A stretch of 64,000 nucleotides of DNA, from positions 1 to 64,000 of the forward strand of contig NZ_JAUCBM010000005.1 of the NCBI RefSeq assembly GCF_030362795.1. Direction: 5' to 3'. Shown here piece after piece: positions 1 through 64,000 of this stretch (its first letter is position 1; the number at the start of each line of letters is the position of its first letter). A program made the position numbers and the translations under genes. The notes under the pieces were generated by a model. It had not been told where the DNA came from and searched no databases. It saw only the letters and a program-made list of their open reading frames with translations. The DNA comes from Pseudochrobactrum kiredjianiae. Lineage in GTDB: Bacteria; Pseudomonadota; Alphaproteobacteria; Rhizobiales; Rhizobiaceae.

Positions 1-1164
1 AAATTTGAACGTAACAAACCGCACGTCAACATCGGCACCATTGGTCACGTTGACCATGGTAAAACCTCGTTGACAGCTGCTATCACCAAATTCTTTGGTG
101 ACTTCAAGGCTTACGACCAAATCGATAATGCCCCGGAAGAAAAAGCACGCGGTATCACCATTTCGACTTCGCACGTTGAATACGAAACCGAAAACCGCCA
201 CTACGCACACGTAGACTGCCCAGGTCACGCTGACTATGTTAAGAACATGATCACCGGTGCGGCTCAGATGGACGGCGCGATCCTCGTAGTTAACGCTGCT
301 GATGGTCCAATGCCACAGACCCGTGAGCACATCCTGCTCGCTCGTCAGGTTGGTGTTCCTGCGATCGTTGTGTTCCTGAACAAAGTTGATCAGGTTGATG
401 ACGAAGAACTTCTGGAACTCGTAGAAATGGAAGTTCGTGAACTTCTTTCGAAATACGACTTCCCAGGTGATGATATTCCAGTTGTTAAGGGTTCGGCTCT
501 TGCTGCTCTGGAAGATTCAAACAAGAAAATCGGTGAAGACGCAGTTCGTGAACTGATGGCTGCTGTGGATGCTTACATCCCAACACCAGAGCGTCCAGTT
601 GATCTGCCATTCCTGATGCCAATCGAAGACGTATTCTCGATCTCCGGCCGTGGTACAGTTGTTACCGGTCGTGTAGAGCGCGGTATCGTTAAAGTTGGTG
701 AAGAAGTTGAAATCGTTGGCATGAAAGCCACCGGTAAAACAACAGTTACCGGCGTTGAAATGTTCCGCAAGCTGCTCGATCAGGGCCAGGCTGGCGATAA
801 CATCGGCGCACTGGTTCGCGGTGTAGGTCGTGAAGACGTAGAACGCGGTCAGGTTCTCTGCAAGCCAGGTTCGGTTAAGCCACACACCAAGTTCAAGGCA
901 GAAGCTTATATTCTGACCAAGGACGAAGGTGGTCGTCATACACCATTCTTCACAAACTACCGTCCGCAGTTTTATTTCCGTACAACTGACGTAACCGGTA
1001 TTGTGACCTTGCCAGAAGGCGTGGAAATGGTTATGCCGGGCGACAACGTAACTGTTGATGTTGCGCTGATCGTACCGATCGCCATGGAAGAAAAACTCCG
1101 TTTCGCGATCCGTGAAGGTGGCCGCACCGTTGGTGCAGGTATCGTCGCTTCGATCATCGAGTAA
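1..1164 (+). CDS. tuf: Elongation factor Tu (5' end outside the window)
   Basis: EF-Tu brings aminoacyl-tRNA to the ribosomal A site as a GTP complex in the cytoplasm. The frame is open from base 1, so only about the first four residues are missing. The P-loop GHVDHGKT is encoded at 43-66, followed by the DCPGH switch II motif and the NKVD guanine-recognition motif. Domains 2 and 3 are complete and the protein ends in the usual alphaproteobacterial GIVASIIE. It lies 84 bp upstream of rpsJ, the normal place at the end of the str operon. A weak inverted repeat (1178-1186 with 1216-1226) sits in that gap. Identity is certain; only the true start is not visible. Confidence 0.98.
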
Positions 1165-1248
1165 TAGATTTGTGCAGGGCGTTTGGTTTGGTGGTTTTAA
1201 AAGATCATCGTAACAGCCAAACGTCCCGCGTAATAAGGAACAAATCAA

Positions 1249-1557
1249 ATGAACGGTCAAAACATCCGCATTCGCCTTAAGGCGTTTGACCATCGGATCC
1301 TTGACGCTTCGACCCGCGAAATCGTGTCGACTGCCAAGCGTACCGGTGCCAATGTGCGCGGACCGATCCCTCTGCCAACACGGATCGAAAAGTTCACAGT
1401 AAACCGGTCGCCGCATATCGATAAGAAAAGCCGCGAGCAGTTCGAGATGCGCACTCATAAGCGTCTTCTCGATATCGTTGACCCAACCCCACAGACAGTT
1501 GATGCGCTTATGAAGCTGGATCTGTCGGCTGGTGTTGATGTCGAGATCAAGCTGTAA
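1249..1557 (+). CDS. rpsJ: 30S ribosomal protein S10
   Basis: S10 binds the 3' major domain of 16S rRNA in the small-subunit head and also works with NusB in transcription antitermination. The 102 residues are the normal length and include the family motifs [11 protein letters not shown] near the start and [19 protein letters not shown] in the middle. The ATG is preceded by an AAGGA-type ribosome binding site. It is the first gene of the S10 operon and is followed after 26 bp by rplC. Confidence 0.98.
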
Positions 1558-1583
1558 GGCTTGAGGACGGAAGGAACGAACCG

Positions 1584-2312
1584 ATGCGTTCAGGTGTTAT
1601 TGCACAAAAGCTGGGCATGACCCGCGTTTATACAGACGCTGGCGAGCATGTACCGGTGACAGTACTCCGCATGGAGAACTGCCACGTTGTAGCTCAGCGC
1701 ACAGTAGAGAAAAACGGCTATACAGCCGTGCAGCTTGGCGTAGGATTGGCCAAGGTGAAAAATACGACCAAGGCTCTGCGCGGTCACTTCGCGAAGGCTG
1801 AAGTTGAACCGAAAGCGAAAGTAGCTGAATTCCGCGTTTCAGAAGACAATCTTCTGGATGTAGGCGCAGAAATCACTGCCGAGCATTTCGTAGCTGGTCA
1901 AAAAGTTGACGTTACAGGAACAACAATCGGTAAAGGTTTTGCCGGTGTTATGAAGCGTCACAACTTCGGCGGCGGCCGCGCAACTCATGGTAACTCGGTT
2001 TCGCACCGTGCCCATGGTTCGACCGGTCAGCGTCAGGATCCAGGTAAAGTATTCAAAGGCAAGAAAATGGCCGGTCACATGGGTCAGACCCGTGTAACCA
2101 CGCAGAATATCGAAGTTGTATCTACCGACCTCGATCGCGGCCTTATCCTTGTTCGCGGTGCTGTTCCAGGTTCCAAGGGTGCATGGATCTATGTACGTGA
2201 TGCTGTAAAAGTATCGCTTCCAGACAGTGCTCCTAAGCCAGCTGGCCTGCGCCAAGCTAAAGGTGAAGCTGCTGTGGTTTCTGAAACTGCAGCGACTGAG
2301 GGAGCCGAATAA
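1584..2312 (+). CDS. rplC: 50S ribosomal protein L3
   Basis: L3 is an early assembly protein that reaches towards the peptidyl transferase centre. The 242-residue product is longer than the E. coli protein (about 209) because of an Ala/Glu-rich C-terminal tail, which is common in alphaproteobacteria. The conserved loop with [17 protein letters not shown] and GSTGQ is present; the Gln of this loop is the residue methylated by PrmB in other species. The stop overlaps the rplD start by one base (TAATG), which suggests translational coupling. Confidence 0.98.
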
Positions 2313-2932
2313 TGGATCTCACGATTACAACACTTGAAGGCAAGGATGCCGGTAAAGTGCAGCTTTCCGAAGAAATCTTCGGTCTTGAGCCGCGCGATGA
2401 CATCCTTCAGCGCGTTGTCCTTTGGCAGCTCGCTCGCCGTCAGCAGGGTACTCACCAGACACTGACCCGTGGTGAAGTTGCACGTACCGGTGCAAAAATG
2501 TACAAGCAGAAGGGTACGGGCCGCGCTCGTCACCATTCCGCACGTGCACCACAGTTCCGTGGCGGTGGTAAGGCTCATGGCCCTGTTTCCCGCAGCTACG
2601 AGCACGATCTTCCTAAGAAGGTTCGCGCTTTGGCACTGCGTCACGCCCTTTCGGCTAAGGTTAAAGCCTCTGATCTGATCATCATCGATGATCTGGCAGC
2701 TGCAGAAGCCAAGACCAAGCTGCTGGTAAGCCAGTTTGCTAATCTCGGTCTGGAAAATGCACTGTTGATCGGTGGCGCTGAAATCGACGCCAACTTCAAG
2801 CTGGCTGCATCCAATATTCCGAATATTGATGTATTGCCGGTACAGGGCATCAACGTTTACGACATTCTTCGCCGTGGCAAGCTCGTCCTTTCCAAGGCAG
2901 CTGTCGAAGCCCTCGAGGAGCGTTTCAAATGA
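2312..2932 (+). CDS. rplD: 50S ribosomal protein L4
   Basis: L4 binds 23S rRNA and lines the peptide exit tunnel; in enterobacteria it also represses its own operon. The 206 residues carry the tunnel loop ([20 protein letters not shown]) between the N- and C-terminal parts. The gene begins within the rplC stop and overlaps rplW by 4 bp. No S10-type leader like that of E. coli was looked for beyond the weak repeat upstream of rpsJ. Confidence 0.98.
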
Positions 2933-3222
2933 CAGATCTTCGTCATTATGATGTGATCGTTAGCCCGGTCATTACCGAAAAGTCGACCATGGTTTCCGAA
3001 TTTAACCAGATCGTCTTTAACGTAGCCCGCAAGGCCACGAAACCAGAGATCAAAGCTGCAGTAGAAGCGCTTTTCGGCGTGAAAGTTACAGCTGTGAACA
3101 CCACTGTGCGTAAAGGCAAAGTGAAGCGGTTCCGCGGTATTGTTGGGCGCCAGAGCGATGTCAAAAAAGCGATCGTAACTTTGGCTGAAGGCCAGAGCAT
3201 CGACGTTTCGACTGGTCTCTGA
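2929..3222 (+). CDS. rplW: 50S ribosomal protein L23
   Basis: L23 sits at the tunnel exit, where it is the docking site for trigger factor and SRP. The product has 97 residues, normal for the family, with the conserved SPVITEKST start and the [17 protein letters not shown] loop. The ATGA overlap with rplD suggests coupled translation. Confidence 0.98.
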
Positions 3223-3242
3223 GAGGCCGTGGAGTAAAGACA

Positions 3243-4076
3243 ATGGCACTCAAGCACTTTAATCCGATCACTCCTAGCCTGCGTCAGCTGGTTATTGTTG
3301 ATCGTTCGGAGCTCTTCAAAGGTAAGCCGGTCAAGGCATTGACCGAAGGTTTGTCTAAAAAGGGCGGTCGTAACAACACCGGTCGTATCACTGTTCGCTT
3401 TCAGGGCGGTGGTCACAAGCGTACTTACCGCTTTATCGATTTTAAGCGTACAAAGCACGATTTGACTGCTACTGTTGAGCGTCTTGAATACGATCCAAAC
3501 CGTACCGCATTCATCGCGTTGATCCGCTACGAAGACGGTGTTCTGAACTACATCCTGGCACCACAGCGTCTTGCTGTTGGCGACAAGGTAGTTTCAGGTG
3601 CACAGGTTGACGTTAAGCCAGGTAATGCGATGCCACTCGGTGCGATGCCGGTTGGTACCATTATCCACAACGTGGAAATGAAGCCGGGCAAGGGCGGTCA
3701 GATCGCTCGTTCCGCTGGTACCTATGCTCAGCTCGTTGGTCGCGATCAGGGAATGGCGATTCTTCGCCTGAACTCAGGTGAACAGCGTCTGGTCCATTCG
3801 GCCTGTATGGCTACTGTTGGCGCCGTATCCAATCCGGATCACGGCAACACCAACGACGGTAAAGCCGGTCGTTCCGTATGGCGCGGTAAGCGTCCACACG
3901 TACGCGGCGTTGCTATGAACCCGGTTGATCACCCGCACGGTGGTGGTGAAGGTCGTACTTCGGGTGGTCGTCATCCTGTTACTCCGTGGGGTAAACCTAC
4001 GAAGGGCAAGAAGACACGCTCGAACAAAGCGACAGATAAATTCATCGCTCGCTCGCGTCATCAGCGTAAGAAATAA
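3243..4076 (+). CDS. rplB: 50S ribosomal protein L2
   Basis: L2 is a large primary 23S rRNA binding protein needed for subunit association and peptidyl transfer. The 277 residues are standard. The C-terminal signature [12 protein letters not shown], which contains the His linked to peptidyl transferase activity in E. coli, is present, as is the basic tail ending in SRHQRKK. It starts 20 bp after rplW and is followed by rpsS after 15 bp. Confidence 0.98.
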
Positions 4077-4091
4077 GAGAGGTAGTCTAAA

Positions 4092-4370
4092 GTGGCTCGT
4101 TCAGTTTGGAAAGGACCGTTTATTGACGGCTATCTTCTCAAGAAGGCTGAGAAGGTACGCTCCGGCGGTCGTAATGAGGTCATCAAGATTTGGAGCCGTC
4201 GCTCCACAATCTTGCCGCAGTTTGTTGGCCTGACCTTTGGTGTATACAACGGTAATAAACACATTCCTGTGTCCATCTCCGAAGAAATGGTCGGACACAA
4301 GTTCGGTGAATTCGCTCCAACCCGTACCTATTACGGTCACGGTGCGGACAAGAAAGCGAAGAGGAAGTAA
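4092..4370 (+). CDS. rpsS: 30S ribosomal protein S19
   Basis: S19 is a head protein that forms a complex with S13 near the A-site tRNA. The product begins ARSVWKGPF after the initiator and contains the [13 protein letters not shown] signature close to the C-terminus. The start codon is GTG, the only reading that gives the conserved N-terminus. Length 92 residues is standard. rplV follows after 2 bp. Confidence 0.97.
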
Positions 4371-4372
4371 GT

Positions 4373-4762
4373 ATGGGCAAGGCTAAGGCTCCGCGCCAGC
4401 TTAAGGATAACGAGGCGAAAGCCGTCGCCCGCACGATTCGCGTTAGCCCGCAGAAACTTAATCTTGTCGCGGCGTTGATCCGCGGCAAGAAAGTTAACGC
4501 GGCTCTTGCTGATCTGTCGTTCTCGCGCAAGCGTATCGCAGAAACAGTTAAGAAGACGCTCGAATCGGCAATCGCCAACGCAGAAAACAATCATGACCTT
4601 GATGTTGATGCTTTGGTCGTTGCGGAAGCTTCTGTTGGCAAGTCGATCGTCATGAAGCGCTTTCATGTACGTGGCCGTGGTAAGGCAAGCCGGATTGAAC
4701 GTCCGTTTTCGCATCTGACCATCGTTGTCCGCGAAGTCGCCGCAAAAGGGGAGGCTGCATAA
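4373..4762 (+). CDS. rplV: 50S ribosomal protein L22
   Basis: L22 spans the 50S subunit and its beta-hairpin narrows the exit tunnel. The 129-residue product shows the family features [19 protein letters not shown] and the hairpin region ending in [20 protein letters not shown]. The stop overlaps the rpsC start by one base (TAATG). Confidence 0.97.
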
Positions 4763-5472
4763 TGGGCCAGAAGATTAATCCGATCGGTTTTCGTCTGGGC
4801 ATCAACCGTACCTGGGATTCGCGTTGGTACGCGAATACCGGCGAATACGGTAAGCTGCTTCATGAAGACCTGAAGATTCGCAAATACCTGACTGAAGAAC
4901 TCAAACAGGCTGCGATCTCCAAAATCGTGATTGAACGTCCGCACAAGAAGTGCCGTGTGACCATTCACTCGGCTCGTCCGGGCATTATCATCGGTAAAAA
5001 GGGTGCAGATATCGAAAAGCTTCGCAAGAAGCTGTCCGATATGACCAACTCTGACGCAGTTCTCAACATTGTTGAAGTTCGTAAGCCAGAAGTTGATGCT
5101 ACTCTGATTGCTCAGTCGATCACTCAGCAGCTGGAACGCCGTGTGGCATTCCGTCGCGCTATGAAGCGTGCTGTTCAGTCCGCAATGCGTCTCGGCGCAG
5201 AAGGCATCCGTATTAATTGTTCGGGTCGTCTTGGCGGTGCAGAAATTGCACGTATGGAATGGTACCGTGAAGGTCGCGTTCCTCTTCACACTCTGCGCGC
5301 TGATATTGACTACGGTACAGCTGAAGCACAGACCGCTTACGGTATCTGCGGCGTGAAGGTTTGGGTATTCAAGGGCGAAATCCTTGAGCACGATCCAATG
5401 GCTTCTGAACGTCGTGCGATTGAGAGCGACGCTCAGGGTCCGCAGTCAAACCGCCGCCGCGAAAACGCTTAA
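4762..5472 (+). CDS. rpsC: 30S ribosomal protein S3
   Basis: S3 lines the mRNA entry channel of the small subunit. The 236 residues contain an N-terminal KH domain with the [16 protein letters not shown] signature (about residues 73-88) and the C-terminal S3 domain with [11 protein letters not shown]. The last codons and the stop lie in one arm of a 13-bp palindrome (5460-5472 with 5475-5487) that separates it from rplP. The palindrome is not followed by a T run, so it is more likely an mRNA processing or stability hairpin than a terminator. Confidence 0.98.
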
Positions 5473-5511
5473 TTTTAAGCGTTTTCGGTTAGAATATTGG
5501 AGTAGAGAACA

Positions 5512-5925
5512 ATGTTGCAGCCTAAGCGCACAAAGTTCCGTAAGCAGTTCAAGGGCCGTATTCACGGTGAATCCAAGGGCGGTACGGATCTTAACTTCGG
5601 TGCTTTCGGTCTGAAGGCAGTCGAGCCTGAGCGTGTTACAGCACGTCAGATCGAAGCCGCTCGCCGTGCCATTACCCGTCACATGAAACGTGCCGGTCGT
5701 GTATGGATCCGGATCTTCCCGGATCTGCCAGTAACTTCTAAACCTACCGAAGTCCGTATGGGTAAAGGTAAGGGTTCAGTGGACTACTGGGCATGCCGCG
5801 TAGCACCAGGTCGTGTTATGTTTGAGCTTGACGGCGTAGCCGAAGATGTGGCACGTGAAGCTCTCAGACTCGGAGCTGCGAAGCTGCCGATCAAGACGCG
5901 TTTTATTCAACGCATCGCTGAATAA
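5512..5925 (+). CDS. rplP: 50S ribosomal protein L16
   Basis: L16 helps position the A-site tRNA acceptor arm. The 137 residues start [15 protein letters not shown], typical of the family, and contain [21 protein letters not shown]. It follows rpsC after 39 bp, a wider gap than its neighbours because of the palindrome there. rpmC begins 11 bp downstream. Confidence 0.98.
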
Positions 5926-5936
5926 GAGAGACAGCT

Positions 5937-6137
5937 ATGAAAGCCGCAGACATCCGGGCCAAAAGCCTCGACCAGATGACTGATCAGTTGGGTGGATTGA
6001 AGAAAGAGCAGTTTAATCTGCGCTTTCAGAAAGCCACCGGTCAGTTGGAAAAAACCGCTCGTGTGAAGCAGGTTCGCCGCGACATCGCACGTATCAAGAC
6101 TATTGCCCGCCAGAAGGCGGCCGAAAGCAAGGCATAA
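5937..6137 (+). CDS. rpmC: 50S ribosomal protein L29
   Basis: L29 is a small helical protein near the tunnel exit beside L23. The 66 residues form the expected two-helix hairpin, with [14 protein letters not shown] in the first half and [13 protein letters not shown] in the second. rpsQ follows after 11 bp. Confidence 0.96.
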
Positions 6138-6148
6138 GGAATATAATA

Positions 6149-6379
6149 ATGCCTAAACGCATTCTGCAGGGCGTTGTCGTTAGCGACAAGAACGACAAAA
6201 CTGTCGTTGTTAAAGTGGAGCGCCGTTACGCGCATCCACTGCTTCAGAAGATTATTCGTCAGTCCAAGAAGTACAAAGCTCACGACGCCAACAACCAGTT
6301 CAAGGTTGGGGATCAGGTTTCCATTCAGGAATCTGCTCCGATTTCGAAAGACAAACGTTGGGTAGTTCTCGCGAACTAA
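6149..6379 (+). CDS. rpsQ: 30S ribosomal protein S17
   Basis: S17 is a primary 16S rRNA binding protein of OB-fold type. The product has 76 residues with the [21 protein letters not shown] start and the [18 protein letters not shown] loop. A 78-bp gap with a two-part hairpin (6402-6435) separates it from rplN; this is where the classical S10/spc operon boundary lies in other bacteria. Confidence 0.97.
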
Positions 6380-6401
6380 TTAACGGGCTAACATAAACAC
6401 G

Positions 6402-6435
6402 CAGCTTAGGTAGGGCATGAGCCCTTAACCAGCTG
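6402..6435 (+). promoter_or_regulatory. Hairpin at the S10/spc boundary
   Basis: CAGCT pairs with AGCTG and, inside it, AGGGC pairs with GCCCT around a four-base loop. It lies between rpsQ and rplN, 22 bp before the rplN start, and has no T run after it. This is the position of the S10/spc operon border in E. coli. A role in mRNA processing or regulation of rplN is possible but not shown. Confidence 0.4.
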
Positions 6436-6457
6436 AGAGATAAGAAGGCGGCCAGTC

Positions 6458-6826
6458 ATGATTCAGATGCAAACAAACCTCGACGTGGCGGATAATTCCG
6501 GCGCACGTCGTGTCATGTGCATCAAGGTGCTGGGCGGCTCGAAACGGAAATACGCTTCCGTTGGTGACATCATTGTGGTGTCCATCAAGGAAGCGATTCC
6601 TCGTGGCCGCGTAAAAAAGGGTGACGTAATGAAGGCGGTTGTGGTTCGCACAGCCAAGGACATTCGTCGCGCAGATGGCAGCGTTATCCGTTTTGATAAC
6701 AATGCCGCTGTTTTGATTGATAACAAGAAAGAGCCTATCGGCACACGTATCTTCGGACCGGTTCCACGCGAACTTCGCGCTAAGAGCCATATGAAGATCA
6801 TCTCGCTGGCTCCTGAAGTTCTGTAA
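6458..6826 (+). CDS. rplN: 50S ribosomal protein L14
   Basis: L14 binds 23S rRNA and contacts 16S rRNA in an intersubunit bridge; it is also the docking site for the silencing factor RsfS. The 122 residues include the signature [19 protein letters not shown] and the [17 protein letters not shown] segment. The start at 6458 gives the family N-terminus [12 protein letters not shown]. rplX follows after 13 bp. Confidence 0.98.
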
Positions 6827-6839
6827 GGGAAGTTCGACG

Positions 6840-7151
6840 ATGCAAAAGATTCGCAAAGGCGACCGCGTTGTAGTGCTTGTCGGTAAGGACAAGGGCCGTA
6901 CCGGTGAAGTGATCAAGGTCTTGCCAAAAGAAGATCAGGCTTTCGTAAGCGGTATCAATATTGTTAAGCGCCATCAGCGTCAGACACAGACACAGGAAGC
7001 CGGCATTATTTCGAAAGAAGCCGCAATCCATTTGTCGAACCTGGCAATTGCTGATCCTAAAGATGGTAAGCCAACTCGCGTTGGTTTCATCGAAAAGGAT
7101 GGCAAGAAGGTACGCGTAGCAAAACGTTCCGGAGAGTCGATCGATGGCTGA
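6840..7151 (+). CDS. rplX: 50S ribosomal protein L24
   Basis: L24 is an assembly initiator of the large subunit. The 103-residue protein has an N-terminal KOW motif ([19 protein letters not shown]) and the [14 protein letters not shown] segment. It overlaps rplE by 8 bp, so translation of the two is probably coupled. Confidence 0.97.
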
Positions 7152-7701
7152 AGCAAAGAGTGAACCACGCTTCAAGACGCTTTATAAGGATACAATCCGT
7201 AAAGCTCTTCTTGAAGAGTTCAAATACAGCAACGAAATGCAGATTCCACGCGTTTCTAAAGTTGTAATCAATATGGGTGTTGGCGAAGCCACTGCAGACT
7301 CTAAAAAGCCTGCACGCGCTGCTGAAGATCTGGCACAAATCGCCGGTCAGAAGGCTGTCATTACCCGCGCACGTAATTCAATCGCAACCTTCAAACTCCG
7401 TGAAGATATGCCGATTGGTACGAAAGTCACCCTGCGTGGCGAGCGTATGTATGAATTTTTGGATCGTCTGATCACGATTGCGCTTCCGCGCGTTCGCGAC
7501 TTTCGCGGTCTGAATCCTAAAAGCTTTGACGGTCGTGGCAACTTCGCCATGGGTATCAAGGAACACATCGTGTTTCCAGAAATCAACTACGATAAAGTTG
7601 ATCAGATCTGGGGCATGGACATCATCGTTTGCACGACTGCACCAACGGATGATGAAGCTCGCGCTCTTCTGCGCGCCTTCAACTTCCCGTTTCGCCAGTA
7701 A
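7144..7701 (+). CDS. rplE: 50S ribosomal protein L5
   Basis: L5 binds 5S rRNA and contacts the P-site tRNA and S13. The 185 residues carry the [13 protein letters not shown] motif, the [26 protein letters not shown] region and the C-terminal [20 protein letters not shown] segment. The start inside the end of rplX gives the normal family length. Confidence 0.98.
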
Positions 7702-7727
7702 CGACAAGCGTAGCGAGGTAATCAAAA

Positions 7728-8033
7728 ATGGCCAAGACTAGCGCAGTCGAAAACAACAAGCGCCGCGAAAAGTTGGTTAAGCGTCATGCTGTTAAGCGTG
7801 CACGTTTGAAGGCAATTGTTATGGATCAGTCCCTGCCTCTGGATGAGCGCTTCCGCGCTACAATCCAGTTGGCTGAGATGCCACGTAACTCCTCCAAAGT
7901 TCGCATTCGCAACCGTTGCGAAGTTTCCGGACGTCCACGCGGTTTCTACCGCAAGCTTCGTATGTCGCGTATTGCTTTGCGCCAGCTGGGTTCGCTCGGC
8001 CAGGTTCCAGGCATCGTAAAGTCGAGCTGGTAA
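7728..8033 (+). CDS. rpsN: 30S ribosomal protein S14 (zinc-free type)
   Basis: S14 is a late-binding head protein near the decoding region. The 101-residue length and the single cysteine in [17 protein letters not shown] show the long, zinc-independent form; the CxxC pairs of the short zinc-binding form are absent. It lies between rplE and rpsH as in other spc operons. Confidence 0.97.
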
Positions 8034-8045
8034 GGGAGTTATTAC

Positions 8046-8444
8046 ATGACTATGTCAGATCCTATCGGCGATATGCTGACCCGCATCCGCAATGCGCTTG
8101 GACGTAAAAAGACCAAGCTCTCCACACCTGCTTCCAAGCTGCGCGCTCGCGTACTTGATGTGCTGCAGGCTGAAGGCTACATCCGCGGATACACACAGAC
8201 CGACTTCGACAACGGTAAATCCGAAATCGAAATCGAACTGAAATATTACGAGGGTGCGCCTGTCATCCGTGAATTGACCCGCGTTTCAAAGCCGGGCCGT
8301 CGCGTTTACGTTTCGGTAAAGTCGATTCCACAAGTCGCTAACGGCCTTGGTATCTCCATTCTTTCCACCCCTAAGGGTGTGATGGCAGATCATCAGGCTC
8401 GTGAGCAAAACGTTGGTGGTGAGCTGCTCTGCCGCATCTTCTGA
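8046..8444 (+). CDS. rpsH: 30S ribosomal protein S8
   Basis: S8 is a primary 16S rRNA binding protein and, in E. coli, the translational repressor of the spc operon. The 132 residues start [16 protein letters not shown] and end with the conserved [10 protein letters not shown]. An internal ATG two codons on would also fit, but the chosen start matches relatives in length. Confidence 0.97.
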
Positions 8445-8484
8445 TGTGGCTGAGTGGTGAACATAGAAACGGACAGGGTTAACA

Positions 8485-9018
8485 ATGTCTCGTATCGGTA
8501 AAAAACCCGTGCCGGTTCCGGCAGGCGTGACCGCCAGCGTTGATGGTCAGACTGTTATTGCCAAAGGCACTAAAGGCGAACTTCAGTTCGTTGTAAGTCA
8601 AGAAGTAAGCGTTAAGATGGAAGAGGGCGCAGTTAGCGTTACTCCTCTGTCCCAGTCGAAAGACGCCCGCGCTAAATGGGGCATGGCCCGTACCATGATC
8701 AGCAACATCTTCACCGGTGTTAAAGACGGCTTCGAAAAGAAGCTTGAAATTACCGGTGTTGGTTATCGTGCTGCTATGCAGGGTAAGAATCTTCAGCTTT
8801 CGCTGGGTTTCAGCCATGAAGTCATCTACGATGTTCCAGCCGGCATCACTGTTGCAACACCAAAGCCAACGGAAATCGTTATCTCTGGTATTGACAAGCA
8901 GGTTGTAGGTCAAGTTGCTGCCGAGATCCGTGAATACCGTTCACCTGAGCCTTATAAAGGCAAGGGCGTTCGTTATGCCGGTGAAGTTATCGTCCGCAAG
9001 GCCGGTAAGAAGAAATAA
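8485..9018 (+). CDS. rplF: 50S ribosomal protein L6
   Basis: L6 lies near the factor-binding site of the large subunit. The 177 residues contain two repeated L6 folds and the C-terminal signature [16 protein letters not shown]. It begins [11 protein letters not shown], as in relatives, and is followed after 12 bp by rplR. Confidence 0.98.
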
Positions 9019-9030
9019 GGAACACGTGTT

Positions 9031-9393
9031 ATGGCATCGCCGAAACAAACTATTCAGCGCCGTGCTGCACGCGTTCGTCGTCAGCTCAAAGCTGTTTCGA
9101 ATGGTCGCCTGCGTCTGAGCGTACACCGTACGTCCAAGAATATCTACGCACAGATCATCGATGATGTTCGTGGTCATACCGTTGCTGCCGCCTCCACTCT
9201 GGAAGGTGAGCTCAAGGGTTCTCTGAAAACCGGTGCCGATACTGCAGCAGCTGCTGCAGTTGGCAAGCTGGTTGCAGAGCGTGCCGCTCAGGCTGGCGTA
9301 GCAGAAGTTGTCTTCGATCGTGGCGCATATATTTTCCACGGTCGTGTGAAAGCTCTTGCTGACGCAGCGCGTGAAGCTGGTCTCAGCTTCTAA
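9031..9393 (+). CDS. rplR: 50S ribosomal protein L18
   Basis: L18 binds 5S rRNA with L5 and L25. The 120 residues have the basic N-terminus [13 protein letters not shown], the [17 protein letters not shown] core and the [24 protein letters not shown] end. The gene is followed by a strong terminator-like hairpin and a 280-bp gap before rpsE, which is unusual inside an spc operon. Confidence 0.98.
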
Positions 9394-9401
9394 AAAAATA
9401 C

Positions 9402-9441
9402 AAAAAATGTCGTCAGGTGCTTGCATTTGACGACATTTTTT
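9402..9441 (+). terminator. Intrinsic terminator-like hairpin between rplR and rpsE
   Basis: A perfect 14-bp inverted repeat (9402-9415 with 9428-9441) with a 12-nt loop begins 9 bp after the rplR stop. Its core is TGTCGTCA/TGACGACA, flanked by A6 on one side and T6 on the other, the shape of a Rho-independent terminator usable in both directions. The rest of the 280-bp gap holds no open reading frame and may carry a new promoter for rpsE. Confidence 0.75.
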
Positions 9442-9673
9442 ATGTATTACAGCCTCGTGTTTCACAAGTGAATCACAATAGACGCTGTAAGCTAAACTAC
9501 ACATCATAGTTGCCTGATACGTTTTAACGTTGATCGCATTGATGGCAAGGCGCTCTGGTATCGGTTCTGACTTGTCATGAAACCGAGCTATGGGTGCCTA
9601 TTTGTGCATTTTCAGACTTAATGTCTTGTTAATGTTTCAATTGTGCTTCCGGAAAAGAAAAAGGAATTAGGAA

Positions 9674-10234
9674 ATGGCACAGAAAGAACGTAATCGCGAT
9701 GACCGCGGTCGCGAAGAGCGCGATAGCGAATTCGTAGATAAACTGGTTCATATTAACCGCGTTGCTAAAGTTGTTAAGGGCGGTCGTCGCTTCGGCTTTG
9801 CTGCTCTGGTTGTTGTTGGTGATCAGAAAGGCCGCGTAGGCTTTGGTCATGGTAAAGCCCGCGAAGTGCCTGAAGCAATTCGTAAGGCAACTGAAGCTGC
9901 TAAGCGTGACATGATTTTTGTTCCGCTGCGTTCAGGTCGTACACTGCATCACGACGTTCAGGGCCGTCATGGCGCCGGTAAAGTTCTCTTGCGTTCGGCT
10001 CCTGCCGGTAAGGGTATCATTGCTGGTGGTCCAATGCGTGCGGTTTTCGAAACGCTCGGCGTTCAGGACGTTGTAGCCAAGTCCCTTGGCTCATCAAATC
10101 CATACAACATGGTGCGTGCAACCTTTGATGCTCTGAAGCATCAGATGCACCCGAAAGATATCGCTGCACAGCGCGGTATCAAGTATTCGACCCTGCAGGC
10201 ACGTCGTCAGGACGTTGTCGGTGGTGAAGAGTAA
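9674..10234 (+). CDS. rpsE: 30S ribosomal protein S5
   Basis: S5 helps shape the decoding site and affects translational fidelity. The 186 residues contain the N-terminal double-stranded RNA binding domain ([20 protein letters not shown], about residues 24-43) and the C-terminal fold with [27 protein letters not shown] (split over residues about 117-145). The N-terminal extension rich in Asp, Arg and Glu is typical of alphaproteobacteria. It is separated from rplR by a terminator-like hairpin. Confidence 0.98.
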
Positions 10235-10281
10235 CCATTGGGGAGGGCCGCAAGGCTCGCCAGGACTTAAGGAACAAAGTT

Positions 10282-10479
10282 ATGTCTTCTACTAAAGGCA
10301 AAACGGTTACCGTTGAACAGATTGGTAGCCCAATTCGTCGTCCGAAAGAACAGCGCGCTACGCTCGTTGGTCTCGGTCTTAACAAAATGCGCCGCCGCAG
10401 CACACTGGAAGATACACCTTCCGTTCGTGGTATGATTGCTAAGGTTGCGCACCTCGTTCGCGTTGTGGACGAAGCTTAA
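10282..10479 (+). CDS. rpmD: 50S ribosomal protein L30
   Basis: L30 is a small protein of the large subunit. The 65 residues contain the family pattern [20 protein letters not shown] followed by GLGLNKMRR and end in [10 protein letters not shown] ribosome binding site (AAGGAA) precedes the ATG. rplO follows after 21 bp. Confidence 0.97.
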
Positions 10480-10500
10480 TTAAAGCGCAGGAGAATTATC

Positions 10501-10974
10501 ATGAAACTTAATGATCTGCGTGAAAACCCAGGTGCAACCAAAGCCCGCAAACGCGTTGGCCGTGGTATCGGTTCCGGCTCCGGCAAAACCGGTGGTCGCG
10601 GTGTGAAGGGGCAGAAGTCCCGTTCAGGCGTGGCTATCAACGGTTTTGAAGGCGGTCAGATGCCAATCTACCGTCGCTTGCCAAAGCGCGGTTTTACCAA
10701 CATCTTCGCTAAGAAGTTCAATGTTGTGTCGGTTGGTCGCATTCAGGAAGCTGTTGATGCCGGTAAATTGGATGCAAAAGCATCTGTTACTGCTGAAACA
10801 CTTATCGCTGCCGGTATTATCCGTCGCGCTCTGGATGGTTTCCGCGTCGTTTCTGACGGTGAAATCACTGCGAAGCTGGTGATTGAAGCCGCCGGTGCTT
10901 CTAAGGTTGCGATCGAAAAGATCGAAAAAGCAGGCGGTTCGGTAAAATTACCTGAAGCTGCTTCTGCCGAATAA
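10501..10974 (+). CDS. rplO: 50S ribosomal protein L15
   Basis: L15 is a late assembly protein. The 157-residue product begins [20 protein letters not shown] and has the glycine-rich segment [20 protein letters not shown], both diagnostic. A short GC-rich hairpin with trailing T residues lies just downstream, before secY. Confidence 0.98.
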
Positions 10975-10995
10975 GACCTCAGAAATACCTTCAAG

Positions 10996-11020
10996 ACGGC
11001 GGCCTTAGAGCCGCCGTTTT
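10996..11020 (+). terminator. Terminator-like hairpin between rplO and secY
   Basis: ACGGCGGC (10996-11003) and GCCGCCGT (11010-11017) form a perfect 8-bp GC-rich stem with a six-base loop, followed by a short T run. It sits 20 bp after the rplO stop inside the ribosomal series, so it probably attenuates rather than stops transcription into secY. Confidence 0.6.
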
Positions 11021-11126
11021 CAACTTTATGCCTATTGATTTCATGTGCCTACTTGCGTCTTGATGTCTATGGGCATATCTGGGGAGGGGCGTCAGATTCT
11101 GACGTACGACAGACCGGAGTAATCTC

Positions 11127-12467
11127 ATGGCATCGGCTGCTGAACAGCTTGCATCCAATTTGAATTTTTCAGCCTTTTCGAAGGCCACTGAGCTCAAGAA
11201 GCGTATCTGGTTTACGCTCGGGGCTCTGCTTGTGTATCGTTTTGGTACATATATTCCTTTGCCGGGCATTAATCCTGACGCGCTGGCCCAGTCGTTCCAG
11301 CAGCACAGTCAGGGCGTGCTGGGGCTGTTCAATATGTTCGCCGGTGGTGCTGTTGCACGTATGGCGATCTTTGCGCTAGGGATTATGCCGTATATTTCGG
11401 CATCGATTATTGTACAGCTTATGACCTCTGTGGTGCCTTCACTTGAAGCACTCAAGAAAGAGGGCGAAGCCGGACGTAAAGTTATCAACCAGTATACGCG
11501 TTACGGTACAGTGCTTCTGGCGCTTGTGCAGGCCTATGCAATCTCTGTGGGGCTTGAGTCCGGCAGTGGTATTGTGACGGATCCGGGACTATTCTTCCGC
11601 GTGACTTCGGTCATTACGCTTGTCGGCGGTACAATGTTCCTGATGTGGCTTGGTGAGCAGATCACTGCGCGTGGTATCGGTAACGGTATTTCCCTGATCA
11701 TTTTTGCCGGTATTGTTGCGAACCTTCCGCACGCGATTTCCGGTACTCTTGAACTTGGCCGTACTGGTGCGTTGTCAACAGTGCTTATTCTTGCTGTGAT
11801 CGCTCTGGCAATCTTCCTGATTGCTGTGATCGTGTTCGTTGAACGCGCTCAGCGTCGTCTTCTGATCCAGTATCCGAAGCGTCAGGTCGGTAACCGTATG
11901 GCGCAGGGCGAAACATCGCATCTGCCGCTTAAACTGAATACTGCCGGTGTTATTCCTCCGATCTTTGCATCGTCACTGCTGTTGCTGCCTGCAACTGTTG
12001 CCGGTTTTGCAAATTCGGAAAATATGCCTGCATGGGGAAGCATGCTTCTTTCGGCTCTCGGTCACGGCCAGCCGATCTATATGTTCCTTTATGCAGCGCT
12101 GATGGCATTCTTCTGCTTCTTCTATACCGCGATTGTCTTTAATCCTAAGGACACCGCAGACCAGCTGAAGAAACATTCCGGCTTTATTCCGGGCATCCGT
12201 CCGGGTGAACGCACCGCGGAATACATCGATTATGTTCTGACCCGTATTACCGTGGTTGGCGCTATCTATATCGTGATTGTCTGTCTTGTACCTGAGTTCC
12301 TGATTTCAGCGGCCGGTGTACCTTTCTATCTCGGTGGTACGTCCCTGCTTATCGTTGTTAACGTAACACTTGATACGGTTGCACAGATACAGGGTCATCT
12401 CATTGCCCATCAATATGAAGGGCTGATCAAAAAATCCAAACTTCGTGGGGGAAGACGGGCGAGATGA
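11127..12467 (+). CDS. secY: Protein translocase subunit SecY
   Basis: SecY is the channel of the Sec translocon in the inner membrane, working with SecE, SecG and SecA. The 446 residues carry ten hydrophobic segments, with the signature [11 protein letters not shown] near residues 42-52 and [13 protein letters not shown] at the second segment. The C-terminal part includes the conserved loop with [12 protein letters not shown]. The stop overlaps adk by 4 bp (ATGA), as is usual in this operon. Its 152-bp upstream gap contains a hairpin. Confidence 0.97.
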
Positions 12468-13048
12468 GACTTATACTTTTAGGACCTCCGGGCGCAGGTA
12501 AGGGCACACAGGCAAAAATTCTCACTGAGAAATATGCTATCCCACAGCTTTCGACCGGTGACATGCTCCGTGCAGCAGTTGCTGCACAGACTGAAGTTGG
12601 CAAGCGCGCCAAAGCAGTTATGGATGCGGGTCAGTTAGTTTCCGATGAGATTGTTAATGCGATTGTTTCTGATCGCATTGACCAGCCGGATTGCGCGAAC
12701 GGATTTATCCTTGATGGTTATCCGCGTACCGTACCTCAGGCACAGGCGCTGACAGGTATGCTGAAAGACAAGCATGCTGAGCTGGATGCGGTTATTGAGC
12801 TGAAGGTGGATGAGACTGCTCTGATTAAGCGTATGGAAAACCGCGTTGCGGAAACCATTGCTGCGGGCGGTACTGTTCGTTCAGATGATAATCCTGAAGC
12901 GTTCCGCAAGCGTCTGATCGAGTATCGTGAAAAAACCGCGCCTTTGTCTGACTATTATGCAGGCACCGGTGAGTTGAAGCTGGTTGATGGCATGGCGGCT
13001 ATGGCCGATGTGACAGCAGAAATTGAAAAGCTTCTGCTTCCTGCCTGA
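12464..13048 (+). CDS. adk: Adenylate kinase
   Basis: Catalyses ATP + AMP to 2 ADP in the cytoplasm. The P-loop GPPGAGKGT is at residues 7-15, STGDMLR and the DGYPRT AMP-binding motif follow. The lid is the short form without zinc cysteines, giving 194 residues. It overlaps secY by 4 bp. A strong terminator follows 28 bp downstream, so transcription of rpsM probably depends on a separate promoter. Confidence 0.97.
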
Positions 13049-13076
13049 TCAGGTTTTCTGGTTTGGATAAATACAA

Positions 13077-13113
13077 AAAAGCCGGCCTGATGTTTCAGGC
13101 TGGCTTTTATTTT
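13077..13113 (+). terminator. Rho-independent terminator after adk
   Basis: AAAAGCCGGCCTGA (13077-13090) pairs with TCAGGCTGGCTTTT (13095-13108), 14 bp with one G-U pair and a four-base loop, followed by a T-rich tract. This is a textbook terminator placed between adk and rpsM. Confidence 0.85.
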
Positions 13114-13523
13114 TGACAGTCACCTGTATTACGATATTAATGAAACGGTAAGGATTTACGGTCTCTTGGTGATAGAGGTTGACTTTTCCTTTCGATTCCG
13201 TCAAAGACAGCGACAATTCGCTTAATTCGATGGACGATGCCGGATTCCGGTCTCGTTCGTTTTTATGCTGTCTGTATCCGGTGGTTCGGCACAGGCATAG
13301 AGAACAGATCCGGTTTTTATTAAAAAGGCTGGTGGATCTCTTGGATTTCGTTCGTGTTATTCGCTGTAATCCCGCATTTTGCGGCAGATAATGGCAGATA
13401 GCGTACGGTAGAGCTCATTACAGCGATAAGCCGGTGTTCGGCGCTGTAATATTTAAAACTACCGCATGATCTAAAAAATAGCCGAAATGGCTGTTATTCT
13501 GCGGTTCATACAGGAGAAAGCGC
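13114..13523 (+). other. 410-bp gap upstream of rpsM, probable promoter and leader
   Basis: No convincing gene is present; a 70-codon open frame at 13179-13391 has no ribosome binding site and no recognisable features. A TTGACT hexamer at about 13189 could be a -35 element, but no good -10 is at the right distance. Because a strong terminator closes the adk transcript, a promoter for the rpsM-rpsK-rpoA-rplQ series is expected here. The rpsM ribosome binding site is a clear AGGAG. Confidence 0.4.
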
Positions 13524-13892
13524 ATGGCACGTATTGCTGGCGTAAACATTCCAACGAATAAGCGTGCAATCATTGCACTTCAGTATATTCACGGTATTGG
13601 CCCTAAATTTGCTGCTGAAATCATGGAAAAGGTCGGCATTGCGCTTGATCGCCGTGTAAACCAGCTGACAGATGCTGAAGTCCTGCAGATCCGTGAAACC
13701 ATTGACCGTGATTACCAGGTTGAAGGTGATCTGCGTCGTGAAGTTTCGATGAACATCAAACGTCTGATGGATCTGGGCTGCTACCGCGGTCTGCGTCATC
13801 GTCGTTCCCTGCCGGTTCGCGGTCAGCGTACCCACACCAATGCTCGTACCCGTAAGGGTCCTGCAAAGGCGATCGCCGGTAAGAAGAAGTAA
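13524..13892 (+). CDS. rpsM: 30S ribosomal protein S13
   Basis: S13 sits at the top of the 30S head and contacts L5, S19 and tRNA. The 122 residues begin [13 protein letters not shown] and end with the highly conserved [24 protein letters not shown] region (residues about 99-122). It is the first gene after a terminator and is itself followed by a hairpin before rpsK. Confidence 0.98.
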
Positions 13893-13898
13893 TCTGAA

Positions 13899-13936
13899 AA
13901 TACCGGAGCTGTTTCATAAAATAGCTCCGGTATTTG
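13899..13936 (+). terminator. Terminator-like hairpin between rpsM and rpsK
   Basis: A perfect 12-bp stem, AATACCGGAGCT (13899-13910) with AGCTCCGGTATT (13923-13934), starts 6 bp after the rpsM stop with a 12-nt loop. The T run after it is short (TTTG), so it may be an attenuator or an mRNA-processing site. About 195 bp of non-coding sequence follow before rpsK. Confidence 0.6.
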
Positions 13937-14129
13937 CTTGTCTCTGCTCCGGCCTTATTCGCCGGGTGAGAAATAAGTTGGATTATGCTCCCGTTGCGGG
14001 GCATCTTAAAGTTTGGCTCTGAAAAGCGCCAATAAACAGATCCAGACATGGGCAGGCCTTAAAACCTGAAACATGTCGGTGTAGCCGCTGGTACTACGGC
14101 GGTGTAGAGATCAATTGGAAGGACTAGTT

Positions 14130-14519
14130 ATGGCTAAAGAAGCCGGTCGCGTTCGTCGTCGCGAACGTAAAAATATCTCTTCGGGTGTTGCTCACGTCAA
14201 TTCGACATTCAACAACACAATGATCACCATCACTGATGCGCAGGGCAATGCTATTGCTTGGTCGTCAGCTGGCGCACAGGGCTTCAAGGGTTCGCGTAAA
14301 TCGACTCCTTTTGCTGCTCAGATCGCTGCTGAAGATTGCGCTAAGAAGGCTCAGGAACACGGCATGCGTTCGCTGGAAGTTGAAGTTTGCGGTCCGGGTT
14401 CCGGCCGTGAATCAGCGCTTCGCGCTCTGCAGGCTGCAGGTTTCACGATCACTTCGATCCGTGATGTGACACCGATCCCGCACAATGGTTGCCGTCCACG
14501 CAAGAAGCGTCGCGTCTAA
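14130..14519 (+). CDS. rpsK: 30S ribosomal protein S11
   Basis: S11 forms part of the platform at the mRNA exit. The start is set at the ATG at 14130, preceded by GGAAGGA; the frame extends 15 bp further up to a TTG, but that would add residues not seen in relatives. The 129-residue product has the family signatures [19 protein letters not shown] and the C-terminal [15 protein letters not shown]. Confidence 0.97.
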
Positions 14520-14625
14520 TCAGTTCATCGCCGCAAGGGCCCGAACATATTGTTCAGGTCTTTCGTGGTTTCCACTCTCTGTTGCCACGATTGGATAGTG
14601 GCAAAGCTAGATTAAAGGAAAGCAC

Positions 14626-15639
14626 ATGATTCAGAAAAACTGGCAGGAGCTGATCAAGCCTAATAAGGTTGATTTCGTTTCCCAGGGCTCGAAGAACAAG
14701 ATCACTGTTGTGGCTGAACCGCTTGAACGCGGTTATGGTCTGACATTGGGTAACGCGCTGCGTCGCGTTCTTCTTTCTTCGCTGCGCGGTGCTGCGGTGA
14801 CTGCTGTTCAGATTGACGGCGTTCTGCATGAATTCTCGTCGATCAACGGCGTGCGTGAAGACGTTACCGATATCGTACTGAATGTTAAAGAAATCGCTAT
14901 CCGCATGGAAGGCGATGGACCTAAGCGCATGGTTGTCCGCAAGGAAGGACCAGGCGTCGTAACGGCTGGCGATATCCAGACGGTTGGTGATGTTGAAGTC
15001 CTTAATCCGGACCACGTCATCTGCACCCTCGATGAGGGCGCTGAAATCCGTATGGAATTCACTGTCAATACGGGCAAGGGCTATGTGCCTGCTGACCGTA
15101 ACCGCGCTGAAGATGCTCCGATCGGACTTATTCCGGTTGACAGCCTCTATTCACCGGTACGTAAAGTTTCCTACAAAATCGAAAACACCCGTGAGGGACA
15201 GGTTCTCGATTATGACAAGCTGATCCTCAATGTTGAGACCAACGGCTCTGTCACTGGTGAAGATGCAGTTGCTTATGCAGCCCGTATTCTTCAGGACCAG
15301 CTTGCGATCTTCGTCAACTTTGACGAGCCGCAGAAGGAAGCTCCGCAGGAACAGGTTGCAGAACTCGCATTCAATCCAGCCCTTTTGAAGAAAGTGGATG
15401 AACTGGAACTGTCTGTTCGTTCGGCAAACTGCCTGAAGAACGATAACATCGTTTATATCGGCGATCTGATCCAAAAGACAGAAGCCGAAATGCTGCGGAC
15501 TCCGAATTTCGGCCGCAAGTCGCTGAACGAAATCAAAGAAGTTCTGGCGTCGATGGGACTCCATCTTGGTATGGAAATCCCGACCTGGCCGCCGGAAAAT
15601 ATCGAAGATCTCGCTAAGCGCTACGAAGATCAATATTGA
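14626..15639 (+). CDS. rpoA: DNA-directed RNA polymerase subunit alpha
   Basis: Alpha dimerises to nucleate the core polymerase, and its C-terminal domain binds UP elements and activators. The 337 residues contain the N-terminal assembly domain ([18 protein letters not shown] near residues 36-53) and the alpha-CTD with [19 protein letters not shown] and the helix-hairpin-helix [13 protein letters not shown]. It lies between rpsK and rplQ, as usual. Confidence 0.98.
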
Positions 15640-15681
15640 GACCGGTTGCGACCGGAAGATAGATTTTAAAGGAGAAGGCTC

Positions 15682-16107
15682 ATGCGTCACGGAAAGACAC
15701 TCCGTAAGCTGAACCGGACTGCAAGCCACCGTAAGGCTATGTTTGCTAATATGGCAGCATCGCTGATCGAACACGAGCAGATCGTTACTACATTGCCTAA
15801 GGCAAAAGAAATCCGTCCGATTGTTGAGAAGCTTATTACTCTCGGCAAACGCGGTGATCTGCATGCCCGTCGTCAGGCCATTTCGGCTATTCGCGATGTG
15901 CAGCTGGTAGCAAAACTGTTTGACGTTCTGGCAACTCGTTATGCTGATCGTCACGGCGGCTACATCCGTATTATGAAGGCAGGCTATCGCTTCGGTGATA
16001 ATGCTCCTCTGGCAGTTGTCGAGTTCGTAGAACGCGACATCACTGCTAAGGGTGCAGGCGACCGCGCCCGCGTTGAAGCAGAAGCTGCTGAAGCAGAAGC
16101 TGCATAA
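15682..16107 (+). CDS. rplQ: 50S ribosomal protein L17
   Basis: L17 lies near the tunnel exit. The 141 residues start with the diagnostic [21 protein letters not shown] and end in an Ala/Glu-rich tail typical of alphaproteobacteria. It is the last gene of the ribosomal series and is followed by a strong terminator at 16134. Confidence 0.98.
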
Positions 16108-16133
16108 TCTGTTTAAAACAGATTGTATAAATT

Positions 16134-16157
16134 AAGGGGCCTCACGGCCCCTTTTTT
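16134..16157 (+). terminator. Terminator after rplQ
   Basis: AAGGGGCC (16134-16141) pairs with GGCCCCTT (16146-16153) around a four-base loop and runs into T6. It ends the ribosomal protein series 27 bp after rplQ. Confidence 0.9.
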
Positions 16158-16314
16158 ATTAGTTAAAATCCTACGTTGTCATGGTCGTGTATGTTGATAT
16201 ATTTTCAGAATTTTTGAGTACTCTTCATTTTATAATAAAATTTAAGACCTTAAAGATTGATCATTTTAAAAATGTTCCTCAAGATTAAAGAACTTAACAA
16301 GTGGAGTTCTCTTC

Positions 16315-16779
16315 GTGACGAATATTCGTTTTTTCTTGCCTTCAGATACTTCCGCTCTGGTGCGTTTGTTTGAAGAAATGCAGAGCTATTATAAGGTACC
16401 TTGTCCGACACCGCATGTTATTGAAAGCAAGCTTGCTTCGCTTCCTGTTGGTGTTGAAATTATTGTTGCTGAAGCAGAGAAAATCATTGGGTTTGCTGCA
16501 TTTTCCTCAATATATCCGGGGCCGAGCCTGACATCCGGTTTGTTTATGAAAGAGTTGTTTGTCACTGCTGAGGCGAGAGGTACGGGTGTTGGCAAAGCAT
16601 TAGTTTCCGCTGTTGCGAAAATTGCGGTCGAGCAGGGGCATAAAAGGGTGGACTGGACTGCTGATCGCGATAATCCGGCGTTGTTGAGTTTTTACGCAGG
16701 ATTGGGAGCCTTGGCTCAACAGGAAAAGGTCTTTTATCGCCTTTCTGGTGATGCGTTGTTATCGTTGTCACAAATGTGA
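16315..16779 (+). CDS. GNAT-family N-acetyltransferase
   Basis: Members of this family transfer an acetyl group from acetyl-CoA to an amine; the substrate here cannot be told. The start is a GTG with GGAG upstream. The 154-residue product shows the GNAT order: an N-terminal strand-helix pair, the strand IIVAEAEKIIGFAAFS, then LFMKELFVTAEARGTGVGKALVSAV, where the RGTGVG stretch matches the acetyl-CoA pyrophosphate loop (Q/R-x-x-G-x-G/A), and finally VDWTADRDNPALLSFYAGLG, the usual end of the fold. It stands alone between the ribosomal series and degP. Confidence 0.85.
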   Translation: MTNIRFFLPSDTSALVRLFEEMQSYYKVPCPTPHVIESKLASLPVGVEIIVAEAEKIIGFAAFSSIYPGPSLTSGLFMKELFVTAEARGTGVGKALVSAVAKIAVEQGHKRVDWTADRDNPALLSFYAGLGALAQQEKVFYRLSGDALLSLSQM

Positions 16780-16937
16780 TTTTATAAAATTATACCGCTG
16801 GATAAATAGTGAACTGTTTAAGAGGTTGTTTTGTTACAATAATTTAATTTTATGTTTGTGGATCAGCCTCTTTTCCGTCCTGTTTTGCAGCCTATATTCC
16901 TCTTAATCAGTCGGTTTTCGAAAAGTGGGATGAAAAT

Positions 16938-18410
16938 ATGAGTTCACATCTGCAGAATGATCCGGCCAATGCGTCGGGGCGTCTTGGCAAAATTTACAAG
17001 GCCGGTCTGGCTGTTCTGCTGGCCGGTGTTATTGCGGCGGGTACGATTTCTGTTTTTGCACCTGCTGTCAGCACACCGGCGGTCGCGGAAAAGCAAGTGC
17101 CGCAGTCTCACAGTGATATTCAGCTATCCTATGCGCCTTTGGTAAAGTCGACCTCTGGCGCGGTGGTGAATGTCTATGCGGGACGCAAAGTGCAGCAGCG
17201 CTCACCTTTTGCCGGTGATCCGTTCTTTGAACAGTTTTTCGGCGGGCAGATGCGCCCGAACAAACCGCGCTTTGAGCAATCGCTCGGTTCCGGCGTGATC
17301 GTGGATGGTTCCGGCCTGATCGTCACCAATAATCACGTGATTGACGGTGCGGACGATATTAAGGTCGCACTGGCAGATGGGCGTGAATTTTCGTCCAAGT
17401 TATTGCTCAATGATGTGACCACCGATCTGGCGATTTTGAAGATTGATGTCAAAGAACAGCTCCCGACTGTAAAGCTGGCCGATTCCGACAAGGTTGAAGT
17501 CGGTGATCTGGTGCTGGCAATCGGTAATCCGTTCGGCGTCGGACAGACTGTTACCAGTGGTATCGTCTCGGCTCAATCACGCACGCAGGTCGGCGTTTCG
17601 GACTTTGACTTCTTCATCCAGACCGATGCGGCGATTAATCCGGGTAACTCCGGCGGCGCACTGATTGATATGCAGGGCAATCTGATCGGGATTAATACCG
17701 CGATCTATTCGCGTAGCGGCGGCTCTGTCGGTATTGGCTTTGCTATCCCGTCGAATATGGTTTCCGCAGTGGTCAAATCTGCGGAAAGCGGCAGTGACAA
17801 ATTTGAGCGCCCTTATGTCGGGGCTACATTTCAGGCCATTACACCGGATATTGCTGCCGGACTTGGTTTAAAGCAGCCTTCCGGTGCGTTGATTACTGAG
17901 CTTGTTGAAAAAGGCCCGCTGGCAGAAGCCGGTATCACGGTTGGTGAGGTGATTACGGCAATCGATGGCGTGAAAGTCGATAATCCTGATGCATTGGCCT
18001 ATCGCGTTTCGACCGCAGGGATTGGCAAGACAGTGCAGATGACTGTGTTGAATGACGGCAAATCCCGTGATGTTGCGGTTAAGCTCGCCCAGCCGCCAAA
18101 AGAAGTGCCAGCACGCGAGATTACCGGCCGTAATCCATTGGCTGGCGCACTTGTGCAGGACATTACGCCGGAGCTCGCCCGCAAAGCCCGCGTGGCTCCG
18201 ACAACCCGTGGCGTTATGATTAGCGGTGTGAAAGACAATACACCGGCGCAGGCGATGAATTTGAAAGCCGGTGATATCGTGCGCGGTGTCAATGGCACAG
18301 CGATTGGTAATGTAGATGATTTACTGACTGTTCTTTCTGCCGGACGCAATGCATTATGGCGTTTGGATATTGAACGGGATGGTGTAATTTACCGTCAGTT
18401 TGTTCGCTGA
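16938..18410 (+). CDS. degP: DegP/HtrA-type periplasmic serine protease with two PDZ domains
   Basis: A trypsin-like protease and chaperone that handles misfolded envelope proteins. Residues about 22-45 form one hydrophobic segment (signal peptide or anchor), so the enzyme acts in the periplasm. The catalytic triad is visible as H133 in VTNNHVI, D163 in TTDLAILK and S238 in NPGNSGGA. Two PDZ domains follow (about 280-370 and 390-485). The 490-residue length fits DegP/DegQ-type Do proteases. The gene has its own upstream gap of 158 bp and is followed by rarA on the same strand. Which of the several DegP-like paralogues it is cannot be decided. Confidence 0.93.
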   Translation: MSSHLQNDPANASGRLGKIYKAGLAVLLAGVIAAGTISVFAPAVSTPAVAEKQVPQSHSDIQLSYAPLVKSTSGAVVNVYAGRKVQQRSPFAGDPFFEQFFGGQMRPNKPRFEQSLGSGVIVDGSGLIVTNNHVIDGADDIKVALADGREFSSKLLLNDVTTDLAILKIDVKEQLPTVKLADSDKVEVGDLVLAIGNPFGVGQTVTSGIVSAQSRTQVGVSDFDFFIQTDAAINPGNSGGALIDMQGNLIGINTAIYSRSGGSVGIGFAIPSNMVSAVVKSAESGSDKFERPYVGATFQAITPDIAAGLGLKQPSGALITELVEKGPLAEAGITVGEVITAIDGVKVDNPDALAYRVSTAGIGKTVQMTVLNDGKSRDVAVKLAQPPKEVPAREITGRNPLAGALVQDITPELARKARVAPTTRGVMISGVKDNTPAQAMNLKAGDIVRGVNGTAIGNVDDLLTVLSAGRNALWRLDIERDGVIYRQFVR

Positions 18411-18494
18411 TTTTTATCACACGGTTCCTCTGTAGCCGTTGGTGTATAACTGAAACGGGGAGGCCGGTTTGCGAAAGCAATCCGGCCTGTTGCT

Positions 18495-19808
18495 ATGAGT
18501 GATTTATTTTCTTCTGCGTCCGATCCATTGGCTGACCGTAACCGCCCGCTGGCGGATCGTTTGCGCCCGCGCGACTTGCATGAAGTGACAGGGCAGGAGC
18601 ATCTGACTGGTGAGCAGGGGATTCTCTCGCGTATGATCGCAGCGGGCAGCCTCGGTTCTATGATCTTCTGGGGCCCGCCCGGAACCGGAAAGACCACTAT
18701 AGCGCGTTTGCTGGCTGGTCATACAGAACTGGCTTTTGAGCAAATCTCGGCGATTTTCTCCGGTGTTGCCGATCTTAAAAGGGTTTTTGAAACTGCAAGG
18801 GCGCGGCGAATGTCCGGTCGCCAGACATTGCTGTTTGTTGATGAGATACATCGCTTTAACCGTGCGCAGCAGGATAGTTTTTTGCCGGTGATGGAAGACG
18901 GCACAGTCGTTTTGATCGGTGCGACGACTGAGAACCCGTCTTTTGAACTCAATGCCGCTCTGTTGTCACGTGCGCGGGTTTTGACATTCAAACCGCATGA
19001 TGAGACAAGCATCACCACACTTCTTGCCAGAGCCGAAGAGGTGGAGCAGAAACCATTGCCGCTTGATGCAGATGCCCGTGCCAGTCTGGTGCGCATGGCA
19101 GACGGTGATGGCCGTGCGGCGCTCACATTGGCTGAAGAAGTCTGGCGAGCGGCAAGGCCGGAAGAGGTGTTTACCGCTGAGCAATTGCAGGACATCGTTC
19201 AGCGTCGTGCGCCGGTCTATGACAAGGGGCAGGACGGGCACTATAATCTGATTTCTGCACTGCATAAGTCTGTGCGCGGCTCTGATCCTGATGCAGCGCT
19301 GTATTATCTCAGCCGGATGTTTGATGCGGGAGAAGATCCGCTTTATCTCGGACGCCGCTTAGTGCGCATGGCGGTTGAGGATATCGGTCTTGCTGATCCG
19401 CAAGCGCTCGTCGTCTGTAATGCTGCTAAAGATGCCTATGACTATCTTGGCTCACCTGAGGGCGAACTTGCTCTGGCGCAGGCTTGCATCTATCTGGCGA
19501 CTGCACCAAAATCCAACGGCGTTTATCTGGCTTATAAAGCGGCGAGACACGCTGCCAGAGAAAACGGTTCTCTACTGCCGCCAAAACATATTCTCAATGC
19601 TCCAACCAAGCTGATGCGGGATGAGGGCTATAATGATGGCTACCGGTATGATCATGATGAGCCGGACGCATTTTCAGGGCAGAACTATTTCCCTGAGAAA
19701 ATGGGGCGGCAGCAATATTATAATCCGCCGGAGCGTGGTTTTGAACGGGATATTCGTAAGCGCCTTGATTATTGGGCGAAATTACGGATTGAACGCAATC
19801 AAAAATAA
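18495..19808 (+). CDS. rarA: Replication-associated recombination protein A (AAA+ ATPase)
   Basis: RarA (MgsA) acts at stalled replication forks with SSB and RecA. The 437 residues have Walker A GPPGTGKTT at residues 60-68, Walker B LLFVDEIHRFN with D116/E117, and the sensor segment GATTENPSFE. The C-terminal tetramerisation region includes LISALHKSVRGSDPDAALYYL, typical of the MgsA/WRNIP1 family. It lies 84 bp after degP and before a composite repeat and bidirectional hairpin. Confidence 0.95.
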   Translation: MSDLFSSASDPLADRNRPLADRLRPRDLHEVTGQEHLTGEQGILSRMIAAGSLGSMIFWGPPGTGKTTIARLLAGHTELAFEQISAIFSGVADLKRVFETARARRMSGRQTLLFVDEIHRFNRAQQDSFLPVMEDGTVVLIGATTENPSFELNAALLSRARVLTFKPHDETSITTLLARAEEVEQKPLPLDADARASLVRMADGDGRAALTLAEEVWRAARPEEVFTAEQLQDIVQRRAPVYDKGQDGHYNLISALHKSVRGSDPDAALYYLSRMFDAGEDPLYLGRRLVRMAVEDIGLADPQALVVCNAAKDAYDYLGSPEGELALAQACIYLATAPKSNGVYLAYKAARHAARENGSLLPPKHILNAPTKLMRDEGYNDGYRYDHDEPDAFSGQNYFPEKMGRQQYYNPPERGFERDIRKRLDYWAKLRIERNQK

Positions 19809-19822
19809 TTGCTTATATTACA

Positions 19823-20005
19823 ATAAAACCCGGTGGTTAGAGCGGTTTGTGTATGAGTTGAATCATGCACTCCGCTCTAACCCTTTTTTGATCCGCATTT
19901 GTACGACGCTAAATAAATATTTAGCTGTAAAATGCTCTCATTTTAAAGTGTTAGAGCGACCTTTGTGTGCCAAGTCTGGCACACGGCGCTCTAGCCGGGT
20001 TTTAT
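19823..20005. repeat. Composite palindromic repeat nested in an outer hairpin
   Basis: ATAAAACCCGG (19823-19833) and CCGGGTTTTAT (19995-20005) are perfect 11-bp inverted arms that look like the outer stem of a two-way terminator between the convergent rarA and ndvA. Between them lie a 40-nt hairpin with AGAGCGG/CCGCTCT ends (19839-19878) and a second 40-nt hairpin with AGAGCG/CGCTCT ends (19953-19992). The second is the reverse complement of the copy at 33971-34010 with a single difference. The repeat appears to have entered the loop of a terminator. Confidence 0.7.
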
Positions 20006-20026
20006 CATTTTTAGATTCAGGCTGGT

Positions 20027-21823
20027 TTATGCTGTCACCTTGGACGGGAAGCGCGTGACATTGCTGTTTTCTTCAATGTCATCGGTCAGCTCTGCCTGTT
20101 CAGCCATCAGGCCGCCTGCACGCAGCAGGGAAGCAAAGCGACCGCCTTTGGCAGCCAGCTCATTGAAGCTGCCGCTTTCAATGATGTGTCCTTTATCAAG
20201 GAACAGCACCAGATCAGCATTGCGCACAGTGGAAAGACGGTGAGCAATAATAAAGGTTGTGCGGTCGGAACTCAGATCGTCGATAGCCTGTTTGACCATG
20301 CCTTCGGTTTCTACGTCGAGCGCAGATGTTGCCTCATCCAGCACCAGAATAGGAGCATCTTTAAGGATCGCACGGGCAATCGCCAGACGCTGACGCTCAC
20401 CACCGGAAAGCTGTGAGCCACGCTCACCGGCAACCGTGTCGTAGCCATCGCTTTTCGCCAGAATGAATTCATGGGCAGCGGCAGCTTTTGCAGCAGCATG
20501 CACTTCTTCATTGGTCGCATCATCCGCACCGATACGGATATTATCCTCAATCGAGCGGTTGAACATACCGGCATCCTGAAACACTGTTGCCATAGCTTTG
20601 CGCAAAGATGAGCGGCTGACATTGCGGGTGTCGGTGCCATCGATGGAAATTTGACCGGCAACAGGATCATAAACGCGCTGCAACAGATTGATCAGCGTGG
20701 TTTTACCGGCACCGGTCGGGCCGACAATAGCCACGGTCTGACCGGCTTTAGCGGTGAAGGAAATATCATAAACGCCCTGACCGGAATTGCGGAATTCATA
20801 GGTCACTTTGTCGAAGACAACTTCACCCTGCACATTTTTCAGATCATTTGCAGCTTGCGGCTCTTCATGAAGTGCCACAGCATCTTCCATTGCAAAGAAT
20901 TCTTCGAGTTTCGCACGGGAAGAGGCGGTCTGGTTAATGAAGTTGCTGATCTGGTCAAGACGACCGATCATCAGCTGGGCAAAGCCGATAAAGGTAATGA
21001 CTTCACCAACACGGAGCTGGCCTTTCGATACCAGATAGGCACCGATGAGCAGCACGATCACCATGGAAATGGTGGAAGCCATACGGTTCAGACCGCTGGC
21101 CAGCGCCCACCAGTTCAGTACCGGACGCTGGGTTTTTTCCAAAGTTGCTGCGTATTCACGCAAGGCAGATGCTTCTGCATTAATACGGTTATAGCTCTGT
21201 AAAACGGAAATATTGCTGATTGTATCGCTGATATGCTCAAAAACTTTGTGATGGTGGCGCTCAACAGCGGCCTGACCGTCTTTGGTTTTCTGAATAACCA
21301 ACTGACCGATCATCATATAGATTGCGCCAAGTACCATCAGTACCAGTGTCAGGCGTGCATCCATGCTCAATGCAGTCGGGATCAGTACAGCCAATGCCAC
21401 AATGGTGGTCAGATGGTTGCGCATGAATTCCAGCCACAGCGTAAATAGCGTGTCGGTTGCACGGATCAGCGTGTGCAGCGCGTTGGATGTACCACGCTGT
21501 TGATGCCATGCCAGCGGCATCGTAATGATGCCCTCATAAGATTTGGTCAGAACGCCAAGGCGGCGCTTATGCGCCAGCCGGTCAGCGCCACGGGCGACCA
21601 GCACCACAGCAATAATGTTGAATACGCCAAGACCCGCCCAGAGAGCGAGGGTCGGAATGATCACCGTTTTTTGTGAAATCGCATCAATGACCCGACCAAA
21701 AAGGACAGGTTCAAAAATGGTGATCACGCCAAGCGCAATATTCGCCAGCACAATAAGCACTGTCGATGTTCTCTCGGCTGAGAGATATTGCAGGGATCTC
21801 CAGTAAATGCGCACTATAGACAC
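20027..21823 (-). CDS. ndvA: Cyclic beta-1,2-glucan ABC exporter NdvA
   Basis: NdvA (ChvA, Cgt) exports cyclic beta-1,2-glucan from the cytoplasm to the periplasm; such glucans matter for osmoadaptation and host interaction in Rhizobium, Agrobacterium and Brucella. The 598-residue protein has the half-transporter layout: about six membrane segments in the first 310 residues, then an ATPase with Walker A GPTGAGKTT, signature LSGGERQR and Walker B ILVLDEATSALD. Family-typical segments include MPLAWHQQRGTSNALHTL and NWWALASGLNR. A hairpin with TCTGACCG/CGGTCAGA arms (about 21843-21880) lies in the leader. The glucan synthase gene is not in the window. Assignment rests on remembered family sequence. 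Confidence 0.9.
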   Translation of the reverse strand: MSIVRIYWRSLQYLSAERTSTVLIVLANIALGVITIFEPVLFGRVIDAISQKTVIIPTLALWAGLGVFNIIAVVLVARGADRLAHKRRLGVLTKSYEGIITMPLAWHQQRGTSNALHTLIRATDTLFTLWLEFMRNHLTTIVALAVLIPTALSMDARLTLVLMVLGAIYMMIGQLVIQKTKDGQAAVERHHHKVFEHISDTISNISVLQSYNRINAEASALREYAATLEKTQRPVLNWWALASGLNRMASTISMVIVLLIGAYLVSKGQLRVGEVITFIGFAQLMIGRLDQISNFINQTASSRAKLEEFFAMEDAVALHEEPQAANDLKNVQGEVVFDKVTYEFRNSGQGVYDISFTAKAGQTVAIVGPTGAGKTTLINLLQRVYDPVAGQISIDGTDTRNVSRSSLRKAMATVFQDAGMFNRSIEDNIRIGADDATNEEVHAAAKAAAAHEFILAKSDGYDTVAGERGSQLSGGERQRLAIARAILKDAPILVLDEATSALDVETEGMVKQAIDDLSSDRTTFIIAHRLSTVRNADLVLFLDKGHIIESGSFNELAAKGGRFASLLRAGGLMAEQAELTDDIEENSNVTRFPSKVTA

Positions 21824-22338
21824 GGGCCACTCCGGTATAATGTCTGACCGAATTATATCCGCCAGTCAGATTGCGGTCAGAAAAACAAATGTTTAGCGGC
21901 AGCGGGAACATGATCCTGATTGCCTGAAACTGCAATGAAAATTGGTGTCCATAAGTGGCAATTTAAGTGCGAAACTGACCATAAATTACAACCAGTTGTA
22001 ACCTACTGTGATAGTTTACAGTAACTAGCTGATAAAGCTGAATATTTACTTGTGGTCAGGAAATTTAATGGCGTTTAATAATCGGTGAAAATCCTGTGTT
22101 TTTAAGCGTTTGTGGCAATAAACTCCTGCATTGAATCAAAATCGGTGCGCCGGAATTATTACTTGCAGGTATGTCACGCCTTTACAGAAAAGATGTTCTG
22201 CACGGTTGTATTGTCATCTAATGTTTCCATTTAGCGACGAAATGCTCTAGGAGCTTATTTCAGATTATACAGGCTGCATGGCTGGCATTGGATTTTGCCG
22301 CTGTGATGTGCCCCGAATTTTAGCGGAATTAAATAAAT
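21824..22338. other. 515-bp divergent promoter region of ndvA and rluC
   Basis: AT-rich sequence without a plausible gene between two divergently transcribed genes. An 8-bp inverted repeat TCTGACCG/CGGTCAGA lies about 20-55 bp upstream of ndvA. No clear operator was recognised elsewhere. Confidence 0.4.
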
Positions 22339-23325
22339 ATGGCTGGCGTAGAACTTAAAACTGTAGATGCAGACGAAACAGGCATGCGCCTTGATCGCTG
22401 GTTTAAAGTGCATTTTCCGGGGCTGGGCTTCGGGCATTTGCAGAAACTGCTGCGCTCCGGCCAGATCCGCGTGGATGGCGGACGTGTTAAAGCGGATAGC
22501 CGCTTACAGGTCGGCCAGTCTGTGCGTATTCCGCCGCTCGGTCTTGACGAAAAAGATGACAATACACCGCTGACCGGTAAAACAATCCGTAATCAGGATG
22601 ACGGCGATGTTCTCAAGAAAATGCTAATTTTTGAGAATGAGAGAGTCTATGTGTTCAATAAGCCGTCCGGTCTGGCTGTGCAGGGCGGTTCGGGTGTGGT
22701 GCGTAGCGTCGATTCGATGCTGGAAGCATGGCGCAATAAACGTGGTGAGAAGCCGCGTCTGGTGCATCGTCTTGACCGTGATACTTCCGGCGTTCTGGTG
22801 GTGGCTAAAACCCGTGGTGCCGCACAGGCGCTGACCAAAGCTTTCCGCGAGCGCGATACCAAGAAAACCTATTGGGCTCTGGTTAAAGGCGTGCCGCGCA
22901 AGCGTGAGAATAAAATCTCCACATGGGTTGTAAAAGAAAGCACGCCGGATGGCGATCGTATGCGCGTTTGCCAGCATGGTGAGCCGGATTCCGATCATGC
23001 AGTGTCTTTCTACCGCGTGCTGGAAACAGCCGGTCAGAACCTGTCTTGGCTGGAACTGGAACCTTATACCGGCCGTACGCATCAGTTGCGTGTTCATACA
23101 TTGCATATCGGACATCCGATTATCGGTGATCCGAAATATTTTGATGCCGATATCAATTGGGATTTCCCGGGTGGTGTTCAGAACCGTCTGCATCTTCATG
23201 CACGTCGTATTCGTATCCCTAATCCGGGTGGCGGCGGTATCATTGATGTTTCGGCACCATTGCCACCACATATGGTGCAGTCGTGGAACCTGCTTGGTTT
23301 CGACGCGGATGCAGAACAAGACTAG
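22339..23325 (+). CDS. rluC: Ribosomal large subunit pseudouridine synthase, RluC/RluD family
   Basis: Converts specific uridines in 23S rRNA to pseudouridine. The 328 residues contain an N-terminal S4 RNA-binding domain (RLDRWFKVHFPGLGFGHLQK, about residues 17-36) and the catalytic domain with HRLDRDTSG at 143-151; D146 is the expected catalytic Asp. The C-terminal EPYTGRTHQLRVH motif is present. The ATG has only a weak ribosome binding site. The stop codon overlaps the first bases of a palindromic repeat. RluC fits better than RluD by length and S4 layout, but the exact target sites are not readable. Confidence 0.88.
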   Translation: MAGVELKTVDADETGMRLDRWFKVHFPGLGFGHLQKLLRSGQIRVDGGRVKADSRLQVGQSVRIPPLGLDEKDDNTPLTGKTIRNQDDGDVLKKMLIFENERVYVFNKPSGLAVQGGSGVVRSVDSMLEAWRNKRGEKPRLVHRLDRDTSGVLVVAKTRGAAQALTKAFRERDTKKTYWALVKGVPRKRENKISTWVVKESTPDGDRMRVCQHGEPDSDHAVSFYRVLETAGQNLSWLELEPYTGRTHQLRVHTLHIGHPIIGDPKYFDADINWDFPGGVQNRLHLHARRIRIPNPGGGGIIDVSAPLPPHMVQSWNLLGFDADAEQD

Positions 23326-23426
23326 AGCATAATTCCTTAAACTTGGATCAGTTTAAGGTGAAATTATGCTCTAATTTTAAAGTGTTAGAGCGAGTTTTGT
23401 GTGCCAGGTATGGCACGCGGCGCTCT
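23324..23426. repeat. Palindromic repeat, family A, reverse orientation
   Basis: Two hairpins in tandem: 23324-23372 with AGAGCATAATT/AATTATGCTCT ends, then 23387-23426 with AGAGCG/CGCTCT ends and an inner GTGTGCCA-type stem, joined by a 14-nt linker. It is the inverse of the copy at 33971-34059 and begins in the rluC stop codon. It may also act as the 3' hairpin of rluC mRNA. Confidence 0.75.
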
Positions 23427-23490
23427 AATAAGACGACGCATTTAAAAAGAGCCGGTGAACCGGCCGGTTTGCGCTTGATACGGGGATAAA

Positions 23491-24510
23491 ATGGGTAAGG
23501 TAGCAGGGAACGCAGCGCCGGTAACGGGGCAGGTGACAACAGGTTATGAGCGCCGCACAACCATTGATACTATGGGCGTGGCGCTGATGTTATTCATCTG
23601 TGTCAGTTGGGGGATGAATCAGGTTGCCATTAAAATCGGCAATCAGGGCTTCAACCCGATGTATATGGCGGCGGCACGTTCTTTTGTTGGTGGCTTGCTG
23701 GTTTTTCTCTGGTGCCAATATCGCGGTATATCTTTATTTCAGCGCGACAAGACGCTGATACCGGGGCTGGCAATCGGCATTTTGTTCGGCCTTGAATTTG
23801 TGTTGATTTTCGCCGGACTGGATTTCACCAGTGCAGGGCGATCAACGCTGATGATTAATACCATGCCGTTCTGGGTTGCTATCGGCGCACATTTTCTGCT
23901 TGGAGAGCGTATTCGCCCGCTGACCATTGTGGGGATGATTGTTGCATTTGGCGGCGTGGTGCTGGTTCTCTCTGATGAATTATCAATGCCGGGCGAAAAC
24001 GCGATTTATGGCGATCTTCTTTGCCTCGTGGCGAGTATCTTCTGGGCAGCGACAACACTGGTAATCAAGAAAACCACGCTCAGCGATACAGCACCGGAAA
24101 AGACACTGCTTTATCAGCTGGTTATTGCTGCGATTGTGCCGATTGCCTTCGGGCCGCTCATGGGCGATGCGATACGCAATCCGACGATGCTAACTTATGT
24201 CGCCTTTATCTTTCAGGCTGCCTTTATCGTCGCCTTTACCTATCCCTTGTGGTTCTGGATGATCCGCCGTTATCCGGCTTCGGCACTGTCAAATTTCGCG
24301 CTGCTTATTCCGGCATTCGGCGTTATTATGAGCGGTTTGGTGCTGGGCGAACCGATGAGCTGGAAATTGTTCGCGGCTCTTGGCCTGATCGCAGGCGGAT
24401 TATTTATTGCCAATTATGCGCAACGCATAGCAGTGCGTAAAGCTGCGCAGCAATTCGATGCGCAAAGTGCCGAACTGGCAAAAACATTGCAGGAAAAAGC
24501 GACAACATGA
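23491..24510 (+). CDS. DMT-family permease with two EamA domains
   Basis: An inner-membrane transporter of the drug/metabolite superfamily; the substrate is unknown. The 339-residue product has about ten hydrophobic segments after a hydrophilic N-terminus of about 30 residues, arranged as two EamA repeats. Conserved traits include WGMNQVAIKIGNQGF in the first segment and LGEPMSWKLFAALGLIAGG in the last repeat. It overlaps the next gene by 4 bp (ATGA), so the two are probably co-translated. The upstream boundary is a repeat element after rluC. Confidence 0.85.
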   Translation: MGKVAGNAAPVTGQVTTGYERRTTIDTMGVALMLFICVSWGMNQVAIKIGNQGFNPMYMAAARSFVGGLLVFLWCQYRGISLFQRDKTLIPGLAIGILFGLEFVLIFAGLDFTSAGRSTLMINTMPFWVAIGAHFLLGERIRPLTIVGMIVAFGGVVLVLSDELSMPGENAIYGDLLCLVASIFWAATTLVIKKTTLSDTAPEKTLLYQLVIAAIVPIAFGPLMGDAIRNPTMLTYVAFIFQAAFIVAFTYPLWFWMIRRYPASALSNFALLIPAFGVIMSGLVLGEPMSWKLFAALGLIAGGLFIANYAQRIAVRKAAQQFDAQSAELAKTLQEKATT

Positions 24511-25160
24511 AACTGGTGCTGTTTGATTGTGACGGAACGCTGGTCAATAGCGGCGGCGTTATACACCGTTGTATGGCCGAGACTTTTGCCAATGCGGGTT
24601 TGCGTCTTCCGGAACTCAATGAAACACAGGAAATTATCGGACTAACGCTTAATCTGGCTATTTCACAAATCTCCGGCATTCCTATGGGGGCTGAGGTTGA
24701 GTATCTGACGGAGCAATATAAGCTGCAATTTCGTAAAATCCGGCTGGAAGCCGATTTTGATGAGCCGCTTTATGACGGTATTGCCGAGTTGATTGATGGT
24801 TTGGCACAGCAGGATGATATTTTGCTCGGCCTGGTCACAGGCAAGTCCCGCCGTGGAGTTATCTCCGTGATGGAGCGACATAGTTTCGAGCCGCATTTTC
24901 TTGTATCGCGTTGTGCAGATGATTGCCCGTCCAAGCCGCATCCGGCAATGGTGCTGGAATGTTGTCATGAGACGGGTTGCGATGTGTCGCAGACCTTTGT
25001 AATCGGTGATACAACTTACGATATGATGATGGCAGGCAGTGCCGGTGCCACAGCAATCGGTGTAAATTGGGGCTACCATAAGCCTGAAAGATTAAGTGAA
25101 GCGGGTGCGGCTGCCATATTGCAGCATCCGTCAGATTTGTTGGCTCAGCTTGCCCGCTGA
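24507..25160 (+). CDS. HAD-superfamily hydrolase (phosphoglycolate-phosphatase-like)
   Basis: Probably a small-molecule phosphatase in the cytoplasm. Motif I is FDCDGT with D7 as nucleophile and D9 as acid/base; motif II is the Thr in LVTGKS; motif III the Lys in SKPHPAM; motif IV GDTTYD. A helical cap lies between motifs I and II. The 217 residues fit the HAD-IA group. The gene lies between an EamA permease and the ATP12 gene, 41 bp before the latter, so the three may form one transcript. Substrate unknown. Confidence 0.87.
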   Translation: MKLVLFDCDGTLVNSGGVIHRCMAETFANAGLRLPELNETQEIIGLTLNLAISQISGIPMGAEVEYLTEQYKLQFRKIRLEADFDEPLYDGIAELIDGLAQQDDILLGLVTGKSRRGVISVMERHSFEPHFLVSRCADDCPSKPHPAMVLECCHETGCDVSQTFVIGDTTYDMMMAGSAGATAIGVNWGYHKPERLSEAGAAAILQHPSDLLAQLAR

Positions 25161-25201
25161 TCGCGTGGTGAGATTTTGAGCCGAAGTGTTTAGGAAATTT
25201 T

Positions 25202-26002
25202 ATGCGCAATATTCTTGAAGATATCGAACAGGCACGGCTGGATCATGAAGCCATGTTGTCTGATCCTGATCCGGTAATCAGAGCGCAGAAGCAGATGCTG
25301 ACACCGCTGCCAAAGCGTTTCTATAAAGATGTAACGGTTGGTGCTTATGCAGAGGGCGGCTTCGCAGTGCTTCTTGATGGCAAGCTGGTTAATACACCGT
25401 TGCGTAACAAGCTGGTGCTGCCAACTGAAGCGGCAGCGCAGATCGTTGCTGATGAGTTTGCCCGACAGGATACGCATATTGATCCGAAAGATATGCCTGC
25501 AACCCGTCTGGTGAATACAGCGATTGACGGTGTGGCTGCTGAAACTCAAGCTGTTCTGGAGGAAATTCTGCGTTTTGCCGGCACAGACCTGCTGTGCTAT
25601 CGCGCGGAAAGCCCGAAGGAGCTGGTAGAACGTCAGCGTGAAAGTTGGGATCCTATTTTGGACTGGGCGGCAACGCTTGGCGCTAATTTTGAAGTGACAG
25701 AAGGGCTGATGCATGTAGCGCAGCCGCGCGAGGCGCTGGCTGCATTTGGTGCGCATTTGCGTATGGTTACAGACCCGATTGCGCTGGCATCGCTGCATGT
25801 GATGACGACACTTTGTGGCTCTGCTATTACCGGATTGGCGCTGTTCAAAGGCGCAATTGATGTGGATACGGCTTGGAAAGCTGCCCATGTTGATGAAGAC
25901 TGGACGATTGAACAATGGGGCGATGATGAGGAAGCGCAGGCTCGCCGCGTCTGGCGCGAAAAGGAAATCCGCGCTGCTGATGTGATTGTAAAAGCACTGT
26001 AA
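25202..26002 (+). CDS. ATP12-family F1-ATPase assembly chaperone
   Basis: ATP12 chaperones bind the F1 alpha subunit before it joins beta; bacterial homologues are largely confined to alphaproteobacteria. The 266 residues show the family segments PKRFYKDVTVG, GFAVLLDGKLVNTPLRNKLVLPT, MPATRLVNTAIDG and the C-terminal SLHVMTTLCGSAITGLAL. It ends before a clear terminator. The pairing with an HAD gene is common in this order of bacteria. Confidence 0.93.
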   Translation: MRNILEDIEQARLDHEAMLSDPDPVIRAQKQMLTPLPKRFYKDVTVGAYAEGGFAVLLDGKLVNTPLRNKLVLPTEAAAQIVADEFARQDTHIDPKDMPATRLVNTAIDGVAAETQAVLEEILRFAGTDLLCYRAESPKELVERQRESWDPILDWAATLGANFEVTEGLMHVAQPREALAAFGAHLRMVTDPIALASLHVMTTLCGSAITGLALFKGAIDVDTAWKAAHVDEDWTIEQWGDDEEAQARRVWREKEIRAADVIVKAL

Positions 26003-26024
26003 ATCACGCTTGAAAGCAAGTGAG

Positions 26025-26060
26025 AAAAAGCCGCTTCAGTATCGCTGATGCGGCTTTTTT
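26025..26060 (+). terminator. Terminator after the ATP12 gene
   Basis: AAAAAGCCGC (26025-26034) pairs with GCGGCTTTTT (26050-26059), extended inward by TTCAG/CTGAT, and ends in T6. It closes the rightward transcript 22 bp after the stop. Confidence 0.88.
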
Positions 26061-26134
26061 GTTGCGTAAAATATAAAACAATCAGCACTTTACGTGAATT
26101 GCCTGGCAATTAGATTCACTTGTGATCTGGCAAT

Positions 26135-26162
26135 AAAAAACCCCGCCACTGGCGGGGTTTTT
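26135..26162 (-). terminator. Terminator after glnA
   Basis: A perfect stem AAAAACCCCGCC/GGCGGGGTTTTT with a three-base loop lies 15 bp beyond the glnA stop. T runs are present on both strands, so it can act in both directions; its position fits glnA on the minus strand. Confidence 0.88.
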
Positions 26163-26176
26163 CTTTGCTAAACAAA

Positions 26177-27586
26177 TCAGCAGGAATAGTACATGTCGAA
26201 TTCGATCGGATGCGGAGCCATTTCAAAGCGCATAACTTCCTGCATTTTCAGCTCAATGAAGCTGTCGATCTGATCGTCGCTGAACACATCGCCAGCTTTG
26301 AGAAAGGCGCGGTCTTTGTCGAGGCTCTGGAGTGCTTCACGAAGCGAGCCGCAAACAGTCGGGATTTTTTTCAGTTCTTTTGGCGGCAGATCATAGAGAT
26401 CTTTATCCATTGCTGCACCCGGATGAATCTTGTTCTTGATGCCGTCCAGACCGGCCATCAGAATGGCAGCAAAGCAATAATATGGGTTTGCTGTCGGATC
26501 TGGAAAGCGGACTTCCAGACGTTTTGATTTTGGCGAGTTGCCAAACGGAATACGGCAGGAAGCTGAACGGTTGCGGGCAGAATAGGCCAGCAGAACAGGC
26601 GCTTCATAACCCGGAACCAGACGCTTATAAGAGTTGGTTGATGGGTTCGTGAATGCATTCAGTGCTTTGGCATGTTTGATCACGCCGCCGATGAAGAACA
26701 GGCAGCTTTCTGACAGACCGGCATATTCATTACCTGCGAAAGTCGGCTTGCCGTCTTTCCAGATCGATACGTGAACATGCATACCCGAACCATTGTCACC
26801 GAAAATCGGCTTAGGCATGAAGGTTGCGGTTTTGCCATATGCGTTTGCAGTCTGGTGAACAACATATTTGAAGAGCTGCATCTTGTCGGCATTGGCGACG
26901 AGCGTGTCGAACTTCACACCGAGCTCATGCTGAGCTGCGGCAACTTCATGGTGATGCTTTTCAACAGTTACGCCCATTTCGGACAGAACTGTGAGCATTT
27001 CCGAGCGCATATCCTGACAGCTATCGATTGGCGGTACAGGGAAATAGCCGCCTTTAACGCGCGGACGGTGGCCCATATTGCCGGTTTCATAATCGGTGTC
27101 ATCATTTGATGGCAGCTCGTTGGAATCCAGCTTGAAACCTGTGTTGTAAGGATCGTTCTTATATTTCACATCGTCGAAGATGAAGAATTCAGCTTCAGGG
27201 CCGATGAAAACAGTGTCGCCGATGCCGAGTGATTTCACATAGGCTTCTGCTTTCTTGGCAGTGCCGCGCGGATCACGGTTGTAGTTTTCACCGGTAACCG
27301 GATCAAGGATATCGCAGAGCAGAACCAGTGTGGATGCTGCAAAGAACGGATCCATGTGAGCAGAAGCCGGATCCGGCATCAGAACCATGTCGGATTCATT
27401 GATGGCTTTCCAGCCGCCGATGGAGGAGGCGTCGAACATAACGCCGTCAGCAAACATTTCTTCATCAACCATACCCACATCCATAGTGACGTGATGCAGT
27501 TTGCCTTTAGGATCGGTAAAGCGCAGGTCAACGAATTTAACGTCGTTGTCAGAGATCAGTTTTAGAATATCGTGAGCAGTCGTCAT
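26177..27586 (-). CDS. glnA: Glutamine synthetase type I
   Basis: Makes glutamine from glutamate, ammonia and ATP; the main ammonium-assimilation enzyme. The 469 residues are the GSI-beta length. Visible motifs are [13 protein letters not shown] near the N-terminus, the ATP-binding [14 protein letters not shown] and the adenylylation region [10 protein letters not shown], whose Tyr is the target of GlnE in enterobacteria. It lies downstream of glnB on the same strand, separated by 171 bp that contain a composite repeat, so the two may be co-transcribed from the glnB promoter or glnA may have its own. Confidence 0.97.
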
Positions 27587-27657
27587 ATGCGTGTTTCCTA
27601 TTGAACGACGTTAAGCAGTTTGTGTCTGGCCGGAAAACCGGTGAAATTTATAAGATC

Positions 27658-27756
27658 AGAGCATTTTCAGCTTATTTTCAAATATAGAAAATGCTCTATC
27701 TATTTGTTTCTACGCGTATCTTATCCGAAAACCGTTTCAGACTTTTACGCGTACGC
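27658..27756. repeat. Composite palindromic repeat between glnB and glnA
   Basis: A 40-nt hairpin with AGAGCATTTT/AAAATGCTCT ends (27658-27697), a conserved linker, then a second hairpin of the CCGAAAACCG type (27714-27756). The same order and linker are found at 37369-37467. It sits in the glnB-glnA space and may affect read-through or message stability. Confidence 0.7.
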
Positions 27757-27757
27757 T

Positions 27758-28473
<716 letters not shown>

Positions 28474-29973
28474 ATGGAGCTGTTAACACCGGATCAGATG
28501 GCACGCGCTGATCAGCTGACAATTGCAGCTGGTACAGACAGTTATGCGCTGATGTGCAAAGCAGGTGAGGCTGTTTACCAGCAAGCCAGCAGCTTTTGGC
28601 CGGAAGCTCTGCGGATTGCCGTTCTCTGCGGGCATGGCAATAATGGCGGTGACGGCTATGTTGTTGCGCGTCACTACCGGCAGGGCGGAAAGCATGTTTA
28701 TTGCTTCAGTGATTTACCTCCGCACGATATTACTGATGCGTGGCAAGCACAGAATGCCTACACAACAGAGGGCGGTGAAATACTGCCTTTGTCGGCATTC
28801 GATACAAAACAGTTTGATCTGGTGATTGATGCTTTTTACGGTGCCGGACTGTCGCGCAATATTACGGGTGAAATTGCGGACTGTATTAATCAGCTCAATC
28901 AATCTGGTACGCCGGTTTGTGCAGTCGATTTGCCCAGCGGTATTTCAGGTGACAGCGGGCAAGTGATGGGTACGGCCGTTAAAGCCGGACTGACAGTCAG
29001 TTTTTTTCGCAAAAAGCCCGGCCATTTGTTGCAGCCGGGACGGGAGCATTGCGGTTGGATCAGCCTTTATAATATCGGTATTGAGCCTTCGGTGCTGGAA
29101 AAAATACAGCCGCAATTGTTTGAGAATAATCTTGAATTGTGGGAAAAGCTGCTGCCTTGGGCTGATGTAAACAGCCATAAATTCAGTCGCGGGCATGTAG
29201 CAGTATTTTCAGGTGGGCTGACAGCAACAGGTGCTGCGCGTTTGAGTGCCGCGGCGGCTGCGCGAACCGGTGCGGGGCTGGTGACTGTTATTGCGCCTGA
29301 TGAAGCGCTGCCTGTGCATGCTGCGCAACTGACGAGTGTCATGTTGAGACCTTTGCAGGACGATGCGGCTGTAGTGGAGTTTTTTACGCAGCGTAAAGTG
29401 CGGGCAGCCGTTCTTGGCCCTGCATTCGGCGATTTACAACGCGCGTCAGAGCTTACATTGACAATGTTGCAAAGCGACGATCTTGGTGCGCTGGTGCTGG
29501 ATGCGGACGGATTGACTGCATTTAAAGATCAGCCGCAGGGATTATTTGATGCTGCAAAAGCGGCAAAACCTGCACTGATAGTAACGCCGCATGAGGGCGA
29601 GTTTCAGCGGTTGTTTGGTTCTGTAGTGAATATGCAGGCCGATAAAGTTACCCGTGCGAGACAGGCATCTTCTCTCAGTAATGCTGTGGTGATTTACAAG
29701 GGCGCAGATACAGTGATTGCCGCACCGGATGGCCGTGCTGCGATTAACACTAATGGCAATGCATTACTGGCGACGGCCGGTTCCGGTGATGTGCTGACGG
29801 GTATTATTGCCAGCCTGTCAGCGCAGGGGATGTCAGCTTTTGAAGCGGCTTGCGCTGCTGTGTGGATCCATGCGGAAACAGCCAATTATTATGCAGAAGT
29901 CGCACCAAAGGGCATGATTGCAGAGGATATGCCTGCATTGATACCGCAAATATGGGCTCGTTTAGCTGAATAA
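28474..29973 (+). CDS. nnr: Bifunctional NAD(P)H-hydrate epimerase / ADP-dependent dehydratase
   Basis: Repairs hydrated NAD(P)H: the N-terminal YjeF domain (about residues 1-215) interconverts the epimers and the C-terminal kinase-like domain (about 225-499) dehydrates the S form with ADP. The first domain shows GHGNNGGDGYVVAR and AVDLPSGISGDSG; the second shows the VTPHEGEFQRL segment and the NTNGNALLATAGSGDVLTG region with the family AGSGDVLTG core. The 499-residue length is that of the fused enzyme. It is divergent from glnB and followed by a two-way terminator shared with uvrA. Confidence 0.94.
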   Translation: MELLTPDQMARADQLTIAAGTDSYALMCKAGEAVYQQASSFWPEALRIAVLCGHGNNGGDGYVVARHYRQGGKHVYCFSDLPPHDITDAWQAQNAYTTEGGEILPLSAFDTKQFDLVIDAFYGAGLSRNITGEIADCINQLNQSGTPVCAVDLPSGISGDSGQVMGTAVKAGLTVSFFRKKPGHLLQPGREHCGWISLYNIGIEPSVLEKIQPQLFENNLELWEKLLPWADVNSHKFSRGHVAVFSGGLTATGAARLSAAAAARTGAGLVTVIAPDEALPVHAAQLTSVMLRPLQDDAAVVEFFTQRKVRAAVLGPAFGDLQRASELTLTMLQSDDLGALVLDADGLTAFKDQPQGLFDAAKAAKPALIVTPHEGEFQRLFGSVVNMQADKVTRARQASSLSNAVVIYKGADTVIAAPDGRAAINTNGNALLATAGSGDVLTGIIASLSAQGMSAFEAACAAVWIHAETANYYAEVAPKGMIAEDMPALIPQIWARLAE

Positions 29974-29974
29974 T

Positions 29975-30010
29975 AAAAACGCCGCGTAAAGTATTACGCG
30001 GCGTTTTTTA
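29975..30010. terminator. Two-way terminator between nnr and uvrA
   Basis: AAAAACGCCGCGTAA (29975-29989) and TTACGCGGCGTTTTT (29994-30008) form a perfect 15-bp stem with a four-base loop, with T runs on both strands. It separates the convergent genes nnr and uvrA. Confidence 0.92.
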
Positions 30011-30030
30011 TGATCATTTTGCGCTGCTTT

Positions 30031-32958
30031 TTATTCAGCAGCCAGTGTTTTTCCGTCCGGACGGCGTTCCAGCAGTTCTTTGAGGAAATGGCCGGTATAA
30101 GAGCGCGGTTCGGCCACAATATCTTCCGGCCGACCAACCGCAACGATTTCACCGCCACCATCACCGCCTTCCGGTCCCAGATCGAGCACCCAGTCAGCGG
30201 TTTTGATGACTTCGAGATTGTGCTCAATCACGGCAACCGTATTACCCTGATCGACCAGTTCATGCAGCACTTCCAGAAGTTTGGCAACGTCATGGAAATG
30301 CAGGCCGGTTGTCGGCTCATCAAGAATATACAATGTCTTGCCGGTTGCGCGACGGGACAGTTCTTTAGCAAGCTTAACACGCTGGGCTTCACCACCGGAG
30401 AGGGTGGTCGCCTGCTGGCCGATCTTAATATAGCCGAGGCCGACACGGTGCAGGGTTTCCATCTTGTCACGGATACTCGGCACCGCAGAGAAGAACTCTA
30501 CGCCTTCTTCAACCGTCATATCAAGAACATCGGCGATGCTTTTGCCTTTAAACAGAACTTCCAGTGTTTCACGATTATAGCGTTTGCCGTTACAGACATC
30601 GCAAGTCACGTAAACATCGGGCAGAAAGTGCATTTCAATCTTGATAACACCGTCACCCTGACAGGCTTCACAGCGTCCGCCTTTGACGTTGAATGAGAAA
30701 CGGCCAGGCTGATAGCCACGTGTCTTGGCTTCCGGCAGACCGGCAAACCAGTCGCGGATTGGGGTGAAAGCACCGGTATAGGTTGCTGGGTTGGAACGCG
30801 GTGTGCGGCCGATTGGTGACTGATCAATATCAATCACCTTGTCGAGCAGTTCCAGACCTTCAATCCGGTCATGTTCGGCCGGATGTTCGCGGGAGCCCAT
30901 GATTTTGCGTGAGGCAGCTTTATACAGGGTTTCAATCAGGAAGGTGGACTTACCGCCACCGGATACTCCGGTTACAGCTGTGAAAGTGCCGAGCGGAATT
31001 TCACCTGTTACGTTTTTAAGATTATTGGCACGGGCACCAACAACTTTAATACGCTTGGATTTGGTGATCTTGCGGCGTTCTGCGGGAACCATAACCTGCA
31101 ATGCGCCGGACAGATATTTGCCGGTGATCGAATTTGGATTGTTTATCACTTCGGACGGCGTGCCCTTAGCAATAATCTGACCACCATGAACACCTGCAGC
31201 CGGACCAATATCAACGACATAGTCGGCAGTGAGAATAGCATCTTCATCATGCTCAACCACAATCACGGTATTGCCGAGATCACGTAGATGACGCAGTGTG
31301 TCGAGCAGACGGGCATTGTCGCGCTGATGCAAGCCAATGGATGGCTCATCAAGCACATAGAGAACGCCGGTGAGACCGGAGCCGATCTGCGAGGCCAGAC
31401 GAATACGCTGGCTTTCACCACCAGACAGGGTGCCGGAATTACGCGACAGTGACAGATAATCCAGTCCGACATCGTTGAGGAAGCGCAGGCGTTCACGGAT
31501 TTCTTTCAGAATACGAGCAGCAATTTCGTTCTGCTTGTCATTGAATTGCTGGTCGATGGTGCTGAACCACTGGTCAGCATTGCGGATCGACATTTCTGTC
31601 AGCTGGCCGATATGCATCTTGCCGACTTTAACCGCCAATGCTTCCGGTTTCAGACGATAGCCTGCGCAAGCCGGACAAGGCGTGGCCGACATATAGCGCT
31701 CAATCTCTTCACGCGACCAGTTGGAGTCCGTCTCCTTCCAACGGCGTTGCAAATTAGGAATAACACCTTCAAACGTCTTAGTGGTTTCGTAAGAACGTGA
31801 GCTGTCCTTATAGACAAAGGTAATTTCTTTACCCTTGGTGCCATGAAGCACAGCTTTTTTGGCATCTTCACTCAAATCCTGCCACTTATCTGTCAGTTTG
31901 AAACCAAAGGCTTTGCCCAGCGCTTCCAAAGTCTGATTATAATAAGGCGATGAGGATTTTGCCCAAGGCGCGATTGCCCCGTCTTTCATGCGCAGAGTTT
32001 CATCCGGCACAATCAAATTTGGGTCAATTGCCTGCTGTGAGCCAAGACCATCGCAGGTCGGGCAGGCACCAAACGGGTTGTTGAAGGAGAACAGGCGCGG
32101 CTCGATCTCGGCAATGGTAAAGCCGGAGACAGGACAAGCGAACTTCTCCGAGAACAACACGCGCTCATGGGTCTCATTCTTTGATTTATTGACGCTGTCT
32201 GCTGCGGTTGCTTCCGGTGGCAGCGGCTTGTCTGCGAATTCAGCAATGGCCAGACCTTCAGCCAGTTGCAGACAGGTTTCCAGACTGTCTGCCAGACGTG
32301 AAGCGAGATCAGGGCGCACCACAACGCGGTCGACCACCACATCAATATCGTGCTTGTATTTCTTGTCCAGTACCGGTGCATCGGCGATTTCATAGAATTC
32401 GCCGTCAATCTTGACGCGCTGGAAGCCTTTTTTCTGCAACTCAGCCAGTTCTTTACGGTATTCACCCTTACGGCCGCGCACAATTGGCGCCATAATAAAG
32501 AGGCGGGTGCCTTCTTCAAAGGTCATAACGCGGTCAACCATCTGGCTGACTGTCTGGCTCTCGATCGGCAGGCCGGTTGCAGGGGAATAAGGAATACCGA
32601 CACGCGCATAGAGCAGGCGCAGATAATCGTAAATCTCGGTGACAGTACCGACCGTTGAGCGCGGATTGCGGCTGGTGGTTTTCTGCTCAATGGAAATAGC
32701 AGGAGACAGACCATCAATCTGGTCGACATCCGGCTTTTGCATCATCTCCAAAAACTGGCGCGCATAAGCTGAGAGACTTTCGACATAACGACGCTGACCT
32801 TCCGCATAGATCGTATCGAAAGCGAGCGACGATTTACCCGAGCCGGATAGACCGGTCATGACGATCAGCTTGTCACGAGGCAGATCGATGTCAATATTTT
32901 TCAGATTATGTTCGCGGGCGCCGCGAATGGAGATAAATTTTTGATCGCTCATCAGCAT
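30031..32958 (-). CDS. uvrA: Excinuclease ABC subunit A
   Basis: UvrA recognises DNA lesions and loads UvrB in nucleotide excision repair. The 975 residues contain two ABC ATPase halves: Walker [10 protein letters not shown] near residue 37 with signature LSGGESQR, and Walker [10 protein letters not shown] near residue 660 with signature LSGGEAQR. The zinc-binding region [14 protein letters not shown] followed by [10 protein letters not shown] is intact. Two ATGs are possible, at 32958 and 32952; the second gives the usual [17 protein letters not shown] start. A LexA-type box lies about 200 bp upstream. Confidence 0.97.
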
Positions 32959-33156
32959 TGTGCCTGCGTTGGATGCATAACAATTGGCCGGTTAAATCAG
33001 ACAAGCAGGGGTTACGCTGTCTGCAGCCGAAACTCAGACATTTATATAGGTGCGCTCTGCTTAAACTCAATATTGGCCGGATTTACATAAGAATGATCCT
33101 GCACTGACCTGTAAGAGGACTCATGCAGACCATTCTTTGCTTTGATGTGATTTATA

Positions 33157-33171
33157 GAACAAAATATGAAC
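33157..33171 (-). promoter_or_regulatory. LexA (SOS) box upstream of uvrA
   Basis: GTTC-N7-GTTC, the alphaproteobacterial LexA consensus, reads exactly on the minus strand (GTTCATATTTTGTTC). It is 199 bp before the uvrA ATG at 32958. uvrA is SOS-controlled in relatives such as Rhizobium. The distance is longer than usual, so it could instead act on the unit to its right, whose TATAAT is about 77 bp away. Confidence 0.6.
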
Positions 33172-33247
33172 CTAAGTCCAGTCAGATTCTGAAACTGAGG
33201 TGAGGGAACTGGTATTTCTAATCTAAGCTCATCAAATAATGATGTAA

Positions 33248-33253
33248 TATAAT
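33248..33253 (+). promoter_or_regulatory. Candidate -10 element of the 33.3-kb RNA unit
   Basis: A perfect TATAAT occurs about 20 bp before the structured region that begins at 33271. No good -35 hexamer is present 17 bp upstream, so activity is uncertain. Confidence 0.35.
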
Positions 33254-33414
33254 GTGAAAAGCTGTGAGTTGACGGTCAGGCTTACGGGGAGCACACTGAA
33301 ACTGTCTTCAGCTCCAGCGGAGGAAAGGGGCTACCAGTCCCGAATTGCTGAAGACGGGCAGAAGCCCAGACAGGAAACTATTCTGTTCTGCGCGCAAACA
33401 GGAGGAATATAAGG

Positions 33415-33438
33415 ATGAGTCCACCTGACCATGCATGA
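33415..33438 (+). CDS. Seven-codon leader-like open frame
   Basis: AGGAGGA at 33400-33406 stands 8 bp before an ATG that opens the frame MSPPDHA and stops at once. The ribosome binding site is among the best in the window, and codons 4-6 form the 3' strand of the closing helix of the RNA domain, so a translating ribosome would open that helix. This could be a regulatory leader peptide or the relic of a lost gene. Confidence 0.3.
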   Translation: MSPPDHA

Positions 33439-33788
33439 CGATATTTTATCGTCGAAAATTAATGTTTTTTCTGAGACTACCGGATTTCTAAAAGAGCTAT
33501 CTGAAAAATAGTTTGAATAGAATGGTCAATGACGGAATTTACCTGTCTGAATGCTTCGGCAACAGATGACGCAGTTTCGGATTTGCTGAAAGTGGTACGG
33601 TTCTGAAAATTATGGCTGAATGCCATATCTGCGGTTCGGAACCTGACTGTCACAAATGAAAGTTGAAGTGTGGTTTTACTGAAAGAGCAACAATTTATCT
33701 CTACTGCAAATAAACTGCTTTCATGGCAGATGTTTGAAAACTTGTCGGCGAATGACTACCGGCATAATGGGATGAACCCCAATCAAAA

Positions 33789-33827
33789 GCCCTGCGCGCC
33801 AAAATAAGTGAGCGGCAGGGCATTTTT
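33789..33827 (+). terminator. Terminator of the 33.3-kb RNA unit
   Basis: GCCCTGC and GCAGGGC form a GC-rich stem, with CGC/GCG pairing inside, followed by ATTTTTGTATTTTTT. No protein gene ends nearby on this strand, so the terminator itself points to a non-coding transcript from the left. Confidence 0.75.
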
Positions 33828-33970
33828 GTATTTTTTATTCTAATTGTTTCCGCGCGCATGAACTGCCGCTCTACTTATCTCTCCCCAACATAGCGATGAT
33901 GACATAAACCTGCGGGCAGCGGCGGGATGAAAGCAATTGCGCGGATAAATTTGCGGTGCTTATATGCTCT

Positions 33971-34059
33971 AGAGCGCCGTGTGCCATACTTGGCACACAA
34001 AGGTCGCTCTAACACTTTAAAATTAGAGCATAATTTTTCCTTAAAAGGAATTATGCTCT
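33971..34059. repeat. Palindromic repeat, family A
   Basis: Reference copy of the family: a 40-nt hairpin with AGAGCG/CGCTCT ends and inner GTGTGCCA/TGGCACAC stem (33971-34010), a 14-nt AACACTTTAAAATT linker, and a second hairpin AGAGCATAATT/AATTATGCTCT (34025-34059). It lies in non-coding sequence upstream of the P1 peptidase gene. Confidence 0.78.
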
Positions 34060-34207
34060 AGGCGGTATCGGGGAGCATGACGACATACCGCCACGGAGGG
34101 TTCTCAAAAATCAGGACAAAGACGCTGTTTTTGTCTGTAACAGTTTCGTGCTGAGGTGGCTCCTGCCTTGGCTGAAATCGTTGGATTGCAGAATATGGAA
34201 ATTATTA

Positions 34208-35323
34208 ATGACAAGCACATCGCATAAACCGCGCGCACGCGATCTCGGTATTCCGTTTACAGGCACAACAGGCCCGAATAACGCCATTACCGATGTTGAA
34301 GGCGTGACCGTCGGTTATTCGACGATTATCGAGGGCGAGGGCAAGCTTGAAACCGGCAAAGGGCCTGCGCGCACCGGTGTCACGGCTATTCTGCCGCGCG
34401 GAAAGACATTTAATCCGGTTTTTGCCGGCTGGACATCTTTCAACGGTAATGGCGAGATGACCGGTACGACATGGATTGAGGAGAGCGGTTTTCTCGAAGG
34501 GCCGATAGCGATCACCAATACGCATAGTGTGGGTGTGGTGCGAGATTCCGTGGTGTCTTGGTTGATTGATAATAATCTGACAGGGCCGCATTTCAAGGAC
34601 TTGTACTGGCTGCTGCCGGTGGTTGCTGAAACATGGGACGGTATCCTCAACGATATCAACGGCATGCATGTGAAGAAAGAGCATGTCTATGCCGCGCTGG
34701 ATAGTGCAACGGGTGGCAAAATTGCTGAAGGTAATGTCGGCGGCGGCACCGGCATGAATCTGTTTCATTTTAAAGGTGGTACCGGCACTTCATCGCGCAA
34801 GCTGAGTGAAGATGAAGGCGATTATACTGTTGGTGTGCTGGTACAGGGCAATTTCGGCAGACGGCAGGATCTGATGATTGCCGGTGTGCCGGTTGGTGAG
34901 GAAATCACCGAGCTGATGCAGGATACATCCTGGACACGTGAAGAGAGCGGCTCGATTATCGTTGTCGTGGCAACGGATGCGCCGCTGTTGCCGCATCAAC
35001 TCAAGCGGTTGACTCGCCGTGTCTCCGTCGGTCTTGGCCGTGTCGGTGGTTTTGGTGCCAATGGCAGCGGAGATATTTTCATTGCCTTCTCAACGGCCAA
35101 TCCTGATGCCTATAGCCGAGAAACAAACAGCCAGTTGGAGATGGTCTCCAATCATAAAATGGATCCGCTTATTCATGCCACAGCCTTGGCTACGGAAGAA
35201 GCGATTATCAATGCGATGATTGCTGCGGAAACAATGAAAGGGCGGGATGATAATATCTCTTACGCACTTCCACATGACCGGCTTGTTGAAGTGATGAAAA
35301 AATATAACAGGCTCAGGAAATAA
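34208..35323 (+). CDS. P1-family (DmpA/BapA-like) N-terminal-nucleophile aminopeptidase
   Basis: This family of beta-peptidyl or D-/L-aminopeptidases matures by self-cleavage before a Ser that becomes the nucleophile. With the start at 34208 the protein has 371 residues and begins near PRARDLGIPFTGTTGPNNAITDV (residues 8-30). The segment GD-YTVGVLVQGNFG (about 204-217) and GSIIVVVATDAPLLP (from 248) are family signatures; the predicted cut is between G248 and S249, matching Gly249-Ser250 in DmpA. The frame extends upstream to a GTG at 34148, but those 20 residues are not expected. No signal peptide is seen. The natural substrate is unknown. Confidence 0.87.
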   Translation: MTSTSHKPRARDLGIPFTGTTGPNNAITDVEGVTVGYSTIIEGEGKLETGKGPARTGVTAILPRGKTFNPVFAGWTSFNGNGEMTGTTWIEESGFLEGPIAITNTHSVGVVRDSVVSWLIDNNLTGPHFKDLYWLLPVVAETWDGILNDINGMHVKKEHVYAALDSATGGKIAEGNVGGGTGMNLFHFKGGTGTSSRKLSEDEGDYTVGVLVQGNFGRRQDLMIAGVPVGEEITELMQDTSWTREESGSIIVVVATDAPLLPHQLKRLTRRVSVGLGRVGGFGANGSGDIFIAFSTANPDAYSRETNSQLEMVSNHKMDPLIHATALATEEAIINAMIAAETMKGRDDNISYALPHDRLVEVMKKYNRLRK

Positions 35324-35335
35324 CGATTTATAATT

Positions 35336-35365
35336 GAAGAGGCGGCTGAAAAGCCGCTTCTTTGT
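35336..35365 (+). terminator. Terminator after the P1 peptidase gene
   Basis: GAAGAGGCGGCT pairs with AGCCGCTTCTTT around a GAAA loop, 13 bp after the stop codon, followed by a short T-rich stretch. Confidence 0.75.
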
Positions 35366-35400
35366 TGCGATCAGGGACGGTTCGCTTTATTCGATGCTAT

Positions 35401-35500
35401 CGAGCGCCGTGTGCCAGACTTGGCACACAAAGGTCGCTCGAGCACTTAAAAATTAAAGTACAATTCCTTAAACTGATCCTAGTTTAAGGAATTGTACTTT
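35401..35500. repeat. Palindromic repeat, family A, with compensating changes
   Basis: The first hairpin (35401-35440) differs from the reference copy in its end pair, C-G instead of A-T, with both partners changed. The second (35455-35500) is a perfect 20-bp stem with a GATCCT loop whose ends read AAAGTACAATT/AATTGTACTTT; three positions differ from the reference and each is matched by its partner. It lies between the P1 peptidase gene and ttcA. Confidence 0.78.
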
Positions 35501-35528
35501 AACAGCAGTTTTTGCAGCAGAGATATCT

Positions 35529-36500
35529 ATGAATATTCACGACACCACGCTGAATGGCGGCACAACCTCAACCGTGCAGGATAAAGCAGAACAATCCGCG
35601 CCGGTTTCTGGTATCAGTCAGGAACTGGATGATTATGCATCCATGAGTGATGAGGATATGGGCGGCGATGGTTGTCATCCGCTGTTCCGCAATGTGCCGT
35701 CCTCGGTGGGCTTCAACAAGCTGCGTAAGCGTTTGCTGCGCCAGACCCGTCAGGCGATGGATGATTTCGCCATGGTGCGTCCGGGCGATCGTTGGTTGGT
35801 TGCGCTTTCTGGCGGCAAGGATTCCTATGGCCTCTTGGCTCTGCTGCTTGATCTGAAATGGCGTGGTTTGCTGCCGGCCGATCTGATTGCCTGCAATCTC
35901 GATCAGGGACAGCCGAATTTTCCGAAACATATTTTGCCGGATTATCTGACCAAAAATCAGATACCACACCGTATTGAATATCAAGATACCTATTCGATCG
36001 TGACGGATAAGGTGCCGGAAACTCAAACCTATTGTGCGCTTTGTTCGCGTTTGCGCCGTGGTAATCTCTACCGCGTTGCGCGTGAAGAGGGGTGCTCGGC
36101 GCTGGTGCTTGGTCATCACCGCGAAGATATTCTCGAAACCTTTTTCATGAATTTCTTTCATGGTGGTCGTCTGGCTTCAATGCCGCCGAAACTGCTCAAT
36201 GATGAGGGCGATTTGCTGGTCTTGCGCCCATTAGCCTATGCAGCGGAAGATGATCTGGCAAAACTCGCCACAGCGATGGAATTCCCGATCATCCCTTGCG
36301 ATCTCTGCGGCAGTCAGGACGGCTTGCAGCGCAATATGATGAAGGCCATGCTGACCGATATTGAAAAGCGTATGCCAGGTCGTAAAGATACGATGATCCG
36401 CGCGCTGGCCAATGTGCGACCGAGCCATTTGCTGGATCGTAAGATTTTTGACTTTGCGTCACTGGTAGCACCGGAACACATATCTCCCTCAGAAGAATAA
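35529..36500 (+). CDS. ttcA: tRNA 2-thiocytidine biosynthesis protein TtcA
   Basis: Thiolates C32 of certain tRNAs using ATP and an iron-sulfur cluster. The PP-loop SGGKDS is at residues 94-99. The cluster ligands are visible as YCALC and, further on, CDLCGSQ. The [20 protein letters not shown] segment is typical of TtcA. The N-terminus is extended by about 45 acidic residues compared with E. coli. It is followed after 12 bp by an inositol-monophosphatase-family gene, probably in the same transcript. Confidence 0.95.
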
Positions 36501-36512
36501 CGGAAGCAGACT

Positions 36513-37337
36513 ATGTTTGATCATCACGAGATTAACTGGCTGGCTGATTTGCTCAGTTCGACCGCTGATACTGAAATTCTGCCGCGTTTTCGCCGGTTGG
36601 ACAGCAGTGATATTCGCCAGAAAACCTCGGCTGCTGATCTGGTCACTGAGGCTGATATCAATTCGGAAAAGGTTATCGCGGCTGCTCTACGCGAGCGTTT
36701 TGCCGGTGCGATGATTGTGGGTGAGGAAGCATGCAGTGATAATCCGGTTTTGCTGGATGGATTGAGCACGGCTGATCTGGCATTTACCATTGATCCGGTG
36801 GATGGCACGTTTAATTTCGCATCGGGTGTGCCGCTGTTTGGTGTCATGCTTTCCGTGAATATCAAAGGTGAGACCGTTGCCGGTATCATCTATGACCCGA
36901 TGGGGCGTGACTGGCTGATCGGCGTTAAAGGCGCCGGCAGTTATGTCCGCCGTGCCGATGGCAGTGAACATAAAGTGCGTGTTGCTGATGCTCCGCCATT
37001 GAACCAGATGACTGGTTGCGTGTCATGGCAATATTTGCCGGAGCCGGATCGCACGCTGGTTGCCGGTAATCAGGCGAAATTTCTCTCGCATCTCGGCTAT
37101 CGCTGTGCAGCGCATGAATATCGTGTGATTGCTACCGGTTTTGCGCATTTCGCGGTTTATAACAAGCTGATGCCTTGGGATCATCTGCCTGGCAATCTGA
37201 TCCATCAGGAGGCCGGTGGCTATACCGCACGGCTCGACGGCAGTGCCTATAAGCCGGGTCATGTGGATGGTGGTTTGATTGTCGCGCCGGATGCAGATAG
37301 CTGGAAGGCGATCAAGCAGGCGCTGTGGCAGAAGTAA
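36513..37337 (+). CDS. Inositol monophosphatase family phosphatase
   Basis: A magnesium-dependent phosphatase of the SuhB/CysQ/HisN superfamily. The 274 residues contain the metal motif GEEAC, the core DPVDGTFNFASG and near the C-terminus the W-D pair in PWDHLPGNLIHQEAGG. Substrate could be inositol phosphate, PAP or histidinol phosphate; the sequence alone does not decide. It lies 12 bp after ttcA and is closed by a repeat element. Confidence 0.88.
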   Translation: MFDHHEINWLADLLSSTADTEILPRFRRLDSSDIRQKTSAADLVTEADINSEKVIAAALRERFAGAMIVGEEACSDNPVLLDGLSTADLAFTIDPVDGTFNFASGVPLFGVMLSVNIKGETVAGIIYDPMGRDWLIGVKGAGSYVRRADGSEHKVRVADAPPLNQMTGCVSWQYLPEPDRTLVAGNQAKFLSHLGYRCAAHEYRVIATGFAHFAVYNKLMPWDHLPGNLIHQEAGGYTARLDGSAYKPGHVDGGLIVAPDADSWKAIKQALWQK

Positions 37338-37368
37338 CTGTTATCATTTATAAAAAAAAGTGGCCGCT

Positions 37369-37467
37369 AGAGCATTTCCAGTTTAAATTAAACCATTGGA
37401 AATGCTCTATCAATTTGCTGTTACGCGCATCTTATCCGAAAACCGGTTTCCACTTTTCGGGATGCGC
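37369..37467. repeat. Composite palindromic repeat between convergent genes
   Basis: A 40-nt hairpin with AGAGCATTT/AAATGCTCT ends (37369-37408) and, after a 16-nt linker, a second hairpin GCGCATC...GATGCGC containing CCGAAAACCGG (37425-37467). Same layout and linker as 27658-27756. The second hairpin resembles a palindrome that is very common in Rhizobiales genomes. Confidence 0.75.
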
Positions 37468-37491
37468 TTTAAGCGGGCGTTTTTATTCGTA

Positions 37492-38781
37492 TCATTTCTC
37501 AATCACATGCTGTGGTGACGGAGAAACCGCACGGAACAATTGTCCCTTTTCCGCGATCAGTACAAAAATCATCGCAATGGCACCGACGATGAAATAGCCG
37601 AGAGCCATCGGAACTGTTGTGCCGTTGAAGGACTGGCCTATCAGCATGCCAATAGCAGCACCGGTTAGTGATTGTACGAAGCCCAGCACCGACGAGGCGG
37701 TTCCTGCAACTTGACCGAGCGGTTCCATGGCCAAGGCATTGAAGTTACCGCCGATTGAGCCGAAGCAGAACATGATCAAGGCGAAGATCACGATATAAAT
37801 CGGAAACGGCACCGGACCATCAAGAAATGCCGATAACAAAAACAGCAACAGGCTGAGGCTGATAAATGTAATCAGCAGCGTTTGCGAAATACGTCGCATC
37901 CCGTAGCGGCCAACCATGCGCGAGTTGAGGAAGGCCGACAGCGCCATGAAAGCTGCAACAGCGGCAAATGCCAGCGGAAAGCCACGGCCCAGATCATAAA
38001 TGCCGACATAAATCTGCTGGGCTGAGTTGATGAAGCCGAACAGCGAGCCGAGCATGAAAGATGCAGCCAGCGTGTAGCAGAATGCCACACGATTGCCGAT
38101 CACAATGCCAAAACCGCTGATAACAGACTTGGCTGTGAACGGGCGACGGTTTTCCGGTGCAAGTGTTTCCGGCATACGGGCGTAAGCCCAAAAGCCGATT
38201 GCACAGGCAAAAAAGGCCATGAAGCCGAAGATCATATGCCATTCGGAGAAGAACAGAATGACTTCACCGGTTGCTGGTGCAATTACTGGCACAATCATAA
38301 AGACCATCATTGCCAGCGACATAATTTCAGCCATAGCGCGGCCGGAATAGCGGTCGCGGACAATAGAGACTGTCATGACGCGGGTTGCCGCGGCACCGAT
38401 ACCTTGCAGGAAGCGCAAGGCCAGCAGCATATTGAATTCAGGCACCCAGACGCAGGCCAGCGAAGTGACGATATAGATACCAATACCGATCAGCAGCGGT
38501 TTTTTACGACCAAAACGATCACTGATCGGGCCATAAAATAGCTGCGAGATAGCAAAACCGAACAGATAGACTGTAACGACATATTGGTGATGGTTTGGTG
38601 TGAGAACACCAAGAGATGAGCCGATTTCTGACAGAGCAGGCAGCATGACATCAATGGCCAGAGCATTGATCGCCATCAGCGCTGCGATGAGGGCAATAAA
38701 TTCTACCTTGGATAGTTTAAATCCGTCAGTAGCTTGTTTGCCGGATGCAGATGCTACACCTGCGGGGAATTCACTTTTCAT
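37492..38781 (-). CDS. Bcr/CflA-type MFS multidrug efflux protein
   Basis: An inner-membrane proton antiporter of the major facilitator superfamily. The 429 residues hold about 12 hydrophobic segments. The loop 2-3 motif GPISDRFGRKKPLL and the segment RFLQGIGAAATRVMTVSIVRDRY (about residues 126-148) are characteristic of the Bcr/CflA group. It stands alone, convergent with the inositol-monophosphatase-family gene. Which compound is exported cannot be told. Confidence 0.87.
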   Translation of the reverse strand: MKSEFPAGVASASGKQATDGFKLSKVEFIALIAALMAINALAIDVMLPALSEIGSSLGVLTPNHHQYVVTVYLFGFAISQLFYGPISDRFGRKKPLLIGIGIYIVTSLACVWVPEFNMLLALRFLQGIGAAATRVMTVSIVRDRYSGRAMAEIMSLAMMVFMIVPVIAPATGEVILFFSEWHMIFGFMAFFACAIGFWAYARMPETLAPENRRPFTAKSVISGFGIVIGNRVAFCYTLAASFMLGSLFGFINSAQQIYVGIYDLGRGFPLAFAAVAAFMALSAFLNSRMVGRYGMRRISQTLLITFISLSLLLFLLSAFLDGPVPFPIYIVIFALIMFCFGSIGGNFNALAMEPLGQVAGTASSVLGFVQSLTGAAIGMLIGQSFNGTTVPMALGYFIVGAIAMIFVLIAEKGQLFRAVSPSPQHVIEK

Positions 38782-39289
38782 TTGTTATCATGCCTTATCC
38801 GGCCAGAAATAATGCCGGAAAAATATATTTGCGGATCAGCACCAGCAGCTTGATGATGGCAATATCTGTACTGATATTGTCTTGGCCGGAGACTGAAGCG
38901 ATACTCCGCAAACAGCCGAAACCGGTTTATTACGGAGCAGAAATATTCTGAACAGCGACAGGCAAAAACAGCCCGTTATCAGCTGAACTCTGGAGGTGGC
39001 GAAAGCCGTGCAACCTCAAAAATGGTTGCAGGGGCGTTCGCAATTTTGTTGCCTGAAACATCAGGGAAGCATTCAATCGCAGCATTAAGACGCACCCGTT
39101 TAAAGGCGGTGCTGCAGTTAAATACTGTTTGAAAATGTTTAATCCGGATAAACTGTTCGCTGTATCCGTGGGTTGTAAAACCCGGATTTTCTGCGAAGCA
39201 GTCATATAAACCGGTATATTCCAACATATAGGGATTTACGCAGAGCGCAATCTGGCCGGAATGATAAATTCTATTTAATAGTTTAAATG
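38782..39289. other. Gap of about 500 bp upstream of the bcr-like gene
   Basis: Between the bcr-like gene and the terminator of grxD. It holds a possible small gene on the minus strand (38979-39227) and otherwise no clear feature. Confidence 0.35.
38979..39227 (-). CDS. Possible small hypothetical protein
   Basis: An 82-codon frame beginning MLEYTGLYDCFAENPGF and ending RLSPPPEFS. The codon choice looks like that of neighbouring genes, but there is no ribosome binding site before the ATG, no known domain, and another frame on the same strand overlaps it. It could be a genuine small gene or the remnant of a larger one. I do not recognise it. Confidence 0.25.
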   Translation of the reverse strand: MLEYTGLYDCFAENPGFTTHGYSEQFIRIKHFQTVFNCSTAFKRVRLNAAIECFPDVSGNKIANAPATIFEVARLSPPPEFS

Positions 39290-39319
39290 AAAAAAACGGC
39301 AGAAATTCTGCCGTTTTTT
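39290..39319 (-). terminator. Terminator after grxD
   Basis: AAAAAACGGCAGA (39291-39303) and TCTGCCGTTTTTT (39307-39319) form a perfect 13-bp stem with a three-base loop, 34 bp beyond the grxD stop. T runs are found on both strands. Confidence 0.9.
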
Positions 39320-39352
39320 GATATCACGTTTTTGTGTAGTCCGAAGTTTAAA

Positions 39353-39685
39353 TCAGGCAGCTTTGGTAGCAATGCCTTTTTCGGTCAACAGAGCCTGCAA
39401 TTCACCGGCCTGAAACATTTCACGAATAATGTCACAACCGCCAATGAACTCACCCTTAACGTAAAGCTGAGGAATGGTTGGCCAGTTGGAATATTCTTTA
39501 ATGCCCTGACGCATTTCGTCAGAAGCCAGAACATTGATGCCTTTGTAATCAACGCCGATATAGTCCAGAACCTGAACAACCTGACCGGAGAAACCGCATT
39601 GCGGGAAATCCGGTGTGCCTTTCAGGAAAAGTACAACATCGTTATTTTTGACTTCATTATCGATAAGCGCATTGATGCCGCTCAT
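39353..39685 (-). CDS. grxD: Monothiol glutaredoxin, Grx4 family
   Basis: Binds and delivers [2Fe-2S] clusters, often with a BolA partner. The CGFS active site is in [11 protein letters not shown] with C30, and the rest shows [29 protein letters not shown], all diagnostic. The 110 residues are the normal length. It lies 124 bp downstream of the bolA gene on the same strand, which fits a joint role in iron-sulfur metabolism. Confidence 0.96.
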
Positions 39686-39809
39686 GGAAGGATCCTTTCA
39701 TTACCGGCGGGACAAATTCCGCCGGTTTAGACTTGAAGTAAACTTGTCTTAGATTTTACTGCTTTATGAGCGAAACGGAAGCGATTTTCCATAACGCGAA
39801 GCAGTTTTC

Positions 39810-40043
39810 TTATTCCGGTGCGCGGGTCTGCAGAGCGAGTGCGTGCAAAACGCCGCCCATATTGCCGCCGAGCGCGTCATAAACCATCTGATGCTGCTGA
39901 ACGCGGGTCTTACCGCGAAAGGCTTCCGCTACGACTTCGGCAGCGTAATGATCACCGTCTCCGGCAAGGTCGCGGATGCTGACAACAGCGCCGGGAATGC
40001 CTGCCTTGATCATGTCTTCAATATCACCAGGTGCCATAGCCAT
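39810..40043 (-). CDS. BolA-family protein
   Basis: BolA proteins pair with CGFS glutaredoxins in iron-sulfur cluster trafficking. The start is set at 40043, where GGAGGA stands 7 bp before an ATG giving MAMAPGDIEDMIKAGIPGA; a longer frame to 40064 would include the ribosome binding site itself. The 77-residue product contains the helix-turn-helix-like HYAAEVVAEAFRGKTRVQQHQMVYDAL region (residues about 33-59) and the conserved HALALQT near the end. It sits between purL and grxD, as in many Rhizobiales. Confidence 0.93.
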   Translation of the reverse strand: MAMAPGDIEDMIKAGIPGAVVSIRDLAGDGDHYAAEVVAEAFRGKTRVQQHQMVYDALGGNMGGVLHALALQTRAPE

Positions 40044-40075
40044 ATTAAAATCCTCCGAGAGCATTTTTTCTGATC

Positions 40076-40170
40076 AGAGCGTATCGCGGTCAATGTTTTC
40101 TACCGCGCCCGCTCTGTTTTTGTTTGAGCGCGTATCTTGTCCAAAATGGTTTTACCGTTTGGGGATACGT
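40076..40170. repeat. Composite palindromic repeat upstream of bolA
   Basis: A 40-nt hairpin with AGAGCG...CGCTCT-type ends and inner CGCGGT/ACCGCG stem (40076-40115), then a degenerate second hairpin CGTATC...GATACG (about 40130-40170). Same layout as 27658-27756 and 37369-37467 but more diverged. It lies between purL and bolA. Confidence 0.6.
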
Positions 40171-40242
40171 ATTTAAATTGGAGCCTGCGTCTCGGTGTTT
40201 CAAGACGCAGGCTTCGTTATTAACCGTTATTAAAATCTAGTA

Positions 40243-42474
40243 TCAGATTTCGCCGTTCATATAGTCAGGGAACCATGATTCATAGGCCTGATGCAACTGT
40301 TCAACAGATACAGGCTTTGCCGAACCAAGAATAACAGATTTACCGCCGGTACGGCCGATCAAAGGTGTTGAAATACCGGCTTTTTCTGCACGGCTCTGTA
40401 CCTGCGACAGATTGCCTTCGGTCACAGTCAGCACATAGCGTCCCTGATCTTCACCGAAGAAAGTGAGAACTGGATTATGTGCCGCTGGTTCATTGATGGT
40501 TGCGCCGATTTCGCCTTTGATGGCCATTTCAGCAACAGCCTGTGCCAGACCGCCCGATGAGCAATCGTGAACAGCTGTCACCAGACCATCTTCAATCAGG
40601 CTGCGAACGAAGTCACCGGTCGCTTTTTCATGCGCGAGATCAACATGCGGAGCAGGGCCGTCGATGCGGTTGTGAACGTCACGCATATAGGCGGACTGGG
40701 CAATATGTGTGCCCCAGCCTTCCGGTGCGCCAGCAAGCAGAATGGCTTCGCCTTCACCCGCAAAACGGATGCGTGCCATTTTCGACCAGTCTTTGATCAG
40801 GCCAACGCCGCCGATGGTCGGTGTCGGCAGAATGCCCTGACCATTGGTTTCGTTGTAGAGCGAGACGTTACCGGAAACGATCGGGAATTCCAGCACGCGG
40901 CAGGCTTCGCCGATACCTTTGATTGCATGAACCAGCTGGCTCATGATTTCAGGGCGCTCAGGATTACCGAAATTGAGGTTGTCGGTTGAAGCAAGTGGTG
41001 TTGCGCCGGTTGCTGTTAGGTTGCGCCAGCATTCGGCAACAGCCTGCTTGCCGCCTTCAAACGGATCTGCTTCCACATAACGCGGTGTTACGTCGGAGGA
41101 GAAAGCCAGAGCTTTGGTTTCATGACCTTCAACGCGGATCACACCGGCATCGCCACCTGGCAATTGCAGGGAATTGCCCTGAATCAGCGTGTCATATTGT
41201 TCATAAACCCAGCGGCGGGATGAACCATTGGCAGAGTTGAGTAGCTTGATCAGGCTGTCTGCAATATCGGCTGAAGGTACATCATCGGCAGCAAGCGCTT
41301 TTGGCGCAACAGCCGGTGTCCACGGACGATCATATTCCGGAGCCTCATCACCGAGTTCTTTAATCGGCAGATCGGCAACCTGTTCGCCCTGATGGAAGAC
41401 GCGGAAACGCAGATCATCGGTGGTTTTACCAACGATTGCAAAATCCAGACCCCACTTTTTGAAGATCGCCTGTGCTTCTGCTTCCTGTTCCGGACGCAGC
41501 ACCATCAGCATGCGTTCCTGGCTTTCCGAGAGCATCATTTCATAGGCAGACATCTGCTCTTCGCGCACCGGTACGGTGTCGAGATTCAGCTCAATGCCGA
41601 GATCGCCTTTGGCGCCCATTTCAACGGCGGAGCAGGTGAGACCGGCAGCGCCCATATCCTGAATGGCGATAACTGCACCGGAAGCCATCAGCTCAAGGCA
41701 GGCTTCAAGCAAACACTTTTCGGTAAAAGGATCACCAACCTGAACGGTCGGGCGCTTTTCATCTATCGATTCATCAAACTCAGCCGATGCCATGGTCGCG
41801 CCGCCAACGCCGTCACGACCGGTTTTTGCACCGAGATAAACGACCGGCAGACCAACGCCTTCCGCTTTGGAATAGAAAATCGCATCGGATTTTGCGAGAC
41901 CGGCTGCAAAAGCATTGACGAGGATATTGCCGTTGTAACGGGCGTCGAATTCTACTTCACCACCAACAGTTGGTACGCCGAATGCATTGCCGTAACCGCC
42001 AACGCCGGAAACAACACCGGAAACGAGGTGACGGGTCTTAGGGTGTTCAGGCGCACCAAAGCGCAGCGCATTCATCGCTGCAACAGGGCGGGCACCCATG
42101 GTGAACACGTCACGCAGGATGCCGCCAACGCCGGTCGCCGCGCCCTGATAAGGCTCGATGTAAGACGGGTGGTTGTGGCTTTCCATTTTGAAAACAACGC
42201 AATCGCCGTCGTCAATATCAACAACACCGGCATTTTCACCCGGGCCCTGAATAACGCGCGGGCCGGTTGTCGGCAACGTGCGCAGCCATTTCTTGGAGGA
42301 TTTATACGAGCAATGCTCGTTCCACATAGCTGAGAAAATACCCAGCTCCGTAAAGCTTGGCTCACGACCAATCAGGTCAAGAATGCGCTGGTATTCATCG
42401 GGTTTGAGGCCGTGCGCGGCAATCAGTTCCGGTGTGATCGGGTAATCATTACGGATTGACTTTTTGCTGTCCAT
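40243..42474 (-). CDS. purL: Phosphoribosylformylglycinamidine synthase subunit PurL
   Basis: The ATP-dependent synthetase part of FGAM synthase, step four of purine synthesis. The 743-residue length is that of the small PurL, which works with separate PurQ and PurS, both found nearby. Conserved parts include [19 protein letters not shown] near residues 46-64, [24 protein letters not shown], and the second-half GNVSLYNET. The gene is separated from purQ by a lipoprotein gene and a GST gene. Confidence 0.97.
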
Positions 42475-42547
42475 ATCGGTGTCGCTGTCTTCTTTGATCT
42501 GGGAGCCTGAGCTCGGATATGTGATTGGTGTGATACTTATTAAACTT

Positions 42548-42590
42548 TTAGCAGCTTCGCTGGCTTTGTTTTATTAGCAGCTTCGCTGGC
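42548..42590. repeat. 17-bp direct duplication at the 3' end of the lipoprotein gene
   Basis: TTAGCAGCTTCGCTGGC occurs at 42548-42564 and again at 42574-42590, 26 bp apart. The second copy includes the stop and last codons of the lipoprotein gene, so the 3' end of the gene appears to have been copied in tandem. Confidence 0.7.
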
Positions 42591-42972
42591 CGGACGCCCA
42601 GCGCGCTGTATCGCGCTCGATGCGCTCCGCAAGCGGGCTTTGCATTAACGGGCCGAAACGTTCCATGCGCCCCGGATTACCTTCTGCCTGTACAACCAGC
42701 AAAGGCCGGTCATTCGGGTTCTTTGCAGGGACTACGAGAATACGCGGGCGGCCGGTATAGGAAACCAGTTCCGGCGCAAGGGTATATTGGCGAAACTGAG
42801 GGTCGCCGGATTTAAACCAGCATTGCCTTGCACCAAGCGCCACGCGCTCCATGGTTGCCAAGGCTGTATGACTAACATTACCTGTTGCCGGAGGCGGTGG
42901 TTTTTTAGACGCGAGACATCCGCTGAGAGCAACTGCGGACAAAGCCATTACAATACCATGCGCCAATTTCAT
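42574..42972 (-). CDS. Hypothetical lipoprotein
   Basis: The 132-residue product starts with a short basic end, a hydrophobic stretch and the lipobox ALSGC, with Cys19 as the predicted lipidated residue. The mature part begins with a Lys/Pro-rich linker and contains two Cys (in GARQCWFKSGD and the final RSC). No known domain is recognised; similar short lipoproteins occur in related genera. It lies between purL and the GST gene on the same strand. Confidence 0.75.
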   Translation of the reverse strand: MKLAHGIVMALSAVALSGCLASKKPPPPATGNVSHTALATMERVALGARQCWFKSGDPQFRQYTLAPELVSYTGRPRILVVPAKNPNDRPLLVVQAEGNPGRMERFGPLMQSPLAERIERDTARWASGQRSC

Positions 42973-43016
42973 TAAAAACTAAGCTCCGCAGAGGAATGAT
43001 ATGAGAACTATAAGTG

Positions 43017-43049
43017 GGCAGAGCCTGAACATGATGATGAGGCTCTGCC
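43017..43049. other. Perfect 10-bp inverted repeat after the GST gene
   Basis: GGCAGAGCCT (43017-43026) and AGGCTCTGCC (43040-43049) form a stem with a 13-nt loop just beyond the GST stop. Neither strand has a long T run, so it may be a weak terminator or a 3' end protecting hairpin. Confidence 0.5.
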
Positions 43050-43060
43050 GATTTGTTTGA

Positions 43061-43714
43061 TTAGCTTGCAGCTTTTGCTATCGCTTTTCTGGCATCGTGC
43101 ATTTCACCCAGCACAGATGCGATTTCAGGAATGCCCTGTGCATTGGTCTGATAGCCTTCAATCTTTGGGAAATCTTCCAAGATGGCTTCAAAACCAGGGA
43201 AACGACGCAGGCTTTCCAGCAGATAACGGGTAGGTGCCAGCCATGCATCCGCCAGTGTAACATCTTCGCCAAGGGCGTAAGGGCCGGAAGAAATACGATC
43301 TTCAATGGTTTTCAGCGCATGACGCACATGATTGAAGATTTTGGTGGTTTTTTCCCCCGGAAACGGATTGGCAGGGCCAGCCAGCAAGACCGGAATGATC
43401 GACGGCAGAACATCCAGATCGAGCAGGCGCATAATAATGCGAATCTGTGCGCGGTCTTTCGGATCGGCAGGCAGCATCGGCTTTTCAGGAAAGCGTTCTT
43501 CCAGATATTCAGCAATAACGGAGGCTTCGAACAGGGTCTCACCCGAGCCGGTAATCAGAACCGGAATACGGCGCATCGGTGAGATTTCCCGAAACTCTTC
43601 CGGTAGCGGTGGTCCGGCAGGTGCATCAACCAGTTTTAAGGGCAGATTTTTGACCTCAGCAATAATGCGGATAAAGGCGCAGTAAGGTGATAAAGGCTTG
43701 TTATAGAGCTTCAT
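43061..43714 (-). CDS. Glutathione S-transferase family protein
   Basis: A cytosolic GST-like enzyme of 217 residues. The N-terminal thioredoxin-fold half begins KLYNKPLSPYCAFIRII and includes RRIPVLITGSGETLFEASVIAEYLEERFP, where the E-A-S stretch matches the glutathione-binding E-S pair. The all-helical C-terminal half includes TLADAWLAPTRYLLESL. The substrate is unknown. It splits the usual purQ-purL pairing. Confidence 0.87.
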   Translation of the reverse strand: MKLYNKPLSPYCAFIRIIAEVKNLPLKLVDAPAGPPLPEEFREISPMRRIPVLITGSGETLFEASVIAEYLEERFPEKPMLPADPKDRAQIRIIMRLLDLDVLPSIIPVLLAGPANPFPGEKTTKIFNHVRHALKTIEDRISSGPYALGEDVTLADAWLAPTRYLLESLRRFPGFEAILEDFPKIEGYQTNAQGIPEIASVLGEMHDARKAIAKAAS

Positions 43715-43797
43715 AGTACTTCCTCCCGTTATGCTGTTGTCATGTTATGCAGAAAATGCCCGCGCAGCATCCTAGCTTCAAGCGGGCAATTTCATTT

Positions 43798-44469
43798 TTA
43801 CGAAGCAAGGCGCTCCAGAGCAGATGCGAACAATGCACGCCCGTCAGTACCGCCATGCGCCTGTTCGATCAGGTTTTCCGGATGCGGCATCATGCCAAGA
43901 ATATTGCCCTGAGCATTGGTAATACCTGCAATGTCATTGACTGAACCGTTCGGATTGGTGCCTTCCGCATAACGGAACACAACCTGACCATTGTCTTCAA
44001 TCGATTTCAGCACATCGCTTTCAGCAAAATAATTGCCGTCATGATGGGCAACAGGGCTGCGGATGATCTGACCCTGTTCATAGCCACGTGTGAACGCTGT
44101 CTGGTTGTTGGCAACTTCCAGCTTCACTTCACGGCAGACAAATTTCAGCGATGTGTTGCGCATCAGCGCACCCGGTAGCAAGCCTGCTTCAAGCAGAATC
44201 TGGAAGCCGTTACAGACACCGATCACGCGCACACCGGCTTCAGCCTTTTTACGCAATGCCTGCATCACCGGCATACGGGCAGCAATCGCGCCGCAGCGCA
44301 GATAGTCGCCATAGGAGAAACCGCCGGGAATGACGATCAGGTCAACATCAGGAATTTCGGTATCGGTCTGCCACACGGTCTGCGGAGCTTTACCGCCGAT
44401 TTTGGTCAGCGCGGCGATCATGTCGCGGTCGCGGTTCAGACCCGGAAGAAGGATAACTGCTGATTTCAT
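43798..44469 (-). CDS. purQ: Phosphoribosylformylglycinamidine synthase subunit PurQ (glutaminase)
   Basis: Supplies ammonia from glutamine to PurL. The start is placed at 44469, giving [17 protein letters not shown]; the frame runs on 60 bp upstream but without family similarity. In the 223-residue product, GVCNGFQ carries the nucleophile C86, and MMPHPENL the His and Glu of the triad. Together with PurS and PurL it forms the three-part enzyme. Confidence 0.95.
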
Positions 44470-44514
44470 AATGCAGATTACTCTCTTTAAATCCAATGCA
44501 GTTTCAGACGAGTC

Positions 44515-44555
44515 AGAGCGAAAATGCAATCAGTTTTGCAACTGATTATTCGCTT
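44515..44555. repeat. Degenerate 40-nt palindrome between purS and purQ
   Basis: AGAGCGAAAA at one end and TTATTCGCTT at the other flank an inner AATCAGT/ACTGATT stem. Length and ends resemble the family A hairpins, but the arms are diverged. It is a likely relic of the family. Confidence 0.4.
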
Positions 44556-44617
44556 ATGCCTTAGCTGCTTCAATGACTCTTTGAAATATGACGCTGAACT
44601 GCGCCAAAATAAAGAGA

Positions 44618-44860
44618 TCAGGCGATATCGAAGCTGTAATCTTCAATTACCGTATTGGCGAGAAGCTTTTCGCACATGGCTTTCAGCTCGGTTTCAGCCT
44701 GTGCTTTATCTGCGGTCTCAAGAACAACATCAAAAACCTTGCCCTGACGGACAGAGTTGACGCCATCAAAGCCGAGGCTGCCGAGAGCGCCGACAATAGC
44801 TTTACCCTGAGGGTCAAGAACGCCGTTTTTCAGTGTGACGGTGACGCGTGCCTTAATCAC
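44618..44860 (-). CDS. purS: Phosphoribosylformylglycinamidine synthase subunit PurS
   Basis: A small bridging subunit needed to join PurQ to PurL. The start is a GTG at 44860 with CAGGA 8 bp before it, giving IKARVTVTLKNGVLDPQGKAI after the initiator. The resulting 80 residues are the normal length; the frame could open 66 bp further up, but no PurS begins there. It lies between purC and purQ. Confidence 0.93.
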   Translation of the reverse strand: MIKARVTVTLKNGVLDPQGKAIVGALGSLGFDGVNSVRQGKVFDVVLETADKAQAETELKAMCEKLLANTVIEDYSFDIA

Positions 44861-44964
44861 TTTGTTATCCTGTATTTTAAAAGAGGAGATGCGCAGTATC
44901 CGGTTGAGATACTGCCTGAAACACACAGCCCGGAAAGCGGCAAACTTCCCGGGCTGAAATTGAC

Positions 44965-45729
44965 TTATTTAACCAGTGTCGGGCCGGAAGGGCGCGGCGG
45001 CTCGTTCTCGTTCATAATGCCGAGACGGCGTGCCACTTCCTGATAGGCTTCAACAAGACCACCCATATCGCGGCGGAAACGGTCTTTGTCCATTTTCTCA
45101 TTGGTCGCGACATCCCAGAGGCGGGCTGAGTCCGGCGAAATTTCATCGGCCAGAACCACACGCATCATGTCACCTTCGAACAGACGGCCGCACTCGATTT
45201 TGAAATCGACCAGCTGAATGCCGACGCCGAGGAACAGACCGGTGAGGAAGTCGTTGATACGAATGGCAAGCGCCATAATATCATCGAGTTCCGCAGGGCT
45301 GGCCCAGCCAAAGGCAGTGATGTGCTCTTCAGAGACCATCGGGTCATCAAGCGCATCGGCTTTGTAGTAGAATTCAATGATTGAACGCGGCAGAACGGTG
45401 CCTTCTTCAATCCCCAGACGCTTGGCAAGCGAGCCGGCTGCAACATTGCGCACGACGACTTCAAGCGGAATGATCTCGACTTCTTTAATCAACTGCTCGC
45501 GCATGTTAACGCGGCGGATGAAGTGGGTCGGAATGCCGATCTTGTTCAACTGTGTAAAGATGTATTCGGAGATGCGGTTGTTCAGCACTCCTTTGCCATC
45601 GATCACTTCATGCTTCTTAGCATTGAAAGCGGTGGCGTCATCTTTGAAAAACTGAATGAGAGTGCCTGGCTCCGGTCCTTCGTAAAGGATCTTGGCCTTG
45701 CCTTCGTAAATACGGCGGCGTCGATTCAT
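44965..45729 (-). CDS. purC: Phosphoribosylaminoimidazole-succinocarboxamide synthase
   Basis: SAICAR synthetase joins aspartate to CAIR in purine synthesis. The 254 residues start [21 protein letters not shown] and contain [36 protein letters not shown] and [10 protein letters not shown], all conserved. It is the first gene of the purC-purS-purQ set and is divergent from the zeta-subunit gene. Confidence 0.97.
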
Positions 45730-46046
45730 GGGGTTTAGGAACCTCTGGGGTTTGCTGAGACCGTTTTGAGACGTCCCGTCTCATCCCGATGTTTCAGGAA
45801 GCGGCCACTGCAGCCGCAATGTCTGCGTTCCCTAGCGCAAATGAGACGTTTAAACAATCATCCTTTATGCCGCGATGATGTTTTTCAGCGATTGTTTTAT
45901 GCTTTTTCTGTGTGTGGCCTCTGGTTGTGCCATTGTGTCAACCCTATATGCCTAATGCAACGATACACTTTGGTGTGATTTTGTGGCCTGAGAAGATTTG
46001 AAACAGCAGTCACCATCGGCCAAAACAACGGATATATGAGGGACCT
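45730..46046. other. Divergent promoter region of purC and the zeta-subunit gene
   Basis: 317 bp without a gene. A 7-bp inverted repeat TGAGACG/CGTCTCA with a three-base loop lies about 40 bp upstream of purC, and GAGACG recurs about 70 bp further on. These could be operator half-sites or chance. Confidence 0.35.
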
Positions 46047-46367
46047 ATGAGCGGAATGGACGAACGTCGTAATACTTTCGAGAATAAATTTGCCCATGAC
46101 GAAGATTTGCGTTTTCGTGCCATTGCACGACGCAATAAGCTGCTCGGTCTCTGGGCTGCAGAAAAACTCGGTAAAACCGGCGAAGATGCACAGGCCTATG
46201 CGATGGAAGTTGTGCGTGCGGATTTTGAAGAAGTCGGCGATGAAGATGTTATCCGTAAAGTTGCCGGTGATCTCAGCGCAGCATCCGTGAATGTCAGTGA
46301 TGCTGAATTGCGCGCACAATTGCTGGATCTGCTGGAAGAAGCTGCCAAACAAATCAGCGCTGAATAA
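46047..46367 (+). CDS. DUF1476 protein, F1-ATPase inhibitor zeta subunit homologue
   Basis: In Paracoccus the zeta subunit binds F1 and blocks ATP hydrolysis; the family is restricted to alphaproteobacteria. The 106-residue product begins SGMDERRNTFENKFAHDEDLRF, the N-terminal inhibitory part, followed by RNKLLGLWAAEKLG and a helical remainder. An ATG three codons in is also possible. It lies divergent from purC, as in many relatives, and ends before a terminator. Whether this homologue inhibits its ATPase cannot be told. Confidence 0.92.
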   Translation: MSGMDERRNTFENKFAHDEDLRFRAIARRNKLLGLWAAEKLGKTGEDAQAYAMEVVRADFEEVGDEDVIRKVAGDLSAASVNVSDAELRAQLLDLLEEAAKQISAE

Positions 46368-46390
46368 TCAGCCTTTATAGAATCTATGAG

Positions 46391-46424
46391 AAGCCGTCCG
46401 GAACATTCCGGGCGGCTTTTTTAT
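46391..46424 (+). terminator. Terminator after the zeta-subunit gene
   Basis: AAGCCGTCCGGA pairs with TCCGGGCGGCTT around a four-base loop and runs into T6, 23 bp after the stop. Confidence 0.88.
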
Positions 46425-46521
46425 TAGGCATTGAACAGGAAGGCATGGACGTTGTTTTTATTGCGCTTTAAGATCGGGTTTCGGGAATATTCTGAAATAT
46501 AAGACACATACAGGTGCATTC

Positions 46522-47295
46522 ATGACAACATCACTTTCTCTGGCTGAGCGTTTACGCTCCGGCGAAACCATCCGCTCTGCATGGAGTACAATCTCTGATC
46601 CGCTCTTGCTGGAAAGCATCAGCGCTCTGGGCTTTGATGCCATCACGCTGGATATGCAGCATGGCTCGCACACAGAGCAGGGGATTTGTCAGGGGATTGG
46701 CGCTGTAAAAGCTTCTGGTAAGCCAGTGGTTGTGCGCATTCCGGTCGGCCGCTTCGATACTGCCAGCCGTGCTTTGGATTTTGGCGCTCATGCCGTGATC
46801 GCGCCGATGATTAACTCGACGGATGAGGCTAAGGCCTTTGCTGCATCAATGAAATATCCGCCACTTGGCGAGCGTTCATGGGGCCCGTTGCGCAGTGGAG
46901 CCGGCTATGGGCAACCTGGTTCTCATGACTATTTGCAGGCGGCCAATCAGCAGACATTGAGCTTTGCGATGATTGAGACCCGTGCAGCCTATGAGGCGCT
47001 GGATGCGATTCTGGCTGTTGACGGTATTGATGGTGTATTTGTCGGACCTGCAGATTTCTCAATTGCCTGGAGTAATGGTTTTGAAGCCAATCCATACTCT
47101 GAAGATATTGTGGAGCCGCTGACAAAAATTTCTCAAAGGGCAGCAGCGCATAATAAGCTGGCTGGCATTTATGCCCCTGATAGCGCTTTTGCTAAACGAT
47201 ATCACGCCTTGGGTTATCGTTTTATAACGCTGGCTTCAGATCGCGGTTATCTGGCAGCGGGTGCAGCAGCCATGCTGAAAGCGTGGGACGAGTGA
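46522..47295 (+). CDS. HpcH/HpaI-family aldolase
   Basis: A class II aldolase of the pyruvate/2-keto acid type (4-hydroxy-2-oxoheptanedioate aldolase family). The 257 residues form the TIM-barrel pattern: ITLDMQHGSHTEQG contains the catalytic His region, MIETRAAYE the metal-binding Glu, and FVGPADFSIAW the metal-binding Asp. No other aromatic-degradation gene is next to it, so the substrate may be a different hydroxy-keto acid. It is closed by a two-way terminator shared with the convergent hydrolase gene. Confidence 0.88.
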   Translation: MTTSLSLAERLRSGETIRSAWSTISDPLLLESISALGFDAITLDMQHGSHTEQGICQGIGAVKASGKPVVVRIPVGRFDTASRALDFGAHAVIAPMINSTDEAKAFAASMKYPPLGERSWGPLRSGAGYGQPGSHDYLQAANQQTLSFAMIETRAAYEALDAILAVDGIDGVFVGPADFSIAWSNGFEANPYSEDIVEPLTKISQRAAAHNKLAGIYAPDSAFAKRYHALGYRFITLASDRGYLAAGAAAMLKAWDE

Positions 47296-47304
47296 CAATA
47301 TAAT

Positions 47305-47338
47305 AAAAAGCCGTTCAGAGTATGAACGGCTTTTTTGT
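47305..47338. terminator. Two-way terminator between convergent genes
   Basis: AAAAAGCCGTTCA and TGAACGGCTTTTT form a perfect 13-bp stem with a short loop and T runs on both strands, ending 2 bp before the hydrolase stop. Confidence 0.9.
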
Positions 47339-47339
47339 T

Positions 47340-47888
47340 TCAGAGTTTGGATAGAAACTGTGTGAAGACCATAGTGCCTTCCGGCCAAGGGCCATGTCCT
47401 GATTCCGCATTGATATGACCGGCTTCACCGGCATCAATCAGTAGCGAACCCCAGGCCGCTGCAATATCTTCCGCCGCCTCATATTTCGAAAACGGATCAT
47501 TGCGGCTGGCAATTGTAATTGCCGGAAACGGCAGACGCTCGCGCGGATAGGGGCCGAAGGTCATCAGATGTTTCGGGCGGATTGTTTCATCCAGTACATC
47601 CGGCGGCGCAACAAAGAAGCCGCCGACAACCTTGTCTTTAATATGCGGAAGTGCATGCAGAGCTGTCGGCACGCCTAACGAGTGCGCGACCAGCACGACC
47701 GGCTTGGTGGCTTCCTCAACATGCTTGATGAGCGAGGCAACCCAGTCGTCGCGGACAGGCTTTGACCATTCGGCTTGCTGCACACGACGGGCTGTGGAGA
47801 GCTTATTCTCCCAGCGTGTCTGCCAGTGATCAGGACCGGAATTGGTGTAGCCGGGAATGATGAGGATATCTGCGTCTTTAACTTTCAT
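47340..47888 (-). CDS. RBBP9/YdeN-family alpha/beta hydrolase
   Basis: A small serine hydrolase of unknown substrate. The 182 residues start with ADILIIPGYTNSGPDHWQTRWE (residues 6-27), a family signature. The nucleophile is S70 in VAHSLGVPTA; the Asp is in SRNDPFSKYE and the His in EAGHINAESGHGPWPEG, which is also typical. It is convergent with the aldolase gene. Confidence 0.88.
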   Translation of the reverse strand: MKVKDADILIIPGYTNSGPDHWQTRWENKLSTARRVQQAEWSKPVRDDWVASLIKHVEEATKPVVLVAHSLGVPTALHALPHIKDKVVGGFFVAPPDVLDETIRPKHLMTFGPYPRERLPFPAITIASRNDPFSKYEAAEDIAAAWGSLLIDAGEAGHINAESGHGPWPEGTMVFTQFLSKL

Positions 47889-48203
47889 ATGCCTGATTTA
47901 CTCTGCCTGAAGCGTTTATTCAATATTGGTTCTGCGCGACTGGCCGATGCGGAGCGCGCAATTTCTGTTGTCTTTCATATTATTATTCTGAAGTCAGATT
48001 TAAAGAGCAAATTGAGACTGTTTCTTCTGAGTAGACAGTTTCGTGTTTAATCCGGCCATTGTATCTTAAAATATGAACAGCGTGTTTGCCGCTCCGAGGA
48101 TTGCAACTTATCAACCTACAAGCGATGTATAGATTATGTGAAAGTAACCGCTACCCTGTTATTGCTGGCAAGACTATGCGGCTACAGGAATAGGAATGAG
48201 AAT
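47889..48203. other. 315-bp divergent region between hydrolase and VOC genes
   Basis: AT-rich sequence without a gene or recognised signal. The open frame of the VOC gene extends to 48138, but the ribosome binding site favours 48204. Confidence 0.35.
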
Positions 48204-49010
48204 ATGAGCAAATTACCGTTTGCAGTCACACGTCCTGCCTATGTTGAACGCGTTGGCCTGAAATCGCGCGATGCTGAAACGCTTGCGCACTATTATGAAG
48301 AAATTGTCGGCTTGCGCGAAATGGCACGCCGCGGCTCTTCGATTGTTCTTGGGGCCGGTGGTCGTGAATTGCTGGAAATTGAACAATCTTCGGCATTGAA
48401 ACAGGACGATCCGCGTAGTGCAGGTCTGTTTCATACCGCATTTTTGTTGCCGCAACGTGCTGATCTGGCGCGCTGGATCAGACGTGCGATTGACAAGCAA
48501 TTGCCGGTTGCCGGTGCTTCTGACCATGCGGTGAGCGAGGCCGTTTATCTTACCGACCCTGATGGCAACGGTATTGAGATTTATACCGACCGCGCACCGG
48601 AAACATGGCTATGGAACGGCGATCAGGTGCATATGGTCACCGATGCAATGGATGTGAACGGTCTTTTGCAAGAGCTGAACAATGCGCCGTCTGAATGGAC
48701 AAAAGCACCGGAAGGCACTGTTGTTGGTCACGTGCATCTGCGTGTCGGGCAAATCCAGCCTGCGGATGACTGGTGGCATGATGAACTGGCTTTCGATACG
48801 GTCGCAAAATACGGCTCAAAAGCTGTGTTTCTATCATCCGGCGGCTATCATCACCACATTGCCAATAATATCTGGCAGAGCGCTGGTGCCGGAAAACGTG
48901 ATCTCGATCGCAGCGGTCTGTCTTTTGTCCAGATCAATGATACGCGGGACGTAAAAACTCGTGTTGTTGATGATCCGTGGGGGAATGAGATCCGCATCAA
49001 TAAAATCTGA
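48204..49010 (+). CDS. VOC-family (extradiol-dioxygenase-like) protein
   Basis: Two tandem vicinal-oxygen-chelate domains, in a layout like catechol 2,3-dioxygenases of the CatE type. The start at 48204 follows AGGAATGAG and gives 268 residues beginning SKLPFAVTRPAYVERVGLKSRDAE. Candidate metal ligands are His in LFHTAFLLP, Glu in GIEIYTDR, and His in GHVHLRVGQ of the second half. Substrate unknown; the neighbours give no pathway. Confidence 0.82.
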   Translation: MSKLPFAVTRPAYVERVGLKSRDAETLAHYYEEIVGLREMARRGSSIVLGAGGRELLEIEQSSALKQDDPRSAGLFHTAFLLPQRADLARWIRRAIDKQLPVAGASDHAVSEAVYLTDPDGNGIEIYTDRAPETWLWNGDQVHMVTDAMDVNGLLQELNNAPSEWTKAPEGTVVGHVHLRVGQIQPADDWWHDELAFDTVAKYGSKAVFLSSGGYHHHIANNIWQSAGAGKRDLDRSGLSFVQINDTRDVKTRVVDDPWGNEIRINKI

Positions 49011-49039
49011 GTATCTGATCTAAAAGTCGCCCGACTTGG

Positions 49040-49122
49040 CTGCAAATGGCAATTTTCTGTGCTTCGGTACTCACGTACTATCAGTACGCTCCGTTCCGAT
49101 GCTCGCAAATCACCATTTTCGC
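49040..49122. repeat. Repeat family C, copy 1
   Basis: 83 nt beginning CTGCAAATGGC and ending CACCATTTTCGC, with outer AAATGG/CCATTT arms and an inner pair of GTAC palindromes flanking CTCCGTTCCG. It starts 30 bp after the VOC stop. The second copy is at 61947-62030, also just after a stop codon on the same strand. Confidence 0.7.
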
Positions 49123-49166
49123 TGGCGTCTGCCGCTTTTTGATACAGATACAAATGCTCTGGAATG

Positions 49167-49204
49167 TAAAAGCCCCGCCTGAATTTTCAGGCGGGGCTTT
49201 TTTA
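49167..49204. terminator. Two-way terminator after purB and the VOC gene
   Basis: AAAAGCCCCGCCTGA and TCAGGCGGGGCTTTT form a perfect 15-bp stem with a short loop and T runs on both strands, 20 bp beyond the purB stop. Confidence 0.92.
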
Positions 49205-49224
49205 TTGCTTGAATATAAGCTGGA

Positions 49225-50526
49225 TTACTTAAAAACGCGGTTGAAAATCGTATCAATGTGCTTGGTATGATAAGCGAGATCAAATTTCTCGCGGATCTGC
49301 TCTTCGGAGAGTGCTGCGCGAACTTCCGCATCAGCAAGCAGTTCTTCAAGGAAGTCTTTACCTTGTTCCCAGACTTTCATCGCATTGCGCTGTACCAGAC
49401 GGTATGAATCTTCACGGGATACGCCTGCCTGAGTGAGCGCCAGCAGTACACGCTGCGAATGTACCAGACCACGGAACTTGTTCAGGTTGTTCATCATGTT
49501 TTCAGGATAAACAAGCAGCTTCTCGATTACGCCGGTCAGACGGGCGAGGGCGAAGTCGAGCGTGATCGTCGCATCAGGGCCGATCATGCGCTCAACGGAG
49601 GAGTGCGAAATATCGCGCTCATGCCACAGAGCCACGTTTTCCATTGCAGGCAGCGCCATCGAGCGAACCATGCGGGCAAGACCGGTAAGGTTTTCTGTCA
49701 GCACCGGATTGCGCTTATGCGGCATTGCAGAAGAACCCTTCTGACCCGGTGAGAAATATTCTTCTGCTTCCAGCACTTCTGTGCGCTGCAAATGACGAAT
49801 TTCAACCGACAGGCGCTCAACAGAGGATGCGATAACCGCCAGAACCGAGAAATACATGGCATGACGATCACGCGGGATAACCTGCGTGGAAACCGGCTCG
49901 GCTTTCATGCCGAGCGACTTGGCAACATGTTCTTCAACGCGCGGGTCGATATTGGCGAATGTGCCAACCGCACCGGAGATTGCGCAGGTCGCGATTTCTT
50001 CACGTGCTGCAACCAGACGGGCGCGGCAGCGTTCAAATTCTGCATAGGCCAGTGCCATTTTAACGCCGAAAGTGATCGGTTCAGCGTGGATACCATGGCT
50101 GCGGCCGATGGTGATGGTATCTTTATGCTCGTAAGCACGGGTTTTCAGCGCTGCCAGCAGCTTGTCGAGATCAGCGAGCAGCAGGTCACTTGCACGCATC
50201 AGCTGCACGTTGAAGCAAGTGTCGAGAACGTCCGACGAAGTCATACCCTGATGGATGAAACGGCTGTCAGGACCAACAAATTCAGCAAGATGGGTGAGGA
50301 ATGCGATCACGTCATGTTTGGTGACAGCTTCGATCTCATCAATACGGGCAACATCAAACTTGGCCGCGCCGCCTTTTTCCCAGATGGTTTTTGCGGATTC
50401 TTTCGGGATAACGCCGATTTCAGCCAGCGCATCGCAGGCATGAGCTTCAATCTCAAACCAGATGCGGAATTTGGTTTCCGGCGACCAGATGGCAACCATT
50501 TCAGGGCGGGAATAGCGCGGGATCAT
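49225..50526 (-). CDS. purB: Adenylosuccinate lyase
   Basis: Acts twice in purine synthesis, releasing fumarate from SAICAR and from adenylosuccinate. The 433 residues start MIPRYSRPEMVAIWSPE and contain TSSDVLDTC, the catalytic-region GRSHGIHAEP and the fumarase-superfamily signature GSSAMPHKRNP. It lies in the same neighbourhood as purC, purS, purQ and purL but is separated from them by four other genes. Confidence 0.97.
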   Translation of the reverse strand: MIPRYSRPEMVAIWSPETKFRIWFEIEAHACDALAEIGVIPKESAKTIWEKGGAAKFDVARIDEIEAVTKHDVIAFLTHLAEFVGPDSRFIHQGMTSSDVLDTCFNVQLMRASDLLLADLDKLLAALKTRAYEHKDTITIGRSHGIHAEPITFGVKMALAYAEFERCRARLVAAREEIATCAISGAVGTFANIDPRVEEHVAKSLGMKAEPVSTQVIPRDRHAMYFSVLAVIASSVERLSVEIRHLQRTEVLEAEEYFSPGQKGSSAMPHKRNPVLTENLTGLARMVRSMALPAMENVALWHERDISHSSVERMIGPDATITLDFALARLTGVIEKLLVYPENMMNNLNKFRGLVHSQRVLLALTQAGVSREDSYRLVQRNAMKVWEQGKDFLEELLADAEVRAALSEEQIREKFDLAYHTKHIDTIFNRVFK

Positions 50527-50605
50527 GTGCGTTTCCTAAAGTAACTAGATGGGAGAACCGGTGAACCGGTCGTTTTAAAAATTTCAGGCGGATATTTGGT
50601 TTATT

Positions 50606-50651
50606 TACGTATTTTTACGGAAAACCGGTTCCCACTTTTCCTATAATACTC
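50606..50651. repeat. Diverged CCGAAAACCGG-type hairpin between rpe and purB
   Basis: Contains GGAAAACCGGTTCCCACTTTTC, the core of the second hairpin of the composite repeats (compare 37425-37467), with outer arms CGTATT/AATACT. The 40-nt partner hairpin is not clearly present here. Confidence 0.5.
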
Positions 50652-50672
50652 GCCCGCCTGTTAATCAAAATC

Positions 50673-51350
50673 TTATGCGCGGCCTTGTTCGGCAGCTTTG
50701 CGGATTGCCTCGACATTCGTGCGGTAACCTTCAAGATTACCGGCTTTATAAATGGAGGAACCGGCCACCAGAGAATTGGCACCGGCTTTTGCAGCAGCAC
50801 CGGCATTTTCTGCGGTAACACCACCGTCAATCTGCAAATCAATCGGGCGGTTGCCGATGAGCGCATTGAGCTGCGTAATCTTCGGCAGCATGGAGGTGAT
50901 GAATTTCTGACCGCCGAAGCCCGGATTAACTGTCATTGCCAGAATGAGATCAACATCATCAATCACATTTTCAAGCACAGAGGCAGGGGTGCCCGGATTG
51001 ATCGCTACACCGGCTTTTTTGCCGAGGTTGCGGATTGCTTGCAGCGAGCGGTGCAGGTGAGGGCCAGCCTCGGCATGAATTGTGATGATGTCCGAACCGG
51101 CTTTGGCAAAGGCTTCCAGATAAGGATCACAAGGGGCAATCATCAAATGCGTGTCGAACACTGCATCTGTGTGCGGGCGGATTGCCTTTACCACATCCGG
51201 ACCAAAGGTGATATTTGGAACAAAGTGACCATCCATCACGTCGATATGAATCCAGTCTGCACCAGCTGTCACAACATCTTTGATTTCCTGACCGAGCTTG
51301 GAAAAGTCAGAAGCGAGAATAGAAGGTGCAATGATAATCGGGCGGGACAT
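50673..51350 (-). CDS. rpe: Ribulose-phosphate 3-epimerase
   Basis: Interconverts ribulose 5-phosphate and xylulose 5-phosphate in the pentose phosphate pathway. The 225 residues form a TIM barrel with [17 protein letters not shown] at the start, the metal-binding [17 protein letters not shown], and [13 protein letters not shown], all diagnostic; the final phosphate-binding [19 protein letters not shown] is present. It lies upstream of purB on the same strand, with a repeat in between. Confidence 0.96.
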
Positions 51351-51464
51351 GAGGAGATCCTTGTTTCTAAGCCTTGAGCGAGGTTCTGTTCCGTTTGCAG
51401 GCGGTTAGCATGCTATGCGTGTCCATACAAGTTTATGTGAGGTCGCATATAGCTAAAGTTGCGG

Positions 51465-52388
51465 TTAGCCCCAGCGTTTGTGGAACCACATCCATTGACC
51501 GGGATATTCGCGTACCCAGCCCTCAACCGTATCATTGAGCAACTGAGCTGTGGCGGCAATATCAACCTGACCGCTTTCATCACGCGGCAGTTCCATGCGT
51601 TCCGACAATTCCAGCCGGTAGCGACCGCCGGGCAAACGGATACAGCGTGCCGGATAAACATCACAATCATACTGACGTGCCAGCTTTGCCAAAAGCGGAT
51701 TGGTTTTAACAGGCTGATTAAAGAATGTGCTTGGAACGCCGCGGGCAAATTTCTGGTCAACCAGCATGCCAACATTGTCATTCTGACCGAGTACCGCTGC
51801 CAGCGACCATGCCGCACCGGCTTTGGACGGCACCAGATGTCCCATATTGGTGCGGCGTGCTTTCAGCACTTTGCGGGCGACAAACGGATTGTTCGGCGGA
51901 CGGAAGAGGGCGGTAACATTGAGGCCGAAAGTTGCAGCGCAAATAGGCAGTAGTTCAAAATTACCGGTATGCGCGGTGAAGAAAATATGCGGCTTCTTCT
52001 CATCGAGCAGACGGCGGAAGATTTCTTCGCCCTCAACTTCAATCAGGCCTTTTTCTTTCGCGTCCGGATCAAAATCAAAGATTGCATCGAGAAAGACATA
52101 TTCAGCCAGCAAGCGCGCCATGCTGTCCCACATTTCCAGCGCGATTTCTTCAATCTCCTGAGGCGATTTCTCAGGATAGGCATTGGCGAGATTGCGTGTT
52201 GCCACTTTATGACGTGACGACAACGGGCCGATTTTGCGTGCAACCCACGCAGAAAAACGAATGGCGGCTTTGGCTGGCAGCAAACGTAAGAATGCCAGCA
52301 GAAGAAAGACTGCCTGCGCCCATAGCCAGTAATTGGCAATTTTCAATTTTTGCCAATATTTGAACGCAAGGAGTTTCAGCTTGAACAT
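51465..52388 (-). CDS. lpxXL: Lipid A acyltransferase of the LpxL/HtrB family, probable LpxXL
   Basis: Transfers a secondary acyl chain to lipid A at the inner membrane; in Rhizobium the LpxXL enzyme uses the 27-hydroxy C28 chain carried by AcpXL. The 307 residues have one N-terminal hydrophobic segment (about 22-38) and the catalytic HX4E motif H140-E145 in AHTGNFE, followed by ALFRPPNNPF. Being last in the acpXL cluster supports the LpxXL name, but a shorter-chain specificity cannot be excluded from sequence. Confidence 0.85.
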   Translation of the reverse strand: MFKLKLLAFKYWQKLKIANYWLWAQAVFLLLAFLRLLPAKAAIRFSAWVARKIGPLSSRHKVATRNLANAYPEKSPQEIEEIALEMWDSMARLLAEYVFLDAIFDFDPDAKEKGLIEVEGEEIFRRLLDEKKPHIFFTAHTGNFELLPICAATFGLNVTALFRPPNNPFVARKVLKARRTNMGHLVPSKAGAAWSLAAVLGQNDNVGMLVDQKFARGVPSTFFNQPVKTNPLLAKLARQYDCDVYPARCIRLPGGRYRLELSERMELPRDESGQVDIAATAQLLNDTVEGWVREYPGQWMWFHKRWG

Positions 52389-52414
52389 AAAGTGCCTTAA
52401 GTCTGGATAAATTT

Positions 52415-52461
52415 ACAGCGTCCTGTGTTTTCGAGCCTATTCCGAAAACACAGGACGCTGT
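52415..52461. repeat. Perfect 19-bp inverted repeat between adh and lpxXL
   Basis: ACAGCGTCCTGTGTTTTCG (52415-52433) and its exact complement (52443-52461) surround a nine-base loop. No T run follows on the minus strand, so it may be a palindromic repeat of a separate family or an mRNA processing hairpin in the lipid A cluster. Confidence 0.75.
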
Positions 52462-52487
52462 CATAAATACGCGTTAAAAACGCAGGA

Positions 52488-53516
52488 TCAATCAATCGTC
52501 AGAATGATTTTGCCGAAGACGTCACGGCTTTCCATACGCTTCAAAACACTGTCGATCTGGTCAAAGCCAACCACAGTATCAATTACTGGAGAGACAACGC
52601 CCTGCGCCATTTTCTGCATAGCATCGGCCATGTTTTCCATGCGGCAACCAAACGAGCCAAACAATTTGAGCTGCTGCTGGAACAGCATCATCAGGTTCAT
52701 GCTGGTGGAAACACCGGAGGTGGAGCCGCAAGTTACCAGACGGCCACCGCGCTTGAGCGACAGCATCGAACCAGCCCATGTATCGGCACCAACATGCTCG
52801 AACACCACGTCGACGCCTTTTTTCTTGGTGAGCTTACGCATCACGCCTTCAAAGCGGTCTTCACGGTAGTTGATAACGTGATCTGCACCAAGTGCTTTGG
52901 CTTTTTCGATTTTATCATCAGAGCCGACAGTGGTGTAAACGGTGCAACCCATTTTCTTAGCAAGCTGAATAGCAGCAGTACCAATGCCTGAACCACCGGC
53001 CTGAATCAGGATGCTTTCACCCGGCTGCAGCTTGGCATTGTCGAACAGCATATGTTCAACCGTGCCGAAAGTGACAGGAGCAACAGCCGCACCAATAGCA
53101 TCAACACCCGGAGGTGCTGCGACCAGCAAACGGGCTGGCAGGTTCACGGCTTCACAGGCAAAACCATCAAGATGGAAACCATGCACACCTGAAACATGTT
53201 CGCAAAGATTGTCGCGGCCTTCGCGGCAGGCTTTACACAGGCCACAGGTGCGTGCGCCGTAGATCGACACCAGCTGCCCCGGAAGCACATTGGATACGCC
53301 TTCACCGATGGCGGTGACAACGCCGGATGCTTCCGCACCGATGACCAGAGGCATTTTACGCTTGGCAAAAGCCATGCCGCGCCAGCCCCATACGTCGATA
53401 TGGTTGAGGGCAACCGCTTTAATATTGACGGTAACTTCACCAAAGCCCGGCTTTTCAGGAGCCGGAATATCGGTGATTTCCAAACGGCGGTCATCTAGGA
53501 GCTGTAAAGCGCGCAT
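52488..53516 (-). CDS. Zinc-binding-dehydrogenase-like oxidoreductase of the AcpXL cluster
   Basis: A 342-residue medium-chain dehydrogenase/reductase. The structural-zinc cysteines are present in CGLCKACREGRDNLC, and the NAD(P) fold in QAGGSGIGTAAIQLA. The residue that would be the first catalytic-zinc Cys (around NHIDVWGWRG) is Asn, so it more likely works as an enoyl reductase or quinone-type reductase than as an alcohol dehydrogenase. The gene corresponds to adh2XL of rhizobial clusters, where a role in very-long-chain acyl synthesis is assumed. Confidence 0.85.
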   Translation of the reverse strand: MRALQLLDDRRLEITDIPAPEKPGFGEVTVNIKAVALNHIDVWGWRGMAFAKRKMPLVIGAEASGVVTAIGEGVSNVLPGQLVSIYGARTCGLCKACREGRDNLCEHVSGVHGFHLDGFACEAVNLPARLLVAAPPGVDAIGAAVAPVTFGTVEHMLFDNAKLQPGESILIQAGGSGIGTAAIQLAKKMGCTVYTTVGSDDKIEKAKALGADHVINYREDRFEGVMRKLTKKKGVDVVFEHVGADTWAGSMLSLKRGGRLVTCGSTSGVSTSMNLMMLFQQQLKLFGSFGCRMENMADAMQKMAQGVVSPVIDTVVGFDQIDSVLKRMESRDVFGKIILTID

Positions 53517-53565
53517 ATTGTGATCTTATCCTTATTATTTTGAGTGCCTGATCGGAGTTGCGCGC

Positions 53566-54840
53566 TTAAAGCGGCGCTGCAACCACGAGGCTGGCATTCT
53601 GACCGCCAAAGCCGAACGAGTTCGACAGAATGGCGGTAACATTAGCATCCCGTTTTACATTAGGCACCACGTCAAGCGGAATAGCCGGATCAGGATTGTC
53701 GTAATTGACGGTCGGCGGCAAGGTGCCTGTCTGAATGGTCAGCAGCGAGAACACGGCTTCAATCGCACCGGCAGCAGTCAGTGTATGACCGATCATCGAT
53801 TTGTTGGAAGAGACCGGAATTGAGCTGATGCGTTCACCGAAGACGGAGGACAGAGTGTGATACTCCATCTTGTCATTTTCTGGTGTCGATGTGCCATGCG
53901 CGTTGACATAGCTGATATCGTCAATGGTCAGACCGGCATCATCCAGTGCTGCACGCACAGTTGCGATAGCCGGTGAAGCATCAGGGCTGGAGCGGGTGCG
54001 GTGGAAATCATCCGCTTTTTCACCGCAGCCTTTGAGAATGCCGAGGATTTTTGCACCACGAGCAATTGCGCTTTCCAGCGATTCCATCACCAGTGCGCCG
54101 GAACCTTCAGCCATGGTGAAACCATCGCGATCCTTGCTGAATGGCTTGGAAGCCTTATGCGGCTGATCATTCTGGGTGGACAGAGCCGAGAGCAGCGAGA
54201 AGCGGATCAGGGCTTCAGCCGATACGGAACCGTCAGTGCCGATAGCCAGAACGCGATCGCTTTCGCCACGGCGAATGGCTTCAACGCCGGACTGAATAGC
54301 CGTAGCACCCGAAGCACAAGCGGTGGACATAGTCACCGGCAGGCCGCGTGTGCCGAAAATATCGGCCAGACGCTCGGCAATATAGCCGAACTGTGTAGTG
54401 TTAAATTCGTCCATACGCGGATTGGCACGGCAAGCTTCCAGCAGCAACTGATAGCTTGGCTCACCTTGATTTTTCACCAGAGCATCCAGTGCAAAGCGGC
54501 TTTTCCAGTCCAGTTCAACCGGCGGTGCTGCCAGAAACAGCGGGCCACCGAAGTCAGTGACCGACAGGCCGGATTGGGCAATGGCTTCTTCACCGGCGAG
54601 ACGTGCCAGTTTTTCAGACAGAGCAGATGCGCCGATTGTGCTTTCCGGCAGGAAATCCACAGTACCAGCGATGCGGGTTTTGAGATTCTCAGTTGGGAAA
54701 CGATTGATTTCGTGAATACCGGACTGACCGCCGGTCAGGGCGTTCCAGTTATCTTCTTTGCCGGTTCCCAGCGGGGAAACAACACCGGCGCCGGTAATGG
54801 CAACGAGAGGGCGGCCGAGATGATCGGTAAATTTGGACAT
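53566..54840 (-). CDS. Beta-ketoacyl-ACP synthase, FabF1XL type
   Basis: Extends acyl chains on ACP by condensation with malonyl-ACP. The 424 residues hold the full triad: C175 in STACASGAT, H315 in NAHGTSTPEND and H352 in MIGHTLTAAGA. The N-terminal RPLVAITGAGVVSPLG is typical of FabF. In the AcpXL cluster it should build the C28 acyl chain of lipid A. It follows the second, cysteine-less paralogue by 12 bp, which suggests a paired function. Confidence 0.92.
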   Translation of the reverse strand: MSKFTDHLGRPLVAITGAGVVSPLGTGKEDNWNALTGGQSGIHEINRFPTENLKTRIAGTVDFLPESTIGASALSEKLARLAGEEAIAQSGLSVTDFGGPLFLAAPPVELDWKSRFALDALVKNQGEPSYQLLLEACRANPRMDEFNTTQFGYIAERLADIFGTRGLPVTMSTACASGATAIQSGVEAIRRGESDRVLAIGTDGSVSAEALIRFSLLSALSTQNDQPHKASKPFSKDRDGFTMAEGSGALVMESLESAIARGAKILGILKGCGEKADDFHRTRSSPDASPAIATVRAALDDAGLTIDDISYVNAHGTSTPENDKMEYHTLSSVFGERISSIPVSSNKSMIGHTLTAAGAIEAVFSLLTIQTGTLPPTVNYDNPDPAIPLDVVPNVKRDANVTAILSNSFGFGGQNASLVVAAPL

Positions 54841-54852
54841 GATGAACTCCGA

Positions 54853-56016
54853 TCAGGCTTTAACAATAATAGCTGCACCCTCGGAGCGGGTGGCTCCGAC
54901 AGTGAGTGCTGTGGCGCGATCCAGCGCACCGCTGCGTGCTGCTTCATCACCGGATAGCGGCGCAAAAGCTTCGCCTTTCCAGACACTGAGCGCGGCAAGA
55001 GCAAGAGCCAGCGGGAACTGGGCTTCGCGCATATGCCCGAACAGGCCGGATACGCCACGATAGCTGGCACCTTTAGCGCTCAAAGCGGCTTTTTCTGCGG
55101 CTGTCGGTTGATGAGCGCCGGATGCGCCTGTAACAACAAAGCTGTTATCTTCAATCAGCGCGGAAACAGCAGCGGTAAGGTCTTCCTTGGCGCGACGAAT
55201 TTGGCCACTGGAGATAGATGCGATTTCACCATAGGCGCGAGCGCCACGGGCTTTGGCATGTTCGGCTTCTTCGAGAACGAGGAAGATGCCGCCGGAACCG
55301 GTGATCATGCCGCCGCCCTGGGAGCCTTCACGCGCCCAGACCGGAGCCCAGCCGTCGGACTTCAGGAAGCCGCCAAGCTCGTGGCCGAGCAGCATGTCGA
55401 AATGTTCAGCATTATAAGAACCGCCAACGAGCGCATGCGTGCTCTGGCCGGTGCGGATGCGGGCTGCTGCGGTTTCCACAGCGGAAATGCCTGAGCCTTC
55501 TTCGCCCATGAATGTGCGCGATGATCCGGTAACTTTATGAACAATTGAAATATTACCGGCAAGAAGGTTGGAAAGCTGAGCCAGAAACAGCGTCGGGCGC
55601 AGTTCTGTGGAGAGCTTTTCGTTGAGCATCATGCCTGGACTATTATTGCCACGGCCTGCATCGAGAATTTGTGTGTCGACGCTGATATCGCGTTCGCCGC
55701 CACCGGCGCTCACAATCATATCCATCGTCGAGCAAAGCGCTTCATTTTCTTCAATACCGGCATCTTGCAGGGCAAGACCTGCCGCATAGGTGCCGAGACG
55801 CTGCCATGTTTCCATCTGGCGCTGGTCTGAGCGTTTTGGGATCTGCTGTGACCAGTCAACTTCGCTTAAGGGATGAACTGTGTAAGGAGCGAAATTCTCT
55901 GTATCGAGCTTCGGTTGCACATCCTTCGAGGTGAGGGCAGACCAATGGGCATCCACACCTTCACCCAGAGAGGTGATGAGGCCGATGCCGGTGATGAGAA
56001 CTTTTTTGCTGTGCAT
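54853..56016 (-). CDS. Beta-ketoacyl-ACP-synthase-like protein without catalytic Cys, FabF2XL type
   Basis: A 387-residue thiolase-fold protein, beginning KKVLITGIGLITSLGEG as FabF does. Aligning GEEGSGISAVET with the FabF active-site stretch puts Glu173 where the nucleophilic Cys should be. The first His motif is changed to GAHQPTAAEK, and the second survives as GLFGHMREAQ. It therefore cannot act as an ordinary condensing enzyme and may be a chain-length-factor-like partner of the next gene, 12 bp downstream. The cluster position matches fabF2XL of rhizobia. Confidence 0.88.
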   Translation of the reverse strand: MHSKKVLITGIGLITSLGEGVDAHWSALTSKDVQPKLDTENFAPYTVHPLSEVDWSQQIPKRSDQRQMETWQRLGTYAAGLALQDAGIEENEALCSTMDMIVSAGGGERDISVDTQILDAGRGNNSPGMMLNEKLSTELRPTLFLAQLSNLLAGNISIVHKVTGSSRTFMGEEGSGISAVETAAARIRTGQSTHALVGGSYNAEHFDMLLGHELGGFLKSDGWAPVWAREGSQGGGMITGSGGIFLVLEEAEHAKARGARAYGEIASISSGQIRRAKEDLTAAVSALIEDNSFVVTGASGAHQPTAAEKAALSAKGASYRGVSGLFGHMREAQFPLALALAALSVWKGEAFAPLSGDEAARSGALDRATALTVGATRSEGAAIIVKA

Positions 56017-56235
56017 GAGCTGCTCGCTTGATTTCCGGTCGTTACTTACCCGAAGGCAGGATCTGACAGTGGACTGATATCCAAAGGGGCAATCGCCCCA
56101 AATGACTGTTTAACCCAAATAGCTATTTAACAATGACAAAAGCCGCATCAAGCGGCGATCAATGTTTTGTGATTGATTATCACATTTAGTAGTCCGTCGT
56201 GTTTAAGAAAACACGAGGTTACATGCCACTGCCTG

Positions 56236-56277
56236 TAAAAAGACGCGCAGCATGGCTTTTTATCCACACTGCGCGTC
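56236..56277 (-). terminator. Terminator between acpXL and fabF2
   Basis: On the minus strand GACGCGCAG (56277-56269) pairs with CTGCGCGTC (56250-56242) and is followed by TTTTTAC. It lies 14 bp beyond the acpXL stop, so most acpXL message may end here; the next 220 bp to fabF2 hold no gene. Confidence 0.8.
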
Positions 56278-56290
56278 AATTTAACTTAAA

Positions 56291-56572
56291 TTAAGCCTGC
56301 TTGGCAGCGACGAGTTCGTCGATTTTGGCGCAGAGATTCTTCAGAACGAAGTAAGCTTCAGTATCGGCTTTGCCTTCGTTAACTTCCTGAGTCCACTGTT
56401 CCAGAGGAATTTTGATGCCGAAAGCTTTATCAATCGCGAAAACGATATCGAGGAAATCGAGGCTATCAATGCCCAGATCATCGATTGTGTGGCTTTCTGG
56501 CGTAATGGAAGCGCGGTCAATTTCGCTGGTTTCAGCAATAATATCAGCTACTTTGTCAAATGTTGAGGACAA
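56291..56572 (-). CDS. acpXL: Acyl carrier protein AcpXL
   Basis: Special ACP that carries the 27-hydroxyoctacosanoyl chain for lipid A. The 93-residue length, longer than the usual 78, and the sequence [18 protein letters not shown] with S37 as the phosphopantetheine site are typical of AcpXL. The C-terminal extension includes [20 protein letters not shown]. It is the first gene of the cluster acpXL-fabF2-fabF1-adh-lpxXL and is followed by a terminator. Confidence 0.95.
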
Positions 56573-57048
56573 TTTGATAATCCTTGTATCAGGCCCGAAC
56601 CAGCAGGCATCGTTGTTTAATCAGGGCGTGTCTAGCGTTTTTCGCTCAAAAGGGAAAGATATATTCCCCCTCTGAGTAAGACCCTGAGAATATGAAGCTC
56701 ACCGGCTTATACTATTTTGCCACAGCAAAAGCTAAATACGATGAGCGATCTTTGCACAGAACCATTCCTGACCTGACATATGAGGCAGGAAAAACGCTGC
56801 TTTTAAAAACTACACTCGTCCGGTCTGAAAACTGTTTCAGATGCTCCGGTTGATTTTTCATATTGCGCAAATTTATGAAGAAATCAGTAAGAGTTTGGTA
56901 ATGCGTAAAACAAATAATCAGAGCGGTTTCAACGATTCAATTATAACTGACATAACTGGAACCGCTCACTATTTATACATCACTGTGGGAATCACAGATG
57001 ATGTATAGCGCAGATTTCATGCGGCATTACAGATAAGTATGGTGAAAT
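56573..57048. other. 476-bp divergent region between acpXL and the AEC gene
   Basis: No gene is seen. It contains a degenerate copy of the palindromic repeat (56920-56967) and AT-rich sequence. Promoters for acpXL (minus) and the AEC transporter (plus) are expected here but were not identified with confidence. Confidence 0.4.
56920..56967. repeat. Degenerate palindromic repeat, AGAGCGGTTTC type
   Basis: GAGCGGTTTC at one end and GGAACCGCTC at the other pair with one mismatch across about 27 bp. The flanking ATGCGTAAAACAAATAATC resembles the reverse of the linker in the composite repeats at 27658 and 37369. It is a probable old copy. Confidence 0.5.
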
Positions 57049-58005
57049 ATGGGTCTCGCGGCTACAATTACAATCATCTTCAGCATCATTATGCTTGGCT
57101 ACATATTTGCACGCTTGAAGATTTTAAGCGATGCGACCGGCGATGGTCTTGCTGATTTTGTTTTTGTGGTATCCACGCCGCTGCTGTTATTCCGCACAAT
57201 GATGACTGCCGACTTCAGTATGGGAAGCCCGTGGGAACTATGGCTGGTCTATTTTACCGGCGTGATCGTGGCATGGACAGCCGCGCATTGCGGCATAAGG
57301 TGGATGTTCGGCCGCGACCGGCGCGCAGGCGTTGTGGCTGGTGTGACCGGAGCTTTCTCTAATCTGGTCTTTCTCGGTATGCCGCTTATGCTCGGTGTTT
57401 ACGGGCAAGAGGGGCTTGTTATCATCTCGCTGATTATCTCGGTTCATATGCCCTTGATGATGGCTGCATCGCTGATGCTCAATGAATGGGCGTTGCGCAA
57501 AGATGGTGTTATCAGCGGCGAGACCGGCAAGTTAGATACGATCATCAAATTTTTCACGACCTTGCTACGTAATCCGCTGGTGATTGGTATTCTTAGCGGC
57601 TGGCTGGTGCGCCTTTCAGGCTTTTCGATTCCGCAATTGCCGATGCAGTTGATTTCGATGCTGGCCGATGTTTCGGGGCCTCTGGCTCTGTTCGCTATGG
57701 GAATGGGGCTGAAGAAATTCGGCATTTCCGGCAATGTCATGGCTGCTGGCGTGAATGCATCTTTCAAACTGCTGCTGATGCCTGCCGTGGTTTTTGCGGC
57801 TGCGTGGTTTGTTGGTCTGCCGCCTTTAACTGCTAAGGTTGCGATTACCGCTGCGGCGCTGCCGTCCGGCGTCAATTCCTATCTGATTGCCACACGATTC
57901 GGCGTCGGGCAGGGGCTGTCTTCAACCTCGATGGTGCTGGCAACGGCGGCCTCTGCTCTGACACTGGCAATGTGGATTGCTCTGGCGCAGGCCGTCTGGG
58001 GTTGA
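57049..58005 (+). CDS. AEC-family transporter (auxin-efflux-carrier type)
   Basis: An inner-membrane permease of about ten hydrophobic segments in 318 residues; bacterial members export or import organic acids such as malate or malonate. Family traits include IFARLKILSDATGDGLADFVFVVSTPLLLFRTM (residues about 19-51) and the C-terminal GVNSYLIATRFGVGQGLSSTSMVLAT region. Substrate unknown. It precedes the semialdehyde dehydrogenase gene by 130 bp on the same strand. Confidence 0.87.
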   Translation: MGLAATITIIFSIIMLGYIFARLKILSDATGDGLADFVFVVSTPLLLFRTMMTADFSMGSPWELWLVYFTGVIVAWTAAHCGIRWMFGRDRRAGVVAGVTGAFSNLVFLGMPLMLGVYGQEGLVIISLIISVHMPLMMAASLMLNEWALRKDGVISGETGKLDTIIKFFTTLLRNPLVIGILSGWLVRLSGFSIPQLPMQLISMLADVSGPLALFAMGMGLKKFGISGNVMAAGVNASFKLLLMPAVVFAAAWFVGLPPLTAKVAITAAALPSGVNSYLIATRFGVGQGLSSTSMVLATAASALTLAMWIALAQAVWG

Positions 58006-58135
58006 GGCGGTTGTTGTAGCGCTATAATTCCACGCTTTCCCTTGACTTTAGGCCAGTGTCATCCCTTGAATGGAACGGGAAAACAAGCATGTAAATATGA
58101 GGAAATTTGCATGTATTGTCTTGAGGAGAGAGAGT

Positions 58136-59593
58136 ATGACGGCAAATACCAGCCGGTTTATCAAACAGGCTAATCTGATTGGCGGTCAGTGGGTTGCTGC
58201 AGACAGTGGTGCCACAATTGATGTGATTAATCCGGCAACCGGCAAGGTGCTGGGAACTGTTCCGAAATCCGGTAAAGCAGAGACTGTGCGCGCGATTGAA
58301 GCTGCTGCACAGGCGTTTAAAACATGGCGCAAAACCACAGCCAATGAACGCGCGCAGAAAATGCGCAAATTGCATGATCTGATCCTGACCAATCTGGATG
58401 CGCTGGCTGAAATTCTGACCATGGAGCAGGGGAAATCGCTGACCGAGGCCAAAGGCGAGGTGGCAAGTTCTGCTGCCTATATTCTTTGGTATGCGGAAGA
58501 AGCACGGCGCGTTTATGGCGATGTGGTGCCGTCCCCTTGGGCAGACCGGCGCATTATGGTGACGAAAGAGCCGGTGGGTGTTGTCGCTGCGATTACGCCG
58601 TGGAACTTTCCGTCATCCATGCTGGCGCGTAAAATCGGCCCTGCTTTGGCATCGGGGTGTACGGTTGTGGTCAAACCGGCAACGCAAACACCATATTCCG
58701 GTCTTGTCTGGGGTGTGTTGTGTGAAGAGGTGGGCATCCCTGCCGGTGTCGTCAATATTCTCACCGGCTCGGCCAGTGAAATCGGTGGTGAGCTGACCCG
58801 TAATCCGCAAATTGCCAAACTGACTTTCACTGGTTCAACAGCGGTGGGCAAGCTTTTAATGAAGCAGACGGCAGGCACAGTCAAAAAGGTTTCGATGGAA
58901 CTGGGTGGCAATGCGCCTTTCATTGTTTTTGATGATGCTGATCTGGATCGTGCCGTGGCGGGAGCGATTGCTGCAAAATTCCGCAATTCCGGCCAAACCT
59001 GTGTTTGTACCAACCGGTTTTTTGTCCAATCCAAGATTTATGCCCGCTTTATTGAGAAATTCACGGCAGCCGTGGAGCAGCTTAAAATCGGCAACGGGCT
59101 GGAAGACGGTACACAGCAAGGCCCGCTGATTGATATGAACGCAGTTGAGAAGATTGAAGAATTTATCGCTGATGCCGTGAAAAAAGGCGGACGTGTTGTA
59201 ACCGGAGGTCAGCGGCATGCGCTGGGCGGTACTTATTTTGAACCGACTGTGATTGCCGATGCCAAACCGCGAATGCGCTTCACCAAAGAAGAGATTTTTG
59301 GCCCCGTTGCACCGGTCTATAAATTTAAATCCGAAGAAGATGTGATTGAGCAGGCCAATAATACGGAATATGGTCTCGCTTGTTATTTCTATACGCAGGA
59401 TCTCGGCCGTGCTTTCCGTGTGATGGAAGGCTTGAAATATGGTCTGGTCGGCGTCAATGAGGGGCTGATTTCAACTGTGGAAGCACCGTTCGGCGGTTTG
59501 AAAGAATCGGGGCTTGGTAAAGAAGGCGGGCATCAGGGAATCGAGGATTATCTTGATACCAAATATGTCTGCATCGGCGGTCTGGGGCTGTAA
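58136..59593 (+). CDS. gabD: NAD(P)-dependent succinate-semialdehyde-type dehydrogenase
   Basis: Aldehyde dehydrogenase superfamily, most like GabD, which oxidises succinate semialdehyde. The start at 58136 has GAGGAG just upstream and gives 485 residues; the open frame runs 66 bp further up without family similarity. Visible are PWNFPSSMLARKIGPAL, FTGSTAVGKLLM, the general base E255 in MELGGNAPF and the nucleophile C289 in GQTCVC. The double Cys pattern CVC is common in SSADH. The true substrate may be another semialdehyde; no gabT is nearby. Confidence 0.85.
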   Translation: MTANTSRFIKQANLIGGQWVAADSGATIDVINPATGKVLGTVPKSGKAETVRAIEAAAQAFKTWRKTTANERAQKMRKLHDLILTNLDALAEILTMEQGKSLTEAKGEVASSAAYILWYAEEARRVYGDVVPSPWADRRIMVTKEPVGVVAAITPWNFPSSMLARKIGPALASGCTVVVKPATQTPYSGLVWGVLCEEVGIPAGVVNILTGSASEIGGELTRNPQIAKLTFTGSTAVGKLLMKQTAGTVKKVSMELGGNAPFIVFDDADLDRAVAGAIAAKFRNSGQTCVCTNRFFVQSKIYARFIEKFTAAVEQLKIGNGLEDGTQQGPLIDMNAVEKIEEFIADAVKKGGRVVTGGQRHALGGTYFEPTVIADAKPRMRFTKEEIFGPVAPVYKFKSEEDVIEQANNTEYGLACYFYTQDLGRAFRVMEGLKYGLVGVNEGLISTVEAPFGGLKESGLGKEGGHQGIEDYLDTKYVCIGGLGL

Positions 59594-59940
59594 ATCCGGC
59601 AAAATCACAATCATGCGGATGGCACATCATATTGCGTGCCATTCGTTTTATGCCTGAAAGTTTTGGCAGCTATGGAAATTCTGATTGCCTGTCCTATGTT
59701 GCAATCGTGCCTACCGGCTTGATTTGAAAATTGTTCAGTTGTGTTTGTTTTTAAAGATTTTTTCTAAAAGCCGGTTCGATGTTTTTTCTAATTTTTGGGG
59801 TATATAGGCGTTTTTTGGCGTTTTGTCATAATAGGTGCGGACTATAGGTTTATAGAGCCCGCATCATCAGGCCTCTTATGATAAAGCATTGCGGCTTACG
59901 TCTGACATGCCGGTTCGTGAACCTGTGAAAAGGGATTTTT
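59594..59940. other. 347-bp gap upstream of the DUF1045 gene
   Basis: T-rich sequence without a gene. A GGTATATAGG and a GACTATAGG stretch near 59800-59850 may belong to promoters of the DUF1045-phnM pair. The gene has an AAAGGGA ribosome binding site. Confidence 0.35.
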
Positions 59941-60744
59941 ATGCGTTACGGAATTTATTTTACACCATCCGCTCATGATCCGCTGTTGCGCGTAGCCGCC
60001 AACTGGCTTGGACGCAATGCGTTTAACGGTATGGTCGTCCGCACGCCGGTCATTGGTTCTGTTAGTCCTGAAGAAGTGAGCGCGCTGACAGAAGAGCCGC
60101 GCCGTTATGGTTTTCATGCGACACTGAAAGCACCGTTCCGTCTGCATGAGGATTACGAAGAGCATCACCTGCTTGCTTGTCTGATGCATTTTGCTTCGGC
60201 CTATCAGGCGGTGCAGTTGCCGCGTCTTAAAGTGTCACAGATCGGACCGTTCTTTGCGCTGGTGCCTGCAGAGCCTTGTGACGAGCTGCAACAGTTGGCC
60301 AATGATGTGGTTGTGCATTTCGAGCGCTTCCGTGCGCCGCTGAATGAGCAGGAAATGGCCAAGCGCAAGCCGGAAAAAATGGATGCAATTCATCGTGCCA
60401 ATCTCGACCAGTGGGGCTATCCTTATGTGTTCGAGCAGTTCCGCTTTCATATGACACTCACCGGCGCGGTGCCGGAAGAAAAGCAGGCGCATGTGCGCAC
60501 TGTGCTGGAAGAATTTTTTGCACCGGTGCTGAGCGATCCTGTCAAAATCACCAATCTGGCTCTGTTTACCGAAGCAGAATCAGGTGTACCATTCGAAGTC
60601 CATTCTCTGCATCCCTTAACGGGCAAGCCCGTTGGTCACTCCTTAACAGACAAGACTGTAGGGCAGACTTCGGCAGGCAAACCTGTTACAGCTCAGAACA
60701 TGAATTCAGTTGAAAAGCAGGCGGTAAAACTCGCCGCTGAGTAA
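59941..60744 (+). CDS. DUF1045 phosphonate-associated protein with a C-terminal triple repeat
   Basis: Members of this family occur in phosphonate (phn) clusters and look like 2H phosphoesterases. The two His motifs are HATL with H59 and HMTL with H170. The 267-residue protein is longer than the fold needs: residues 227-253 consist of three 9-residue units (TGKPVGHSL, TDKTVGQTS, AGKPVTAQN) in a hydrophilic tail. It is followed after 23 bp by phnM, so both probably act in the C-P lyase path, but the lyase genes are not in the window. Confidence 0.87.
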   Translation: MRYGIYFTPSAHDPLLRVAANWLGRNAFNGMVVRTPVIGSVSPEEVSALTEEPRRYGFHATLKAPFRLHEDYEEHHLLACLMHFASAYQAVQLPRLKVSQIGPFFALVPAEPCDELQQLANDVVVHFERFRAPLNEQEMAKRKPEKMDAIHRANLDQWGYPYVFEQFRFHMTLTGAVPEEKQAHVRTVLEEFFAPVLSDPVKITNLALFTEAESGVPFEVHSLHPLTGKPVGHSLTDKTVGQTSAGKPVTAQNMNSVEKQAVKLAAE

Positions 60745-60767
60745 GCATTTAATTTGTAAGAGAAAAT

Positions 60768-61928
60768 ATGTCCGCTTCCGATAAGACTATGCCTGCTGAA
60801 ACAATCCTGACCAATGCACGGATTGTCCTTCCTGATGAAATCATCACCGGTACGGTTGTGATGCGCGAGGGAAAAATTGCTGCGATTGATAATACAATCA
60901 CGGCCTCTGGCAAGGATATGGAAGGTGACTATCTGATACCGGGGCTGGTGGAGCTACATACCGACCATCTGGAAGGTCATTATGCACCCCGCCCGAAAGT
61001 ACGCTGGAACCCGCTGGCGGCTATTCAGGCGCATGATGCGCAGATTGCCGCCTCGGGAATCACCACTGTGTTTGATGCTTTGCGCGTCGGGCATGACGGT
61101 GAGTGTGAAGTTGTTATTGATGACATGTTGCTGCTGGCCGATGCCTTGCAGGCCGCGCAAAGCCAAGGTCGTTTGCGCTCGGAACATTATCTGCATCTGC
61201 GCTGCGAAGTGTCGTCCAATGATTGTATCAGCGCTTTTGAACGTCTGCGCGGTGCGTCTGGTGTGCGTCTTGCCTCTCTTATGGATCATGCGCCGGGGCA
61301 GCGCCAGTTTCCAGATATGGAATCTTACCGTATTTATTTCATGCGTAAGAACAAAGTCAGCGAAAGTGATTATCAGGCCTATTGTGATCGCCGTGTTGGT
61401 GAATCACAGCGCAATTCGACAACAAACCGCGCTTTGATTGCTGATTATTGCCATGCAAATGGCATTATGCTGGCAAGCCATGATGATGCGACAGTCGCGC
61501 ATGTGAATGAATCTGTAGCGCATGGTGTGGCGGTTGCCGAGTTTCCGACCACGGTTGAAGCCGCAGCGGCATCACACGCCAACGGTATTGGTGTGATGAT
61601 GGGCGGGCCGAATGTGGTGCGCGGCGGTTCGCATTCCGGTAACGTGTCGGCACTGGAACTGGCTGAAAAAGGCTATCTCGATATTATCTCGTCGGATTAT
61701 ATCCCTTTCAGCATGTTGCAGGGTGCTTTCAATCTTGCGCATGTGGTTGAGCATATTGATCTGCCTCAGGCTATCCGTATGGTCAGCACGAATCCGGCCA
61801 AAGCTGTGGGCATGACAGATCGTGGCTCAATCGCAGAAGGTTTGCGTGCTGATCTCGTGCGCGTGAATGCCATCGACGATGTGCCGGTGGTGCGCTCGGT
61901 CTGGCGTGAATCCAAAAGAGTAAGCTGA
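60768..61928 (+). CDS. phnM: Alpha-D-ribose 1-methylphosphonate 5-triphosphate diphosphatase
   Basis: PhnM removes pyrophosphate from the triphosphate made by PhnGHIL during C-P lyase breakdown of phosphonates. It is an amidohydrolase-fold enzyme of 386 residues. Metal-site features are PGLVELHTDHLEGH near residue 60, LASHDDATVAHV in the middle and the conserved GGPNVVRGGSHSGN and SSDYIPFSMLQG near the C-terminus. It is paired with a DUF1045 gene. No phnGHIJKL is seen on either side. Confidence 0.93.
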   Translation: MSASDKTMPAETILTNARIVLPDEIITGTVVMREGKIAAIDNTITASGKDMEGDYLIPGLVELHTDHLEGHYAPRPKVRWNPLAAIQAHDAQIAASGITTVFDALRVGHDGECEVVIDDMLLLADALQAAQSQGRLRSEHYLHLRCEVSSNDCISAFERLRGASGVRLASLMDHAPGQRQFPDMESYRIYFMRKNKVSESDYQAYCDRRVGESQRNSTTNRALIADYCHANGIMLASHDDATVAHVNESVAHGVAVAEFPTTVEAAAASHANGIGVMMGGPNVVRGGSHSGNVSALELAEKGYLDIISSDYIPFSMLQGAFNLAHVVEHIDLPQAIRMVSTNPAKAVGMTDRGSIAEGLRADLVRVNAIDDVPVVRSVWRESKRVS

Positions 61929-61946
61929 TATCAGGGCTCTGACGGT

Positions 61947-62030
61947 CTGCAAATGGCGTTTCTTTGCGCTTCCGGTGCTCATTTACCAAATGTACATTCC
62001 GCTCCGGTTCTCAAGAACCACCATTTTCGC
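61947..62030. repeat. Repeat family C, copy 2
   Basis: 84 nt from CTGCAAATGGC to CACCATTTTCGC with the same end segments and inner CTCCGCTCCGG core as 49040-49122. It begins 18 bp after the phnM stop. Both copies sit on the strand of the gene they follow. Confidence 0.7.
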
Positions 62031-62101
62031 CTCGTCATAACCCAAATCTCAAGCTGCTCTGCAGAGCGCTTCGATCTTTGGGATGCTTGAATGGACGTGA
62101 A

Positions 62102-63148
62102 TTATTCCGCCGCCTGTTCCGCACGGGCGGCGTTGTTTTCTTCCACTTCCGCAGCGGTTTCACACATCACCTGATAGGCTTTACGGATGGTTTTGCTGTC
62201 CGCATCATTGCGCGTGGCATCCGTCGAGAGAATCTGCCGCCAGCGGCGTGATCCGGCCTGCCCCTGAAACAACCCGACCATATGACGTGAAACATGCGTG
62301 AGACGGCCACCATCAGCAATATGCCGGTCTGAATAATCACACATAATATCCAGCACATCCTCCATGGAGAGAGGGGCGGTTTCATCACCATAAACAAGGC
62401 GATCCACGTCGCGCAGAACCATTGGTGTATGATAGGCGGTTCTGCCCATCATAACGCCGTCTGTATGCTGTAAATGGAGCGCTGTTGCCTCCATACTGGT
62501 AATGCCGCCATTAATGCCGATAAAATGCTGCGGATAATCCTGTTTCAGACGATACACGCGGTCATAGTCCAGTGGCGGGATATCGCGGTTCTCTTTCGGT
62601 GATAGTCCCTGCAACCATGCTTTACGGGCGTGTACCCAGAGCGCGTCTGCACCCTCTGCAATTACCATGCGGCTGAGTTCCGACAGTGCGACTTCCTGAT
62701 CCTGATCGTCCACGCCGATACGGCATTTTACTGTGACCGGAATGTTCACTGTCTGCTTCATCGCGGCAACGCAATCTGCAACCAGCTGTGGTGTCAGCAT
62801 CAAACAGGCACCGAAAGCACCGGATTGCACGCGATCTGACGGGCAGCCGACATTGAGATTGATCTCATCATAGCCGAAGGACTCGCCGATTTTTGCTGCT
62901 TCCGAAAGCTTCACCGGATCAGAGCCGCCAAGCTGCAAAGCGACCGGATGTTCTTGATCGGAGAAGCCTAGCAAACGGTCGCGTTTGCCATGAATAGCGG
63001 CATCAGCCACCACCATTTCCGTATAGAGCAGGGTATGGCGTGTCAGAAGACGATGCAGAAAACGGCAATGCCTGTCCGTCCAGTCGAGCATGGGCGCTAT
63101 GGAAAAGGTTTTGGCGGCATAGAGTTTAGCTGGTGTGGTCACAATCAT
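62102..63148 (-). CDS. dusA: tRNA-dihydrouridine synthase A
   Basis: Flavin enzyme that reduces U20/U20a in tRNA. The 348 residues begin with FSIAPMLDWTDRHCRFLHRLL, a DusA hallmark. The segment NLNVGCPSDRVQSGAFGACLM includes the catalytic Cys region, and VKCRIGVDDQD and HARKAWLQGLSPKENR follow. It is convergent with phnM, with a repeat between them, and follows the aspartic protease gene on the minus strand. Confidence 0.95.
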   Translation of the reverse strand: MIVTTPAKLYAAKTFSIAPMLDWTDRHCRFLHRLLTRHTLLYTEMVVADAAIHGKRDRLLGFSDQEHPVALQLGGSDPVKLSEAAKIGESFGYDEINLNVGCPSDRVQSGAFGACLMLTPQLVADCVAAMKQTVNIPVTVKCRIGVDDQDQEVALSELSRMVIAEGADALWVHARKAWLQGLSPKENRDIPPLDYDRVYRLKQDYPQHFIGINGGITSMEATALHLQHTDGVMMGRTAYHTPMVLRDVDRLVYGDETAPLSMEDVLDIMCDYSDRHIADGGRLTHVSRHMVGLFQGQAGSRRWRQILSTDATRNDADSKTIRKAYQVMCETAAEVEENNAARAEQAAE

Positions 63149-63204
63149 CTTCTTTATGTGTCGTTTCAGGCGGACATACTCATTATGGGCGAATCTGTCC
63201 AGTT

Positions 63205-63909
63205 TTAGTCGGTCAGGATCAGTTGATCTCGTTGCACACTATAGGCGCTCAGGCTGTTCATGAAGTTCATCCCCAGCAAACTGCCGCTGAGCTGCCCCTC
63301 CTGCGAGACCAGAGCCCGCAAATCATAGCGGACGATATTGCCGATTTTTATTTCCTGCAAAGGCACCGTCGCAGCCATAGTACGGCCATTGGCAGTACTG
63401 ACCGGAACCGTATATTTGAGATTGCTGGTATCAATGCCAACTCTCTGCGCATCGGCCTGCGTCAGCACGATGGTTGAGGCACCGGTATCGACCATGAAGT
63501 TGACGCGCTGGTCATTGACCAGAGCATTAACCTCAAAATGTCCATTTGCAGACTGGCTGATGCTGACAATCTCCGAGCCATCTGCATTGTTACTGCTGAT
63601 GGCAGTGCCGGGTATCAGACCGGCAGTGACGCGGTTAGCGATGTTTTTCAGCTCATATTGATATTGATAGCCGGTGACGAGGCCGAGAATAATCACTGCC
63701 CAGATCGCAATATTGCGCATGACGTGATTGAGCGGGATGCCGGAGCCAAGCAGACCGGCCGCCACAACAACGCCGAAAATGCTCATATAGGCCGCATCGG
63801 CAAAATCATCATTGGCAAGGCCAAGCGTGGTGCCGCTCTCATCATTGATGATCAGCACAAGTATAAGAACAGCAATTGCCGCGATAACCAGCCAGAATAA
63901 ACGGTTCAT
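63205..63909 (-). CDS. Membrane-anchored clan AA aspartic protease (TIGR02281 type)
   Basis: A retropepsin-like protein of alphaproteobacteria. The start is set at the ATG at 63909, giving NRLFWLVIAAIAVLILVLI as a first membrane segment; a TTG 39 bp upstream would also be in frame. Two further hydrophobic segments follow before a soluble domain in which FMVDTGAST carries the catalytic Asp. The remainder ends LLGMNFMNSLSAYSVQRDQLIL, typical of single-domain family members that must dimerise. Function in the cell is unknown. Confidence 0.88.
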   Translation of the reverse strand: MNRLFWLVIAAIAVLILVLIINDESGTTLGLANDDFADAAYMSIFGVVVAAGLLGSGIPLNHVMRNIAIWAVIILGLVTGYQYQYELKNIANRVTAGLIPGTAISSNNADGSEIVSISQSANGHFEVNALVNDQRVNFMVDTGASTIVLTQADAQRVGIDTSNLKYTVPVSTANGRTMAATVPLQEIKIGNIVRYDLRALVSQEGQLSGSLLGMNFMNSLSAYSVQRDQLILTD

Positions 63910-64000
63910 ATAATCAGTGTTCCTGAAACTGTCAGATAATTGTACCAAACGATTTTATGCACTCTATATGGAGGCTTTAGGCTACGGGCACAATAATTTC

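What the first reader, a model, noticed from the sequence alone, without database searches (positions are those of the whole stretch)
33240..33830. Candidate non-coding RNA unit in the 1.25-kb gap right of uvrA
The stretch has a TATAAT at 33248, a compact multi-helix domain closed by GGTCAGG/CCTGACC (33274-33280 with 33424-33430), a 9-bp internal helix, two further hairpins, and a strong terminator at 33789-33827 with no protein gene to serve. Known riboswitch and housekeeping RNA cores do not fit. The closed domain that runs into an AGGAGGA site and a broken frame also recalls HEARO/omega-RNA elements that precede iscB, so a solo or decayed element of that kind is one hypothesis; I cannot support it beyond layout.
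Basis: partly seen in the sequence, partly recalled or inferred. Interest (0 to 1): 0.65.

Follow-up and report, generated by a model that had tools for sequence, protein, structure and literature searches.

The report
Conserved RNA gene with Pro-Pro micro-ORF
Beside the DNA-repair gene uvrA lies a structured RNA gene of roughly 525 bases, kept in about thirty genera of Brucella-like bacteria and without an entry in the Rfam library, that carries a tiny reading frame starting Met-any-Pro-Pro which may park a ribosome on the RNA.

Summary
The unit is present in 7 of 7 genomes of the genus (Pseudochrobactrum by named records), folds with compensatory changes (10 of 75 pairs change on both sides; shuffled mean 2.7) and matches no Rfam family. 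The proposed closing helix is not conserved; its 5' arm falls in the spacer of the conserved promoter (TTGACG-N17-CACACT, 33269-33297), so the transcript is inferred as about 33303-33828. The 'AGGAGGA plus broken frame' is a conserved micro-ORF, ATGAGTCCACCTGACCATGCATGA. A covariance model of the 3' end, which does not contain the micro-ORF, gave 34 hits at the uvrA/ssb locus outside the two main training genera. All 34 (33 without one training sequence) carry, 99-231 nt upstream, a Shine-Dalgarno core and M-x-P-P, with peptides of otherwise little similarity. A hairpin starts 25-28 nt from the A of the AUG in 51 of 62 distinct sequences. In the window's genus the RNA persists although ssb has moved away. 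Best reading: an autonomous regulatory RNA whose folding or lifetime is set by a ribosome paused at Pro-Pro-Asp. Sequestration of the Shine-Dalgarno site by the same codons is a serious rival.

The parts
33157..33171 (.). LexA (SOS) box GAACAAAATATGAAC between uvrA and the RNA promoter; probably serves uvrA
   Evidence: Sequence; GAACN7GAAC in 26 of 26 Brucella/Falsochrobactrum-type loci. The name SOS box (GAAC-N7-GAAC, alphaproteobacteria) is recalled.
33269..33297 (+). Conserved promoter TTGACG-N17-CACACT of the RNA
   Evidence: TTGACN-N17-CANNNN found within about 330 nt upstream of the micro-ORF in 57 of 62 distinct sequences (about 2% expected by arithmetic, no shuffles run); spacer is the variable stretch in the genus alignment. 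No transcript data.
33303..33828 (+). Inferred transcript, about 526 nt; start inferred from the -10, end from the terminator
   Evidence: Conserved in 7 of 7 genomes, 80.6-97.6% identical; 10 of 75 pairs change on both sides, shuffled mean 2.7
33304..33355 (+). First long helix, GTCTTCAGC with GCTGAAGAC
   Evidence: 8 of 9 pairs never vary, one is unpaired in one genome, so covariation is silent
33400..33405 (+). Shine-Dalgarno site AGGAGG
   Evidence: Invariant in the genus; a GGAG/GAGG/AGGA core precedes all 62 micro-ORFs by construction of the search
33415..33438 (+). Micro-ORF ATG AGT CCA CCT GAC CAT GCA TGA, MSPPDHA
   Evidence: Frame in 7 of 7 of the genus; SD plus M-x-P-P upstream on the same strand in 34 of 34 uvrA/ssb-locus hits of a model that does not contain it, one of them a training sequence
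33399..33427 (+). Predicted hairpin CAGGAGGA/TCCACCTG that would hide the Shine-Dalgarno site with codons 2-5
   Evidence: Codon 3-4 C's predicted paired upstream in 58 of 62 local folds, 46 of 62 when the next hairpin is included; own/swapped test 52 of 2000 and 29 of 2000
33436..33454 (+). Hairpin H1 just downstream of the micro-ORF (+22 from A of AUG here, +25 to +28 in most other sequences)
   Evidence: One pair A-T to G-C in one genome; perfect stem of 6 at +25..+28 in 52 of 62, shuffles mean 4.7, max 11
33496..33512 (+). Hairpin of the middle domain, one pair changed on both sides
   Evidence: helix 3
33533..33579 (+). Two-part hairpin in the most variable stretch, 7 pairs changed on both sides
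   Evidence: helices 4 and 5
33599..33643 (+). Stem GGTTCTGAA with TTCGGAACC and inner stem TATGGC/GCCATA
   Evidence: helices 6 and 7 (one-sided changes only)
33707..33736 (+). Hairpin with inner stem, one pair changed on both sides
   Evidence: helix 8
33742..33765 (+). 3' module hairpin A
   Evidence: 5 of 7 pairs change on both sides across 31 sequences, 91.7% of cells paired
33769..33779 (+). 3' module hairpin B
   Evidence: 2 of 4 pairs change on both sides; the inner pair is unpaired in 7 of 31
33789..33828 (+). Terminator GCCCTGC..GCAGGGC with U run
   Evidence: 7-bp stem; one pair T-A in 23 and C-G in 8 of 31 sequences

Best explanation
The stretch is an autonomous RNA gene. It has its own promoter and terminator, about 526 nt in the window and about 370 nt (estimate) in Brucella-type loci, and it is transcribed away from uvrA. 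Its 5' half carries a Shine-Dalgarno site and a micro-ORF of which only M-x-P-P-(D) is kept. A ribosome that starts there makes fMet-x-Pro-Pro and slows or stops when it must join Asp, the kind of pause EF-P relieves; a hairpin placed just in front of that ribosome would hold it. The parked ribosome covers the Shine-Dalgarno site and the start of the hairpin. It thereby sets the fold, or the lifetime, of the RNA, and the 3' module (hairpin A, hairpin B, terminator), which is the part alignable across genera, is the part that acts, probably in trans. Shown by computation: conservation, structure, promoter pattern, position of micro-ORF and hairpin, independence from ssb. Inferred: transcription, translation, pausing, the effect on the RNA, and action in trans.
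For: Unit in 7 of 7 genus genomes. Covariation. Four longer reading frames tested in the unit give dN/dS 0.34 to 1.14 against 0.02 for the first 300 codons of uvrA in the same genomes; the seven-codon frame itself has one change in 7 genomes, non-synonymous, so it says nothing either way. The 3'-end model R3 does not contain the micro-ORF. Its 44 hits at E up to 0.05 outside genera g1 and g17 split into 34 at the uvrA or ssb locus and 10 elsewhere; 34 of 34 have SD plus M-x-P-P, 99-231 nt upstream on the same strand, 0 on the opposite strand; 0 of 10 elsewhere. One of the 34 (L097) is the training sequence L043 itself, so the free count is 33 of 33. In 62 distinct sequences codon 5 is D 56, K 4, N 2; frame length runs from 5 to 29 codons, one frame ending right after MSPPD, so only the start seems selected. 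The best hairpin starts at +25..+28 in 51 of 62 although its arms differ (18 different first hexamers). A bacterial ribosome with codon 4 in its P site ends near +25/+26 (recalled). PMC4140641 (passages) reports that PPD and PPN were found only among pausing PPX sequences in its two sets. PMC6460261 (passages) describes proline-codon frames mgtL and mgtP in leader RNAs through which EF-P acts. In the window's genome ssb lies on other contigs and the RNA stays.
Against: No transcript, ribosome-profiling or EF-P data were available. In the window's own genus H1 starts at +22, 3 nt inside the expected ribosome edge, and in 5 further sequences of the 62 it starts at +24, +30, +36, +41 or +45. Six of 62 have PPK or PPN, and the L238 copy has PPK; PMC4140641 says PP-basic pauses only with an acidic residue before it, which only one of these PPK cases (MEPPK) has, and PP-amide may not pause after a hydroxyl residue (both PPN cases are MTPPN). 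The C's of codons 3 and 4 are also predicted to pair with the Shine-Dalgarno region in 58 of 62 local folds, so their invariance may be an RNA matter. The pattern that collected the 62 required an SD core and CCNCCN, so both are by construction in that table; free of that are the 33 of 33 count (as presence against absence) and the SD-led frames. 13 of the 62 come from the two main training genera, and sequences within a genus are not independent. No target in trans was sought or found.
Confidence: 0.4

Rival explanations
1. Shine-Dalgarno gate: codons 2-5 are kept because UCCNCC pairs with GGAGG; the hairpin opens with heat, a ligand or an RNA partner and so controls initiation. Pro-Pro is a by-product.
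For: 58 of 62 local folds pair the codon 3-4 C's upstream, 46 of 62 when the next hairpin is included (no random-sequence control was run for this). Own pairs fold better than swapped ones: 52 of 2000 permutations as low by MFE and 29 of 2000 by duplex energy, 55 sequences without the seven Brucella-type ones. The codon 3 wobble base would face a mismatch and is A or G.
Against: The SD-AUG spacing varies (first GGAG core 5 to 21 nt from AUG) while CCNCCN stays exactly at codons 3-4 in the 34 hits; Asp at codon 5 is not explained; the swap signal is modest and ignores relatedness.
Confidence: 0.25
2. Transcription attenuator of ssb: the RNA is the 5' leader of ssb, the micro-ORF pause chooses between terminator and read-through, as in mgtL/mgtP leaders.
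For: An SSB start was recognised downstream on the same strand in 18 of the 24 positive survey loci; the unit ends in a terminator.
Against: In the window's genus the next gene is a peptidase S58 and in the window's genome ssb is on other contigs, yet the unit is kept. A second GAACN7GAAC box precedes ssb in the three loci where I read it (L030, L043, L238), suggesting its own promoter; start of terminator to ssb is 221 to 589 nt in the 5 loci where both were found.
Confidence: 0.15
3. Plain trans-acting small RNA: the 3' module pairs with mRNAs; the initiation site is a ribosome platform or target-like motif without a translational role.
For: The 3' module aligns without large gaps between genera and covaries.
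Against: Does not explain M-x-P-P in 33 of 33 or the near-fixed hairpin spacing.
Confidence: 0.12
4. A functional micropeptide is the product.
For: M-[STN]-P-P-D is nearly constant in amino acids.
Against: Length 5 to 29 residues and codons 6-8 highly variable; one frame stops right after MSPPD.
Confidence: 0.04
5. HEARO/omega RNA or another decayed mobile element.
For: Layout only.
Against: No Rfam match; no nuclease gene beside it; one DNA copy in the genome (the second hit of model R3 is an unrelated terminator); kept at one locus in about 30 genera.
Confidence: 0.01

Closest known systems
mgtL and mgtP proline-codon leader ORFs of Salmonella (EF-P-responsive leaders)
   Same: Short frame with early proline codons inside a structured RNA with an attenuator or terminator; pausing at proline is the switch (PMC6460261, passages)
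   Different: Those leaders precede the gene they control; here the RNA persists without a constant downstream gene, and only M-x-P-P at codons 3-4 plus a hairpin at near-fixed distance is kept
BSnc121, small RNA of Brucella suis (116 nt, Northern; BR_RS05430-BR_RS05435, orientation <- <- ->; Table 1 of PMC9751625)
   Same: Orientation fits ssb <- RNA <- uvrA -> ; by recalled gene order the locus may be near uvrA
   Different: Not verified: no B. suis coordinates were at hand; it would be at most a fragment
HEARO / omega RNA
   Same: A structured RNA followed by a Shine-Dalgarno site
   Different: No match, no IscB, conserved at one locus
Dual-function small RNAs with a small ORF, e.g. SgrS/SgrT (recalled)
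   Same: Small RNA with an initiation site
   Different: Here the peptide beyond codon 5 is not conserved

Membership tests
HEARO / omega RNA | Match to the Rfam covariance model | tested here: not met
   0 matches at gathering score in the window and no HEARO match at E up to 10 on 32950-34220
HEARO / omega RNA | IscB/HNH gene next to the RNA | tested here: not met
   Neighbours are UvrA and Peptidase_S58; the two minus-strand frames tested in the gap match no Pfam family
Known Rfam families in general | Score above gathering threshold | tested here: not met
   Window; 13 homologous loci; L030 at E up to 5 gave one snoRNA chance match
tRNA / tmRNA | ARAGORN detection | tested here: not met
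   0 genes in the window
Proline-codon leader ORF (mgtL/mgtP type) | Short ORF with early proline codons and a Shine-Dalgarno site in a structured RNA | tested here: met
   33 of 33 non-training locus hits have SD plus M-x-P-P; translation itself not shown
Proline-codon leader ORF (mgtL/mgtP type) | Lies in the 5' leader of the gene it controls | tested here: not met
   No constant downstream gene: ssb in 18 of 24 positive survey loci, peptidase S58 in the window's genus
Proline-codon leader ORF (mgtL/mgtP type) | Response to EF-P or charged tRNA-Pro | not testable with these tools
   Needs toeprint or an efp mutant
Small protein gene | Purifying selection on the encoded peptide | tested here: not met
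   dN/dS of four longer frames 0.34-1.14 against 0.02 for uvrA; peptide after codon 5 not conserved
BSnc121 | Same locus and strand as the B. suis small RNA | not testable with these tools
   Coordinates of BR_RS05430/05435 not available; only the table row was seen

The most novel reading that the evidence does not exclude
A stand-alone RNA class in which a ribosome, parked after four codons by M-x-Pro-Pro-Asp and a hairpin at its leading edge, is a working part of a regulatory RNA: a translation-rate (EF-P) sensor that is not the leader of any one gene and sits beside DNA-repair genes.
Probability: 0.3. Interest if true: 0.85.

Novelty: new variant of a known kind. Interest (0 to 1): 0.7.

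Why it matters
A structured RNA gene kept in about thirty genera, among them Brucella and its relatives, has no Rfam entry, and no description of it was seen in the paper searches made here (supplements not readable). If the micro-ORF works as proposed, it ties the state of translation (EF-P, proline) to an RNA gene beside the DNA-repair genes uvrA and ssb, and it gives a natural series of about 60 variants with near-fixed geometry to test what a start-proximal Pro-Pro pause and a hairpin in front of the ribosome do together.

Tried and rejected
Rejected: (1) the closing helix GGTCAGG/CCTGACC. (2) Protein coding: the 45-codon GTG frame at alignment columns 421-555 is open in 7 of 7 but has dN/dS 1.14; a minus-strand frame 0.57; MHDD.. 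0.72; MTIL.. 0.34; uvrA control 0.02. (3) HEARO, tmRNA, known Rfam families. (4) Plasmid or phage origin: no match. (5) The second R3 hit in the own genome, C12:17095-17184, is an ordinary terminator after an ORF. (6) The 10 R3 hits without uvrA/ssb context (L120, L124, L128, L132, L134-L139) were taken as terminator look-alikes, since none has the micro-ORF; further weak R3 hits inside the training genera (in G002 two, G005, G241) were not fetched. (7) R1 also hit L029 (E 0.048), where I saw no shared element by eye. (8) R2 over 397 order genomes gave two weak hits (E 0.06, 0.075) besides the window's own, not followed up. (9) Papers: searches. Seen: passages of PMC12772402, PMC4365724, PMC3927594, PMC4845025, PMC4140641, PMC1273637, PMC2245857, PMC6460261, PMC11611912; passages and part 1 of section 6 of PMC9751625. 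None describes this RNA, unless BSnc121 is a piece of it. PMC4845025 reports 1321 B. melitensis sRNAs whose coordinates I could not read, so the RNA may be listed there.

Dropped rows: of 34 loci considered, 8 were skipped: L049 (Gemmatimonadaceae, taken as chance), L060 (stretch ends before the terminator) and six Pseudochrobactrum loci already held; 26 remained, 25 distinct. In the synteny survey 98 of 111 non-genus genomes with a UvrA match were fetched (13 left out, all outside the family); some fetched stretches are cut by contig ends (L172, L173, L191, L198). Of the regions without the first pattern, 8 were read by eye or by SD-led frames.

Full report
What is there. The stretch 33000-34000 is found in 7 of 7 genomes of the genus; of the other 114 of 121 genomes searched, one had a match, and that is the SOS-box region alone. 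The unit is 80.6-97.6% identical between genomes. Two genomes have repeat-like insertions just outside it, one upstream and one downstream.

It is an RNA. Four longer reading frames in the unit show no strong purifying selection (dN/dS 0.34 to 1.14, against 0.02 for the first 300 codons of uvrA in the same genomes). A ten-helix structure built from the genus alignment has 98.1% of cells paired and 10 of 75 pairs with changes on both sides (shuffled mean 2.7; 0 of 500 shuffles reach it); the number of pair types is not above the shuffles (81 of 500), and slid versions are far worse. Because the structure was derived from the same alignment, the slid control favours it; the both-sides count is the fairer measure. 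Rfam gives nothing above threshold (chance matches).

Correction of the outline. In the 7 genomes 4 of its 7 pairs are broken in two to four genomes and none is compensated. Comparison with other genera explains this. In 57 of 62 distinct homologues TTGACN is followed after 17 nt by CANNNN upstream of the micro-ORF; in the window that is TTGACG 33269-33274, spacer 33275-33291, CACACT 33292-33297. The 5' arm is promoter spacer. The transcript is therefore inferred to run from about 33303 to 33828.

How homologues were found. Model R1 (from the 7 genus sequences) gave three weak hits outside the genus; two of them, in one other genus (E about 0.06), lie between uvrA and ssb and share the Shine-Dalgarno site, the micro-ORF, a hairpin and the terminator. 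A pattern scan of the genome-contig collection for GGAGGN{6,12}ATGAGTCCACCTGAY gave 32 stretches: 30 from Brucella, Ochrobactrum, Falsochrobactrum, Pseudochrobactrum or records named only as Rhizobiales, Brucellaceae or Hyphomicrobiales, one labelled Bacillus subtilis that is apparently a mislabelled genus member, and one Gemmatimonadaceae stretch taken as chance. Of 26 loci kept for alignment (chosen for having the terminator) 26 have the SOS box. In genus g17, which holds the Brucella- and Falsochrobactrum-type genomes, 35 of 35 genomes match a stretch with the RNA. A 31-sequence alignment of the 3' end (A7) has 8 of 21 pairs changed on both sides (shuffled mean 5.3, 1 of 500 as high), covariation score 0.201 against 0.125 (0 of 500); the number of pair types is not above shuffles (453 of 500).

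The decisive comparison. Model R3 from A7 covers only the last 100 nt and knows nothing of the micro-ORF. Over 394 family genomes it hit 58 genomes at E up to 0.05. Outside genera g1 and g17 there were 44 hits; all were examined, 16 returned as loci (L093-L108) and 28 fetched (L112-L139). Of these, 34 lie at the uvrA or ssb locus and 10 do not. All 34 carry a Shine-Dalgarno core followed by M-x-P-P, 99 to 231 nt upstream of the R3 match on the same strand, each once, and none on the other strand; 0 of the 10 has one. One of the 34, L097, is the training sequence L043 (Brucella endophytica) under another handle; without it the count is 33 of 33. Five more (L093-L096, L098) are of the same genus as L043. 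Over 397 genomes of the order R3 (E up to 0.001) found the window's own genome and one more, in another family, again between uvrA and ssb, with MKPPKSC...

Distribution. UvrA was found in 118 of 121 relatives; the region upstream was fetched for 98 non-genus genomes, one per genus, 65 of the family and 33 outside it. Twenty of 65 have ATGNNNCCNCCNGAY between uvrA and ssb (or the stretch end), and four more have M-x-P-P-K or M-x-P-P-N after a Shine-Dalgarno site, found by listing SD-led frames in 8 further regions; 0 of 33 outside the family by the first pattern; 0 on the reverse strand of the same regions. With four genera seen only by R3 (g129, g136, g139, g146) and the window's own, this makes at least 29 genera of the family, plus one outside. 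Of the 41 family regions without it, 35 have a uvrA-ssb gap of 197 to 436 nt.

Micro-ORF and hairpin. In 62 distinct sequences codon 3 is CCA 54, CCG 8; codon 4 CCG 30, CCT 27, CCC 5; codon 5 Asp 56, Lys 4, Asn 2; codon 2 is Thr 34, Ser 19, Asn 7, Glu 1, Ile 1; frames run from 5 to 29 codons. The collecting pattern required an SD core and CCNCCN. The best following hairpin starts at +25 to +28 in 51 of 62. A perfect stem of six pairs starts there in 52 of 62, against a shuffled mean of 4.7 and maximum of 11; outside +22 to +29 such stems are rare; 18 different first hexamers occur. In the window's genus the start is +22. In the 64-kb window this is the only SD-led M-x-P-P frame followed by an RA codon.

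Mechanism. Pro-Pro-Asp is a pausing sequence: PMC4140641 (passages) found PPD and PPN only in its pausing set, PPK in both, and PP-basic pausing only after an acidic residue. With codon 4 in the P site the ribosome's leading edge would lie near +25/+26 (recalled toeprint distance), where the hairpin begins in most sequences. I therefore propose a parked ribosome as part of the RNA. The same codons can also pair with the Shine-Dalgarno region (58 of 62 local folds; 46 of 62 when the next hairpin is included), and own combinations fold slightly better than swapped ones (52 of 2000 and 29 of 2000 permutations, 55 sequences). The two ideas can both be true and only experiments can separate them. 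What the RNA does next is unknown; action in trans is favoured because in the window's genus the next gene is a peptidase S58 and in the window's genome ssb lies on other contigs, while the RNA is intact.

Relation to what is known. It works most like the proline-codon leaders mgtL and mgtP (PMC6460261, passages) but fails their defining position in front of one regulated gene. It is no HEARO RNA. A Brucella suis small RNA, BSnc121, could be a fragment at this locus; only its table row was seen and the identification is a guess from recalled gene order. Searches for a published description; none of the listings or passages describes this RNA, but supplements were not readable.

Noticed in passing
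L058 (JAHREI010000002.1): A public record titled Bacillus subtilis strain SK6B4 carries the Pseudochrobactrum unit on a contig of 878377 bases, the same length as contig C2 of genome G001 of this genus: apparently mislabelled.
   Followed up: partly
window 33964-34060: Palindrome-rich intergenic repeat (GCTCTAGAGCG, TAGAGCATAATT); its left end recurs elsewhere in this and sister genomes, and similar-looking insertions lie in the uvrA gap of G004 and downstream of the unit in G005.
   Followed up: no
G000:C4:220689-221240 and G000:C9:12849-13319: Two ssb genes; the C4 copy lies near a frame that looks like gyrA by eye, no longer next to uvrA, unlike in related genera.
   Followed up: partly
window 33252-33258 and homologues: An ATGTGA element upstream of the RNA's -35 seems to recur (as AAATGTGA or GATCACATTT) in loci of other genera read; possible activator site.
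   Followed up: no
L096, L122, L126, L130, L180: Five of 62 homologues lack the exact TTGACN-N17-CA pattern, though each has a TTGAC upstream.
   Followed up: no
window 33789-33821: The terminator stem seems to carry a conserved bulge and a kept loop, more than a terminator needs.
   Followed up: no
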